Assembly: GCA_001898035.1 (NCBI GenBank) | Contig: MKRX01000027.1 | Location: 137,147-187,012 of the forward strand | Direction of reading: 5' to 3' | DNA: 49,866 bases | From: Armatimonadetes bacterium 55-13 | GTDB lineage: Bacteria; Armatimonadota; Fimbriimonadia; Fimbriimonadales; Fimbriimonadaceae | Program-made: the position numbers and the translations under genes | Shown here: one piece after another, positions 1 to 49,866 of the stretch | Layout of the letters: each line of letters starts with the position of its first letter | Position numbering within the stretch: position 1 is the stretch's first letter | The notes under the pieces: model-generated | What the model was told of the DNA's origin: nothing | The model's database searches: none | Seen by the model: only the letters and a program-made list of their open reading frames with translations

Positions 1-109
1 CGATCGAGGTCGCTCCAAATCCCTTCAAAGCGAAACACTCAAGAGCCGCCTCCAATATTCGCCCTCGAGTCGCCTCTGGCCGCTGCACTTTTCTTTCGAT
101 AACCGCCAC
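1..109 (-). CDS. TetR-family transcriptional regulator, N-terminus only
   Basis: The reverse strand from a GTG at 109 reads without a stop to the window edge and gives the start of a TetR helix-turn-helix domain: a basic lead-in, then TRGRILEAALECFALKGFGA, which matches the first helices of the family. The remaining roughly 160 residues lie outside the window. A TATAAT hexamer ends 7 bases before the GTG and a long palindrome lies directly upstream of it, so the gene is probably autorepressed and its mRNA may be leaderless. The ligand and other targets cannot be judged. Confidence 0.8.
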   Translation of the reverse strand, partial: MAVIERKVQRPEATRGRILEAALECFALKGFGATSI

Positions 110-116
110 AGATCAC

Positions 117-122
117 ATTATA
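117..122 (-). promoter_or_regulatory. -10 hexamer TATAAT of the tetR gene
   Basis: Perfect TATAAT on the reverse strand, 7 bases before the GTG start. Transcription would begin at or next to the start codon. The -35 region would fall inside the palindrome at 124-157; no good TTGACA match is visible. Confidence 0.6.
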
Positions 123-123
123 C

Positions 124-157
124 TGACCGATTGTTCAAAAGTTTGAACAATCGGTCA
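124..157. promoter_or_regulatory. 34-bp palindromic operator, probably bound by the adjacent TetR protein
   Basis: Two perfect 16-base arms (left arm TGACCGATTGTTCAAA) flank a 2-base centre. It starts 1 base upstream of the tetR -10 hexamer, so a bound repressor dimer or dimer pair would cover the -35 region. Long palindromes next to the gene are typical of TetR autoregulation; that this TetR binds it is inference. Confidence 0.75.
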
Positions 158-207
158 AAAAATTGTCTCTATAGGTATTCCGTCGATCATAGGGTATCCA
201 ACCGATC

Positions 208-236
208 AAAAAAAAAGGCCGCCTCGAAAGGCGGCC
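208..236 (-). terminator. Rho-independent terminator of the first pseudopilin/lipoprotein pair
   Basis: On the reverse strand GGCCGCC and GGCGGCC form a stem (217-236), followed by nine T residues. It lies 21 bases after the lipoprotein stop. Confidence 0.85.
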
Positions 237-257
237 CTTCACAACCCTCTAACCCAT

Positions 258-485
258 CTAAGGAGGAGGAACTGCTCCCGAAGGCTGAGGATTCCCCGGA
301 ATCCCCCCCTTCTCATTTACTTTGGGAGCTGGCGCCGAGCCACCCCCCGCCGGCGGAGGAGACATCCCCTCCTTGCTCAATCGGTCCAAGTTAGCCTTAT
401 CCTGTGCCGTCCCCTCCGGCCCAGAATCCCCACAGCCAACCATAACCAAAGCCAAACCCGCCAATACAATCCAATTTCTCATCAT
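258..485 (-). CDS. Small lipoprotein, partner of pseudopilin 1
   Basis: A 75-residue protein with a short hydrophobic signal and a lipobox (VMVGC, Cys about residue 18). The mature part is Pro/Gly/Ser-rich, ends in PPP and looks disordered. No enzyme motif is seen. The ATG overlaps the pseudopilin stop by 4 bases (ATGA), so translation is probably coupled, and a strong terminator follows. The same arrangement occurs at four other places in this window. The function is unknown; it could be a membrane-anchored companion, a chaperone or a periplasmic linker for the pseudopilin. Confidence 0.8.
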   Translation of the reverse strand: MMRNWIVLAGLALVMVGCGDSGPEGTAQDKANLDRLSKEGMSPPPAGGGSAPAPKVNEKGGIPGNPQPSGAVPPP

Positions 486-1399
486 TGACTTACCGGGAAA
501 TAGGTCATACAGCGAGCCCCAGGATCAGTCTTACATGGCTCCGTCTTGTAGAGCCGAGACAATGGCATTGCCTTGGTGCTCGTATCCACGAACGTAACCA
601 CGGCAACCCCCTCCAGAACCTTTCGCGCCAAGTTGTCAGGAATAGCAGCACTACCACCACCCCCCGCCTCACGCCACCCGGCACAAGACTGAGGACCGCC
701 CCAACGAGGCACCGCGCCAACGATAATCGTTCCACCCGGATGATAAGAGGGGCCGGGAGTACAAACACCAATCGACCGACTGGCATCGGAACTCCAGTTC
801 ACATGCCCGGCAAACGGATCCTGAGAGTCAAACATGATCGCAGCCTCAGACGGCGAGTCGATTTGGCTATAAGTCTTGCTAGGAAATGCCGCCTGACCGG
901 AATCCGCCGGGTAGTTACCCCACCGAGGATCAAGGGAAGGCACCGCCCATCCCATCACACCATCGTACCGAGCACCTACAACGCCAAGAGCGCGTGAGAT
1001 TGGATAGTCCACGACTGTCCAATAGGGAAGGTTGTACAGGCGAGCCATTGGCAACGTGCCAATCGCCCAGATATAGTCCCACCCATTATTCTGCCCAGTA
1101 GCCGCCGCATTAGGCGCCGTCACACCAGAAATCAGAATGTCATAGCTCTTCATGTAGGGATAGAGAGTCAGATGAAATGGATTGCCTATGCCGTTGTAAG
1201 CGGGCACGATCGCATCATCATAGTCCGCCATGTAGATTTGACTCGCCGTATTAATTTGCTTAATCTGCGCGAGCTGCTTCGTCTTCTTCGCCGCCATCTT
1301 CGCTTGCGCAAAAACAGGGAAGAGAATCGCTGCAAGAATAGCTATGATCGCAATGACGACCAAGAGCTCAATCAAGGTAAAAGCCGCGTGTCTTTTCAT
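482..1399 (-). CDS. Type IV prepilin-like (pseudopilin) protein 1
   Basis: 305 residues. A short basic leader (MKRHAA) precedes FTLIE, giving a prepilin peptidase site between Ala6 and Phe7 with the conserved Glu at +5, then a long hydrophobic helix ending FPVFAQAK. An ADYDD motif follows at about residues 58-62. The C-terminal DGH signature found in related proteins is degenerate here (FVDTSTK). The -1 residue is Ala rather than the usual Gly. An AGGTGGTGA ribosome site precedes the ATG. It is first in a two-gene unit with the lipoprotein at 258-485. It is probably exported to the inner membrane or assembled into a pseudopilus or surface fibre; the exact role is unknown. Confidence 0.88.
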   Translation of the reverse strand: MKRHAAFTLIELLVVIAIIAILAAILFPVFAQAKMAAKKTKQLAQIKQINTASQIYMADYDDAIVPAYNGIGNPFHLTLYPYMKSYDILISGVTAPNAAATGQNNGWDYIWAIGTLPMARLYNLPYWTVVDYPISRALGVVGARYDGVMGWAVPSLDPRWGNYPADSGQAAFPSKTYSQIDSPSEAAIMFDSQDPFAGHVNWSSDASRSIGVCTPGPSYHPGGTIIVGAVPRWGGPQSCAGWREAGGGGSAAIPDNLARKVLEGVAVVTFVDTSTKAMPLSRLYKTEPCKTDPGARCMTYFPVSQ

Positions 1400-1533
1400 T
1401 AAGTCACCACCTGCGGTCCAAAATCGTTGACCGTTAAAACAGGGCTACTTAAAGGTTCAACATTTCAGTTTCATACATGCCCATCCGCTCGTCATTTGGG
1501 CAATTCGAAACCACAAGCGGTGAATTTTCCACG

Positions 1534-1551
1534 AACGAATGTTCATTCGTT
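1534..1551. repeat. Short inverted repeat at the end of the permease gene
   Basis: AACGAATG and CATTCGTT arms with a 2-base centre, overlapping the permease stop codon. There is no T tract, so it is a weak terminator at best. The GAATG..CATTC core also resembles some regulator sites. Low significance. Confidence 0.35.
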
Positions 1552-2745
1552 GCGCATTGCGGCAACCGGGTCTTTGGCAGCGGCTCGAATGGCAGGCAAT
1601 AGTCCAAAGAAAGTGCCCACAAGTAGGCAAACTGCAAAGCTGAGGACAACGATGCTGCCGGTAATCATCGGCTTCACAGGCGTCCAATAGTAAAGGGCGA
1701 GACAGACGCCATAGCTCAGTAATAACCCCACTGCGCCACCGACGCTGGCGAGAAATATGGATTCTGCAAGGAACTGAACAAACACATCTCGCCGCCTTGC
1801 TCCGACCGTTTTTCGAATGCCAATTTCCTTTGTCCGCTCGTTTACAGACATGAGCATGACCGTCATGATTCCCACGCCACCGACGAAAAGTGCGATGGAA
1901 GTTAGTCCCGTGAGCAACCAGGTGAGGATTCCCATCAACTTGTAGACCAGTCCCAAAAGGTCCTCTTGCGTCAGAACCTGAAATTGTTGCTTGTCGAGCC
2001 GCTCAAGTAGGATCTTGTCCATGCGGCTGATCAAAGCTCGCGGCTCAACATCCTGTCTGATTTGGACCATGATTCGGTCCACCTGCAAATCGGGCTGAAC
2101 TTGCTTCAAGCGATCCCAAGGAACATAGACGAGGTTTTGAAGAGATCCGAATGAAAAAAGACTCTGCTCCTGCTTTTTGTCTTCGGTTACGCCAATGACC
2201 TTGTAGCTGCGCTTGTTGATACTTACAATCTTGTTGAGGGCTGGTTCAGAACCAAACAACTGTTGCTTGGCAATGGAGCCAAGGACGACGACATCATTGA
2301 AGCGATCGTTTTCCTCAATGGGGCGACCTTCCTGCATTTTCAACGGACGCATGGCAAACCACCCTGGATTTGCGGCGGCAAGAAACGGAGTAGCCGATTT
2401 GCCCTTGTAGCGGATGCCCCCGCCTAGAAAGGAGAACGGTTCCGAACGTAGGACACCTTCGACTTTGGCGAGTTTAGAGGCATCGGATGCGCTAAGGTAG
2501 CTCATGCCACCGAAGTTGGGATTAAAAGTACCGTCCTCAATACGCCCAGGCACCACTACAAGGACGTTTACGCCAAGGTCCTTTACCTGATCGGTGATAT
2601 CGCTTCGAACACCGGTGGCAATGCTGACGAGCAAGACAATGGACATGCTCCCAACCATGATCCCCAGAGCGCTCAAAACCGATCGACGCCATTGCTCGCG
2701 AAGGCTTTGAAAAGCCGAACCTAGGTTCAAACGCAAAGACAACAC
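1543..2745 (-). CDS. MacB/FtsX-type ABC transporter permease, orphan
   Basis: 400 residues in the usual order: an N-terminal transmembrane helix (after LRLNLGSAFQSLREQWRR), a periplasmic MacB-type core of about 220 residues, then three transmembrane helices with the conserved NERTKEIGIRKTVGA segment typical of the FtsX domain. Such permeases act with a cytoplasmic ATPase in lipoprotein or peptide export; no ATPase lies next to it here. The start is uncertain: GTG at 2745 or TTG at 2742; a TATCTT hexamer lies a few bases upstream. A terminator (2770-2813) separates it from the upstream lipoprotein gene, so it probably has its own promoter. Confidence 0.88.
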   Translation of the reverse strand: MLSLRLNLGSAFQSLREQWRRSVLSALGIMVGSMSIVLLVSIATGVRSDITDQVKDLGVNVLVVVPGRIEDGTFNPNFGGMSYLSASDASKLAKVEGVLRSEPFSFLGGGIRYKGKSATPFLAAANPGWFAMRPLKMQEGRPIEENDRFNDVVVLGSIAKQQLFGSEPALNKIVSINKRSYKVIGVTEDKKQEQSLFSFGSLQNLVYVPWDRLKQVQPDLQVDRIMVQIRQDVEPRALISRMDKILLERLDKQQFQVLTQEDLLGLVYKLMGILTWLLTGLTSIALFVGGVGIMTVMLMSVNERTKEIGIRKTVGARRRDVFVQFLAESIFLASVGGAVGLLLSYGVCLALYYWTPVKPMITGSIVVLSFAVCLLVGTFFGLLPAIRAAAKDPVAAMRNE

Positions 2746-2769
2746 CTAAGATAAAGCTACCCTGAATAA

Positions 2770-2813
2770 CTTCGAAAAGCAAAGAGCCCCTGTTTCAGGC
2801 ACAGGGACTCTTT
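2770..2813 (-). terminator. Rho-independent terminator upstream of the permease gene
   Basis: 13-bp stem (2781-2793 with 2801-2813) with a 7-base loop; on the reverse strand the single imperfection becomes a G-U pair and a T-rich tail follows. It would stop read-through from the pseudopilin 2 unit. Confidence 0.7.
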
Positions 2814-2968
2814 GGTCGTCTCTTCACGGTTGAAGTGCGGAAACTCAGCGGTTTCAGAGCGATACATTGCGCCGACTGCGCAATAACCAGGGTTGTATGG
2901 AAGGGATTTTTCCTAAAATCATCCGCCGCGGTGGTGACGGTCCAAACTATGGGGGCCTCTTTCAAAAC

Positions 2969-2992
2969 TAACAGATTCTTGAGAATCTGTTA
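2969..2992. promoter_or_regulatory. 24-bp perfect palindrome in an intergenic gap
   Basis: Arms TAACAGATTCT and AGAATCTGTTA around a 2-base centre. It lies in the 334-base gap between the permease and the lipoprotein gene at 3080. It may be an operator or a transcript hairpin; no T tract follows on either strand. Apart from this site and the two hairpins listed, the gap shows nothing. Confidence 0.45.
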
Positions 2993-3043
2993 AAGATCAC
3001 AATAAAGTTCTGGGATCTTAAAAATGAGGCATAGAGCAGGAGA

Positions 3044-3071
3044 AGGTGAAACGCGAATCCGCGTTCCACCT
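3044..3071 (-). terminator. Hairpin after lipoprotein 2, probable terminator
   Basis: 12-bp stem (3044-3055 with 3060-3071) with a 4-base loop, fully paired on the reverse strand only (one G-U). It starts 8 bases after the lipoprotein stop. The tail is only moderately T-rich. Confidence 0.55.
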
Positions 3072-3079
3072 CAACTTAA

Positions 3080-3301
3080 TTACCTGTTGGATTGAGAGCC
3101 GACTCGAGAGTCACCTTGTCCGGCACCCGGGCCAAGTGACATTTTTGACGCCGTAGCTTGAGGCTTTCCGTTGGCGGCTGCGGCCGAGGAAGGGGAGCCA
3201 CTATTCGTCGGTGTTGAGGCAGCACTTGAGTCGCTTTGTCCACAGCCAACCATAAATGCTGACACGAGCAAGATGCAGGCTACTAAAGTTTTGCTCATCA
3301 C
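3080..3301 (-). CDS. Small lipoprotein, partner of pseudopilin 2
   Basis: 73 residues with a signal peptide and lipobox FMVGC (Cys about residue 20), then a Ser/Ala/Gly/Pro-rich, probably disordered tail with no recognisable fold. The start is either the GTG at 3301, overlapping the pseudopilin stop by 4 bases (GTGA), or the ATG at 3298, overlapping by 1 base (TGATG). Either way translation is probably coupled to the pseudopilin. Function unknown. Confidence 0.8.
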   Translation of the reverse strand: MMSKTLVACILLVSAFMVGCGQSDSSAASTPTNSGSPSSAAAANGKPQATASKMSLGPGAGQGDSRVGSQSNR

Positions 3302-4149
3302 TCAATGTCCCAAACATACTTTGACTTGTCGGTATAAGTCAAAGATCCCGCGTCAAGCGTTGACGTATAGTTGGTGCCTGCAGCGAGTTGACTTCGCTTC
3401 TTCTTAGAAGCATGGCCGTAAACCCAAGCCACCATTACATTGTCAGCATTTCTGGCCGAGACACCGCCAGTGTTCATACCGGCAACCTCTGTTTTGACAA
3501 GCCCGGCCCAAGCACTGTTCAGGCCCCAATTGTCAATGCATGCAGAGGCAATCGTATAGCATTCTGGTGAACCGACTACCGTGTTAATCAGCGGACCATT
3601 GTCCGTATTTGCATCCCACTGGAAAGCAACCCCATCGGTTACACCATACACCCACTCCGAGGTGGCATATTTCGACGTCATAAGTACGGTGTCGGCTGGA
3701 TTTGCCGTCGCTGTTTGACTTACGGGTCGGGTGGCCGTGCCGTCCCAAGGAGATAGGTGATCTACATTCAAGCCATATTGGCTTTCTACGGACGCCAAGA
3801 CAGCCTTTGATACACCAGCTTCGCTTGGAATTGAAGGACCAAGCGGATCTTGGAACAGATCGCCGTTCTTCATGTAGGGTTGTTCGAGCCAAACCCAAGT
3901 AGAAACACAAGCATCTCCATAGCAAATAGGATCAGAACCCGTGTTCCAACTGGCCCCAGGAACAAAGACGTCGTCATAGTCCCCGGAATACATTATCGAG
4001 GCCAACGATGACTGCTTGATATTGCTCAAGCTAGCAGCGGCTTTCGCAGCGGCCTTTGCTTGTGCAAATACGGGAAAGAGAATTGCGGCCAAGATAGCGA
4101 TAATAGCAATGACCACGAGTAGTTCAATGAGCGTAAAAGCCCTTTTCAA
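3298..4149 (-). CDS. Type IV prepilin-like (pseudopilin) protein 2
   Basis: 283 residues. Leader MKRA then FTLIE places the processing site at Ala4/Phe5; the hydrophobic helix ends FPVFAQAK as in the other copies. SGDYDD follows near residue 57. The C-terminal region has a degenerate VYGHASKKK instead of VDGHVK. Several Cys residues in the head (near CYGDAC and later CYTIASAC) could form disulfides. Upstream, TTGGAGGTTGCC gives a ribosome site before the ATG. It forms a two-gene unit with the lipoprotein at 3080-3301. The role is unknown beyond class. Confidence 0.88.
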   Translation of the reverse strand: MKRAFTLIELLVVIAIIAILAAILFPVFAQAKAAAKAAASLSNIKQSSLASIMYSGDYDDVFVPGASWNTGSDPICYGDACVSTWVWLEQPYMKNGDLFQDPLGPSIPSEAGVSKAVLASVESQYGLNVDHLSPWDGTATRPVSQTATANPADTVLMTSKYATSEWVYGVTDGVAFQWDANTDNGPLINTVVGSPECYTIASACIDNWGLNSAWAGLVKTEVAGMNTGGVSARNADNVMVAWVYGHASKKKRSQLAAGTNYTSTLDAGSLTYTDKSKYVWDIE

Positions 4150-5228
4150 TTAATTGGCAACCTCCAAATTCACAACTGCAAGTACACGATAAATGAAACT
4201 GGGTTGTTTGGGTTTGGCTAAATAATTCGCTCGCAGTTGGTGTAACACATTTGACGTGATTTGTTGCAGAATCGTTCAACAGTTCCCTGAAAAAACCACG
4301 GAACCGTCAAAATTGCCGGTCCGACTGACACTTTATTCTGACCATTCTCAATAAAGTATTCTAACCCATGAAGGGATGTTCTCCGATTCGCTGTCGCGTC
4401 GCAGTGTCCACGGAAAAACACCAGTCAATTTGAAAATACATCTTGAAGAAGTTCGGTTTCGCCCCTTCTGGTCGGTTTCGCGTCGAATCCGTTCGAGGAC
4501 TTAAAGCCTGCGGACCCTTTACGTTCGGCACGGCCTGGTTTTCCAACAAATCTCGTGGGGAATTGACAAAGATGCCCGCCAAGTGAAAGTCATGATCCGT
4601 CTTCGTAACCGTTGATGATGGCTTTCCATCTGACGCGGTGGTTTATTGGAACCGAACAGACACCCGGACTGAATTCTCAACTAGCGACCGACAACGGGAG
4701 GCTCGTTTCGGCAAAATGGGTCCGGTTGTTGCAGAACGGCTAAACCAATATCAACCTCTTGCGTTGCCTGTGTGCCTGTGCGAAAGTAACGAATTCCGGG
4801 ACGAATGCTCGTCTATTTGAGAGACGAGGCGATCTTAATTTTTCCGCTTGGACAACGGCCGCGACTCCATCGGCCTTGACGACTATAGAAATAATGTCGT
4901 CTGATCGAACTCTCAATAGCGGAGCACCCTACGCCGGGGACTGCAATGCGAATCTGCGGAGAGACAGTTTGGTGGTACGTAATTCGGAATCCTACTCGCG
5001 CTCGGTCAAACTTTTTCTGCGTCATCGCTGGTGTTGCAAGACGCGGTCCCACTGGTCACCTGGCTACCGGTATCCAGCGCAGACAATCAAATATTCATGG
5101 GGCTCTGGTTAATCTATCTTCACGAAGCGGGGTTCATAATCTAGGGCCTAGACACGTGTAGAAATCCGCGAAAAATGACTGGGACACCAGCAAGGTGCGA
5201 CGATCACTAAATGATCTTTCTACACCGA
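4150..5228. other. 1.08-kb stretch with no convincing gene
   Basis: Open frames here are all short (60-120 codons), overlap each other on both strands, have no good ribosome sites and show no protein motif I recognise. One small hairpin (stem 4808-4814 with 4822-4828) is followed by a T-rich run at 4836-4844. It could hold an unrecognised RNA, the decayed remains of a gene, or regulatory DNA. I looked for tmRNA, RNase P RNA and tRNA hallmarks and saw none. Confidence 0.6.
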
Positions 5229-5837
5229 TTATCGTCCTGAGACGTCTTCGCTACCGGTTTTGCCTTCAAAGCTTTCTCCTGCGTGTGGCATGCTGATATC
5301 CTCGACCGCAGGCCCTCGATCGCCTTGATCGAAGAGGACGTCCTCTCCTCCGAGAGGATATTCCTTTCGGAGGGGGAAACCGATCCAGTCGTCGGGGAGA
5401 AGGAAGCGCTCGCCTTTGTCGAATTCGTTACCGTCGAATTGGATGCCGTACAGGTCAGCAATTTCTTTCTCGGGATACTCTGCTCCGAGGAAGACGTTTT
5501 TCAGCGTCTTTATGGACTGACCATCATCGACTCCAACTTTAATGAATAGGCGGGCCGAGTGCTTCGTTGAAAAAATATTGTAAATAACCTCGAACCGCTC
5601 GGTGAGGTCTCGTTCGTGAGCCCATGTGCTGTAATCGGCACCCACGCACTCAACAAAGTAGTCGTATTGAAGGTCAGAGTCGCTCTTGAGAAACTCAATG
5701 ACCTCGACAATACAATCACGGGCTACACACACGTAGGTTTCGCCGCGATACTCCTTTACTTTTAGGAGTGAATCACCAATCTTTTCGCGAATTCTCTTGA
5801 CTTCAAGTCTCTCGCCGTCAACCACTGGATATCCCAT
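5229..5837 (-). CDS. nuoC: NADH-quinone oxidoreductase subunit C (NuoC, 30-kDa subunit)
   Basis: 202 residues. The family core is clear: RFEVIYNIFS in the middle, then PEKEIADLYGI and RFLLPDDWIGFPLRKEYP near the C-terminus. NuoC is part of the peripheral arm of respiratory complex I and helps carry electrons to the quinone site. Its ATG abuts the nuoA stop with no spacer, so the two are co-transcribed. NuoB, which normally lies between A and C, is absent here, and no nuoD follows; a gene-poor kilobase lies downstream instead. The last 30 residues are a poorly conserved tail. Confidence 0.95.
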   Translation of the reverse strand: MGYPVVDGERLEVKRIREKIGDSLLKVKEYRGETYVCVARDCIVEVIEFLKSDSDLQYDYFVECVGADYSTWAHERDLTERFEVIYNIFSTKHSARLFIKVGVDDGQSIKTLKNVFLGAEYPEKEIADLYGIQFDGNEFDKGERFLLPDDWIGFPLRKEYPLGGEDVLFDQGDRGPAVEDISMPHAGESFEGKTGSEDVSGR

Positions 5838-6326
5838 TTACGCGGTTACTCCGACGGCAGGAAGAGAACTCACCTCTGGCGAATTGGAGTCGCCTTCAAC
5901 AGGCTCCAATCCCAATTTAGCGGGTTCAAGCGATGTTGTTTCATCCCAATCGATCGCCCCGACTCGAATTACGTAGACATAACCCACTATAAAGGTCAGC
6001 ATGTAAAGAGCGAAAGAGGTGAAACTCGTGATCATGAATTGAAGGTCGGTGCTGTTCTTGAAGACCGTCATCCAGGGCCAAAGGAACACGACTTCAATAT
6101 CAAAGAGAATGAAAACGATTGCGACCAAATAGAACTTGATTGGGAACCGCTCTTTGGCGTCACCAACGGGGGCAACGCCACATTCATAAGGCGAGGCCTT
6201 GTATGGAGTGAGTTTTTTCGGGCCCAAAACCCAACTTAGCGTAACCATCGCCCCGCATAGGACGGCGGCAACCCCTACCAGGAGCAGGATTCCCCCATAG
6301 GTGCTCCAGAACTGCTCGGTCTGCAT
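5838..6326 (-). CDS. nuoA: NADH-quinone oxidoreductase subunit A (NuoA)
   Basis: 162 residues with three transmembrane helices: one at the N-terminus, one after the conserved YECGVAPVGDAKERFPIKFYL loop (followed by FDIEVVFLWPW), and a third near residues 105-125. This membrane subunit sits at the arm junction of complex I. The C-terminal extension of about 35 residues makes it longer than the usual 120-140. It is the first gene of a short nuoA-nuoC unit. A TATGAT hexamer ends 8 bases before the ATG and no ribosome site is visible. Confidence 0.95.
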   Translation of the reverse strand: MQTEQFWSTYGGILLLVGVAAVLCGAMVTLSWVLGPKKLTPYKASPYECGVAPVGDAKERFPIKFYLVAIVFILFDIEVVFLWPWMTVFKNSTDLQFMITSFTSFALYMLTFIVGYVYVIRVGAIDWDETTSLEPAKLGLEPVEGDSNSPEVSSLPAVGVTA

Positions 6327-6334
6327 CGTAGAAA

Positions 6335-6340
6335 ATCATA
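6335..6340 (-). promoter_or_regulatory. -10 hexamer TATGAT of nuoA
   Basis: 8 bases before the ATG of nuoA; no Shine-Dalgarno between them. No clear -35. Confidence 0.45.
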
Positions 6341-6409
6341 CCCGTAGGAACTTGTTCGATGGTATGGGGGCGACGACGCTTCGGTCTCAGTCGAATCTAG
6401 GTCAGGATG

Positions 6410-6415
6410 TAAAAT
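6410..6415 (+). promoter_or_regulatory. -10 hexamer TAAAAT of the trpDCF unit
   Basis: Exactly 6 bases before the trpD ATG, with no Shine-Dalgarno. This predicts a leaderless trpD mRNA, and leaves no room for a leader-peptide attenuator. The -35 is weak. Confidence 0.5.
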
Positions 6416-6421
6416 CTGGCG

Positions 6422-7429
6422 ATGCCATTTCCCGACTTAATCCAGCCCTTGCTGGAGCAGCGCTCACTTACGTCTGAAGAGGCCACGGCGCTGATGGGTT
6501 GGCTCCTGGACGGAGAAGCTACCGAAGCGCAAATCGGGGGAGCCATCACGGCCCTAAGAATAAAGGGGGTGAATTCATCGGAATTGGCGTCTTTCGCAGA
6601 AGCCCTTCGATCTCGAGCAATCTCGTTGGACCTTGGAGACGATGTGATCGACACCTGCGGCACCGGCGGAGGAATCGCATCCTTTAATATCTCCACGGCT
6701 GCCGCCTTTGTCGCGGCAGGCGCTGGGGCTCGCATCGCTAAGCATGGAAATCGGTCAGTTACCAGTAAGTGCGGCAGTGCGGATGTGCTGGAGGCCCTGG
6801 GCGCGCCCATTTCGGCAGACTTGAAGAAGTCGAGGGATATCTTTGAACAGGCTGGGATCGTTTTTCTTTTCGCTCCGGCGCACCATCCAGGGATGAAACA
6901 CGTGGGAAAGGCGAGGAAGGAACTTGGCTTCCGAAGTGTATTCAATCAGTTAGGCCCGCTCGCGAATCCGGCGCGTGCCCGGCGGCAGATGATTGGAGTG
7001 TATAGCTCTGAACTGGTCGAGCCGATGGCTGAAGCCCTCGCCAAGCTTGGCGCCGAAAGAGCATTGGTTGTCCATGGGGAGGATGGACTTGATGAGATTT
7101 CTCCCTGTGTTGGCACCAAAGCGGCATTTGTAATGCACGGAGAAGTGCGCACCCGCCGACTCACCCCGGGGGATTTTGGCAATCAGGGCATCTCTGCGGA
7201 AGCGCTGGCCCCTGGGGAAAGTCCAGCCGAAAATGCAGCTATTCTTCGAGAAGCGATCAGCGATGTTCATTCGGACCGGTCAAGGGCGGTTTTGCCGAGC
7301 GCATCTGCGGCCATTTGGCTGGCAGGATTGGCGGACGACTTCGTTCAGGCGCGTGACATTGCTTTGAGCGTCATCAAATCAGGACTGGCGACGGCAAAGC
7401 TAGCGACCTATGTGGAGGCGTCCAAGTGA
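6422..7429 (+). CDS. trpD: Anthranilate phosphoribosyltransferase (TrpD)
   Basis: 335 residues, the normal length. It transfers phosphoribose from PRPP to anthranilate in tryptophan synthesis. The PRPP and anthranilate motifs DTCGTGG (about residue 79) and KHGNRSVTSKCGSADVLEAL are intact, as are the later GLDE and family helices. It starts the unit trpD-trpC-trpF; the trpC GTG overlaps its stop by 4 bases. trpE, trpG, trpB and trpA are not in the window. Confidence 0.97.
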   Translation: MPFPDLIQPLLEQRSLTSEEATALMGWLLDGEATEAQIGGAITALRIKGVNSSELASFAEALRSRAISLDLGDDVIDTCGTGGGIASFNISTAAAFVAAGAGARIAKHGNRSVTSKCGSADVLEALGAPISADLKKSRDIFEQAGIVFLFAPAHHPGMKHVGKARKELGFRSVFNQLGPLANPARARRQMIGVYSSELVEPMAEALAKLGAERALVVHGEDGLDEISPCVGTKAAFVMHGEVRTRRLTPGDFGNQGISAEALAPGESPAENAAILREAISDVHSDRSRAVLPSASAAIWLAGLADDFVQARDIALSVIKSGLATAKLATYVEASK

Positions 7430-8217
7430 GCGTACTTGAAAAGATTTTTGCCACCAAGCGCGAAGAGGTAGCCAATGCAATGGCACAGGTATCGCCCTTG
7501 GAAATTCGCTCATTGGCAAACGATCAAGCCGAGCCGTTGGGGTTTCGTGCCGCGCTAGAAAGCAGTGTCCGAACTCCTTCATTGATCGCGGAGGTCAAGA
7601 AGGCAAGTCCGTCTAAGGGGCTCATTCGCCCAGACTTTGATCCGGTTTCGGTGGGTTTTGCCTATCTGGAGGCGGGAGTTCAGTGTCTAAGCGTCCTGAC
7701 CGACGAGCAATACTTCCAAGGGGCGCCGGAGAATCTCAAGCTAGTCAAAGAGGCGACGGGGCTCCCTTGCTTGCGAAAGGATTTTATTTATGACGCTTAC
7801 CAGGTTTACCAAGCTCGCGCCTGGGGGGCGGACAGTATCTTGTTGATCGCGGCTGGCCTTGAGCTATCGCAGGCAGCGGACCTCATGGGGCTCGCTTCCG
7901 AGTTGCGAATGGATACTTTGTTTGAAGTCCACAACGAGGAGGAGGCGGAGATGGCCTTGGAGCTCGAATGTGGATTTGTTGGGGTGAACAATCGAGATCT
8001 ACGAAATTTCGAGACTTCACTGGGTACCAGCGCTACACTCATGCCGATATTGAAAAATTCCTCGGCGAGGGTTACGCTAGTGAGCGAGAGTGCGTTGGAA
8101 ACACACGCTGACATTCAAACTGCTGCCTCATTTGGTGCTCGGGCGGTTTTAATTGGAACGACCTTTTGCGCGAGTCCAAACATCGCATCCAAGGTCCGAG
8201 AGGTGATGGGTTGGTAA
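7426..8217 (+). CDS. trpC: Indole-3-glycerol-phosphate synthase (TrpC)
   Basis: 263 residues, a TIM barrel that closes the indole ring of CdRP. Family motifs are complete: IAEVKKASPSKG (catalytic Lys), LSVLTDEQYFQG, LRKDFIYDAYQV (catalytic Lys), VGVNNRDLRNF and LVSESAL. The GTG start overlaps the trpD stop (GTGA), showing translational coupling. Its last codons carry the GAGGTGA ribosome site used by trpF. Confidence 0.97.
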   Translation: MSVLEKIFATKREEVANAMAQVSPLEIRSLANDQAEPLGFRAALESSVRTPSLIAEVKKASPSKGLIRPDFDPVSVGFAYLEAGVQCLSVLTDEQYFQGAPENLKLVKEATGLPCLRKDFIYDAYQVYQARAWGADSILLIAAGLELSQAADLMGLASELRMDTLFEVHNEEEAEMALELECGFVGVNNRDLRNFETSLGTSATLMPILKNSSARVTLVSESALETHADIQTAASFGARAVLIGTTFCASPNIASKVREVMGW

Positions 8218-8840
8218 GGGTCAAAATTTGCGGGCTAACTCGGCAAAGCGATGCTGAATTTGCTCTCGAGTGTGGCGCGGATGCTGTGGGGTTCGTTTTT
8301 GAACCCTCTAGTCCCCGATACATTGGTGGAAACGAGGAGGCGTTGGCGGTGCCGCACCGATTGGCGCCTTATGCGCAATGCGTTGCTGTCTATGGAAACT
8401 ACCAGAGTGGTTGGAGTGGGTATACGGGATGCAACGTCATTCAGTATGCGGACGGAGATCCCTGGCCAAACCCGCTGCCCTATGTCCTAGCTTGCCGAAT
8501 CGGCCAAATGGATGAGATTGATCCGTTTGTCGGCGCAGTGAACAGCAAGGTAGGTGAACACGAGGGAGTGAAGGGAATTCTCCTGGACGCTTTCGATGCT
8601 CATCAATTCGGCGGAACTGGAAAGACGATCGACTGGTCGTTTGCAGCCGAAGTGGTAAACAGAGTTTCCGTCCCGGTGATCTTGGCGGGAGGGCTCACTC
8701 CTGAAAACGTTGCCGATGCCGTCCGTCAAGTGCGTCCCTATGCAGTCGATGTCAGTAGCGGAGTGGAATCAGAGCCCGGACTTAAGGACCTGAGCAAGGT
8801 TCGGGAATTCATTATGGCAGCCAAAGGAGCCACGCGCTAA
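8211..8840 (+). CDS. trpF: Phosphoribosylanthranilate isomerase (TrpF)
   Basis: 209 residues. It performs the Amadori rearrangement of PRA to CdRP, the step between TrpD and TrpC. VKICGLT with its catalytic Cys begins at residue 4, and later GTGKTIDW, VILAGGLTPENV and AVDVSSGVE form the phosphate and active-site loops. I chose the TTG at 8211 because GAGGTGA at 8199-8205 is well placed before it and the protein then begins just ahead of the first strand. It overlaps the trpC end by 7 bases. Confidence 0.93.
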   Translation: MVRVKICGLTRQSDAEFALECGADAVGFVFEPSSPRYIGGNEEALAVPHRLAPYAQCVAVYGNYQSGWSGYTGCNVIQYADGDPWPNPLPYVLACRIGQMDEIDPFVGAVNSKVGEHEGVKGILLDAFDAHQFGGTGKTIDWSFAAEVVNRVSVPVILAGGLTPENVADAVRQVRPYAVDVSSGVESEPGLKDLSKVREFIMAAKGATR

Positions 8841-8846
8841 AAAAGC

Positions 8847-8883
8847 GCGGGAAGGTTGAAAGGAGAGCAAAGCACCTTCCCGC
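8847..8883 (+). terminator. Hairpin after trpF, possible terminator
   Basis: 10-bp GC-rich stem (8847-8856 with 8874-8883) with a 17-base loop, 6 bases after the trpF stop. No T tract, so termination is uncertain. The remaining bases to 9144 hold only the promoter region of the next gene. Confidence 0.45.
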
Positions 8884-9144
8884 AAGGCTTCCACCAATGT
8901 CGTCCTCTTCATTCGATCTCGCGATCGTTCGAGAGCACTAACTTGTTGGCTTCTAGTGTTATACGTCTTTTAAGGCCTTAACGCTAGATGTTCTTTTGCG
9001 TTTCGTGCCGCAATAGCAGCCCTTCGTTTACCCGGTCAACTCAAAAAGAAATTCTCAGAAAGGGAACCAGCGGCACGACTCCTGCTGTTTGGAGGTATCA
9101 GGTCCGCCACGCCACCTTCGTGGGTTTAATATCCCATAGGTATA

Positions 9145-10110
9145 ATGGCGTCCGAACCACCCCAGGGAGGTGTGCTGCCATTGGGCGCCGCCATAGAAAC
9201 ACGACAGCTGACAAAGACGTATAAATCACGCGCTTTAGGCAAAATTAACGTTGTAGACCACCTTGACCTTCAGGTCGAGGAAGGCGAGATTTTCGGCTTC
9301 CTTGGTCCGAACGGCGCCGGCAAGACGACCACCATTAAGATGTTGCTTGGCATCATCTATCCATCCGCAGGCGAGGGCTACGTCCTCGGACGCGAGATCG
9401 GAGATATGGACGTTCACCGAGTTATCTCCTATCTACCAGAACGGCCGTACTACTACGAGCATATGACGGGAATGGAGATTCTAAAGTTCTACGGAGCATT
9501 GTTTGGAATCAATGACAAGGACAAATTCCAGCGTCTCCTAGAGAAAGTGAACCTCGCCGGTGACGCGACTAAGACGATTTCTCAATACTCTAAGGGTATG
9601 CAGCAGCGAATCGGTTTGGCCCAAAGCCTTTTGAATGACCCGAAGCTTCTGTTCCTCGACGAGCCGACCGGTGGATTGGACCCCATCGCTCATACGGAAA
9701 TTCGAGACCTTATTCTTCAGTTCCGCGATGAGGGAAGAACTGTGTTCATCTCCAGCCACGAGTTGAGCGAAGTCGAGAGAATCTGCGATCGAGTCGCTAT
9801 CATCAATAAGGGCAAAATCGAACGACAGGGAAGGCTAGAAGATCTGCTTCGCGGCGGACGCATCGAAGTCATCGCCGACGGTCTTAATCAAGGCTTTGCC
9901 GATACGGTGCGAGCTCCCGAATCTACAGTGTCCTTCCACAATGGTCGCTTGATCGTGGACATGTCCGAAGAGGGCGACGTAAACGGTCTCTTAGACGGAA
10001 TTCGCGACGCAAAAGGACAGATCATCAGCGTTGTTCCACGACGCCGACGCCTGGAAGACTTGTTCATCGAGACCATTTCCGAAAAGAAATCTGGCGGGGA
10101 GGCCGCTTAA
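9145..10110 (+). CDS. ABC transporter ATP-binding protein
   Basis: 321 residues. Walker A GPNGAGKTTTI, signature YSKGMQQRIGLAQ, Walker B LLFLDEPTGG and the switch His (SSHE) are all present, followed by a C-terminal domain of about 100 residues typical of ATPases that pair with ABC-2 membrane proteins. The next gene is such a permease, so the two form an exporter or membrane-remodelling transporter at the inner membrane. The start is uncertain: the ATG at 9145 overlaps a TATAAT at 9141-9146; if that is the -10, translation would start at GTG 9172 or TTG 9181, the latter with GGGAGG 10 bases upstream. Confidence 0.93.
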   Translation: MASEPPQGGVLPLGAAIETRQLTKTYKSRALGKINVVDHLDLQVEEGEIFGFLGPNGAGKTTTIKMLLGIIYPSAGEGYVLGREIGDMDVHRVISYLPERPYYYEHMTGMEILKFYGALFGINDKDKFQRLLEKVNLAGDATKTISQYSKGMQQRIGLAQSLLNDPKLLFLDEPTGGLDPIAHTEIRDLILQFRDEGRTVFISSHELSEVERICDRVAIINKGKIERQGRLEDLLRGGRIEVIADGLNQGFADTVRAPESTVSFHNGRLIVDMSEEGDVNGLLDGIRDAKGQIISVVPRRRRLEDLFIETISEKKSGGEAA

Positions 10111-10898
10111 TGGGCGCGATTCTTTCCATTTCTACAACCACCGTTGGCGAAGCGATTCGACGACGCGTGCTGTTGGTCATCTTGATGATTGGCGTCTTGC
10201 TGATCTCGATCGTTCCCGCATTGTCGGTGCTGTCGGCTCGATCAGACTTAACGACGACGATCTCAAGTATGTTATTCGTGCTTCGAATCGTGAGCGTTTT
10301 GATTGCTATCGTTCTTACGGTCTACATGATCCCGAACGAGATAGAGCGTCGAACCATTTATACGATCTTGAGCAAGCCGGTTCAGCGCTGGCAGTTCCTT
10401 GTAGGCAAGTATCTGGGCGCAGTTTTGGCGCTTGGCTTGATGATCGGCCTTATGGCCGGCGTGATGCTGATCTTGTTCTACTTCTTCAAGCATCCTCCGA
10501 TGGAGCGAATGTTGGATCTGCTACGCCAGGCAATTCTCTACTTTATCGAAGTTAGTCTTCTTGCCGCCGTCGCCATCTTCTTTTCAACGTTCGTGACTCC
10601 GTTGGTGAACTTCTTCCTTTCGGCAGGCGTGTGGGGCGTTGGGTCGCTTCTGAACCCGCTATACGACTCGTTTGCGAACAATCAGGGCTCGGCTCCGATC
10701 ATTCGTGGAATGGCCAAGTTCGTTACATCGATCTTGCCAAATTTCTCGAACTACGATGTGAAGAATCCGATCATCAATCCTGGGGTTACGATCCAGAATG
10801 AGACTACTTACTATCTGGGTACCGCTGGATACGGTCTTCTCTACATCACCATCTTGATCATCGCAGGAATCTTGATTTTCGATCGACGGGAGGTCTAA
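10110..10898 (+). CDS. ABC-2 type membrane permease
   Basis: 262 residues with about six hydrophobic helices and the family motif MIPNEIERRTIYTILSKPVQRWQF (residues about 70-95), characteristic of ABC-2 permeases related to NosY/YhaP. Its ATG shares one base with the stop of the ATPase gene. The substrate is unknown. A GGAGGT ribosome site for the following TPR gene is embedded in its last codons, so all three genes are probably one transcript. Confidence 0.9.
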   Translation: MGAILSISTTTVGEAIRRRVLLVILMIGVLLISIVPALSVLSARSDLTTTISSMLFVLRIVSVLIAIVLTVYMIPNEIERRTIYTILSKPVQRWQFLVGKYLGAVLALGLMIGLMAGVMLILFYFFKHPPMERMLDLLRQAILYFIEVSLLAAVAIFFSTFVTPLVNFFLSAGVWGVGSLLNPLYDSFANNQGSAPIIRGMAKFVTSILPNFSNYDVKNPIINPGVTIQNETTYYLGTAGYGLLYITILIIAGILIFDRREV

Positions 10899-10902
10899 AC
10901 CT

Positions 10903-12402
10903 ATGAGGAGAAAAAACACCAAGACAACTCTGCTTGGCGTTTTGGCGCTTGCCTTCGTTGGCCAGTTCGCCGTTTCGCAGGGATACCTTCTGGGATTCTG
11001 GAGAAAGAACTATTCACCTGGAGGGATCGTGGCAAACAACCTCGATCCAAGCCAGCTTGCGCTCTCGCTTTTTGGATTCCGCGAGTTCTTGGCAGGAATG
11101 CTCTGGGTCCGAGCGGATAGCTTCTTCGATCAAGGAAATTACGACGCGGTTCTGCCCATCATCCGGTTATGCACAATTCTCGATCCCAAGCAGATCGATG
11201 TTTACGCGACGGGAATGTGGCACATCGGTTATAACTTCACTGACGAAGAGCAGCGATCCGACCGACGGTACATTCCTTCGGCCCTTGCTCTCGGCAAGGA
11301 AGGCGCTCGGCAGAATCCAAACACCTACGAGATGTTCTTTGAGACCGGATGGATGTGGTACCACAAAGTGGACGACGACTACGGTCAAGCCGTGAAGTGG
11401 TTTGAAGAGGCGGCGAAGCGAGAAGACATTCTTCCCGCGCGGCGCAACCTTCTATGGTCGGCCTACCAAAAGGCGGGGCGTCCGGATGAAAGCTTGAACT
11501 ACCTATACGACCTCTATGATCGGGCTAAGGGCAGGCTCAAAGATGACCAGCAGTTTGGCAATCGCCAACAGTACGACACGATTGAGAACAATCTTGACAC
11601 GATGCTCGTTCGAATGGTTCAACGTGGTTGGGTCGCACAACATTCGGAGGAAGGGAAGAAGAACAATTGGTATGCCAATGGCGCTTATGACACCAAGCCT
11701 CCGTTCGATGTTGGATTCTCAGCAAAGGTCACAGTCCTAAGCGATCGAGTTTTGCGTGTAGAAGGCACCTGGAACGTTTTGCCGGTTGGTACCCGTATCC
11801 GCATCGTATTGCGAGACGCGGACTACCCGCAGGCCAAAATGGCTGAGCTGGATTGGGACTCTTCCGATAGCGTGAATTTGGATCCCCCTCGAAACTTGAC
11901 CTTCATGCAAGATCAATTATTCGTACGCAATCGACATTTCAACCGAAAGATCGATATGAGCAAGGACCCAACGATGTATCCGTTCATCGCAAAGAACTAC
12001 TTGGTTGAGTTTTACTACAATCCGCGAAGTGCTCCGCCTCACATCCAAGACAAATTTGGATTCAATGGCGAAGGCTTTACGGACAAGAACTTCTTGCGAA
12101 CGGATGTGAGAGAAACGATTCAATTCAAGCCCGCTAAGTTCGACGATCACAAGTTCCCCATCGAGTTTGAGCAGATTCCGTTGAAGGACATTCCTCAGCG
12201 GGTCATGTACACGACTCTTTCTTTAACTCAGGAACAGATCCGACGAAAGGGAGAGTGGTCAGACAAGACTCCCGTTGTTAAGACCGTCAATTATGTTGAG
12301 TCGACGGACTCGAAGGATAAGGATGATGTGATTTACATTCCGAATCTGAGAGTTTCAGGTACAGGAGATGCGAAGGCTCCGGCCGAAGCACCGAAGAAGT
12401 AG
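10903..12402 (+). CDS. Membrane-anchored TPR-type protein of unknown function
   Basis: 499 residues. An N-terminal hydrophobic segment (residues about 9-30) acts as signal or anchor, then helical pairs with TPR character (FGFREFLAGMLWVRAD, DQGNYDAVLPIIRLCTILDP, QAVKWFEEAAKREDILPARRN) to about residue 240. The second half is beta-rich with no family I can name, and the tail is Lys/Ala/Pro-rich. It follows the ABC-2 transporter with a 4-base gap and a GGAGGT site, so it is probably an extracytoplasmic partner of that transporter. A strong terminator follows. Confidence 0.85.
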   Translation: MRRKNTKTTLLGVLALAFVGQFAVSQGYLLGFWRKNYSPGGIVANNLDPSQLALSLFGFREFLAGMLWVRADSFFDQGNYDAVLPIIRLCTILDPKQIDVYATGMWHIGYNFTDEEQRSDRRYIPSALALGKEGARQNPNTYEMFFETGWMWYHKVDDDYGQAVKWFEEAAKREDILPARRNLLWSAYQKAGRPDESLNYLYDLYDRAKGRLKDDQQFGNRQQYDTIENNLDTMLVRMVQRGWVAQHSEEGKKNNWYANGAYDTKPPFDVGFSAKVTVLSDRVLRVEGTWNVLPVGTRIRIVLRDADYPQAKMAELDWDSSDSVNLDPPRNLTFMQDQLFVRNRHFNRKIDMSKDPTMYPFIAKNYLVEFYYNPRSAPPHIQDKFGFNGEGFTDKNFLRTDVRETIQFKPAKFDDHKFPIEFEQIPLKDIPQRVMYTTLSLTQEQIRRKGEWSDKTPVVKTVNYVESTDSKDKDDVIYIPNLRVSGTGDAKAPAEAPKK

Positions 12403-12417
12403 CTGCCTTGCGTCAAG

Positions 12418-12453
12418 AACCCACCGTTCTTTTAGGAGAACGGTGGGTTTTTC
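12418..12453 (+). terminator. Rho-independent terminator of the ABC/TPR unit
   Basis: 13-bp stem (AACCCACCGTTCT at 12418-12430 with 12437-12449), 6-base loop, ending in a short T run. Confidence 0.9.
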
Positions 12454-12487
12454 AGCTTTAGGGAACCGTAGACGGATGGCTAGGTGC

Positions 12488-12493
12488 TAAACT
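12488..12493 (+). promoter_or_regulatory. -10 hexamer TAAACT of the SRP RNA gene
   Basis: Lies 6-7 bases before the expected 5' end of the SRP RNA. The same hexamer occurs 6 bases before the starts of the CBS protein gene and panB. Confidence 0.6.
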
Positions 12494-12497
12494 GTTG

Positions 12498-12595
12498 GGG
12501 CCGGGAACTGCGCGGCAGCAGGCTGGTGAACCCCGCCAGGGCCGGAAGGCAGCAACGGTAAGTCGGTTCTCTGTGCGACGCACCATTCCCGGTTA
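12498..12595 (+). ncRNA. ffs: Small signal recognition particle RNA (4.5S type)
   Basis: The universally conserved SRP domain IV is plain: CAGGCTGGTGAACCCCGCCA, then GGGCCGGAAGGCAGCAAC. The 5' GCCGGGAA pairs with the 3' TTCCCGG to close the long hairpin. At about 98 bases this is the small bacterial form without an Alu domain. It binds Ffh and directs membrane proteins to the translocon. It lies just before dnaX-ybaB-recR, an arrangement common in bacteria. The ends are approximate. Confidence 0.95.
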
Positions 12596-12607
12596 ATACC
12601 CTCTCAT

Positions 12608-12624
12608 GGGAGCATTCGGCTCCC
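12608..12624 (+). terminator. Small hairpin between the SRP RNA and dnaX
   Basis: GGGAGC with GCTCCC around a 5-base loop, 13 bases before the dnaX ATG and without a T tract. It may mark the SRP RNA 3' end or a processing point rather than full termination. Confidence 0.35.
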
Positions 12625-12636
12625 AAGCAATCAGGT

Positions 12637-14244
12637 ATGGCTTACCTTTCCCTGTACCGCAAGTATCGAAGCCAGACATTTGGCGATCTGGTGGGGCAGG
12701 ACCACGTTGTAAAAACACTCCAGAACGCCATTTCGTCGGGCCGTATCGCTCATTCCTATTTGTTTACTGGGCCACGCGGCACGGGTAAGACGTCCTCCGC
12801 CAGACTCTTGGCGAAGGCACTTAACGCTGAAAATGGGCCGACCCCCAACCCCAGCGACGACGATCCAATCTGTAAGCTGATTGCCGAAGGCAATTGCGTG
12901 GATGTGGTGGAATTAGACGCGGCGAGCGAAGCGGGCGTGGAGAATATCCGCGAGGCCATTGTAGACGTTGTCGAGTACCGACCGATGATGGCCCGATACA
13001 AGATATTCATCATCGACGAAGTTCACGACTTATCGGGCAAAGCCTTTGATGCTCTCTTAAAGACCATTGAGGAACCACCTCCTCATATCATTTTCATTCT
13101 TGCGACCACAGAATACAACAAGGTTCCGCCGACCATTCGATCGCGATGTCAGAAGTTTGAGTTTCACCGGGGCAGCATTCAGGATTTGGTGACTCGACTC
13201 AGCTACGTGGCGAAGCAAGAGGGCGTTACGATTGAGCCAGCTGCGGTAACTGCGATTGCGCGGATGGCGGATGGCGGATTTCGAGACGCTCTGACTCTTT
13301 TGGAACAAGCGATCGTCACTTCTGACGGGAGCATTTCGGTCGCACATGTTTACGATCAGCTAGGTTTGATTTCAGAAGAGCTCGTCGATGGGCTTCTGCA
13401 GGCGATGCGGGAGGCCGACGTGCCCAAGATTATTGAGACCCTCAACGAGGTTGCAAGAATGGGGCGGGATCCCCGAGCCGTGTTGGAATCGATGCTGCAT
13501 CGGCTAGGAGATCTGACCCGCGTGGCCTATGGTGTGGATATCGGAGGCTCGGGCGATACAACTCAGGAGGCGATGCTTCATGAGACGGCGGCCCGAATTG
13601 GACGAGATGTCCTTCTGAACTTTCGCAGTTCTCTCTCCGAAGCGCATAAGGTTATTCGCGATATTTCGCTTCCGCGCCTTTGGCTGGAGTCAGAGATCAT
13701 TCGAATCGCGACGGACAGGAAGGCTCCGACGCTCGCTGGGCAGGGCCAGAGCGCTCCTAAGCAGGCCGTAGTCGTACCCGTTGCAGCGCCAAAGGAACTG
13801 AATTCGACGGAGACAAACGGTCAAAGGAGAGATGAGCCGAGGCAGACTGAATCGCAGGCGTCTCCGGTAGTCGAATCTCAGGCTCCAACCGGTAATCCAG
13901 ATTTTGATCGCGTATTGGTTGCTTGGCAGGAAATATTCGCTGATTTGAGCAAGCTGTCCAAGACCATGTCTGCTCGCCTTTTGGAGGCCAAAATTGGCAG
14001 CGTAGAAGGAAAGCGCGTGTATTTGGAGTTTAGTCGCCAGATCGATCACCTTTGGGTCGCCGAGGTTCCTAAGCGGCAGTCGGCAGTCGTGGACGCATTT
14101 AAGCAGAAATTAGGCGAGGATTGGGAGGTGGAACTTGGCGTGGGAAAAGCCAAGGCGGCTCCCGCTGAGCCGCAAGCGGTAGAATTGGCACTCGAAGGTC
14201 AAAAACTGGCGGATACTGTTCGCGAGATTTTTGGCGCAAATTAA
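12637..14244 (+). CDS. dnaX: DNA polymerase III subunit gamma/tau (DnaX)
   Basis: 535 residues. Clamp-loader AAA+ ATPase: LYRKYRSQTFGDLVGQ at the start, Walker A GPRGTGKTS, Walker B IIDEVH, sensor I LATTEYNKVPPTIRSRC, then the lid and collar domains and a variable tau-like C-terminus after about residue 370. The Zn module is degenerate: the usual four Cys after Walker A are reduced to one in place (ICKLI) plus an extra Cys (GNC), so zinc binding is probably lost. I see no A-rich slippery site for a programmed frameshift. It heads dnaX-ybaB-recR. Confidence 0.97.
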   Translation: MAYLSLYRKYRSQTFGDLVGQDHVVKTLQNAISSGRIAHSYLFTGPRGTGKTSSARLLAKALNAENGPTPNPSDDDPICKLIAEGNCVDVVELDAASEAGVENIREAIVDVVEYRPMMARYKIFIIDEVHDLSGKAFDALLKTIEEPPPHIIFILATTEYNKVPPTIRSRCQKFEFHRGSIQDLVTRLSYVAKQEGVTIEPAAVTAIARMADGGFRDALTLLEQAIVTSDGSISVAHVYDQLGLISEELVDGLLQAMREADVPKIIETLNEVARMGRDPRAVLESMLHRLGDLTRVAYGVDIGGSGDTTQEAMLHETAARIGRDVLLNFRSSLSEAHKVIRDISLPRLWLESEIIRIATDRKAPTLAGQGQSAPKQAVVVPVAAPKELNSTETNGQRRDEPRQTESQASPVVESQAPTGNPDFDRVLVAWQEIFADLSKLSKTMSARLLEAKIGSVEGKRVYLEFSRQIDHLWVAEVPKRQSAVVDAFKQKLGEDWEVELGVGKAKAAPAEPQAVELALEGQKLADTVREIFGAN

Positions 14245-14255
14245 CAGGACACACG

Positions 14256-14579
14256 ATGAAGCTACCCAAGAACTTCGGAGGACAAGGCTTTGGCGGAATG
14301 CTGAAGCAAGCGCAGGATGCGATGGCACGAGCCCAGCAGCTAGAAGAAGAACTGGCTCAGGAGCGGATTGCCATCGACAAGGGACCGGTGAAAGCGATCT
14401 TCGATGGTACAGGCATGCTCCTTGGACTCAAGATCGATCAGTCGGTTGTTGATCCAGAAGACATCGAGGCGCTTGAGGATCTCATTGTGAGCGCTGTTCG
14501 CGATGGATTCACAACGGCAACTGATGCCCGTCAGGCGAAGGTGCAGTCGATTATGCCCAACATTCCTGGCTTGGGCTAG
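14256..14579 (+). CDS. ybaB: YbaB/EbfC nucleoid-associated protein
   Basis: 107 residues, standard size. It has the family pattern: a Gly/Phe-rich start (NFGGQGFGGMLKQAQ), a helix AQQLEEELAQERI, a beta core VKAIFDGTGMLLGLKIDQSVV, then EDLIVSAVRDGFTTA. These dimers bind DNA with little specificity. It lies between dnaX and recR as in many bacteria, 11 bases after dnaX. Confidence 0.95.
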   Translation: MKLPKNFGGQGFGGMLKQAQDAMARAQQLEEELAQERIAIDKGPVKAIFDGTGMLLGLKIDQSVVDPEDIEALEDLIVSAVRDGFTTATDARQAKVQSIMPNIPGLG

Positions 14580-14633
14580 TTTTGGAAGTTTGAGGGCTCC
14601 GCAATTTCGCGGGTGCCCTCGTTCACGATTCAC

Positions 14634-15230
14634 ATGCTTTTTGCACGTCCTCTCGCTGAGCTGATTGCCGAACTAGAGAAGCTCCCGGGAGTCGGTCCGA
14701 AGTCGGCCCAAAGGCTGGCCTATCATCTTCTCAAGACAACAGATGCGGATGCCAATCGACTCGCAGACTCCATCCGCAACGCAAAGCTGAAGCTGAGGTT
14801 TTGCGCCAAGTGTCAAAACATCTCGGAAAATGAGATTTGTGAGATTTGCGCCGACCTTCGTAGGGATCAGCATGTCCTATGTGTTGTGGCAGAGCCGCGA
14901 GATATTGCGGCGATTGAGCGCATCAATGAATATCGCGGTCAATATCACGTGTTGCATGGATTGATGAGCCCGATGGACGGAATTGGTCCAGAGCAACTGA
15001 GAGTCAGAGAGTTGTTGGGGCGACTGGGAGAAGGTCAGATCGAAGAGGTCATTTTGGCGACAAATCCCACCATCGAAGGCGATGCCACCGCCTTGTATTT
15101 GGCCAAGTTGATTAAGCCCGCTGGACTTAAGGTTTCTCGGTTGGCGCACGGGATGCCGGTGGGGGCTGAATTGGATTATGCGGATTCGGCGACCTTGATC
15201 AGCGCACTCGAATATCGTCGCGAGATGTAG
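14634..15230 (+). CDS. recR: Recombination mediator RecR
   Basis: 198 residues. HhH segment LPGVGPKSAQRLAYHLL, a four-Cys zinc finger (CAKC...CEIC), then a Toprim domain starting VVAEPRDI and a C-terminal Walker-like stretch ending ALEYRREM. With RecF/RecO it loads RecA at gaps. I chose the ATG at 14634 because it yields the normal N-terminus; a GTG 21 bases upstream is also open. A gagggc/gccctc hairpin (14591-14618) lies between ybaB and this gene. Confidence 0.96.
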   Translation: MLFARPLAELIAELEKLPGVGPKSAQRLAYHLLKTTDADANRLADSIRNAKLKLRFCAKCQNISENEICEICADLRRDQHVLCVVAEPRDIAAIERINEYRGQYHVLHGLMSPMDGIGPEQLRVRELLGRLGEGQIEEVILATNPTIEGDATALYLAKLIKPAGLKVSRLAHGMPVGAELDYADSATLISALEYRREM

Positions 15231-15232
15231 CG

Positions 15233-15640
15233 TTACACCTGCAAGTTGTCGAGGAGTTCGTCGTGGCCGATGTAAAAGTGCTGGGTGAATGCACCTGGTT
15301 TCAGCCAGATCAATGCAGGCGGCACTCCGGCTAGGAGATATCCGGCCACCGTTTGCCCTTCCTGGGCGGTAAGGGGGCTTCCGTCTTGTTTGGTGACGAT
15401 GAGATGAAGCAGATCTTCCTCTCCCTCGAACTGATATCGGTATGGGCCAACGCCACCGGCAAAATCGTTAGGTTCAATTCCAACGGACTGAAGGGCAAAT
15501 TGATCTGAAGGGCGACTGATTGAGGGATCGAATGAAGGGAGGAAGATTCGACGATCTTCTCGAATGTGATCCAAGATCCGCGTAAGAACCGCTCTGCGAC
15601 ACGAATCTTCTGACGGATTTGAACTCAAGGGTGAGGTCAT
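15233..15640 (-). CDS. Conserved-looking hypothetical protein, 135 residues
   Basis: No family recognised. The sequence looks like a compact soluble alpha/beta protein (YRYQFEGEEDLLHLIVTKQDG, then VAGYLLAGVPPALIWLKPG) with no signal peptide or membrane helix. The frame extends upstream through the tRNA-Ser gene; that part cannot be coding, so the ATG at 15640 is the likely start. It converges with recR with 2 bases between the stops. Whether it is co-transcribed with the tRNA is unknown. Confidence 0.65.
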   Translation of the reverse strand: MTSPLSSNPSEDSCRRAVLTRILDHIREDRRIFLPSFDPSISRPSDQFALQSVGIEPNDFAGGVGPYRYQFEGEEDLLHLIVTKQDGSPLTAQEGQTVAGYLLAGVPPALIWLKPGAFTQHFYIGHDELLDNLQV

Positions 15641-15654
15641 TTGGAAAGGAAAGA

Positions 15655-15745
15655 TGGCGGAGCGGGTGGGATTCGAACCCACGACCCGCTTATCACGAGT
15701 ACGAGCTTTCCAGGCCCGCTCCTTAGACCACTCGGACACCACTCC
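15655..15745 (-). tRNA. tRNA-Ser (anticodon GGA)
   Basis: 91 bases on the reverse strand including an encoded CCA. The acceptor GGAGTGG pairs with CCGCTCC (one G-T), the anticodon loop CTGGAAA gives GGA, the long variable arm marks a class II tRNA, and the T arm GTGGG/CCCAC carries TTCGAAT. A CATAAT hexamer 12 bases upstream is a possible -10. Confidence 0.95.
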
Positions 15746-15795
15746 GCGCCAAAAGACATTATGGCTGTAATTGGATCGATCCTGCAACGGAGGCG

Positions 15796-16671
15796 CTAAA
15801 CTGTGGGTCCGAGAATCTCGGCGCCTAGCTCGCGTAGGCGGCGATAGTTGATCGTGCGGTCGCTTACGGAGACTCGGCGGCTAGCCCTGAGCGCCATGAG
15901 AGCCAACTTCTCCATATTGCCGCCTTCTTCAACTCGGACGAAATTGAGCTCTGTCGAAAGGCATGCGACAAGCCGGTCCCGCAACTGGTTGTTGACTCCG
16001 ACAAAGTCTGCCTCTGGCCGAAATGGGCTGATTACAAGGTCCGTCTGAGGATCGAACTGGTACCGCCAGAGACGTGCCGCTCGAAATGCTTCGTCTTTCA
16101 GATCTTCGCCGAGGACCTTGAAGAGGCCGCGGTCAAGACAGAGGATTCTTGGCGAACCCCAACGTAGCGGCACAATGGCAGATCTTTGATATTCGGGGGT
16201 ATCGTGGCCAGTCACAAGGATCTTGCCGGAAAGAACTCCTTCCTCGGCAATCTGTTCAATCTGGTCTAGGTCGGCAGGAAAAGACTTGCGAGAGGAAAGG
16301 ACGCAAAATGTTTTGGCTTCTAGGAGTTTGGTATTCCCATAGATGAACAGCAGCCCAGGCGGTTCTGGGTCCATGATCTCGATGCGTTCTGGATAGTGAA
16401 TGTCGGCGGCCGTTACGAGAGTTACTCCCAGGGCATTTAGACGCTCCTCTAGCCGCTGTGTCCCTTCGAGGTCTTGCTGGGAAATGGCTTCGGATGCTTT
16501 TGCTGTGAGTCTATATTCTTCGCGCAGCGCCTCTGGCGAAAGACGGAGAAATTCTTCTGGTTCGCGCCCTAAGAGCCGGTTTCGAACCAGAATTCGAGTT
16601 ACCGATTTTCCACCCACGCCGGGAGTCATCGCTAGGTGAAGGGCAAAGGTGCGCGGGTGCATCTCCGACAA
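15796..16671 (-). CDS. Divergent DprA/Smf-like protein
   Basis: 291 residues. N-terminal helix-hairpin-helix (LAMTPGVGGKSVTRIL) and a Rossmann-like core with LLFIYGNTKLL are arranged as in DprA, the RecA loader used in natural transformation. The DprA signatures are altered: GSR becomes SSR (VLSSRKSF) and the Gly-rich GxDxxAH loop reads VTGHDTPEY. A C-terminal winged-helix-like part (ASRRVSVSDRTINYRRL) remains. It may be a degenerate DprA or a relative with another role. The start is TTG 16671 or ATG 16662, the latter with GGAG directly before it. Confidence 0.7.
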   Translation of the reverse strand: MSEMHPRTFALHLAMTPGVGGKSVTRILVRNRLLGREPEEFLRLSPEALREEYRLTAKASEAISQQDLEGTQRLEERLNALGVTLVTAADIHYPERIEIMDPEPPGLLFIYGNTKLLEAKTFCVLSSRKSFPADLDQIEQIAEEGVLSGKILVTGHDTPEYQRSAIVPLRWGSPRILCLDRGLFKVLGEDLKDEAFRAARLWRYQFDPQTDLVISPFRPEADFVGVNNQLRDRLVACLSTELNFVRVEEGGNMEKLALMALRASRRVSVSDRTINYRRLRELGAEILGPTV

Positions 16672-16688
16672 CTTACTCTAACTGAGGA

Positions 16689-17408
16689 CTAAAGGTTGCG
16701 GATGGCTTGCTTGAAAATTTCAATGACTCGAGGACCAATTCGGCTCATAACCTCACCAACGATCGCATGTTCGACTTCACCTCCGAGGCCCTCTCCCATA
16801 TTCGTGACGATCGCGAGGAGTCCGTATTCGATTCCTGCTTCCTTCATCAGAACGGCTTCGCTGGACGCGGTCATTCCGACGAGGTCACCCATCTTTTGCA
16901 GAATCTGAATTTCATGAGGCGTCTCAAAACGAGGACCGTTCAGACCCACATAGACTCCTTCGGTATGAAGGTTTATTCCCAGTTGCTTAGCCGCGGCCAG
17001 AAGAGATTGTCGGGCGGCAGGCCCGAATGGTTTGGGGAATGGCGTATGGGTTACGGAGTGGTCAAACAAGGTGAGGTTTCGACCTGTCAGATCCAGGAAG
17101 TCGGAGCAGACGACCAATTGTCCCACCTGGTAGTTTTCTTTGAGGGAGCCGACGGCGGCAGAGGCGAAACAGGCCCGTGCCCCGAGGTACTTCAGGGCGA
17201 GAGACATCGCTTTATAATTCACTTTATGGGGCGGAACGGAGTGCCCAGCGGAATGGCGGCTCAAGAGAAAGATGGTCTTTCTTTCCAATTCAATAATCTT
17301 TCCGCGCACCAATCCTTCTGGTGTGGGGATGTGAACCCCAACTCCTGGCTCGTTCGAGAGAATCGATCCAATTCCCGTGCCGCCGATTAGTCCCGCATCA
17401 ACCTTCAT
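16689..17408 (-). CDS. MTAP/PNP-family nucleoside phosphorylase
   Basis: 239 residues. GGTGIGS phosphate loop at the start, RHSAGHSVPPHKVNY, AAVGSL, GPRFETPHE and VGMTASSEAVLMKEAGIEY define the methylthioadenosine phosphorylase / purine nucleoside phosphorylase family, which cleaves nucleosides with phosphate. The base-contacting residue near the end is Asn (VTNMGE) rather than the Asp typical of adenine-specific MTAPs, which hints at a 6-oxopurine substrate (inosine, guanosine or methylthioinosine). A TATAAT ends 8 bases before the ATG. It diverges from the CBS gene with a 39-base shared promoter region. Confidence 0.88.
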   Translation of the reverse strand: MKVDAGLIGGTGIGSILSNEPGVGVHIPTPEGLVRGKIIELERKTIFLLSRHSAGHSVPPHKVNYKAMSLALKYLGARACFASAAVGSLKENYQVGQLVVCSDFLDLTGRNLTLFDHSVTHTPFPKPFGPAARQSLLAAAKQLGINLHTEGVYVGLNGPRFETPHEIQILQKMGDLVGMTASSEAVLMKEAGIEYGLLAIVTNMGEGLGGEVEHAIVGEVMSRIGPRVIEIFKQAIRNL

Positions 17409-17416
17409 TGGCTACG

Positions 17417-17422
17417 ATTATA
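17417..17422 (-). promoter_or_regulatory. -10 hexamer TATAAT of the nucleoside phosphorylase gene
   Basis: 8 bases before the ATG on the reverse strand; no ribosome site. Predicts a leaderless or nearly leaderless mRNA. Confidence 0.55.
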
Positions 17423-17435
17423 GAAGTTTGCCAAG

Positions 17436-17441
17436 TAAACT
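17436..17441 (+). promoter_or_regulatory. -10 hexamer TAAACT of the CBS-protein gene
   Basis: 6 bases before the ATG at 17448, identical in sequence and spacing to the site before panB. Confidence 0.55.
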
Positions 17442-17447
17442 CGGCGA

Positions 17448-17849
17448 ATGATTCTTCGTGAGGTGTTGCACGCCCACATTCCGACCCTCACTCTTGACAG
17501 CACCGTTCGGGACGCGGTGGACAAGATGGACATTTATCAGTTTCCAGCCCTGGTAGTTGTCAACGAAGAAACTACGCCGATAGGAGTTGTTACTGAAGGC
17601 GATCTGTGTCGTGTGGTATCGACTCGCGATAACTTGATGAGCATAGCGAACGAACCGGCTTACGTCCATTCAAGCAAGGATCCGACAACTGCCTCTCCCG
17701 ATATGGAGATAGGCGAAGCATTCCATCTGATGCTTAGTTCGGGTCTAACGATACTTCCTGTGGTGCAAGATTTTCGACTTTACGGCGTCGTGTTGCGGGT
17801 GGACTTAATGCAAGCCATGTTTGTCGACTGTGAGCCATCAACGGAGTAA
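17448..17849 (+). CDS. CBS-domain protein
   Basis: 133 residues consisting of two CBS repeats: residues about 1-60 (ILREVLHAHIPTLTLDSTVRDAVDKM ... PIGVVTEGDLCRVV) and 70-130 (ATTASPDMEIGEAFHLMLSSGLTILPVVQ ... GVVLRVDLM). Stand-alone CBS pairs usually bind adenine nucleotides and regulate a partner. No partner is evident; bcp follows after 18 bases. It diverges from the nucleoside phosphorylase gene, so a purine link is possible but speculative. Confidence 0.88.
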   Translation: MILREVLHAHIPTLTLDSTVRDAVDKMDIYQFPALVVVNEETTPIGVVTEGDLCRVVSTRDNLMSIANEPAYVHSSKDPTTASPDMEIGEAFHLMLSSGLTILPVVQDFRLYGVVLRVDLMQAMFVDCEPSTE

Positions 17850-17867
17850 GAGTAGTAGATAAATAAG

Positions 17868-18314
17868 ATGTTAAACGAAGGCGATAAATTTCCTGATTTC
17901 GAACTGCTCGATCAAGATGGCGAAAGGCATTCCTTGGGTGAGTTGTTGAAGGATCGATTGATTGTTTACTTTTATCCCAAGGATGACACCAGTGGTTGTA
18001 CAGCGGAAGCATGCGGATTCCGAGATATGTTGCCCAACTTCAAGGGCGCGCAGGTGATCGGTATCAGTCCCGATGCCCCGAAATCTCATCGAAAGTTTGT
18101 GGACAAGTACGGTCTGAATTTTACGCTTTTAGCGGACGTGGACCATCAACTTGCTGAGAAGTGCGGTATTTGGGTTGAGAAGTCGATGTATGGCCGCAAG
18201 TATATGGGAGTTGAGCGCACCACGTTTCTCCTCGATAGCTCGGGTGTCATAACCAAGATTTGGAGAAAGGTAAAACCGGACGGGCATGCGGAAGAGGTCC
18301 AATCTGCCCTCTGA
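17868..18314 (+). CDS. bcp: Thioredoxin-dependent peroxiredoxin, Bcp/PrxQ type
   Basis: 148 residues. It reduces peroxides. The active site is YFYPKDDTSGCTAEACGFRD with the peroxidatic Cys and, five residues on, the resolving Cys typical of PrxQ/Bcp. VERTTFLLDSSGVI and the C-terminal helix complete the fold. It is cytoplasmic with no signal peptide. It starts 18 bases after the CBS gene. A TAGATA hexamer 6 bases before the ATG is a weak -10 candidate. Confidence 0.95.
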   Translation: MLNEGDKFPDFELLDQDGERHSLGELLKDRLIVYFYPKDDTSGCTAEACGFRDMLPNFKGAQVIGISPDAPKSHRKFVDKYGLNFTLLADVDHQLAEKCGIWVEKSMYGRKYMGVERTTFLLDSSGVITKIWRKVKPDGHAEEVQSAL

Positions 18315-18325
18315 ATACCTGGCGG

Positions 18326-18331
18326 TAAACT
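18326..18331 (+). promoter_or_regulatory. -10 hexamer TAAACT of panBC
   Basis: 6 bases before the panB ATG, with no Shine-Dalgarno between. Confidence 0.55.
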
Positions 18332-18337
18332 GCCGCC

Positions 18338-19123
18338 ATGTCAGAAAAAGTGACAGCGCCTAGACTCAGGTCATTGAAGGCCAAGGGCGAAAAGATCGTT
18401 TGCATTACCGCATACGATGTATTCTTCGGAAGAATCGCGGACGAAGCTGGCGCAGATGTAGTGCTTGTTGGAGACTCCCTGGGCAATGTTGTCCTAGGAT
18501 ATCCCACCACCGTCTTCGTAACTCTTGATGAAATTTTGCATCATGTTCGGGCGGTCCGGCGTGGAGTTTCCAGGGCTTTGCTCGTCGCAGATATGCCATT
18601 GGGTTCGTACGGGGGTTCTATTGCTCAGGCGGTAGAAACAGCAACTGCATTAGTAAAAGCGGGTGCGGAAGCAGTAAAGCTGGAAGGAGAATATTCTGAA
18701 GAAATCCGAGCCATCACCAAGATGGGAATACCAGTTATGGGTCACTTAGGAATGACTCCACAATCGGTTAACAACTTTGGTGGGTTTAAGGTTCAAGGCA
18801 AGGGAAGTTCGGGCGAAGCAATTCTTCAATCGGCAAAAAGTATCGAGCAGGCTGGAGTATTTTCCATTGTTTTAGAACTTATTCCAAAAGCACTGTCAGC
18901 CCAGATCACGAATGGCGTTTCCATTCCTACCATCGGCATTGGGGCAGGGGCCGAATGTGACGGACAAGTGCAGGTGATGCACGACTTGCTCGGATTCTCC
19001 GATGAGACTTTTAGACACTCGAAGAGATACATGGACGGTCAAAGTGCCGTTCTGGAAAGCATGCGAACCTATGCTCGTGAGGTACGGAGGGGTAGTTTCC
19101 CTAGCGAGGAAAATAGCTTTTGA
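18338..19123 (+). CDS. panB: 3-methyl-2-oxobutanoate hydroxymethyltransferase (PanB)
   Basis: 261 residues, normal size. First step of pantothenate synthesis, adding a hydroxymethyl group from methylene-tetrahydrofolate to ketoisovalerate. Motifs: ITAYDVFFGRIADEAGADVV, VGDSLGNVVLGY, ADMPLGSYGG, KLEGE, GHLGMTPQSVN and the GIGAGAECDGQVQVMHDLLG metal and substrate loop. The panC start overlaps its stop by 4 bases. Confidence 0.97.
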   Translation: MSEKVTAPRLRSLKAKGEKIVCITAYDVFFGRIADEAGADVVLVGDSLGNVVLGYPTTVFVTLDEILHHVRAVRRGVSRALLVADMPLGSYGGSIAQAVETATALVKAGAEAVKLEGEYSEEIRAITKMGIPVMGHLGMTPQSVNNFGGFKVQGKGSSGEAILQSAKSIEQAGVFSIVLELIPKALSAQITNGVSIPTIGIGAGAECDGQVQVMHDLLGFSDETFRHSKRYMDGQSAVLESMRTYAREVRRGSFPSEENSF

Positions 19124-19935
19124 AAATTCTTAGGAGGGTTTCCGATCTAAGGGGGGTCATATCCGAGAATCGTGGATTTGTGCCTACCATGGGAGCCCTT
19201 CACGAGGGCCATCTTGCCCTCGTTCAAAGGTCGGTTGAAGAGTGCGATATCACGATCGTTTCTTTGTTCGTTAACCCAACTCAGTTTGGGCCCAACGAGG
19301 ACTTTGAACGATATCCTCGGGATGAAAGACGAGATGCTGAACTAGTTGAGAGCGTTGGCGCCGACATTTTGTTTGCCCCGACGGTTGATGAAATTTATCC
19401 GAGAGAACTCGGTACGAGCATTCATGTCCCAGAAGTGACCGAACTCTGGGAAGGCGCCGTGCGGCCCGGACACTTTAATGGGGTCGCCACGGTAGTTGCA
19501 AAACTCTTCAATATTGTGCGTCCGAATCGTGCCTATTTCGGACAAAAAGACTTTCAACAGTGTGCGGTTATTAAGAGGATGGTGGAGGATCTCAATATGG
19601 AGATTAAGCTCTCATTTGAGCCTACGGTCCGAGAAAAAGATGGTTTGGCTCTATCATCTCGCAATCGATATCTATCTGCTGACGAGAGATCGGTAGCACC
19701 AACTATCTATCAACAGCTAAAAGAGCAACGCCTCCAAATCATTGAGGGAATGACACCGTCGAGTTGTTGCGAGAATGCAATCAGGCGGCTATCCGAGGTT
19801 GGATTTATCGTGGATTATTTTGCTTACGTCGACAACGCGACGCTTAGACCATTAGACGTCCTGGCGGATTCATCCAGCCTTATTTGTGCGGCAAAAATCG
19901 GGAAAACTCGTCTGATCGACAATATTCAAATTTGA
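19120..19935 (+). CDS. panC: Pantothenate synthetase (PanC)
   Basis: 271 residues. It joins pantoate and beta-alanine using ATP. The HIGH-type ATP motif PTMGALHEGHLALV, VNPTQFGPNEDFERYPR, RPGHFNGVATVVAKLF, YFGQKDFQQ and the REKDGLALSSRNRYL loop are intact. It begins with TTG at 19120, overlapping the panB stop (TTGA), so it is made by coupled translation. Slightly shorter than the usual 280 residues. Confidence 0.97.
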   Translation: MKILRRVSDLRGVISENRGFVPTMGALHEGHLALVQRSVEECDITIVSLFVNPTQFGPNEDFERYPRDERRDAELVESVGADILFAPTVDEIYPRELGTSIHVPEVTELWEGAVRPGHFNGVATVVAKLFNIVRPNRAYFGQKDFQQCAVIKRMVEDLNMEIKLSFEPTVREKDGLALSSRNRYLSADERSVAPTIYQQLKEQRLQIIEGMTPSSCCENAIRRLSEVGFIVDYFAYVDNATLRPLDVLADSSSLICAAKIGKTRLIDNIQI

Positions 19936-19997
19936 TAGTTGATTTGAGGCTCTTTGACGATGCGAATCGTATTAGTGTATAGTTATCAAGTTATTCG

Positions 19998-20408
19998 GTG
20001 CTGAAAATGAAAACTGTACAAAGTGTAAAGAACTCCCTAAAATTCAAGGCGCAACCAAAGTCTGGAATTCTTTCGATCAAGATTGGAGTGAAAAAGTATT
20101 CTGTGCCCGTTGAGGCGCGAATGCTGAGCAACGGCGAATACCTGTTTCTCTCGTTTCCTGCATCTTCCGAACTGTATAAGATCGAAAATAAGGAGTTGAC
20201 CGCCCTGCCAAGTAGCGCCGACGCCTCTGACGCCCACGCGGCTTTGACGCCAAAGCGACGGCGTGGACGCCGCCGATCTTCACCGGTGGAGATGCCTGCT
20301 GAACTTGAGGCCGCGCTCAAAGCAATTCCGAGCGGATTCAAGCTTGGTTATACTGCTGATGGCTCGCTGAAACTGGTTAAGACGCGAACACGCCGAAAGA
20401 AGGCCTAG
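19998..20408 (+). CDS. Small basic protein with an AT-hook-like segment, unknown function
   Basis: 136 residues, family not recognised. An N-terminal beta-rich part of about 60 residues (SGILSIKIGVKKYSVPVEAR, NGEYLFLSFPASSELYKIE), a disordered Ala/Ser linker, a KRRRGRRRSS stretch resembling an AT hook, a short globular part (PAELEAALKAIPSGFKLGY) and a basic tail (TRTRRKKA). It may bind nucleic acid. GTG at 19998 or ATG at 20007; a TATAGT at 19977-19982 is a likely -10. It sits between panC and tRNA-Thr. Confidence 0.75.
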   Translation: MLKMKTVQSVKNSLKFKAQPKSGILSIKIGVKKYSVPVEARMLSNGEYLFLSFPASSELYKIENKELTALPSSADASDAHAALTPKRRRGRRRSSPVEMPAELEAALKAIPSGFKLGYTADGSLKLVKTRTRRKKA

Positions 20409-20458
20409 TAAGGCTATCAAAGTTGAGTTCCGGTGCGCCAAAATAGGGACCGGAAAAG

Positions 20459-20533
20459 GCCGACGTAGCTCAGTGGTAGAGCGGCTGTTTTGTAAACAGC
20501 GGGTCGCGGGTTCGAATCCTGTCGTCGGCTCCA
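20459..20533 (+). tRNA. tRNA-Thr (anticodon TGT)
   Basis: 75 bases with encoded CCA. Acceptor GCCGACG/CGTCGGC is perfect; the anticodon stem GCTGT/ACAGC encloses TTTGTAA, giving TGT; the T loop is TTCGAAT. Confidence 0.96.
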
Positions 20534-20543
20534 GATCAGACGT

Positions 20544-21149
20544 CTATGATTCTTCGCGGAGAAGGCTTAGGACGCTCTTTGTTTTTCCCTCAATGCCTAC
20601 TTCTGGCACGCTTCGCACTTCAAAAGCCAGAGTTCGATCGCCGATTGCGATGACGGCATGACATGAGTTCGGGCCTCCATCCTCGATGATTCGCTGAAGA
20701 TGAGTTTTCAACTCGGAACGGAGAACCTCCTCCAGTTCAACTGCTTCCTTGGGCTCATCGCCGTGTGTCAGCCTTGCCCGGAATGCGGGATTGGAATAGA
20801 CGATATTTTGTTCCAAGTCGGTACGGATAATTGGATCGGGAATGACCGAAAGCAAGTCATCGACTCGAGTAAGGTGCTCTTTTACATCGTAAAGTTCGCC
20901 CAGGTGAGAAACGATGTCTAACCCGGCGCTTTGCGCCATTTGATAGCGAACCATCTTAGCAATGATTGCGCCCCTCGTTGGTGCGTCAACCTTGGCTCTT
21001 ATCCTGTTCCAATAAGTGGAGACGGTGCCAAAGTGGATCCCGAGATGGGCTGAAATCTCTTTATCGCTTAGCCCTGTTGACGCAAGCTCCAATATTTGGA
21101 GCTCTCGCGGTGTCAGTTTTTCTATCAATTCAACATCCTTGTCAGGCAA
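20544..21149 (-). CDS. LuxR-type HTH regulator with C-terminal PAS-like domain
   Basis: 201 residues. The LuxR/GerE helix-turn-helix is at the N-terminus (LTPRELQILELASTGLSDKEISAHLGI, residues about 12-65), followed by a PAS-like sensor (VDDLLSVIPDPIIRTDLEQNIVYSNPAFR, residues about 95-190). In most LuxR-type regulators the HTH is C-terminal, so the order is reversed. There is no phospho-acceptor receiver. It ends 11 bases from tRNA-Thr. Targets are unknown; the upstream 480-base gap separates it from the divergent kinase gene. Confidence 0.85.
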   Translation of the reverse strand: MPDKDVELIEKLTPRELQILELASTGLSDKEISAHLGIHFGTVSTYWNRIRAKVDAPTRGAIIAKMVRYQMAQSAGLDIVSHLGELYDVKEHLTRVDDLLSVIPDPIIRTDLEQNIVYSNPAFRARLTHGDEPKEAVELEEVLRSELKTHLQRIIEDGGPNSCHAVIAIGDRTLAFEVRSVPEVGIEGKTKSVLSLLREES

Positions 21150-21632
21150 TGTAAATCTCGTTGTCCCAGAACGAGTCTTTGCTTCGCTACCTTATCGTCT
21201 TCACGCTTTAGCTCTCCTACTCTCAAAAGCGCGTCAATATCGGCACAGCAAAGTCTCTTTTAGCCTCACTATACAAGTGCAATGATAATTCATGTCCTTT
21301 GAAAATGTTTCTGAAGATAGGCAACTTTAGAAAAATATGGTAATTCGTTAGGTGAAAGACTATGTAGAATTGTTCATCTATTATTAAGATTTCTAATTCG
21401 CTTTATTTGAATAGATAGTATTTCTGTTTTCCGCTTAAATGACGTTGGTTTTTGTCGTCCCCAGCAGAATTAGTATTCTAATGATTCAAAAAACTCAGGT
21501 CGGTTTGATTGGAATATTCGTTTCCTTGACCGTGGAACGCGTCGGTAAGCGAGCCGATCAATTTGCTTAGGAATTACCCTAGCCTGTGGTTGCCGTCAAA
21601 TTCACTAGAGGATTAAAGTCATGTCCCGTTGA
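21150..21632. other. AT-rich 483-base divergent intergenic region
   Basis: Between the LuxR-PAS gene and the GAF kinase gene. It is more AT-rich than its surroundings, particularly 21285-21440, and probably holds divergent promoters. A 29-codon open frame from ATG 21481 has no ribosome site. Nothing else is recognisable. Confidence 0.5.
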
Positions 21633-23189
21633 TTGCTCGCCGAGTTTGGGCGCATAAGATTCAAATTTGAACTCAGTTGTCGCATTGCATTTGCCGATAT
21701 TTCTGATGTGGCGCATAGAGTTGGTCGAAAGGAAACTCAGTTCATTGCAAGTCTGTTCGAAGTTCCGAGGGAGTTCGAGCAAGCCTCTTTGGATGAGTTT
21801 CTGAAGGGCATCGTGCACCGTAGCGCGGAGTGGTTTGGCGCAACCACGGTTTCACTGTTCTTGCGAGAGGGATGTCGAAACATCCTTCATCTGGCGGCTA
21901 CTAGCGGCAGTGCCTCAACAATTCCAAAACAGGCTCAGATTGTCATCGGAGAGGGAATAGGGGGTATCGCGGCAGAAGACGGCGCTCCTGTTTTAATCAA
22001 TGAGGTTTCTGGTACTGAAGAAACTCGCGGAAAGAAGCTTGTCAGTTCGATGGTTGTCCCGCTAATTTCTTCGAGCGCCGGGTGCGTTGGGGTACTCAAT
22101 CTTTCCCGGAAGGTTGGACTCGAGCGCTTTTCCCATGCCGATCTCAAGCTTGCACGCAGCGTGGCCAGCCATATGGCTTTAGCGATCGAAAATGCCCGGT
22201 TGGTGGCGAATTTAAGAGCGGCAATCGATCAAGCCGAGTCTGAGCGAGCAAAGTTTCGGGGCATCTTTGAGGGCCTTGGATTAGCCGCTTTTCTCTTAAA
22301 TGCCTTAGGGGACATCGTTGAGGCCAACGATCGAGCAAAGGAAGAGATCGATCTTCCGTTGGAAAGGCTGAGAGAAGAGTTTGATCGGAGAGGAATTTCT
22401 GATCGAAGCTCTCTCGAATTCGTTGATGAGCAATCGGGGCGAAGTTGGCACGCCGTTCTCAGCCCACATCCAGGTGGAATGGCCACCGTTGTTCTGGAAG
22501 AAACAACGGAAAGGGAGCAACACCGGCGTGAGATGGATCGCCTGAATCGACTGGCGGAGATCGGACAAATGACAGCGGCAATCGCTCATGAGATCCGGAA
22601 TCCGCTGACTGGGATTCGGAGTGCAGCACAGATGATTGTTCAAGTTCCCGAATCGACGGAAGAGTTCGCCAGCATCATCGAGCACGAGGCAATCAAGCTA
22701 AGCGAACTTTGCAATGAATTCTTGAGTTTTGCAAAGCCGCTTGAGCTCAGGCTACGTTCCATCAATTTTGGAGAGCTTATTTCTCGAGTTGCAAAGCTGA
22801 TGGAGCCCCAGTTTTCGGCAAAGGGAGTTCTTCTCTCCGTTGAGATTGACGTCAACCTGCCGACTATTGATGGAGACCCTCCCCGCTGGGAGCAGGTCTT
22901 GCAGAACCTTATGTTGAATGCGTTGGAGGCCTCGGAAGCGGGAGGGCAAGTAAGAATTGGTGCTTCTCCACTTGGATTTTGGGTTGAAGACGCGGGATGC
23001 GGCATGGAGGAGACCCAGGTAGCTCGCCTCTTTACGCCATTTTTCACGACGAAGGCTAAGGGGACGGGACTAGGATTGAGCACGGTCAAGAAGATCGTTG
23101 ATGCTCACGGCGCTTCTATTACCGTGCATTCAAACACGGGAAAGGGGACGCGATTTGAAGTGAGTTTTGGAGTGAGAAGAGCTGCTTAA
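21633..23189 (+). CDS. GAF-domain sensor histidine kinase (NtrB-like)
   Basis: 518 residues from a TTG; the true start may be internal since the first 40 residues look unlike a domain. A GAF domain (about 45-200, ending SHMALAIENARL), a PAS-like linker, then a kinase core with H-box IAHEIRNPLTGI (His about 319), N-box NLMLNALEA, G1 VEDAGCGM and G2 GTGLGLSTVKKIV. No transmembrane helix, so it is cytoplasmic. The stop shares one base with the ATG of the response-regulator gene, so the two are a two-component pair. Confidence 0.92.
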   Translation: MLAEFGRIRFKFELSCRIAFADISDVAHRVGRKETQFIASLFEVPREFEQASLDEFLKGIVHRSAEWFGATTVSLFLREGCRNILHLAATSGSASTIPKQAQIVIGEGIGGIAAEDGAPVLINEVSGTEETRGKKLVSSMVVPLISSSAGCVGVLNLSRKVGLERFSHADLKLARSVASHMALAIENARLVANLRAAIDQAESERAKFRGIFEGLGLAAFLLNALGDIVEANDRAKEEIDLPLERLREEFDRRGISDRSSLEFVDEQSGRSWHAVLSPHPGGMATVVLEETTEREQHRREMDRLNRLAEIGQMTAAIAHEIRNPLTGIRSAAQMIVQVPESTEEFASIIEHEAIKLSELCNEFLSFAKPLELRLRSINFGELISRVAKLMEPQFSAKGVLLSVEIDVNLPTIDGDPPRWEQVLQNLMLNALEASEAGGQVRIGASPLGFWVEDAGCGMEETQVARLFTPFFTTKAKGTGLGLSTVKKIVDAHGASITVHSNTGKGTRFEVSFGVRRAA

Positions 23190-24367
23190 TGGTTAAGAAA
23201 CATCTTTTGCTTGTCGATGACGAACCAAACATACGCCGCATTCTTCAAGTTGCGTTTGAGAAGGTTGGGTTTCATGTCAGCGTGGCTGAAAACGGCCAAG
23301 AAGCGATCGAAATTTTCGGGGAGAGGCAACCTGATTGCGTCCTTACCGACGTGACGATGCCGGGCATGACTGGATACGAGTTACTACGTGAAGTCAAATC
23401 ACAAAGTGATGTGCCGGTCGTTATCATGACGGCATTCGGCACCATTCCTCAGGCCGTACAAGCCATTCGAGATGGGGCTTTCGAGTATGTTACAAAGCCT
23501 TTCGACCTGGACCAACTTAAGAAAGTTGTGGCCTCGGCAATGGAGTCGGAATCGGCTCCGAAAGCAAAACAAGGCTTAAAGAAGGCAAAGGCTGCAACCC
23601 ATCAAAACTGGATTGCCGAATCTCCGGCCATGAAAGAAGTTTTTGAGACGGTGGAGCAGGTAGCGGATTCCCGGGCCACCGTTTTGATTACCGGCGAGAG
23701 CGGCGTAGGGAAGGAGGTTGTATCCAAGTCTCTCCATACGCTGTCTCAACGTGCCAACCAGTCCTTTGTGGCCGTAAGCTGTGCCGCTTTGCCTGAAACT
23801 CTGCTGGAGAGCGAACTTTTCGGATATGAGAAAGGGGCGTTCACCGGGGCCACTGGCAGCAAGATGGGCCGGTTTGAGATGGCGCATCAAGGCACGCTCT
23901 TTCTGGACGAGATAGGCGAGATACCGATGTCCGTTCAGGTCAAGCTCCTTCGAGTACTTCAAGAACGCGAGTTCGAAAAACTCGGGGCCAACAAGCCCAC
24001 GAAGGTTGATGTTCGACTCGTAACCGCGACGAATCGAGATCTTAAACAGGCAGTGGAAGAAGGAATTTTCAGGCTCGATTTGCTGTATCGACTTCAAGTC
24101 GTCGAACTTCATATTCCGGCCTTGAGAGAGCGCCTGGAGGATATCGTTCCGCTGGCCAATCACTTTCTCGCCAAGTATGCAAGGGAGAACGGTCGTGCTC
24201 CTCTGATTGTGTCCGATGAGGTAAGAGACGCACTTCATCAATATTCTTGGCCCGGAAATGTTAGGGAACTCGAGAATGTAATGGAGCGGGCCACGGTTGT
24301 TTCTGGTCCGAGCGATGACTACTTGACCATAAAGCTGCTCCCGTCCTCCCTCAAAAAAGTTGCGTAG
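23189..24367 (+). CDS. NtrC-family sigma-54 activator lacking the C-terminal DNA-binding domain
   Basis: 392 residues. Receiver domain (1-120) with DDE, the phospho-acceptor Asp54 (LTDVTMPG) and KPF; linker; AAA+ domain with Walker A GESGVGKE, the sigma-54-contacting GAFTGA loop, Walker B TLFLDEIGEI, and WPGNVRELENVMERA. The protein ends about 20 residues after that, where NtrC relatives carry a Fis-type helix-turn-helix of 50-80 residues. It may act from solution, like FleT- or FlgR-type activators without DNA binding, or the domain is missing through a late stop. Paired with the upstream kinase. Confidence 0.93.
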   Translation: MVKKHLLLVDDEPNIRRILQVAFEKVGFHVSVAENGQEAIEIFGERQPDCVLTDVTMPGMTGYELLREVKSQSDVPVVIMTAFGTIPQAVQAIRDGAFEYVTKPFDLDQLKKVVASAMESESAPKAKQGLKKAKAATHQNWIAESPAMKEVFETVEQVADSRATVLITGESGVGKEVVSKSLHTLSQRANQSFVAVSCAALPETLLESELFGYEKGAFTGATGSKMGRFEMAHQGTLFLDEIGEIPMSVQVKLLRVLQEREFEKLGANKPTKVDVRLVTATNRDLKQAVEEGIFRLDLLYRLQVVELHIPALRERLEDIVPLANHFLAKYARENGRAPLIVSDEVRDALHQYSWPGNVRELENVMERATVVSGPSDDYLTIKLLPSSLKKVA

Positions 24368-24576
24368 GATGAATTCGCAACTCTAAGAGGGATGGGTAGT
24401 AGGACTCATACTCGAGTTCTTAAAGCCTAATTTTGCGCCGGATAGAGCAAGAAGTCTCTGACCGAGTTATGAGCAATTAACTAACGGTTAAATACCCAGG
24501 ACCATAACAAATCGTTCGGTATCATTTAGCCATAGGATCAACGTTGACCTTCGCGCGACAAAGAGACTGTCCGCCC

Positions 24577-24595
24577 CGCGCACGGGATGTGCGCG
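24577..24595 (+). promoter_or_regulatory. 5' hairpin just before the ribosome site of a small gene
   Basis: CGCGCAC with GTGCGCG around a 5-base loop, ending 11 bases before GGAGGT (24607-24612). It may stabilise the transcript or control translation. Confidence 0.45.
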
Positions 24596-24619
24596 ACAGA
24601 CATTTTGGAGGTCACCCAA

Positions 24620-24808
24620 GTGATTAACACCGTCCGAGTTTGGGCTCGAAAGCCTTCGCGAGTGTCTGATACTTCAGTTTATCGCGAAGCAAAGCAGAAG
24701 AAAGAAGGAAGTGCCAAGGTCCGACCGAGCTTCTTCCAAGGTTTCTTCAAGATGTTGGAGTTTCAGGCCGACTTGGTGCTGAAAAACATCGACCAAGAAA
24801 CGAAGTAA
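24620..24808 (+). CDS. Small basic protein, 62 residues, unknown
   Basis: Not a recognised family. GTG start at 24620 with a very good GGAGGT site 7 bases upstream and a strong 14-bp hairpin 7 bases after the stop, which together argue for a real gene. The protein is basic (WARKPSR, REAKQKKEGSAKVRPS) and ends in an amphipathic helix (FFQGFFKMLEFQADLVLKNI). It could bind RNA or the ribosome; this is a guess. An upstream ATG at 24587 lies inside the 5' hairpin and is less likely. Confidence 0.65.
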   Translation: MINTVRVWARKPSRVSDTSVYREAKQKKEGSAKVRPSFFQGFFKMLEFQADLVLKNIDQETK

Positions 24809-24815
24809 TAACCCG

Positions 24816-24848
24816 GGGGTCTCGTTTGCGAATGGCAAGCGAGACCCC
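24816..24848 (+). terminator. Strong hairpin after the small gene
   Basis: 14-bp stem (24816-24829 with 24835-24848, one G-T pair) and 5-base loop; only a weak T tail. The next 250 bases to the sigma gene show nothing else. Confidence 0.65.
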
Positions 24849-25100
24849 TTGCCACTTCCAGAATCTCTTCGGTACCGCGACCTCGGGCTTACAGCTGCAC
24901 CGGTTTTGACTTTGTGCCCTTGCTGCCGAGGTGGAGACCTAGGCCAGAAATGCTGAAAATAGCATGAATTTGCCACTTTGGACCTACGATGGCGGGTGAT
25001 ATACACGTCCAATAGGGAACCAGAAGGGCGCTTGAAGTGTTCAAATAGGTAGTCACGCTCATGTGGCAGATTTGAACCGCGTCCCTTCGACGCAACGTAA

Positions 25101-25715
25101 ATGGCAGAAACAACTTTTCGACTTGAACCGCACGAAGAAGCCCGTTTCAATGCGCTCCTGGAAGACAGCTACAAGAAGGTTTATAACATGGCCTACCGGT
25201 TGTCTGGGAATCGCACAGACGCGGAGGATCTTACTCAGGAAGCCTTTTATAGGGCGTACCGGAGCTTCCGCGACTATGAAGGTGATCGGCCGTTCGAGAA
25301 TTGGATATTTAGAATCGTGACTCGTCTCTTTCTCGACCTCCTGCGAAGCCGTCGTCGGCGAGTGAAGGCGGTTTCATACGATGCACCTCTTCATCGAGAC
25401 GCTTCAGAGGACAACCTCTATTTCGACATGGCGGACGATAAGCCCACTGCGGAGCAAGAGCTACTTAGCGGCGCCTTGAGCGAAGATCTTCAGATGGCGC
25501 TGGACTCTCTCTCCCCAGAGCAGAGAACGTTAGTGATTCTGGCGGACGTTGAACATGTGCCATATAAAGACATCGCCGAGATGCTGGACAAGCCGGTTGG
25601 GACGATTCGATCCCGATTGCATAGGACGCACAAGCTGATGCGCCATCGGATTGAGCAGGCTCGACGTAAGCTGGGCAAGCTTAAGGTTGTGGGAGGGCTT
25701 TTGCCTTCTCTTTAA
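25101..25715 (+). CDS. ECF-type sigma-70 family sigma factor
   Basis: 204 residues. Region 2 (YKKVYNMAYRLSGNRTDAEDLTQEAFYRAYRSF ... FENWIFRIVTRLFLDLLRSRRRR) and region 4 (LDSLSPEQRTLVILADVEHVPYKDIAEMLDKPVGTIRSRLHR) are complete, joined by a linker of about 45 residues. No anti-sigma gene is adjacent, which is unusual for ECF factors. The next gene downstream is a pseudopilin; a link is possible but not shown. Confidence 0.93.
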   Translation: MAETTFRLEPHEEARFNALLEDSYKKVYNMAYRLSGNRTDAEDLTQEAFYRAYRSFRDYEGDRPFENWIFRIVTRLFLDLLRSRRRRVKAVSYDAPLHRDASEDNLYFDMADDKPTAEQELLSGALSEDLQMALDSLSPEQRTLVILADVEHVPYKDIAEMLDKPVGTIRSRLHRTHKLMRHRIEQARRKLGKLKVVGGLLPSL

Positions 25716-25932
25716 CCTGATTGTCGTCAGCCCGTAGGTCCTGAGCATCTGGGACGCCTAACCTCCAAGTAAATATTTGAAGGGGCAGTCCTATTTATTT
25801 CGGTCGGTCATTGCATGATGCGAAGAGACCATGTATCATGACGGTTCGGACGTCATTCAAAAAAATATATATTTATTCTTATATCTCGATTGGCCATACA
25901 ACCCTTGCATGACTGTCCGACTTGGAGGTTGT

Positions 25933-26868
25933 ATGAATTCGACTAAAAGTCGACTGGCTTTCACTTTGATTGAGTTGCTGGTCGTAATCGCAATCATCGC
26001 CATTTTGGCAGCTATTCTCTTTCCCGTCTTCGCGCAGGCAAAAGAAGCCGCAAAGAAGACCACCGCGCTCAGTCAGTCCAAGCAAGTTGGCACAGCAATG
26101 ACCATCTATGCTGGCGACTATGACGACGCGTTTCCATGCGGCACGACGCCCAGATTGGATAATCCGTCGATTGTTCGTTATTGGAGCACCTGGCCAGCTC
26201 TTCACCCTGCGGGATGGGCTCCTGACAGTGCATCACAAAACATCAAGGCCGAGGACGAGCTGGTTTGGCACAACTCGATCTCGCCGTACACAAAGAACAA
26301 CGATCTCTACATCTCGCCGGGCGCCAACGGTTCCAAGACTACAGGTAGTCCTTGGGACGGATGGTATGCAGCGGCTGGTAACAAGCCTAAGGCCGGTAAT
26401 CTGACCTTTAACGGCGTCCTTCAGTATCTGACCACGAGTGAGGTTGCAGCCGTTTCGGTTCTTCCAATGCTCTGGCAAGGTATGGGTGACACCTACTGGG
26501 TCGGCCGTGGACAGACCAATCCTCGACTAGCTTGTACTGGGACTGGAGTGTGCCGATACGGTGGCGCTTCAATGCCACAGGCAGGTCAAGCAAACGGTTG
26601 GGCCACGACAATGGGACTGTATGCCAATAAGTACGGGCTCTTTTCGGGTGGAAATATCTACGTCGCCACGGATACATCTGCAAAGGTGGTTCGAATGGCA
26701 GGCGGGAACAAGGCGGGCTTCCCTGCATCTTGTAACAACCGCAACCCGATTCAAGACGTGGATAGCAATGGTGTAGTCACGTTCCCGACCGTGACTCGCG
26801 GTTGGTCTTATTCCAGCGGCGTTGCCTATCACTGCGCATTCGACCCTGCAAACGAGTTTAATAACTAA
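25933..26868 (+). CDS. Type IV prepilin-like (pseudopilin) protein 3
   Basis: 311 residues. Leader MNSTKSRLA then FTLIE (site Ala9/Phe10, Glu at +5), the usual hydrophobic helix and FPVFAQAK, then AGDYDD near residue 63. The C-terminus carries VATDTSAK in place of VDGHVK. The head is rich in Trp, Gly and Asn. The ATG at 25933 is chosen because TTGGAGG lies just before it and gives a standard leader. Upstream is an A/T tract (25858-25880). The lipoprotein start follows its stop after 1 base. Confidence 0.88.
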   Translation: MNSTKSRLAFTLIELLVVIAIIAILAAILFPVFAQAKEAAKKTTALSQSKQVGTAMTIYAGDYDDAFPCGTTPRLDNPSIVRYWSTWPALHPAGWAPDSASQNIKAEDELVWHNSISPYTKNNDLYISPGANGSKTTGSPWDGWYAAAGNKPKAGNLTFNGVLQYLTTSEVAAVSVLPMLWQGMGDTYWVGRGQTNPRLACTGTGVCRYGGASMPQAGQANGWATTMGLYANKYGLFSGGNIYVATDTSAKVVRMAGGNKAGFPASCNNRNPIQDVDSNGVVTFPTVTRGWSYSSGVAYHCAFDPANEFNN

Positions 26869-26869
26869 G

Positions 26870-27058
26870 ATGAAGTTAAAGTCTCTAGTTGCTCTCTTTG
26901 CTGTGGTGGGAATTCTCGCTGCAGGTTGTGGATCAGGTTCGTCGGATGTGACGGACGATGCCGCAAAGTCTCCGAATCCGTCTGGTGGCCCCATGGACAA
27001 AGGTATGTCTAATGCTGATGTCAAGGCTCCAGAATCGATGCCGACATCTCGAGAGTAG
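26870..27058 (+). CDS. Small lipoprotein, partner of pseudopilin 3
   Basis: 62 residues: MKLKSLVALFAVVGILAAGC is a full signal with lipobox (Cys20), followed by a Ser/Asp/Pro-rich disordered tail (DVTDDAAKSPNPSGGPMDKG). It starts 1 base after the pseudopilin stop. Same architecture as the lipoproteins at 258 and 3080, with little sequence similarity beyond the signal. A terminator follows 7 bases after the stop. Confidence 0.82.
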   Translation: MKLKSLVALFAVVGILAAGCGSGSSDVTDDAAKSPNPSGGPMDKGMSNADVKAPESMPTSRE

Positions 27059-27065
27059 GCGTTAC

Positions 27066-27100
27066 AGGAAGTGGTCAGCCTTTTGGTTTGGCCACTTCCT
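27066..27100 (+). terminator. Terminator of pseudopilin/lipoprotein pair 3
   Basis: AGGAAGTGG at 27066-27074 pairs with CCACTTCCT at 27092-27100; a short pyrimidine-rich tail follows. Confidence 0.7.
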
Positions 27101-27188
27101 TCTCGGTTACGATTGCTCCTTCTTGAGTGATCGCAACTACTCTTGATGTATTCTCTAGCAGGCGGTTCAATCTGCCATAATGATTATT

Positions 27189-27250
27189 AGCTGAGGAGCG
27201 CTGCGATCTCTTTGAGACCAGGCTCAGCTAAGACACAACGGCGCTCGCAA
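27189..27250 (+). promoter_or_regulatory. S-adenosylhomocysteine (SAH) riboswitch
   Basis: Matches the SAH riboswitch consensus: P1 AGCTGAG (27189-27195) with CTCAGCT (27223-27229), the core GAGGAGCGCTGCGA, a small hairpin TCTC-TTT-GAGA, CCAGGCTC, and AACGGCGCTC at the 3' end. GAGCGC (27196-27201) pairs with GCGCTC (27241-27246) as the pseudoknot. The class turns on genes when SAH rises. It lies directly upstream of ahcY, its standard target. Confidence 0.93.
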
Positions 27251-27283
27251 TCGATTAGGGGTTGCGGGCGCTTTTTGTTTTTT
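27241..27283 (+). terminator. Riboswitch-controlled terminator before ahcY
   Basis: 10-bp stem (27241-27250 with 27262-27271, one G-T) followed by TTTTTGTTTTTT. Its 5' arm is the same segment that forms the riboswitch pseudoknot, so the two structures exclude each other: SAH bound gives read-through, SAH absent gives termination. Confidence 0.88.
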
Positions 27284-27321
27284 GAAGGTTCCCCAGCCTG
27301 CAAATTGTAAGGAGCAAGCGG

Positions 27322-28737
27322 ATGCAAACAGAAATGAGCCCAACTTTTATCGACTATCACGTTGCCGATTTGGCCCTTGCGGGGTGGGGACGCAAAGAGA
27401 TCAAGATCGCTGAAACTGAGATGCCCGGCTTGATGGCGATTCGAGAGGAATTTGCATCGAGTCAGCCACTGAAAGGAGCCCGAATCGCCGGTTCGCTTCA
27501 CATGACGATTCAAACGGCGGTGCTGATCGAGACTTTAACGGCACTTGGCGCAGATGTCCGGTGGGCTTCGTGCAACATCTATTCCACACAGGATCACGCG
27601 GCCGCGGCAATTGCCGATCAGAAGATCCCTGTCTTTGCATTCAAAGGTGAGAGCCTCGATGAGTATTGGGAGTTCACTCACCGAATCTTCGAATGGAGCG
27701 ACGGCGGGACTCCCAACATGATTTTGGATGATGGTGGAGACGCCACACTTTTGGTCTTGCTCGGTTCAAGGGCAGAGAAAGACGCAAGTGTTTTGGACAA
27801 CCCGGGGAGCGAAGAAGAAGTTAGTCTCTTCAATGCGATCAAACGTAAACTTGCCGAGGATTCCAGCTTCTATAGCAAGATCAAGGCGAACATTCAAGGA
27901 GTAAGTGAAGAGACCACAACTGGGGTTCATCGACTCTACGAATTGCAAAAGAAAGGCGATCTTCCGTTCCCGGCTTTTAACGTCAACGATAGCGTGACGA
28001 AATCGAAGTTCGACAATTTGTATGGGTGTCGAGAGTCTTTGGTCGATGGAATCAAGCGAGCCACGGACGTTATGGTTGCGGGCAAGATCGCCCTTGTGTG
28101 CGGCTATGGTGACGTTGGAAAGGGAAGCGCCCAAGCCCTCCGGGCACTGAGTGCACAGGTTTGGGTCACCGAAGTCGATCCGATCTGCGCACTTCAGGCG
28201 GCGATGGAAGGGTTTAAGGTCGTCACGACTGACTATGCCGCGGACAAGGCAGACATTTTCGTAACTTGCACCGGAAACTATCATGTCATTGGGCACGACC
28301 ACATGGCCCGGATGAAGAACAACGCGATTGTTTGCAACATCGGCCACTTTGACAATGAGATCGACGTAGCCTCTCTTTCCCAATACCAATGGGAGGAGAT
28401 CAAGCCTCAGGTCGATCACATTATCTTCCCTGACGGCAAGCGGATCATCCTTCTAGCTAAAGGTCGTCTCGTTAATCTTGGCTGCGCGACTGGACATCCT
28501 TCTTATGTCATGAGCTCGTCATTTGCTAACCAAGTGATGGCGCAAATCGAGCTTTGGACAAAGAAAGGCGAATATGCCCCTGGCGTCTACGTGCTTCCGA
28601 AGCATCTGGACGAAAAGGTTGCTCGCCTACAGTTGCAGAAGCTGGATGCGGAACTGACGGTTCTTAGTCAGCAGCAAGCCGACTACATCGGCGTTCCCGT
28701 TGAAGGTCCTTACAAGGCCGATCACTACCGCTATTAA
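27322..28737 (+). CDS. ahcY: Adenosylhomocysteinase (SAH hydrolase)
   Basis: 471 residues. It splits SAH to adenosine and homocysteine, relieving product inhibition of methyltransferases. Motifs: [37 protein letters not shown], the NAD-binding [16 protein letters not shown], the [16 protein letters not shown] loop, [13 protein letters not shown] and the C-terminal YKADHYRY. Length fits the bacterial form. The ATG follows a clear AAGGAG site and the SAH riboswitch/terminator. Monocistronic: a terminator follows 5 bases after the stop. Confidence 0.98.
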
Positions 28738-28742
28738 GATCT

Positions 28743-28770
28743 TTGGCGGCCCTTAAAAAAGGGCCGCCAA
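28743..28770 (+). terminator. Terminator of ahcY
   Basis: TTGGCGGCCC and its complement form a GC-rich stem (28743-28770) with an A-rich loop; no long T tract. Confidence 0.75.
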
Positions 28771-28827
28771 CACCTTGTACCCATCGGTGATGAATATGCA
28801 AGATAAATGCGGTAAGTTCTCTTGCTC

Positions 28828-29574
28828 ATGCAGAACTCTTCGGGGAAGAAAGCCGTTAAGATCTTTGGTTGCGGCGGTTGTGGTTGCGCAAGCCTAGTCG
28901 TAGGCTTTGTTGGCCTCATCATTTATTTCACCGCCTTTTCCAACTTTTGCGCTCGTATGATGGGCGAGGAAACGTATCCGCTCTCAGGAGACCCGGCTCG
29001 GTTTGAACCGTTTGCATCGGTTAGTGACATTCGGTCGAAGATCGGCGTTGGAGCTAAGCTCAAAAGCATCGAGGCCCGCTATGTTCGGTCAGACGGGACG
29101 ATGGACCTCAACGCTCGATACAAGCCGGCGCCCAATGTCACCTATGAGTTTGTAATGCCCTTGGACAAAGAACCGGAGAATGCCCCTCCGATTGGAGCGG
29201 GAAGATCTCCGGGAGATGTTTGGCTCCAAACGGTGACTGTCAATGTCTATGAGCCTGGCCAGCGGCGCCACGTTCAGAGAATTAGTGGAGCCTCCCGAAG
29301 CAGCTACAGCTACACCAACGAAGGGATGGATGTTGATCGTGGGACACCTTCCATGGGGAGCATCAAGGAATCGCTTGAGGATCCGAAGGTTAGCGCCAAG
29401 GAAATGTGGGATATCGCTCTGAAGAAGGGAGCCGATAAAGACGCAGTGGCGACGCTCTCTTACGAAGAAGATGGCTATCGATTTACGATTGCAGGTAGCC
29501 GAGTTTTCTTAGAATGGGATCGAGATGGAAAGTTTAGTGAGGATCGATCCCACTATCCGGGGCAGGAGCGTTAG
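28828..29574 (+). CDS. Membrane-anchored hypothetical protein
   Basis: 248 residues from ATG 28828 (TTG 28822 also open). A Cys/Gly-rich stretch (FGCGGCGCASLVV) leads into one transmembrane helix (residues about 15-38), then a soluble extracytoplasmic domain of about 200 residues (DIRSKIGVGAKLKSIEARYVRSDGTMDLNARYKP ... DVWLQTVTVNVYEPGQ). No family recognised. Four Cys within about ten residues just before or within the membrane helix are unusual and could bind metal, be palmitoyl-like sites, or be chance. It converges with the glycoside hydrolase with 3 bases between the stops. Confidence 0.78.
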   Translation: MQNSSGKKAVKIFGCGGCGCASLVVGFVGLIIYFTAFSNFCARMMGEETYPLSGDPARFEPFASVSDIRSKIGVGAKLKSIEARYVRSDGTMDLNARYKPAPNVTYEFVMPLDKEPENAPPIGAGRSPGDVWLQTVTVNVYEPGQRRHVQRISGASRSSYSYTNEGMDVDRGTPSMGSIKESLEDPKVSAKEMWDIALKKGADKDAVATLSYEEDGYRFTIAGSRVFLEWDRDGKFSEDRSHYPGQER

Positions 29575-29577
29575 CTC

Positions 29578-30831
29578 CTAGCCCTGGACATGGAAAGGAA
29601 GGTTGGCGGTAGCCGCATTTCCTTTGCCGTCCTTGACGGTAATGTAGACCCGATAGGCGCCGGGCTGATCGGGGACTTTGAACTCAACTTTTGTGCCGTG
29701 CGAGTTGTCAAGGACACCCTTGATAACCCCTGGACGTTGCTCGCCTTGACCTGCAAAGGCTTTGTTTTCGGCTTCGCGTCTTAGCTCCCAGAGGTAAGTG
29801 AGAGGATCCCCGTCCGGATCCGTTGCTTTGACGATAGCGGTAGCTTGACTGCCCTTTGGCACATTCTTTTGAGCGATATCTAAGCTAAGTTCGGAAAGGG
29901 AAGGAGCACGGTTCTTGGGCCAATGGCCAGTCCAAGCCTTTGTAAGGACATCGATTGCCGCCGTTCTCTCTCCGGAGGGGAGAAACATTCCGAACCAAGT
30001 AGGTGTTTCTTCTTGCTTGTCCCCCCACAGGAAGGCATAGGAGCCAAGACACCATCCTGATTGTCCAGCGATCGAGTCTTGATAGTTCTTCTCGTAATAG
30101 GCGGCTTTCTCCGTGCTCGTTTGTTCTAGAGCGGCGCCCCAAGGGGTCTTAGGCCGCTCCCATGGCCCGAGGGGGCCGTACTCGGTTACTACAAACGGCT
30201 TGTCCCAGCCAAACTCTTTCAAGCGCTTGGGCAGGGTGGGGAGTCCGCCGTAGGAGTTCACTCCGAGCACATCGATGCTGGGAGCGTATTTCTTAATGTG
30301 GTCGATCTTCTGCTGGCTGATCTCCGCGACCACCGTCATCGTCGGGTGGTTGGGATCGATCTGCTTGGCGGCTTTGGCGATCTGTTCGACGGCGATCCAG
30401 ACAGCGGGGACGTCGTTCCCCTCGGCTTCCATCTCATTGCCGATGCCCCACATGAGGAGGGCGGGATGGTCTTTGTGCTTCTGGAAGACGGCTTTCGAAG
30501 ACTCAAGCTGCTGCTTGACCTTGGCGTCGTCGTTGTAGTCGAAGTAAGACTTATGGCCGAGCCATACGCCGATGGTTAGAGTAAGGCTGTGCTTCTGACA
30601 GGCGTCGAGCTCTTCGCCTGCCTTGTCGGCTCCCCAGGTGCGCATCGAGTTGCCGCCAGAGGCGACGAGGTCCTCCATTCGAGTCGTGCCGCCCACGCCG
30701 CGGATCACGTAGGGTTTGCCGCTGTGGAGAAGTTTCCAAGCGCCGGGTTCGCCAGCGACTTCCACCTTACCGGCAGGGGCTGATGTCGTAGAAGGAGACA
30801 TAAGAAGGCCTAGAGCAATAGCGGTGAGCAT
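29578..30831 (-). CDS. Secreted glycoside hydrolase, GH2/GH5-like TIM barrel with Ig-like tail
   Basis: 417 residues. A signal peptide (MLTAIALGLLMSPSTTSAPAG) precedes a TIM barrel with acid/base Glu133 in MWGIGNEMEA and probable nucleophile Glu217 in VVTEYGPLG, the clan GH-A pattern. A C-terminal Ig/cadherin-like domain (from APSLSELSLDIAQ, with DPDGDPLTYLWELRR and VPDQPGAYRVYITVKDGKG) may bind substrate or the surface. The ATG at 30831 gives a clean signal peptide and lies 13 bases after the stop of the small membrane protein gene, so it is the last gene of a LacI-controlled unit. The substrate is unknown, probably a plant or microbial polysaccharide. Confidence 0.85.
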   Translation of the reverse strand: MLTAIALGLLMSPSTTSAPAGKVEVAGEPGAWKLLHSGKPYVIRGVGGTTRMEDLVASGGNSMRTWGADKAGEELDACQKHSLTLTIGVWLGHKSYFDYNDDAKVKQQLESSKAVFQKHKDHPALLMWGIGNEMEAEGNDVPAVWIAVEQIAKAAKQIDPNHPTMTVVAEISQQKIDHIKKYAPSIDVLGVNSYGGLPTLPKRLKEFGWDKPFVVTEYGPLGPWERPKTPWGAALEQTSTEKAAYYEKNYQDSIAGQSGWCLGSYAFLWGDKQEETPTWFGMFLPSGERTAAIDVLTKAWTGHWPKNRAPSLSELSLDIAQKNVPKGSQATAIVKATDPDGDPLTYLWELRREAENKAFAGQGEQRPGVIKGVLDNSHGTKVEFKVPDQPGAYRVYITVKDGKGNAATANLPFHVQG

Positions 30832-30844
30832 GATTATTGAGGGT

Positions 30845-31126
30845 CTATTGACCGGGGGCAGGAGGCGCGGTGGGTTGATTGCCAGGGTTTCCGGTCCCAC
30901 CTTCCGTCGCTCCGTACTTCTTCGTCTGCTCTTCGACCATCTTTTCCATCTCCGGCGAGAGCTTGCCTTTCATATAGGAGGGGACGGCTCCGTCAGGACC
31001 GAGTTTCAGCTTGGCCGCCGGGAATTCGGGCGGTCCCGAAAGCATTCGGAAGCCAAAGAAGCAGACGAGGCCAACGACGACCACGACGACGCTGTAAACG
31101 AGGGGCTTGGGTATTTCGCGTTTCAT
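30845..31126 (-). CDS. Small single-helix membrane protein, partner of pseudopilin 4
   Basis: 93 residues: MKREIPKPL, then one transmembrane helix (YSVVVVVVGLVCFFGF), then a short soluble segment with PDGAVPSYMKGKLSPEMEKMVEEQTKK and a Pro/Gly tail. It shares a P-TM-F[RK] layout and a PxG-x-PxxM motif with the partner of pseudopilin 5, suggesting one family. ATG 31126 is preferred; upstream is a 10-bp hairpin instead of an overlap. Function unknown. Confidence 0.78.
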   Translation of the reverse strand: MKREIPKPLVYSVVVVVVGLVCFFGFRMLSGPPEFPAAKLKLGPDGAVPSYMKGKLSPEMEKMVEEQTKKYGATEGGTGNPGNQPTAPPAPGQ

Positions 31127-31138
31127 CTCGGGTTTGGA

Positions 31139-31164
31139 GGGGCTTGGCAATAAAGCCAAGCCCC
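31139..31164 (-). promoter_or_regulatory. Intercistronic hairpin between pseudopilin 4 and its partner
   Basis: GGGGCTTGGC pairs perfectly with GCCAAGCCCC around a 6-base loop. It has no T tract, lies 6 bases after the pseudopilin stop and 12 bases before the partner start. It probably protects the upstream mRNA or sets the ratio of the two products. Confidence 0.6.
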
Positions 31165-31170
31165 TGGATG

Positions 31171-32034
31171 TCAGTTTTGGGGAAGAAGGCACTCTCGAGG
31201 CGTGCCGGTCGTGAAGTCCTCGTAGTCGAGGCAGACGCCGCGGAGTGTCGGATTGACGGCCGCTGCGTAGTCGGTCTTGCGTTCGTAGCCAGGGAAAATA
31301 TAGCCGCGCGGTGCGGTCTTCACGTGGCCGTCGACGTATGCGAAGCCGGCTTTTCCTGCATTCGACGTGAAGTCGATGCCGGAGTAATACTTCTGGGCAT
31401 TACCGACCGGAGTGCTCGAGTCTTCGTAAGCGAGCGTGTTTGCGGAGCCCGTCCACCAGACCCAGTTCTCATAGAACGAGGACCAGATCCACCAAGGCGG
31501 ATCTACGACCGCGCCGTTGCGCTGCTCCGTCAACATGATGGAGTTGGCGGGCATCGGAACGGCGGTCTGGGAGATGCTACGTACGGGGAACTCGGCGGGA
31601 CCCCAAGTCGAGTTGCCACCGACGCCTCGGATGACGTTATTCGCGGCTCGGTAGGAGCGCTTGATGTCGCCGAGGGGCGAGGGAACCTTGGCCGCGCGGT
31701 CCAGACCGGACTCCATGATGCCGTAGTTCTTCGTGTACGTGTAGATCAGCTTGTCCCAAGAAGGGCAGCCCCACTGGGAATCGTTACATGCGCCGGTAGC
31801 CCAAGAAGAGCCGTTGCCGTTCATGGTGCCACGCTTGGGGAAGATGTCGTCATAGTCCCCTGAGTACAGGATGATTCCTAGCGTATTTTGTTTCAAATTT
31901 GCGAGGCTGGCCGCGTTTTTAGCCGCGACTTTCGCTTGGGCGAATACAGGGAAGAGGATCGCCGCCAAGATGGCGATGATCGCAATTACGACTAGAAGTT
32001 CAATAAGGGTAAATGCATTCCGGAGTCTATTCAC
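31171..32034 (-). CDS. Type IV prepilin-like (pseudopilin) protein 4
   Basis: 287 residues. Leader MNRLRNA, FTLIE (Ala7/Phe8), hydrophobic helix and FPVFAQAK, then SGDYDD near residue 59. Here the C-terminal signature is complete: FAYVDGHVKTAPRG, as in the H-X9-DG group of Planctomycetes and Armatimonadota. Cys pairs (ACNDSQWGCPSW and the terminal CLDY...CLLP) could form disulfides. Its ATG overlaps the LacI stop by 4 bases (ATGA), an unusual direct coupling of a regulator and a surface protein. Confidence 0.9.
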   Translation of the reverse strand: MNRLRNAFTLIELLVVIAIIAILAAILFPVFAQAKVAAKNAASLANLKQNTLGIILYSGDYDDIFPKRGTMNGNGSSWATGACNDSQWGCPSWDKLIYTYTKNYGIMESGLDRAAKVPSPLGDIKRSYRAANNVIRGVGGNSTWGPAEFPVRSISQTAVPMPANSIMLTEQRNGAVVDPPWWIWSSFYENWVWWTGSANTLAYEDSSTPVGNAQKYYSGIDFTSNAGKAGFAYVDGHVKTAPRGYIFPGYERKTDYAAAVNPTLRGVCLDYEDFTTGTPRECLLPQN

Positions 32035-33056
32035 TTGATGTCCTCCTTTGGACGAGAAGTTGAATCTCTGACAATGAGTTCTGTTTCGAAAACCTTAGAT
32101 TCAAATCGCTTTTCACCGTCGATCATTGCGATTAGCGCTCGAGTAGCGATTGAGGCCACGCTATCAACTGGTTGTTTGACCGTGGTAATTGGGGGGATGA
32201 AAACGGTGCTCAGCGGGACGTTGTCAAATCCGGCGACGCTATAGTCATCAGGAACTTTAAGACCTTGACTCACCGCGCCGCGAATCGCACCCACCGCGAT
32301 TTCATCGTTGGCGCAAAAGATGGCGGTGGGCTGTTCTTTGTTGGCGAGCATTTCCAGCATGGCCTTTTCTCCGCCCTGCATCGTAAAGTCACCCGGAAGA
32401 ACCCACGATGGTTCGAATCGCCCGCCCATTGCAGGAACCATCTGCTCAAAGAAGTAGCGACGTTCAATGGCGTCTTCCATCTGCATTCGACCATAGAAGT
32501 GACCAAATTTCCGATGCCCCAACTGGAAGAGGTGTTCCAGGACTGCTTTAACCCCACTCTCGTTGTCTACCGAGTACTGAATCGAGTTTGGGCGGGCCTC
32601 CCCGGCGATGACAACATGAGGAATGTCGTGCTTCTCGATAACGTCGATGACGGGGGCATGCTGGGGCGGGGCAAGAAAGATCAAGCCATCGACTCGACCG
32701 TCGAGCAACACGTCGCTCATTTCTTGCGTCTGCATTTGATCGTATCGAGTGAAGAACATCACATCGTAGTGAAGTTCTTCCGCGGCATTCACAATTCCGT
32801 TCAGTGAGTTTTGAAGGTAGGGGCTCAAAACAATATCTGCACTGGCTTCGCTGGGAACGACGCCGATGGTAAAAGTACGTCGAGTAATAAGGGATCGCGC
32901 GAGCCGGTTCGGACGATATTGGAGTTCCTGAGCTGCTTCCAAGACCCGTCGTTTAACATCTTCGGGAACGGGACGGGGGCCGTTATTCAGCGCATAGCTA
33001 ACGGTACTTACCGAGATGTTTAGCTTCTTTGCAATGTCCTTGATCGTTGACGCCAT
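32031..33056 (-). CDS. LacI-family transcriptional regulator 1
   Basis: 341 residues. N-terminal LacI helix-turn-helix (TIKDIAKKLNISVSTVSYALNN), hinge helix YRPNRLARSL, then a periplasmic-binding-protein-like sugar sensor (IGVVPSEASADIVLSPYLQNSLNGIV, GLIFLAPP, AIFCANDEIAVGAIRGA, VAGFDNVPLSTVFIPPITTVKQP). The start ATG 33056 is chosen as it leaves the normal N-terminus. A 28-bp palindrome 17 bases upstream overlaps its promoter, so it is very probably autorepressed. It heads LacI - pseudopilin 4 - small membrane protein - glycoside hydrolase, so a sugar probably induces all four. Confidence 0.93.
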   Translation of the reverse strand: MASTIKDIAKKLNISVSTVSYALNNGPRPVPEDVKRRVLEAAQELQYRPNRLARSLITRRTFTIGVVPSEASADIVLSPYLQNSLNGIVNAAEELHYDVMFFTRYDQMQTQEMSDVLLDGRVDGLIFLAPPQHAPVIDVIEKHDIPHVVIAGEARPNSIQYSVDNESGVKAVLEHLFQLGHRKFGHFYGRMQMEDAIERRYFFEQMVPAMGGRFEPSWVLPGDFTMQGGEKAMLEMLANKEQPTAIFCANDEIAVGAIRGAVSQGLKVPDDYSVAGFDNVPLSTVFIPPITTVKQPVDSVASIATRALIAMIDGEKRFESKVFETELIVRDSTSRPKEDIK

Positions 33057-33072
33057 CGTCCACTTCCGTAGC

Positions 33073-33100
33073 TGAGAAACGTTTCGCGAAACGTTTCTCA
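33073..33100. promoter_or_regulatory. LacI-type double operator, 28-bp perfect palindrome
   Basis: Two copies of GAAACGTTTC (33076-33085 and 33088-33097), 12 bases apart centre to centre, inside one perfect palindrome (half site TGAGAAACGTTTCG). AAACGTTT-like cores with a central CG are typical LacI/GalR sites. It covers the predicted transcription start of the leftward promoter. Confidence 0.85.
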
Positions 33101-33104
33101 CAAC

Positions 33105-33132
33105 AATATAGAAGCAGATCTGTTGTTTGCAA
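33105..33132 (-). promoter_or_regulatory. Promoter of the leftward LacI 1 unit
   Basis: Reverse strand: -35 TTGCAA (33127-33132), 16-base spacer, -10 TATATT (33105-33110). Start would be near 33098, inside the operator. Confidence 0.55.
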
Positions 33133-33180
33133 AGGGTTTTTTTGACTTTCCATATTTTTTCCCAGTCTTTTAAATAGTGT

Positions 33181-33209
33181 TTGGCATTGCCTTTAACTTG
33201 TCATAGAAT
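33181..33209 (+). promoter_or_regulatory. Promoter of the rightward LacI 2 unit
   Basis: -35 TTGGCA (33181-33186), 17-base spacer, -10 TAGAAT (33204-33209). Start would be near 33216, within the first direct repeat. Confidence 0.6.
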
Positions 33210-33210
33210 T

Positions 33211-33250
33211 GAGCTAAAGTATTTGAGCAAGGGAGCTAAAGTATTTGAGC
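33211..33250 (+). repeat. Tandem 18-bp direct repeat at the LacI 2 start, probable operators
   Basis: GAGCTAAAGTATTTGAGC occurs at 33211-33228 and again, unchanged, at 33233-33250, 22 bases apart. Each copy is an imperfect palindrome (GCTAAA/TTTGAGC), as a LacI dimer site would be. The first covers the transcription start; the second contains the TTG start codon. Confidence 0.7.
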
Positions 33251-34297
33251 GAGCCGAATTCATCGTTGAAAAAGAAAGGGAGAGCAACACTTGCCGAAGT
33301 TGCAAGACGCGCAGGGGTCTCGCCGACGACAGCCTCTCTGGTCTTGCGCGGAAAGACTCAGGAACTCCGGATTTCTGAAGAAACAGATTTGCGGGTGCGG
33401 CAAGCGGCAAGAGAGTTTGACTATTCACCAAATTTGCTGGTCCACTCGCTGCAGCAGGGAAAGACGGGCGTCATTTCTTTCTTCAACGCCTTTCGCCATC
33501 GGAGTTCCGACGACCTATATATGGATCGTCTCTCCACGGCCATTGAGCATGCCGCGGGAAGATTGGGCTGCGATGTACTGATTCACTGCGACTTCTCCAA
33601 ATCGCCAGAGGATCTTTACCGTTTTATCAATGGCGGTCGCGCCGATGGATTGCTTTTCTTTGCTCCGCGGGCCGATGATCCATTGCTTCCCTGGTTACGC
33701 AAATCCAACTTGCCGGTCGTGATTATTGGCGCCCAGGACCCAGAGGGCGTCTTGCCGTCCGTTCAGGATGACGTCGTCTCGGGGCTCAAGTCGGTGGCAG
33801 ATAACCTCGTCGCGCTTGGACATCGCAGAGTGGCCATTGTCGTTGAGAGAGGGCCAGATTTTCTCGACTCTGACCTTCGCGCCAGCATTCTGAGAGAATT
33901 CCTCAAAGAAAGAGGGGTCAATGTCCCTAATGACCAAGTGTTCAACCGAGAGGGGCCGGCGGACGCTGTTCTGAATGAGATTTTGGGGCAAACCCATCCA
34001 CCCACGGCTGTCTTCTGTTGGAGAGATTGCTTGGCCTACGCTCTGCTAGAGGCATGCGAGAGGAAGGGTGTACGAGTTCCCGAACAGCTCTCAGTAGTGG
34101 GATATGACGGCCTTCATTGGCCCGCCGCCACTCGGCACATAGCCTCTTCCGTTCAAATCGACCTGAAAGTATTGGCGGAGCAGGCAGTTGCCCTACTCGA
34201 TTCCTACATAAGCGCAACGGTGGAGGAGACCAAGCAAGTCTTGATCCCCGTGAGTTTTCATCCTGGGACCACGATTGGTCCCGCGTCCGAAGAATGA
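33245..34297 (+). CDS. LacI-family transcriptional regulator 2
   Basis: 350 residues. [27 protein letters not shown], hinge region [15 protein letters not shown], then a sensor domain ([80 protein letters not shown]). Begins with TTG at 33245, with GGGAG a little upstream. It differs clearly from LacI 1, so the two respond to different ligands. It heads LacI 2 - pseudopilin 5 - small membrane protein, the mirror image of the leftward unit. Confidence 0.92.
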
Positions 34298-34313
34298 ACT
34301 TCTGGAGTACACG

Positions 34314-35123
34314 ATGCAGTACAAATCCCAATCATCTCGACCGTCAGGTTTCACCCTGATCGAGCTTCTTGTTGTTATCGCCATCATCGCCATCTTGGCG
34401 GCGATCCTCTTCCCGGTATTTGCGCAGGCCAAACTGGCCGCGAAGAAGTCGGCCGACTTGTCCAACGTGAAGCAGCTCAACCTCGCACAGACTATGTACG
34501 GGGGAGACTACGACGACACGTACGCCTTTTGCTGGGGCTTCGGCAATGGAACGAGTTCGCCGGGACAGTGGCAGCCCTTCGCTTACGTCATCAGTCCCTA
34601 TATCAAGAATAACGATCTCTGGAAATCGCCCGTAGACAATTGGAGCCGAGGGGCCACCGAGCCATCAGGGCAAGAGTATTGCGACAGCACAAAATCAGCT
34701 CATCCCAGAACCTATGCAATGAACTATACATGGCCGGCCAGCGGATGGGGATGGAGCGCATCGGACCAACAAGAGCAGATGTCTCCGACTGCGTCTAACG
34801 GCGGAGCCTCTCAAACAAATGTTCCCAGTCCAGCCACCACGATCTTAATGGCCCCGCGCCCGAACTGGTATTCGCAAGTCTGCGTAGGTTGGGCGACAGA
34901 CGTGTTCTTCAACTATGACGAGTTCAATATGGTGGGCGGTGGAGCAAAGATGTTTACGAACGGCGCTAACTATGCGTTCTGCGACGGACACGCCAAGTTC
35001 ATGCAGAAAGGACAGACGCTAAAGGCTCAAGGAAGTCAGGTGGGTTCGACGGCACCAGCAAATTGGCCAAGCGATCCAGTGAACTGGCCCTGGCCAGTTG
35101 GAATGTGGGACAAGCGTCAATGA
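34314..35123 (+). CDS. Type IV prepilin-like (pseudopilin) protein 5
   Basis: 269 residues. Leader [17 protein letters not shown] (Gly12/Phe13: the only copy here with the canonical Gly), hydrophobic helix and FPVFAQAK, then GGDYDD. C-terminal [14 protein letters not shown] carries the DGH signature. The ATG at 34314 has CTGGAG 8 bases before it and lies 16 bases after the LacI 2 stop. Expected to be processed by a prepilin peptidase encoded elsewhere. Confidence 0.9.
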
Positions 35124-35347
35124 AGTCCGAACTAAAGCCTCCGGTCTTGGTCGCAGCTATCGTCGCGTTAGTGGTAGTGCTGGGATTCGTGATCTTCAAG
35201 TTCGCCGGATCCTCAGGAGACCTCGATCAAGGGCAAGTCAAATACACCCCTGGAGTGCCACCTTGGATGGATAAGGAGGCAAGCGCAAGCGCGAAAGGCG
35301 CCAGCCAACCTCCTAGCATGGCGCCCAAGATTGGCGGAAATAACTAA
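35120..35347 (+). CDS. Small single-helix membrane protein, partner of pseudopilin 5
   Basis: 75 residues: MKSELKPP, one transmembrane helix ([20 protein letters not shown]), then [12 protein letters not shown] and a Ser/Pro-rich tail. The PG-x-PxWM segment resembles PDGAVPSYM in the partner of pseudopilin 4, so the two belong together. The ATG overlaps the pseudopilin stop by 4 bases. Function unknown. Confidence 0.8.
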
Positions 35348-35349
35348 AG

Positions 35350-35384
35350 TTTAGGGGGATCGGTGCTTGGACCGATCCCCTAAA
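35350..35384. terminator. Bidirectional terminator between convergent genes
   Basis: TTTAGGGG/CCCCTAAA and ATCGGT/ACCGAT form a stem with one bulged G and a 6-base loop. It overlaps the stop codon of the peptidase gene on the other strand. Confidence 0.8.
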
Positions 35385-37074
35385 CCTCTACCGTCGTGCG
35401 AACGACTCCAGCCCGCTCGTGCCGAAGTGTGATCTGGTACTTGCCAGATTTGCAGACAACCCATTCGATGACGGTTCGGTTTTCATTCCCCAACGATCCC
35501 CAAGACATCGATGCGGAGTCTCCAAGGTGGCTCCAACCTTCTAGTTGTCCGGCATCTTGACGCAATCCCCCGGCAGCCAGCCAGTCTGGCTCGTGTCTGC
35601 CCGCCGATTCTGTAGACTCTCCCTGCCTGGCGATTTCAGCCACTATTCCACGGCAGAGTTTCCGCTGTAATCCGATTTTTGAAACGTATGTGGGCAACCA
35701 GCCTACGTTCTCCACCATCAAGCGAACCCGATGAGCGCCGTTGCCGGTCTGCTCAATCCTCGTTTCTTTGATCACGATTCTTGGTGCAAGGTTTGCCTGC
35801 CAAACCACCCAGTCGCTCAGAGGAGCCACCTCACTTTCAAGATACTGAGGCGGAGGATTCCTGAAGGCGTATTCTCGGTGCCAGCCTCCCATTTCAATTG
35901 GACCGAGTTGAGGGTGTTCGTATGGATACCAGTCGATGTAGCCCTCGCCGTTCAACTTTTCGTCGCTCCAGATCAGCATCTTCAAGTCATCTTCGTGGGG
36001 ATGTTCTCGGAACCAGTCGATGTATTTATAGTTTGTGATTCCGGCCTGTCGTTGGGGAGCCCAAATCTCGGTTGTCCAGGCAAAGACGCCTCGGTGTTCG
36101 TACATCCAGTCGTCGAAAACGCCGGTTATTACTTCCTTCGGGTGATATCGGAATTCGTGATAATTTGAGATGGCGGGATAGCCAGTCATCTCGAATCCTT
36201 TGTCGCCAATAGCCTTATAAGCCCACAGATCTTCAGCCGGGATATCGTCATCGGGCATTCGACTTGGTGGGCGCAGATGTACGCCGCTGAAGGTATGAAA
36301 ACAGACGGCGCCGCAAATATTCGGGCGCTGGCAAATGGCGCTTACGGCCGCATGGATTTCCGGCTCGCTGGTAGGGAAGGGACCCGAACCGGGTTGTTCA
36401 TACTCCAGCCGCCAAGCGGAAGGAAAATTTCGGTTGAAATCCAGACCTTCTTTCACACCACGGTTACGGAGCGTCATTCCATCCCAGTTGTGGAACTCGC
36501 CCTCCGGGAGAAGCCGATAGCAATCCTTGCCTCCGACCTCGCCCGGGCGTCGCTTCCGCAAAAGACGAGGTTCTAGCTCGGAAACGGTCCAGGGTCCGTT
36601 CTCATCTGGAATCCGCATCCAAAGAATCCTGCCATCACCATCGATGTCCTTTCGTTCAATACCGTAGAGGTCTTCATCGTCAAATGGATATGGACGAGTG
36701 CCCGATCTGACGATACGAGGTGGATCCTCCATCGCCCATTCGGCTCCATCTGGATTCAGCCGCGGAACAATGTAAAACGTGTGGGTCTTGAGCAACTCGA
36801 TCTGCTCTGTGACCAATTTGTTGAGCAAATATAGGGCAGCGGTGCTTGCGCTGAGTTCACTTGCATGAATGTTGCCATCAACCCAAAAGGCGGGCTTTTC
36901 AAGCGCCGGTCCCGTCAATTTGTCGGTGACGGTCACAAGCCATATGTCGCGTCCTTCGTGAGACTTTCCGATCGATTGGAGATCGACGAATTCGGCATAT
37001 TCTTGCGCGAATGCCTCTAGAAGACCGGTAAGGTCAGCGTATCGGTAATAGCGATCAAAAGCCATCGTTGGCAT
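35380..37074 (-). CDS. M14-family zinc carboxypeptidase
   Basis: 564 residues, without signal peptide. The catalytic domain (about 1-400) has GNIHASE (first zinc His and Glu), RLNPDG, the long LDFNRNFPSAW substrate region, CFHTFSGVHLRPP (third zinc ligand His) and the catalytic Glu in TTEIWAPQ. The C-terminal 150 residues are beta-rich (IVIKETRIEQTGNGAHRVRLMVENVGWLP), like the domains that follow M14 cores. It removes C-terminal residues from peptides. TAATCT ends 6 bases before the ATG; an internal ATG at 37065 is also possible. Confidence 0.92.
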   Translation of the reverse strand: MPTMAFDRYYRYADLTGLLEAFAQEYAEFVDLQSIGKSHEGRDIWLVTVTDKLTGPALEKPAFWVDGNIHASELSASTAALYLLNKLVTEQIELLKTHTFYIVPRLNPDGAEWAMEDPPRIVRSGTRPYPFDDEDLYGIERKDIDGDGRILWMRIPDENGPWTVSELEPRLLRKRRPGEVGGKDCYRLLPEGEFHNWDGMTLRNRGVKEGLDFNRNFPSAWRLEYEQPGSGPFPTSEPEIHAAVSAICQRPNICGAVCFHTFSGVHLRPPSRMPDDDIPAEDLWAYKAIGDKGFEMTGYPAISNYHEFRYHPKEVITGVFDDWMYEHRGVFAWTTEIWAPQRQAGITNYKYIDWFREHPHEDDLKMLIWSDEKLNGEGYIDWYPYEHPQLGPIEMGGWHREYAFRNPPPQYLESEVAPLSDWVVWQANLAPRIVIKETRIEQTGNGAHRVRLMVENVGWLPTYVSKIGLQRKLCRGIVAEIARQGESTESAGRHEPDWLAAGGLRQDAGQLEGWSHLGDSASMSWGSLGNENRTVIEWVVCKSGKYQITLRHERAGVVRTTVEV

Positions 37075-37080
37075 TTCCGC

Positions 37081-37086
37081 AGATTA
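37081..37086 (-). promoter_or_regulatory. -10 hexamer TAATCT of the M14 peptidase gene
   Basis: 6 bases before the ATG on the reverse strand; no ribosome site. Confidence 0.45.
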
Positions 37087-37173
37087 CCGCCCAATAATCC
37101 GTGAACAGATCATGGGCCGCCAGACAGGTTGCCAGGCTTATTGGCCCCGGCTCACGTCATAATCTGATTCGAA

Positions 37174-37644
37174 ATGCAGGAGCGACCAAGCTGGGATGCT
37201 TACTTTATGCAGATAGCGCATCTGGTTAAGACGCGCGCGACCTGTCCACGGAGGTCCGTTGGAGCGGTGATTGTGAAGGATAAGCACATGTTGGCATCTG
37301 GCTATAACGGCGCGCCAAGCGGAATCCAGCATTGCCCAGAACTGGGCCCAACACATGAGTGGCCGGTAGGATGTCTACGTGCGGGACACTGCATTCGGGC
37401 ACTGCATGCCGAGCAAAATGCGTTGTTACAAGCAGCGAAGATTGGAATCCCTTGCGAGGGCGCGACCATCTATGTGACATGCCAGCCGTGCAATAACTGC
37501 GCGAAGATGATCATCAACGCCGGAATCGTCAAGGTCATCTATGAGGGAGATTATCCGGACGACTTCAGCCTGGAATTGTTTAGAGAATCAAAGATGGAAG
37601 TCTTTCGGTACCGCGAGGGCGTCTTAGAAAAAGTAGATCTGTAA
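37174..37644 (+). CDS. Deoxycytidylate (dCMP) deaminase, ComEB type
   Basis: 156 residues. Zinc-dependent deaminase making dUMP for dTTP synthesis. Zinc site: HAEQNALLQ (His and catalytic Glu) and CQPCNNCAK (two Cys). The N-terminal WDAYFMQIAHLVKTRATCPRRSVGAVIV and GYNGAPSGIQHC are characteristic of the dCMP subgroup. Its stop abuts the ATG of wecA, so it heads an envelope-gene transcript despite its nucleotide role. CATAAT 10 bases before the ATG is a -10 candidate. Confidence 0.95.
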   Translation: MQERPSWDAYFMQIAHLVKTRATCPRRSVGAVIVKDKHMLASGYNGAPSGIQHCPELGPTHEWPVGCLRAGHCIRALHAEQNALLQAAKIGIPCEGATIYVTCQPCNNCAKMIINAGIVKVIYEGDYPDDFSLELFRESKMEVFRYREGVLEKVDL

Positions 37645-38688
37645 ATGTTCGACCCCTTGCTCGCAGTCGCCCAAAATACGCCCAAAGTTTGGGGGGGATT
37701 TCGCTATCCCCTGCTAACCGGAATCATCGCCCTCGCGGTGACCTGGTTCTTGACGCCTTTGGTTCGCAACCTTGCGTTTAAGTACGGGGCGGTTGACGAC
37801 CCCAAGCGCGATGATCGCCGAATTCACAAGGAACCTCTTCCGCGCTGGGGCGGAATTGCCATCTACCTTGGAATTGCGATCGCGGTGCTTGCGGTGCTGC
37901 CGTTTGCCTATCCGAATTCGGTGGCCTACCCGCTCTATCTTGTCGGCATTATCGGCGTGGGAGCGTTTTTGGTGATCGCGGGAGCATTGGATGATCTTTA
38001 CCAGTATTCGGCGAAGATTCAACTTTTGATCCTTTTGGGAGCGGGCGTCCTGATTCAGTTCATCGCCGGGTCGATTGGTCAAGTCCAGATCAAGAGCATC
38101 GGGGTTCCCTTTGCGATCCAGCCAGAATACATGGTTTTTGCCCCGGGGCTGGCGATCGCTTTGACCGCCATCTACATTTTTGTGGTTACCAAAACCATGG
38201 ACACGATCGACGGGGTCGACGGCCTAGCTTCTGGCATCGCTGCCATTTCGGCGGGGACGCTGATGATCATTGCCGTTTACGAGGGCCAACCGCGAGTTGC
38301 AATTGTGGCCGCAGCCGTTGGTGGAGCCGCCATTGGTTTTCTTCGGCACAACTATAATCCGGCAAAGATCATCATGGGCACGGGAGGCGCCTATATTTTG
38401 GGATTCACCCTCGCCTGCCTGAGCATTGTTGGCGCACTCAAAACCGCTGCGGCGCTGTCGCTTATCATCCCGATTTTCGTGTTCGGAGTTCCTATTTTTG
38501 ATGCCATTCAGGTGGTGATTCGCCGAAAGATGAGCGGTGTTCCGATTACTCAAGCGGATAAGCGCCATCTTCACCATCAACTCCTCAAACGGGGCCTAAC
38601 TCAGCGTCAAACGGTTCTGGTACTGTATCTCGCGGCTGCCGCGCTCTGCGGCGTCCTGATCTTCATTGTCCTGCGAAAATATGCTTAA
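37645..38688 (+). CDS. wecA: Undecaprenyl-phosphate GlcNAc-1-phosphate transferase (WecA/TagO family)
   Basis: 347 residues with about ten transmembrane helices. Cytoplasmic loops carry the Asp motifs of the MraY/WecA superfamily: VDDPKRDDRRIHKEP, GALDDL, NTMDTIDGVDGLASG and the HLHHQLLKRG segment. It loads GlcNAc-phosphate onto undecaprenyl phosphate, starting a surface polymer. It begins immediately after the dCMP deaminase stop, and wecB overlaps its end. Confidence 0.93.
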   Translation: MFDPLLAVAQNTPKVWGGFRYPLLTGIIALAVTWFLTPLVRNLAFKYGAVDDPKRDDRRIHKEPLPRWGGIAIYLGIAIAVLAVLPFAYPNSVAYPLYLVGIIGVGAFLVIAGALDDLYQYSAKIQLLILLGAGVLIQFIAGSIGQVQIKSIGVPFAIQPEYMVFAPGLAIALTAIYIFVVTKTMDTIDGVDGLASGIAAISAGTLMIIAVYEGQPRVAIVAAAVGGAAIGFLRHNYNPAKIIMGTGGAYILGFTLACLSIVGALKTAAALSLIIPIFVFGVPIFDAIQVVIRRKMSGVPITQADKRHLHHQLLKRGLTQRQTVLVLYLAAAALCGVLIFIVLRKYA

Positions 38689-39814
38689 GCCCCGCCTGCT
38701 GTGCGTCGTCGGAACCCGTCCCGAGGCGATCAAGGTGTCTCCCGTTGTACTGGAGCTCCGTCGGTACTCCGACGTGATTGAAACGATCTTAGTTTCTACC
38801 GGCCAACATCGAGAAATGTTGGCCCAGGCCCTGGGAGCATTTGGCTTGCAACCGGACGAGGACCTGGACATCATGCAACACGGTCAAACGCTTTCCCAGG
38901 TGACTTCCAGAGCCTTAGAGGGGCTCGACGCATTGATCGAGCGTCTCAAGCCTTCAATGATCCTAGCTCAGGGCGATACGACTACGACGTTCGTGGCCGC
39001 GCTGAACAGTTTTTATCGCCGCACCCCGTTTGGTCATATCGAGGCAGGACTGCGGACAGATACCATCGACAATCCCTTTCCAGAAGAGTTCAATCGTCGT
39101 GCCGCTGGACTGGTTGCTGACCTGCACTTTCCGCCGACTCAGTGGGCCGCGGAGAATTTGATTAAAGAAGGCAAGGACACGGCGAAAATATTCGTTACGG
39201 GCAATACCGGCATTGACGCCGTTTTGGCAACGGGACATAAAGAAGGGGGCGAATGGTATCCCGAGCATGAGGGCCGGATCGTCCTTCTGACAACTCATCG
39301 GCGAGAGAATTGGGGAGAACCCCAACAACGCATCGCCCGTGCCGCGCTCAAGTTAGTTGATGAATTTTCTGACATCCTGCTTGTCGTGCCGATGCACAAG
39401 AACCCGCAAGTTCGAGAACTGCTCACCTCGATTTTGGGCAGCCATGAACGGATCAAATTGATCGAGCCGCCAGACTATGCCGAGTTTGTTCCATTAATGA
39501 AACGAAGCACTCTTATCTTGTCGGATTCAGGGGGCGTCCAAGAAGAGGCGCCGGCATTTGGCATTCCCGTCTTGGTTTTGCGTGACACTACCGAGCGACC
39601 AGAAGGTGTAAAGGCGGGTACCGCAAAGTTGGTTGGAACCGACGAGGAACGAATATACGACGAAGGTCGCAAGTTGTTGTCGAGCCAAGTGGCCTACGAT
39701 AAGATGGCCCACGCAGTAAGCCCATATGGCGATGGCGCTGCTTCCGCTCGAATTCGCTACGTGGTGCTGAATTTCCTCGGCATCGATTCTCCCCAGGTGA
39801 AGATGTGGGAATAG
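38681..39814 (+). CDS. wecB: UDP-N-acetylglucosamine 2-epimerase (non-hydrolysing, WecB)
   Basis: 377 residues. CVVGTRPEAIKVSPVVLEL, TGQHREML, QGDTTTTF, HIEAGLRT, PFPEEFNRR, TTHRRENWG and SDSGGVQEEAPAFG form the two Rossmann domains of the family. It converts UDP-GlcNAc to UDP-ManNAc, used in surface polysaccharide. The ATG at 38681 overlaps the wecA end by 8 bases. Confidence 0.96.
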   Translation: MLKPRLLCVVGTRPEAIKVSPVVLELRRYSDVIETILVSTGQHREMLAQALGAFGLQPDEDLDIMQHGQTLSQVTSRALEGLDALIERLKPSMILAQGDTTTTFVAALNSFYRRTPFGHIEAGLRTDTIDNPFPEEFNRRAAGLVADLHFPPTQWAAENLIKEGKDTAKIFVTGNTGIDAVLATGHKEGGEWYPEHEGRIVLLTTHRRENWGEPQQRIARAALKLVDEFSDILLVVPMHKNPQVRELLTSILGSHERIKLIEPPDYAEFVPLMKRSTLILSDSGGVQEEAPAFGIPVLVLRDTTERPEGVKAGTAKLVGTDEERIYDEGRKLLSSQVAYDKMAHAVSPYGDGAASARIRYVVLNFLGIDSPQVKMWE

Positions 39815-40677
39815 TTCAAGCAATCGTTTATGGATTGGTTCAAGGGTTGACCGAGTTTCTGCCCATTTCGTCGAACGCGCATATTCGAATCGTTCCTTCT
39901 CTATTGGGATGGCAAGATCCAGGGGCTGCCTTTACGGCGGTTATTCAGTTGGGTACGGTCGCCGCGGTCCTGATCTATTTCGCGAAGGACCTGGGAGCCG
40001 CGATCAAGGGTTGGGCGGCGTCCATTGCGGGTGAGGGAAAAGGAACGCCGGAGGCTCGGATGGGCTGGGCTGTTTTTTGGGGCACCCTTCCGATCATCCT
40101 CATCGGCCTAGCGCTCCACAATAAGATCGAGACAACATTCCGGTCCCTCTACTTCATTGCCTTCGCACTCATTGGAATGGGTGTCGTCATGCTTTTGGCA
40201 GAGAAGCTTGGAAAGCAAACTCGCAAGACGAAAGACGTCACGGTTGCCGACGGCGTTAAGGTAGGTCTATGGCAGGTGCTGGCGTTCATCCCCGGCATGA
40301 GTCGAAGCGGCAGTACTATCTCGGGGGCGCTGTTCGGTGGATTTGACCGTGGATCGGCCGCCCGCTTCTCCTTTCTTCTCTCTGTTCCAGCGGTGACGGC
40401 TGCCGGTCTCTACGAAGCGTTTAAAGAGCGTCACAACTTTGCCGGAGACCTTTTGGTACCCACTTTGGTGGCAACCGTCGTTTCATTTGCGGTGGGCTAT
40501 GCCAGCATCGCCTTCCTCATGAAGTTTCTTCAAAAGCGAGGCATCGTTCCATTTGTCGCCTATCGGGTTTTGTTAGGCGTGGTTCTCTTGGTTCTCTTAA
40601 GCCAAGGCGTGCTTCAACCGTTGTCTGGAGTAACTTCGGAATCGAGCAAACCCTCGGCGGAAGGGACTGCTCCCTGA
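39805..40677 (+). CDS. uppP: Undecaprenyl-diphosphatase (UppP/BacA)
   Basis: 290 residues, about eight membrane helices. It recycles undecaprenyl diphosphate to the monophosphate used by WecA and MraY. The two active-site motifs are present: QGLTEFLPISSNAH (usually SSSGH, here SSNAH) and PGMSRSGSTI. GTG start at 39805 overlaps the wecB stop by 10 bases. A hydrophilic C-terminal tail (SESSKPSAEG) is extra. Confidence 0.95.
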   Translation: MGIVQAIVYGLVQGLTEFLPISSNAHIRIVPSLLGWQDPGAAFTAVIQLGTVAAVLIYFAKDLGAAIKGWAASIAGEGKGTPEARMGWAVFWGTLPIILIGLALHNKIETTFRSLYFIAFALIGMGVVMLLAEKLGKQTRKTKDVTVADGVKVGLWQVLAFIPGMSRSGSTISGALFGGFDRGSAARFSFLLSVPAVTAAGLYEAFKERHNFAGDLLVPTLVATVVSFAVGYASIAFLMKFLQKRGIVPFVAYRVLLGVVLLVLLSQGVLQPLSGVTSESSKPSAEGTAP

Positions 40678-41282
40678 TGTTCTGGAAGAAAGGCGGACCG
40701 GAACTAGCTCCTGAATGGATACTCGTTGGTTTGGGAAATCCAGGGGGAGAGTACAAGGGCACAAGGCATAACGTTGGCTTTGAAGTCATCGATCGTCTTA
40801 GTGAATCGCACCGCATCAAATTGGGCAAAGCTAAGCATCGTGCCATTACTGGCCTCGGCAAAATCCATGATTCAGTCGCCCTGCTTGTGAAACCTCTGAC
40901 TTACATGAATTTGAGCGGCCAATCTGTTGCTCCCTTGGTCAAGGAATATCAACTCAAGCCGGAGAATGTCTTTGTGATTGCCGATGATCTAGACCTGCCG
41001 GTAGGCAAATTGCGAATCAAGCTTGGGGGCAGCGCTGGAGGGCACAATGGTCACAAGTCCATCATCCAGCACCTCAAGACGCAAGACTATCCTCGGCTCA
41101 AGATTGGCATTGGCAAAGTGAATAAGGAAGCGACAATCGATCATGTGTTGGGCTCGTTCGACCGTGATGAAAAGGATCTCATCGATTCTGCCATCCGTGC
41201 GAGCGTTCATGCGTGCGAGGAACTAGTCGCTGGCGGCCTTCAAGCCGCGTTGCGAGTCGTCGAATCTCACAATCAACGCTAA
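40677..41282 (+). CDS. pth: Peptidyl-tRNA hydrolase (Pth)
   Basis: 201 residues. It frees tRNA from stalled peptidyl-tRNA. VGLGNPGGEYKGTRHNVGF contains the catalytic His, KPLTYMNLSG the conserved Asn, and DDLDLPVGKLRIKLGGSAGGHNGHKSI the Asp and substrate loop. The ATG shares one base with the uppP stop. It overlaps the end of the opposite-strand gene at 41279 by 4 bases. Confidence 0.97.
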   Translation: MFWKKGGPELAPEWILVGLGNPGGEYKGTRHNVGFEVIDRLSESHRIKLGKAKHRAITGLGKIHDSVALLVKPLTYMNLSGQSVAPLVKEYQLKPENVFVIADDLDLPVGKLRIKLGGSAGGHNGHKSIIQHLKTQDYPRLKIGIGKVNKEATIDHVLGSFDRDEKDLIDSAIRASVHACEELVAGGLQAALRVVESHNQR

Positions 41283-41650
41283 GACGCCAGAACCATCTCT
41301 CGGCGATTGGCAAAGGAATGTTGCCGACCGAGAAGGTGGATGGGACCGATGCAGTCGTTCCAAACCGAGCGTCCGCGTCCCATGTACGCGAAATAGACCA
41401 GGGCATTGTCTTTTGTGCGAGCCCACCGAGGCGTGCCCTTGCCGGAATAGAGAATCACATACATGCCTGAAGGAACTTGCTCGTCCTCCTTAAAGACATG
41501 GGAGTAAGTCATCATATCGCATTGCTCAAGGGCTTCTTCACTCATCACGACGTGGCCGCGCAATGTTTCGCGTAGCGTTCCCTGATTCTGAAAGAGTACA
41601 AACTCTAAATCTGGGCATTCATTCCTTTGAATCCCGACAATCCGGATCAA
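41279..41650 (-). CDS. Hypothetical protein, 123 residues
   Basis: No recognised family. It looks like a compact beta-rich cytoplasmic protein (VRIVGIQ-like start IRIVGIQRNECPDLEFVLFQNQG, LRGHVVMSEEALE, VPSGMYVILYSGKGTPRWARTKDNALVYFAYMGRGRSVW). TTG at 41650 has GGAGG 8 bases upstream, which decides the start. It runs convergent with pth. Confidence 0.72.
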   Translation of the reverse strand: MIRIVGIQRNECPDLEFVLFQNQGTLRETLRGHVVMSEEALEQCDMMTYSHVFKEDEQVPSGMYVILYSGKGTPRWARTKDNALVYFAYMGRGRSVWNDCIGPIHLLGRQHSFANRREMVLAS

Positions 41651-41738
41651 GACATCAACCTCCGACTTGTAACCAACAGACGGTTGGATTCCCCAAAAAG
41701 CCGTGACTCTTTACGAATTCCTAACGATCTGCGCATCA

Positions 41739-42197
41739 TTATTCCGCTTTGGATGTAACGGTCTGGGCGAGCAGGCGATTGGCCTTTCGCAATACCTCGA
41801 TGGCGATGGCGAGTTGATCTTTATCGATACCCGCCACGATGGCTCTGGAAATGGCGTCGACGGATTTAATAGATCCCGTGAGGGCTTTTCTCCCGTCGGG
41901 AGTGAGCTTTAGGTGCTTCACTCGATTGTCTTTTTCGCTGGGAATCTGGACCACAAACCTTTTTAGACCCTGGAGCGCCTCCGTGAGAGAGGGGGGCTTG
42001 ATTCCCAGTCTCCGAGCGATGTCCGCTTGAGTCGCATTGGGACCTGCCGCGTGGATAGTGCTTAGGAGATCGAACGTTCCTGCTTTGAGACCGTTGGCAT
42101 TCAGCGCAGGTTCCATAGCTGCCGCCAAGAGTTCGTTCATCAGCACGGCCTGCGAGGTCAGTGAGTCTGCCTGCAGTCCAACTTGTTCGGTAGCCAT
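41739..42197 (-). CDS. MarR-family transcriptional regulator
   Basis: 152 residues. Winged helix: FDLLSTIHAAGPNATQADIARRLGIKPPSLTEALQGLKRFVV, then the wing VQIPSEKDNRVKHLKLTPDGRKAL, flanked by dimerisation helices. MarR proteins usually repress a divergent neighbour and release it on binding an aromatic or oxidant; here the neighbour is a flavoprotein 59 bases away. ATG 42197 is preferred over the upstream extension because TATCCT ends 6 bases before it. Confidence 0.9.
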   Translation of the reverse strand: MATEQVGLQADSLTSQAVLMNELLAAAMEPALNANGLKAGTFDLLSTIHAAGPNATQADIARRLGIKPPSLTEALQGLKRFVVQIPSEKDNRVKHLKLTPDGRKALTGSIKSVDAISRAIVAGIDKDQLAIAIEVLRKANRLLAQTVTSKAE

Positions 42198-42203
42198 ATC
42201 ATT

Positions 42204-42209
42204 AGGATA
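42204..42209 (-). promoter_or_regulatory. -10 hexamer TATCCT of the MarR gene
   Basis: 6 bases before the ATG on the reverse strand, no ribosome site. Confidence 0.45.
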
Positions 42210-42243
42210 GCAAATGTTTTTTCTCAATGCCAAGTGATTTGTT

Positions 42244-42249
42244 CACAAT
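42244..42249 (+). promoter_or_regulatory. -10 hexamer CACAAT of the flavoprotein gene
   Basis: 7 bases before the ATG at 42257; TTCTCA 17 bases upstream (42221-42226) is a fair -35. Confidence 0.4.
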
Positions 42250-42256
42250 AGTTCCA

Positions 42257-43507
42257 ATGGATCGCGATGCGGACGTTTTGGTTGTAGGAGCGGGAGCGGC
42301 GGGGATTATCGCCGCTTGGCGAGCGGCTTCGATCGGCGCCCGAACGATTTTGGTGGAGAAGACCAATCGGCTGGGCACCAAGATCTTGATCTCAGGTGGA
42401 GGGAAGTGCAATATCACTCACGACGGGCCACTAGAGGATGTGCTCCGCGCATTTCGGCCCAATGAAGCTCGCTTTATTCGTCCAGCTTGCTATCGCTTTA
42501 CAAATCGGCAGATCGTCGAAATGTTGACCGACCGAGGACTAGAGGTCTATACGCGTGAAGATGGAAGGATATTTCCGGTCCACCAGACGGCCAAGGACGT
42601 GGTCGCCATCTTGCGTTCCTATCTGCACGATATTGGGGTCGACATCCGATTCGATACCGCGGTGAATGGGCTCATTGTCAGAAATGGGAAAGTGGATGGA
42701 ATCCATACTTCAATGGGCGACCTAAGGGCGCCTACCGTCATCGTTGCAACGGGAGGCAGCTCCTATCCTAACAGTGGTACAACCGGCGATGGCTGGGTAT
42801 GGGCTCGTTCGGTGGGGCACACGATCACAAAAGTGCGCGCGGCTTTGGCCCCGATCTACATGGAGAATGCTGACCCAGAACGATCTGGCGTTGCTCTCAG
42901 AGACGTCTTGCTGAAGGCCAGGGCAGGGACGAAAGAGATTGCGCGATGGAGAGGAGATCTGTTGTTTACGCATCGTGGTATCTCCGGTCCAACTGCCCTG
43001 GGCATTAGTCGAATTGTCACGGAGCATTTGGAGAGCGGAGCCGTTTCTTTAGAGGTTGACCTGGCGCCAGATCGATCTTTTGAAGGACTTAGTGAGGTCG
43101 TGAAGGCTTGGTGCGCCGACAACCCAAAGAAACAGGTTGCGTCTCTTGTGGAGCAATTCGTGCCCAAAAGTCTGGTCAAGGAAGTAATTGAGGCGACCCA
43201 GGAAAAGCTTGATCAAACCGTTCCTAACTTTGGCCAGAGAGGCAAGAATCGACTAGTAGAAGTCTTGAAGGGGTGGCCGCTTGGCATGGTTCGTACTGTT
43301 CCTCTGGAGAAGGGTGAATGCGTGGCGGGCGGGATATCTCTGGATGAGGTCGATCCTAAATCCATGAAATCAAAGCGAATTGAAGGGCTATTTTTGTGCG
43401 GAGAGGTATTGGATGTGGCTGGGCCAGTGGGCGGATACAACCTGCAATCTGCGTTTGCTACGGGATTTGTGGCAGGGGATAGCGCCGCTCACGAGGTCTT
43501 GATATAA
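42257..43507 (+). CDS. HI0933/YhiN-family FAD-dependent oxidoreductase
   Basis: 416 residues. FAD-binding DVLVVGAGAAGIIAAWRAASIGARTILVEK at the N-terminus, the family hallmark GTKILISGGGKCNIT, IVATGGSSYPNSGTTGDG, the insertion domain (about 190-330), and a C-terminal VAGGISLDEVDPKSMKSK...LFLCGEVLDVAGPVGGYNLQ. The physiological substrate of the family is not firmly known. ATG 42257 places the FAD motif near the start; an upstream ATG at 42227 is open. Confidence 0.93.
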   Translation: MDRDADVLVVGAGAAGIIAAWRAASIGARTILVEKTNRLGTKILISGGGKCNITHDGPLEDVLRAFRPNEARFIRPACYRFTNRQIVEMLTDRGLEVYTREDGRIFPVHQTAKDVVAILRSYLHDIGVDIRFDTAVNGLIVRNGKVDGIHTSMGDLRAPTVIVATGGSSYPNSGTTGDGWVWARSVGHTITKVRAALAPIYMENADPERSGVALRDVLLKARAGTKEIARWRGDLLFTHRGISGPTALGISRIVTEHLESGAVSLEVDLAPDRSFEGLSEVVKAWCADNPKKQVASLVEQFVPKSLVKEVIEATQEKLDQTVPNFGQRGKNRLVEVLKGWPLGMVRTVPLEKGECVAGGISLDEVDPKSMKSKRIEGLFLCGEVLDVAGPVGGYNLQSAFATGFVAGDSAAHEVLI

Positions 43508-43508
43508 T
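43503..43508 (+). promoter_or_regulatory. -10 hexamer TATAAT of tag
   Basis: Perfect hexamer overlapping the flavoprotein stop codon, 6 bases before the GTG of tag. Predicts a leaderless mRNA. Confidence 0.55.
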
Positions 43509-43514
43509 AGACCT

Positions 43515-44054
43515 GTGTCTACATATTGCTCATATGCATCGGGAAATCCCATCCATGGTCCTTACCATGACCAGGAGTATGGATTTCCAGAAAGGGAAGA
43601 GAGTCAGCTGTTTGAACGGTTGATTTTGGAAATCAACCAAGCCGGTCTTTCCTGGGAGACAATCCTCAAAAAGCGAGAGGGGTTTCGGGCGGCCTACTCT
43701 AACTTTGACGTTGATGTCGTTTCGGGATATACGGAGGCTGATCGTGAGCGTTTATTGGCTGACCCGGGCATCATCCGGAATCGCCTGAAAGTGAATGCGG
43801 CTATTCATAACGCCCAGGTGATTCAGCAGTTGCGAGAATCTCACGGTAGCTTTGCCCAGTGGCTAGATGCTCACCATCCTTTGTCAAAGGAGGAGTGGGT
43901 GAAGTTATTTGGTAAAACCTTCAAGTTCACGGGCGGCGAAATCGTTGGGGAGTTTCTCTTGAGTCTTGGATACCTACCTGGCGCTCATGAGAAAAATTGT
44001 CCCGTTTACAAAAAGATTGAGGCGCTCAATCCTCCGTGGATGAGCGCCTCTTGA
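43515..44054 (+). CDS. tag: DNA-3-methyladenine glycosylase I (Tag)
   Basis: 179 residues. Excises 3-methyladenine from alkylated DNA. Family features: YHDQEYGFPEREESQLFERLILEINQAGLSWETILKKREGFR, then RNRLKVNAAIHNA and a C-terminal CPVYKK zinc Cys; the N-terminal YCSYASG supplies another Cys. GTG start at 43515 follows a perfect TATAAT, 6 bases away, and no ribosome site. Confidence 0.95.
   Translation: MSTYCSYASGNPIHGPYHDQEYGFPEREESQLFERLILEINQAGLSWETILKKREGFRAAYSNFDVDVVSGYTEADRERLLADPGIIRNRLKVNAAIHNAQVIQQLRESHGSFAQWLDAHHPLSKEEWVKLFGKTFKFTGGEIVGEFLLSLGYLPGAHEKNCPVYKKIEALNPPWMSAS
44019..44050. terminator. Hairpin over the end of tag, possible terminator
   Basis: 10-bp stem GAGGCGCTCA/TGAGCGCCTC with a 12-base loop inside the last tag codons, between convergent genes. 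No T tract. Confidence 0.45.
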
Positions 44055-44072
44055 GGGTTCGAGGACGAGGAT

Positions 44073-44702
44073 TTACTTCTCGTCTTCGATTTTGATGTGT
44101 TTAATGATGGCCGGATTTGAGTCCAGGGGATTGTCTCGGCTGTCCTTGGGTAGGTTGACGATCTTATCCACCACTTCCATGCCAGAGATCACCTTGCCAA
44201 AAGCCGAATACTGACCATCCAGGTGCGTGCTGGTTGCGACCATGATGAAGAATTGACTACCGGCTGAGTTTGGATCGCTGGAGCGAGCCATCGAGAGGAT
44301 GCCACGTTCGTGCTTGATGTCGTTGAACTCGGCCTTGATCTGATAGCCAGGGCCGCCTGTACCCATCATGTTTCGGTTTTTGGCATCCTTGCTGTTGGGA
44401 TCTCCACCTTGGATCATGAATCCTGGGATTACGCGGTGGAATCGCGTGCCATCATAGAAGCCTTTCTTGGCCAAGTCGATGAAGTTCTTCACATGGCCAG
44501 GCGCCTTGTCCGGAAAGAACTTAATCTTGATGGTGCCAAGATTGGTCTCCATCACCGCGATTTTGTGGGTGTAGTCATCCATTTTTTTCTTCTTAGTGCT
44601 TGAGCCAGTCTTAGCGCGTTGAGAGGCATAGGCATTGATGCCCGTACCGCCGATCAAAGCCAAAGAGGCTGCGACGATGGGAATCCAAGGAAGGAATCTC
44701 AT
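44073..44702 (-). CDS. Exported cyclophilin-type peptidyl-prolyl isomerase
   Basis: 209 residues. An N-terminal hydrophobic helix (FLPWIPIVAASLALIGGTGI) anchors or exports it; a Lys-rich linker follows. The cyclophilin core has RFHRVIPGFMIQGGDP (catalytic Arg), GSQFFIMVA and LDGQYSAFGKV. It would assist folding outside the cytoplasm. TAGACT ends 7 bases before the ATG, inside the end of the upstream gene. Confidence 0.95.
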   Translation of the reverse strand: MRFLPWIPIVAASLALIGGTGINAYASQRAKTGSSTKKKKMDDYTHKIAVMETNLGTIKIKFFPDKAPGHVKNFIDLAKKGFYDGTRFHRVIPGFMIQGGDPNSKDAKNRNMMGTGGPGYQIKAEFNDIKHERGILSMARSSDPNSAGSQFFIMVATSTHLDGQYSAFGKVISGMEVVDKIVNLPKDSRDNPLDSNPAIIKHIKIEDEK

Positions 44703-44709
44703 GCCCGCC

Positions 44710-44715
44710 AGTCTA
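44710..44715 (-). promoter_or_regulatory. -10 hexamer TAGACT of the cyclophilin gene
   Basis: 7 bases before the ATG; no ribosome site. Confidence 0.4.
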
Positions 44716-44721
44716 CCGTTC

Positions 44722-45216
44722 TCAGTACACGTTTGCGGGCCGGAAGAAGTAGTTCACTTCGCAATAAGGCACATAACCATCGATCGTCCAAAGCTCAGCA
44801 AAGTACTGGATGCCGCCTTCGTCGATCGGGGTGAAGCGTGAGCGCATGCGTTGAAGTCCCCAAATCATTTCGGTCGGTTCGCTTACCAAAACGAGAGAAT
44901 CGCCCTCGAAATTACCGGTCATAACCAGGGCGTCTTCTTGTGAAGTGGCGAAGTTCCACATTCTGTAGGCGTTGATCTTTTTGCAGAAGGTGATGAGTGC
45001 ATGAATCGATTCAATCCCGTAATCGGGAAGAACACCATAGAATTCCATCCGCACAAATCTTTCGCAGGCTTCACGGGCAATGTTGAGATGACCGGAGAAT
45101 AAAATAGGATCGTGGTCGGGAGGATACAACGTACCCTTACCAGTTCCTTCTCCGATTAAGAAGTCCAACCTCCGCAGTTCGTCACGGGGTATTCCAAGAC
45201 CAGTATCGTTCGTCAC
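44722..45216 (-). CDS. DUF1579-like hypothetical protein
   Basis: 164 residues. Begins LRRLDFLIGEGTGKGTLYPP, which is the start motif of DUF1579-type proteins (LxFLxGxWxGxGxxYPP); the rest alternates beta strands (MEFYGVLPDYGI, DALVMTGNFEGDSLVLVSEPTEM, YFAELWTIDGY) as expected for the calycin-like barrel of that group. No catalytic function is assigned. GTG start; a TACAAT 11 bases upstream is a possible -10. Confidence 0.72.
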   Translation of the reverse strand: MTNDTGLGIPRDELRRLDFLIGEGTGKGTLYPPDHDPILFSGHLNIAREACERFVRMEFYGVLPDYGIESIHALITFCKKINAYRMWNFATSQEDALVMTGNFEGDSLVLVSEPTEMIWGLQRMRSRFTPIDEGGIQYFAELWTIDGYVPYCEVNYFFRPANVY

Positions 45217-45995
45217 CCTTGCGACGAATTGTACGACAGGTTGTCAAGAAATGCCAACGAAACTTAGACGACCCTGAAAACAATATTGATGTAAATATTG
45301 AATTAATTATATTGTAATTTATTTTAAAAATTACAGTTTTTTGCGTTGTCTATTACATTGACGCTCATTTCGCCTTGTTTGTGCGGCGAGACGTTGGTAA
45401 ATCCTCGATGAAAAGTTGGGGGGACTTTTGGAGACGGGTTAGTAACGACTAGCGAGAATCTGTGCCTCGGAAGCTCCCAGAATCAAATCTTAGAGTCGCC
45501 CTCATCGGTATCTTGGACGTTGGACGTGTGCTGGAACTTGGCGCAAGAGTTCACTGCTCTTCCTAAGACTTTCCCAGTTTTTGGCAACTGTAACTCTCGC
45601 GTCATATGGCGCCGATTTTTGAACGGAGACCTTGTATAGCTATACCGCTGGATCGTCAACGCGGTCCCCGCGAAGACTGATGTCTGTTAAGGTGAGACAC
45701 AAAGAGAAAAGCCGCGTTTAAACGAATGTTTCAAGGACTTAGTTTAGTGTACGACATTTGCTTTGGCGGATCTCAGTCGAGTATTCGTTTAAGTAAGATA
45801 GGTCACTAATATTCTGAAGAGTTGGATATGGGGCTGGGCATGATTTTGGTTGACGGAAGTAGTTCGACTGGCGCTAGCAGTAAAACTGGTCCATGCGATG
45901 GCCAGCCACAATAGGATTTGAATGGTTAGTCGTTCTCATGCGCAGCGGTTCGCCTAGGGGCTATGGAGGGGATTCAAGAGTCGAAGAGGGCTTGT
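45217..45995. other. 779-base gap with an AT-rich tract and no gene
   Basis: A markedly AT-rich tract at 45281-45345 is the only distinct element. No ribosome sites, tRNA or known RNA motif are seen, and the one frame (45893-46123) overlaps the end of the peptidase gene and lacks a ribosome site. No clustered DnaA boxes, so an origin is not supported. Confidence 0.6.
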
Positions 45996-47051
45996 CTAGC
46001 CCCCTTCCTGCAACTTCTTCCAGGCATCTAGATAGCGTTTTACTTTGGGGTTATCCGGGTTCCACCTTGGCGCTTTTTCCGCATTCGCCAAGATGTTTGT
46101 CGAGACACCAATCGCCTTTGTGATTTTGGCAAGGTTGTCGTAATCGATCTTGTCCCAGTGATCTCCAACGCGGTGATAATCCGGGAATTCATAGGCGACA
46201 CTAATGGTGTGAGCGGGAATTCCAAATCTAGCTAGGGCCGCGTTGTCGCTAGCCATAAAGTACATATCGCCCTGCGGTCTCTTATCGACGCTTACTCCTG
46301 CTGCCTTGCCACCCTCTTCGATTGACTTGGTTAAATCACTGAATTCGTAACCCGTAACTGCAAATCTTGATATTTGAGGACCATCGGTATCGTCGGTACG
46401 ACCCACTTGTTCGATATTAATTTGGCCTACGGTTCCCTTGAGGGGAAAGAGCGGATTCTTGCCGTAGTAGGTGGATCCTAAAAGGCCCTTCTCTTCGCCC
46501 CAAAAAGCCATAAAGAGAATCGATCGCTTGGGGGGCGACTTCATTTGGGAGAAGCACTTCGCGAGTTCGAGCATGGAGACCACGCCGCTTCCGTCATCAT
46601 TCGCGCCATTGAAGATGACATCTCCCTCGCCTTCTCGGACGCCTAGGTGATCATAGTGAGCGCTTACGATAATGTAGGTATCGCGGAGTTTTGGATCGCT
46701 TCCTCGGAGCAGTCCCACCACATTGCGCACTGGCTTTTCTCGGAAGGTGGCCAACTGGTAGAAGCTGCCCTTATTGGCGGGTTCAAGGCCAAATTGCTCA
46801 AACTGTGAGGCGATCCACGCGGCGGCGATGTCTAATCCCTCTGAAGGGGTGTCGCGTCCTTTAAGCTCGTCTGAAGAAAGAAACTTCAGATTGGCTCGCA
46901 AAGAGCGCGCAGACACCGCTTGAAAAGGCGATGGGTCTCGAGGGCTGGCAACTTGTGCGAGGGCCATATGGCCGACACCCAAGATGGAAACGGCCAGAAG
47001 GATAATGGGGGTACGCGGCTTGTTCAATGAGAGCTCCGAATGACCGCGCAT
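45996..47051 (-). CDS. Secreted M28-family zinc metallopeptidase
   Basis: 351 residues. Signal peptide at about 14-33 (TPIILLAVSILGVGHMALAQ). The M28 zinc sites are in order: SAHYDHLG, GANDDGSGVVSMLELA, GEEKGLLGS with the catalytic Glu, then EQVGRTDD and the last His near FPDYHRVGDHWDKID. These are aminopeptidases acting on exported peptides. The start may be an internal Met; the first 13 residues precede the signal peptide. Confidence 0.93.
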   Translation of the reverse strand: MRGHSELSLNKPRTPIILLAVSILGVGHMALAQVASPRDPSPFQAVSARSLRANLKFLSSDELKGRDTPSEGLDIAAAWIASQFEQFGLEPANKGSFYQLATFREKPVRNVVGLLRGSDPKLRDTYIIVSAHYDHLGVREGEGDVIFNGANDDGSGVVSMLELAKCFSQMKSPPKRSILFMAFWGEEKGLLGSTYYGKNPLFPLKGTVGQINIEQVGRTDDTDGPQISRFAVTGYEFSDLTKSIEEGGKAAGVSVDKRPQGDMYFMASDNAALARFGIPAHTISVAYEFPDYHRVGDHWDKIDYDNLAKITKAIGVSTNILANAEKAPRWNPDNPKVKRYLDAWKKLQEGG

Positions 47052-47131
47052 GATTAAGCGCAGTCTGATCGACAGGGTCGGTCAAATTGATCATAGCAGT
47101 CATGTATTCGTAACTGAAGGGGAATGATGAA

Positions 47132-48418
47132 ATGAGCGCAACCGTAGGAGAACGATTGAAGGAAGACAAGAAGGAAGCTATTCAGGCATTCCAGCAGCAA
47201 GCTCAAGAAAAGTGGAGCGTCTTCGAAGACGTTTTCTACGAAAAGCTCATGTTTCTGACCAAGGGCGCCACGAGAGCTTTTTCGTGGGCGAGTCAACGAC
47301 ATGTCTTCTTTCGCTGGGCCATGATTGGGCTGAGCATGCTTGCTCTGCTTGCTTTCGGAAGGATCTTTCTGGGCAAGGAACCCGTGCAGGTTCAGTTGTT
47401 TCTCTTCGTCCCCGTAATATTGCTTGCCGCCAGCTATGGAGGCGGGATCTATGCCGCAATCACGTCCATCATTGGAGCAATCGTCGCATACGCGGCCAAT
47501 CCCAATACGACGACTCCGATAATCGAGACGCCCACTGGGAACTATCAAAGCCTGCCGTACGTGCCCTATTTGCTCTATTTCATGGTCAGTCTCATCCTTG
47601 TTGGGCTTTGGAAAATGATCGAGCGGCGACAGGTGGATTTGGTGCGATTCAAGGATGAACTTGAAGTTCGAGTTGAAGAGAGGACCTCCGAACTGAGAGC
47701 AGCAAATGAGGAGTTGAGCAATTTCTGTTACTCCATCTCGCACGACCTTCGTGCTCCTATGCGAAACATCGTCGCATCTAGCACCTTGCTTACAGAGGAG
47801 CTAGGAGGAAAGCTGTCCACGGATGACCAGGAACTCCTGGATGGTATTGGTCGATCTGCTGGACGTTTGTCGGAATTGGTTGACGATCTCTTGAATCACG
47901 CGCGACTCGGAAACGCGGCCCTAAAACCTAGATGGGTCAATATCACGGGAATGATGGATGAGGTGGGGAATCAACTTCGGCTGGAACCGTGGCCATGCCG
48001 GACGATCGATTTCAACATCCAACCCAATATGGTGGTGACGGCCGACCCTTTGTTGTTGAAGCTGGCCATTCACAACCTCTTCGAGAATGCTTGTAAGTAT
48101 TCGAAGATGGATTCAGACCTGGTCATCGAAGTGAAGGAGAATCGGACTCGAAGCGGAGCGATTTTCTCGATCAAAGACAACGGAATCGGTTTCGACATGC
48201 AGGATGCGACAAAGATATTTGAACCATTTCATCGATTGCATCGCGATGGGGATTATCCAGGCACCGGAATTGGTCTCGCAAATGTCCGCCGAATTATTGA
48301 GCGCCATGAAGGTCGAATCTGGGTCGAATCACGTCCTGGATTAGGAACGACTTTCTTTTTTACGATTGGCGAACTCAAGAAAAACAAAGTCGATCTACCC
48401 GAGACGGAAAACACCTAG
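47132..48418 (+). CDS. Membrane histidine kinase with KdpD-like transmembrane domain
   Basis: 428 residues. About 60 N-terminal residues, then four membrane helices resembling the KdpD/DUF4118 domain (FVPVILLAASYGGGIYAAITSIIGAIVAY), a coiled coil (VRVEERTSELRAANEELSN) and a bacteriophytochrome-type kinase: SISHDLRAPMRNI (His about 204), NLFENACKYSK, DNGIGF, GTGIGLANVRRII. AAGGGGAA provides a ribosome site. No response regulator is adjacent; an ECF sigma factor lies 117 bases downstream. Confidence 0.92.
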   Translation: MSATVGERLKEDKKEAIQAFQQQAQEKWSVFEDVFYEKLMFLTKGATRAFSWASQRHVFFRWAMIGLSMLALLAFGRIFLGKEPVQVQLFLFVPVILLAASYGGGIYAAITSIIGAIVAYAANPNTTTPIIETPTGNYQSLPYVPYLLYFMVSLILVGLWKMIERRQVDLVRFKDELEVRVEERTSELRAANEELSNFCYSISHDLRAPMRNIVASSTLLTEELGGKLSTDDQELLDGIGRSAGRLSELVDDLLNHARLGNAALKPRWVNITGMMDEVGNQLRLEPWPCRTIDFNIQPNMVVTADPLLLKLAIHNLFENACKYSKMDSDLVIEVKENRTRSGAIFSIKDNGIGFDMQDATKIFEPFHRLHRDGDYPGTGIGLANVRRIIERHEGRIWVESRPGLGTTFFFTIGELKKNKVDLPETENT

Positions 48419-48535
48419 GTTCTGTTTGTCCGTAAAACAACGGACGCGCATGTCTCCGCATTGAAGCACACACTGATGATGTTGATTGCGTTTAGCTTTA
48501 GACGCAAGCATTCCGCGTATTGCGAGGAGGAGAGC

Positions 48536-49129
48536 ATGGAGCAGGTATTGATTAGTGACCTCTTTCTTATCGAAAGATGTCAGCAAGGCGATAGGATCGC
48601 CTTCGACTTGTTGGTCAAACGATACCAACCTCGGGCCTATCAATATGCCCTCAAACTCACCAAACATGCCGAAGAAGCGCGAGATGTGGTTTCAGAGGGA
48701 TTTATCCGGGTTTACCGAGCGATCAATCAATTTCGGAGCAACAGTGCGTTTACGACCTGGCTGTACAGAATTCTGCGAAATTGTTTTCTAGACATGCGCA
48801 AACGACGGTCGCTGAAGGTGGTAATGAGTCTGGATGCAGCGCGTGAAACGGACGACGGGGAGGTGCGCCATCAGGTAATCGACCCACATTCGACTCCCTA
48901 TGATGTGGCTGAGCGGGCGGAGCACTCGTTGCAAGTTCGTCGCGCGATCTGCCAGCTAACAAAAATCCAACGCACCATGATCGTCTTGTATCACGGAGAA
49001 CAGATGACTTATGAAGAGATTGGCACGCTCCTCAGTTTGCCCGTGGGAACCGTTAAGAGCCGCCTAAATCGAGCGAGAATAGCGCTCAAGGACATATTGG
49101 CCAGGAATCCACAAATCCTTCGTCGCTAG
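48536..49129 (+). CDS. ECF-type sigma-70 family sigma factor 2
   Basis: 197 residues. Region 2: AFDLLVKRYQPRAYQYALKLTKHAEEARDVVSEGFIRVYRAINQF ... FTTWLYRILRNCFLDMRKRR; region 4: LTKIQRTMIVLYHGEQMTYEEIGTLLSLPVGTVKSRLNRAR. The ATG at 48536 is chosen over the upstream TTG-type extension because GAGGAGGAG precedes it. No anti-sigma factor follows; an MFS gene does after 260 bases. Confidence 0.93.
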   Translation: MEQVLISDLFLIERCQQGDRIAFDLLVKRYQPRAYQYALKLTKHAEEARDVVSEGFIRVYRAINQFRSNSAFTTWLYRILRNCFLDMRKRRSLKVVMSLDAARETDDGEVRHQVIDPHSTPYDVAERAEHSLQVRRAICQLTKIQRTMIVLYHGEQMTYEEIGTLLSLPVGTVKSRLNRARIALKDILARNPQILRR

Positions 49130-49390
49130 ACTCCCGTCATCATTTTGGATTCACACACCCGAATTGATGTCGGAATTCAAAGGGCAAACATGGTTACGAT
49201 GGTCAACATGGAGGGTAACCGGTTCCTCAAATAGGGAACAGGCGATTCAAAAATTATCCGTCGAAAATAGATGTCTCTTGAAGCTCTTCCGGCACGGGGG
49301 ATGCTGATCGTCATTTTTAAGAAATAGTGCCAGTCGGCTTGTTCGCTCGATCATGTCATGAAGAGCGGATACAATCGGGGTTCCGCTTCC

Positions 49391-49866
49391 ATGAAACTTT
49401 ACGAAGCGCCCCTGCTTGTCGCCATTTTCCTCGACCTAGTCGGATTTGGAATGGCGTTCCCAGATGTTCAACTTCGCGCTCAAGAGCTTGGAGCCTCCGG
49501 GCCTGTAATCGGGTTGATTTTATCAAGCCTCTTTGGAGTTCAAATACTCGCGTCTCCACGGTGGGGGTTGGTGAGCGACAAGATCGGTCGAAAGCCGGTT
49601 TTCATTATTTGCACGTTGCTCAGCGCCTTATCGATGTTGATTTATGCGGTCTCCACCAATCTTTGGGGAATCTTGTTCAGCCGAATCTTGGCGGGATTTG
49701 CGGCAGCGAATGTGGTGGCGGCTCAGGCATATCTTGCGGATCGAGCGGAGGAAAAAGAACGGGGCGCCGCCATCGGGAGAATCAGTGGAGCGATCTCCGT
49801 TGGGTTGATTGCTGGTCCATTTATTGGTGGGCTCCTTGTGGAGCGGGGCGGAAGCCAGTTAATGGG
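49391..49866 (+). CDS. MFS transporter, N-terminal part (cut by window end)
   Basis: 159 residues visible and still open at the window end. Five hydrophobic helices so far: LLVAIFLDLVGFGMAFP, VIGLILSSLFGVQILA, then the motif A loop GLVSDKIGRKPVF, ICTLLSALSMLIY, LWGILFSRILAGFAAANVV and GAISVGLIAGPFIGGLL. This matches drug/H+ antiporter-type MFS permeases (GPxxGG motif C at the end). ATG at 49391; TACAAT at 49370-49375 is a candidate -10. The substrate is unknown. Confidence 0.88.
   Translation, partial: MKLYEAPLLVAIFLDLVGFGMAFPDVQLRAQELGASGPVIGLILSSLFGVQILASPRWGLVSDKIGRKPVFIICTLLSALSMLIYAVSTNLWGILFSRILAGFAAANVVAAQAYLADRAEEKERGAAIGRISGAISVGLIAGPFIGGLLVERGGSQLM

Follow-up and report, generated by a model that had tools for sequence, protein, structure and literature searches.

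Comparative analysis of the divergent region between two lacI genes of Armatimonadetes bacterium 55-13 indicates that two separate autorepressor circuits very probably lie here back to back, each LacI protein acting on its own operator and its own operon, and that the operator of the first circuit, O1, is a composite of overlapping sites. The region belongs to the 49,866-bp stretch of DNA analysed in this study (hereafter, the window), and its features are listed in Table 1.

Table 1. Features of the divergent LacI-1/LacI-2 region, in window coordinates
Feature	Position	Strand	Evidence and remarks
GH158-type glycoside hydrolase, last gene of LacI-1 operon	29578..30900	-	phmmer: 9oro, E 4e-99; 6pal, E 3e-72
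Small protein, N-terminal hydrophobic stretch, no family match	30845..31192	-	relatives in three loci (cluster C13)
Prepilin-like protein	31171..32034	-	4-nt overlap with lacI-1 end
LacI-1, LacI-family repressor	32031..33056	-	Pfam LacI and Peripla_BP_3; ATG at 33056
O1, putative composite operator of LacI-1	33073..33100	.	sequence; conservation 5' of LacI-1 orthologues
Predicted LacI-1 operon promoter	33105..33132	-	TTGCAA-16-TATATT; promoter scan, 9/12 consensus matches
Predicted LacI-2 operon promoter	33181..33209	+	TTGGCA-17-TAGAAT; promoter scan, 10/12 matches
O2a, first putative LacI-2 operator copy (16-bp core 33213-33228)	33211..33228	+	sequence; motif in 25/31 orthologues
O2b, second putative LacI-2 operator copy, over start codon	33233..33250	+	sequence; nine other orthologues have doublets at 21-22 bp
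LacI-2, LacI-family repressor	33245..34297	+	ORF list and Pfam; TTG start inferred
Prepilin-like protein with H-X9-DG motif	34275..35123	+	overlaps lacI-2 end if listed TTG start is right
Small protein, no family match, third LacI-2 operon gene	35063..35347	+	cluster C14, three loci

Organization of the intergenic region

Both regulators belong to the LacI family, with PF00356 and PF13377 above the cut-off in each. The ORF list opens lacI-1 at an earlier GTG, and the orthologues begin at the residue encoded by the ATG at 33056. For LacI-2, the TTG start was deduced because of the reading frame and of an AGGGAG sequence 9 nt upstream.

O1 (TGAGAAACGTTTCGCGAAACGTTTCTCA) is a perfect 28-bp palindrome that contains two GAAACGTTTC cores (33076-33085 and 33088-33097), with a GC linker between them and a centre spacing of 12 bp. 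Each core reads GAAAC|GTTTC, that is, an even palindrome with a central CG, as in LacI-family operators. The palindrome starts 4 nt past the leftward -10 and covers about +1 to +28 of the predicted LacI-1 promoter; in most orthologues the operator likewise comes after the -10. On the other side, O2a and O2b (GAGCTAAAGTATTTGAGC) are identical over 18 bp and lie 22 bp apart from start to start. The O2 core begins 3 nt after the rightward -10, as it does in relatives, and O2b includes the codon with which the LacI-2 frame opens, TTG 33245-33247. The initial annotation had proposed, from the sequence, a leftward promoter with a 28-bp double operator on its start point and a rightward promoter followed by two 18-bp copies spaced 22 bases, the second with the TTG start; the coordinates of all these elements were confirmed in the sequence and by the promoter scan, which returned 3 sites in the scanned region against 1.3 expected, with weak consensus matches.

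Conservation of O1 with LacI-1

The GAAACGTTTC core was found upstream of all 31 orthologues of LacI-1, the most distant of them at 39% identity (0.23 expected from shuffling), and the 12-bp core pair upstream of 17 of them (0 expected), the shuffled sets retaining base composition only and close species being counted, so that these figures are not phylogenetically independent. In many of the orthologues the first core starts a few bases past the predicted -10, that is, on the start point. Where the pair is lacking, the orthologues carry a core close to lacI-1 and another 34-185 bp upstream, which in several relatives falls within a divergent GH158 gene or ahead of it; helical phasing of these wider spacings was not seen by eye. 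Some genomes carry the 12-bp composite at a gene for a secreted protein and a single core at lacI-1. The comparison also took in 42 less closely related LacI homologues, almost all of them from other phyla: the core occurred in 7 and the 12-bp pair in none.

The composite GAAWCGNTTCGCGAANCGWTTC is present once in the genome of origin and in 39 of 291 Armatimonadota genomes, spanning 14 genera, and the reversed pattern used as a control in the genome-wide pattern searches matched 0 times in every genome. Of the 39 composite-bearing genomes, 38 belong to the 49 in which LacI-1 has a strong match (Fisher p 2e-36), a count that includes close relatives (ten from one genus) and overstates the number of independent events. 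When gaps of 0-30 bp between cores were allowed in the same 291 genomes, 36 of the 41 pairs had a 2-bp gap, and the linker was GC in all 36. The single core behaves differently: GAAACGTTTC occurs 4 times in the 4.5-Mb genome vs 6 times for the reversed pattern and, with one mismatch, 4 times in the window vs 2.4 expected. A regulon defined by the single 10-bp core in this genome was consequently rejected, its matches (one before another lacI, one in a coding frame) being at chance level. The objection that the motifs might occur randomly in unrelated places was thus answered for the composite, which is tied to LacI-1, and for the 16-bp O2 core GCTAAAGTATTTGAGC, whose only exact matches in the genome are the two O2 copies, while single GAAACGTTTC cores remain at chance level.

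We also observed three cases outside the main pattern. At positions 1501-1510 of locus L001 (G000:C5:306211-306220), in the same genome, a single GAAACGTTTC stands shortly before the ATG of another LacI gene; its flanks (ATATGAAACGTTTCATAT) differ from those of O1, and the common core makes either cross-talk or discrimination by the flanks possible. In some relatives (L187, L189 and L194), O1 cores lie within the first codons of target genes and are read as RNVS near the N-terminus of secreted proteins. In a Chloroflexi MAG (L272), GTAACGTTTC and GAAACGTTAC occur 13 bp apart 5' of a LacI gene, an overlapping pair outside the phylum.

Occupancy of the composite operator

A 2014 survey of LacI-family factors described overlapping operator pairs at about 13 bp in 110 operons and judged them to be real, as for GntR at E. 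coli gntKU, and structurally unexplained (PMC4052901). O1 resembles this class in its palindromic sites, its overlapping contact zones, its conservation across orthologues and its unexplained binding mode, and differs from it in a spacing of exactly 12 bp, in an invariant GC linker and, in the window, in being a perfect 28-bp palindrome. We regard it as a known kind of overlapping operator in an unusually clean example: it is perfectly symmetric, has an invariant linker and co-occurs with a single repressor in about 40 genomes. The Armatimonadota, the phylum in which O1 is found, are not mentioned in that survey.

Most likely, a single LacI-1 dimer would occupy O1 at any one time, using either of the two registers. 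The initial annotation had placed two dimers side by side on almost the same face of the helix. The angle agrees with this, since 12 bp correspond to 1.14 helical turns, or about 50 degrees; the side-by-side fit does not, since base contacts extend about seven base pairs from the site centre and would overlap (PMC4052901). The true same-face spacing is that of the 22-bp LacI-2 pair. Simultaneous binding of two LacI-1 dimers in a cooperative, distorted complex is the alternative, which we consider possible but doubtful. The exact 12-bp spacing and the invariant GC linker suggest a composite read as a unit; L138, 5' of a LacI-1 orthologue, has three cores at 12-bp steps, and overlapping sites are functional for other LacI factors, such as GntR at gntKU. 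Against this, the same CGCG belongs to both inner half-sites and would be required by each of the two inner domains, and dimers at such distances were called hard to reconcile with known structures (PMC4052901). The linker was GC in 18/18 pairs, and the position second from the centre had 19 changes in inner vs 4 in outer half-sites, relatedness being ignored. The invariant linker and the uneven tolerance of the half-sites fit a composite read as one unit, without deciding between the two models. Tentatively, O1 might be a dedicated operator on which two dimers share one major groove by means of a bent or partly unwound CGCG step. If two-dimer occupancy were true, it would represent a binding mode for which the survey found no counterpart among the LacI-family structures of the time.

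Conservation of O2 with LacI-2

The motif GCTMAAnnnnTTKAGC (GCTMAANNNNTTKAGC, at most 1 mismatch) was found, often doubled, upstream of 25 of the 31 LacI-2 orthologues, vs 0.09 expected from shuffled regions that keep base composition only, close species again being counted, and commonly begins 0 or 3 nt after the -10. In family f19, GCTAAAATACTTTAGC lies upstream of the -35 and is separated by 54-55 bp from a GCTAAAGTACTTTAGC-like copy 2-3 nt past the -10. The doublets of genus g19, for instance GCTCAAACGTTTGAGC, directly follow the -10 with a spacing of 21-22 bp. The O2 sites of the window combine the spacing of g19 with an f19-like sequence. A recognisable O2 was absent at several LacI-2 orthologues (L116, L119, L061, L134 and L135). 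In the genome of origin, GCTMAANNNNTTKAGC gave 4 matches vs 4 for the control, two of the 4 being O2a and O2b; further O2 sites are therefore at chance level, one (L185) lying inside a long frame and another (L186) having no frame of at least 120 aa. As for the operator class, the O2 centre in the window is T-A and not the central CG that is usual, if not universal, in LacI-family operators, and centres in relatives are TA, CG or other. This does not exclude O2 from the LacI operators, because the survey lists 49 LacI factors with another operator centre and 29 with a degenerate one (PMC4052901).

LacI-2 would bind, probably in a cooperative manner, to O2a and O2b, which lie on the start point and the start codon at a distance of two helical turns. 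The tandem sites of RafR and ScrR, at 21-22 bp, are similarly two helical turns apart and were taken as cooperative two-dimer binding (PMC4052901); O2 differs from them in its motif, in its T-A rather than C-G centres and in having the second copy over the start codon. Identity of the two copies over 18 bp, together with the single site of several orthologues (L124, L126, L127 and L130), could also point to a recent tandem duplication, one copy sufficing as operator. We find this unlikely, as nine other orthologues have doublets at 21-22 bp with differing copies and 22 bp is a reported spacing peak of LacI factors, taken as cooperative (PMC4052901).

Two probably independent circuits

Each operator is conserved at the promoter of its own regulator, as in autoregulated LacI factors, autoregulation being reported in 72% of those surveyed (PMC4052901). 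The proposal that two differing operators serve two different LacI proteins was supported by phylogenetic footprinting, each site following its own repressor. The idea of a joint divergent control region fared less well: in other genomes that hold both regulators, LacI-1 and LacI-2 lie apart, so that the divergent arrangement is particular to this genome, no sign of joint control is seen and the circuits look independent.

From these comparisons we infer binding, repression, the sugar signals and occupancy, both promoters being predicted. LacI-1 on O1 would block transcription of lacI-1, the prepilin-like gene, the small gene and the GH158 gene, until a sugar, probably a beta-glucan oligosaccharide, released it. 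LacI-2 would likewise repress lacI-2, its prepilin-like gene and its small gene until its own sugar appeared. Cross-regulation of LacI-1 and LacI-2 through the common intergenic region might be imagined, as no more than 134 bp separate the centres of O1 and O2a in the window; it is nevertheless very unlikely, given that the motifs differ, that each goes with its own repressor in genomes that have the two genes at separate places, and that neither the O1 core nor the 12-bp pair was found at any LacI-2 orthologue except in the window, where the intergenic region is shared. Also very unlikely is a role of the 28-bp palindrome as RNA, in which the start of the transcript would form a 12-bp hairpin, protecting the mRNA or influencing its translation: the predicted LacI-1 leader can fold into a strong hairpin (z = -3.2), but any leader palindrome folds likewise, in 17/40 composite sites a mismatch interrupts the large hairpin while leaving both cores recognisable, and single cores without a second one occur at lacI-1 and upstream.

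Genes of the two operons and their relatives

The lacI-1 gene and the following prepilin-like gene are probably co-transcribed, because they overlap by 4 nt. The GH158-type protein aligns with 9oro over residues 45-438 of 440 and thus resembles GH158 enzymes (9oro, 6pal) over nearly its full length. Since members of the GH158 family are endo-beta-1,3-glucanases, a beta-glucan oligosaccharide is the likely signal of LacI-1, which is probably a local, autorepressing regulator of beta-glucan use. The closest solved relatives of LacI-1 are PurR and CcpA. PurR operators share a AAACGTTT centre, but LacI-1 scores far below the curated PurR and CcpA cut-offs and sits in a glycan-utilisation operon. 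Among the papers searched, none combines GH158, laminarin and LacI, and among the titles listed for the core sequence none deals with Armatimonadota.

In several relatives, LacI-1 is accompanied by GH158, a sugar ABC transporter, GH1 and secreted proteins; several of the promoters of these genes carry O1 cores. Relatives of LacI-2 often adjoin a GH30 enzyme (PF14587) and a prepilin-like gene; the genome of origin has one GH30 match, on another contig, with no O2 site listed nearby. Cluster C5 was set aside, since it proved to be a frame antisense to lacI-1 that occurs in G+C-rich relatives.

The comparative data predict operons for two Armatimonadota repressors, both tied to prepilin-like genes. 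Both operons have the same gene order: lacI, a prepilin-like gene and a small protein without known family. A prepilin-like gene (xTLIEx motif) lies directly 3' of lacI in 30/31 LacI-1 loci and 25/31 LacI-2 loci, vs only 1 of 42 LacI loci that are mostly from other phyla. The pairing of LacI with a prepilin seems to be standard in this lineage and suggests that these pseudopilins have a role in sugar use. In the genome of origin, such a gene was also observed 3' of 9 of the 14 further LacI genes.
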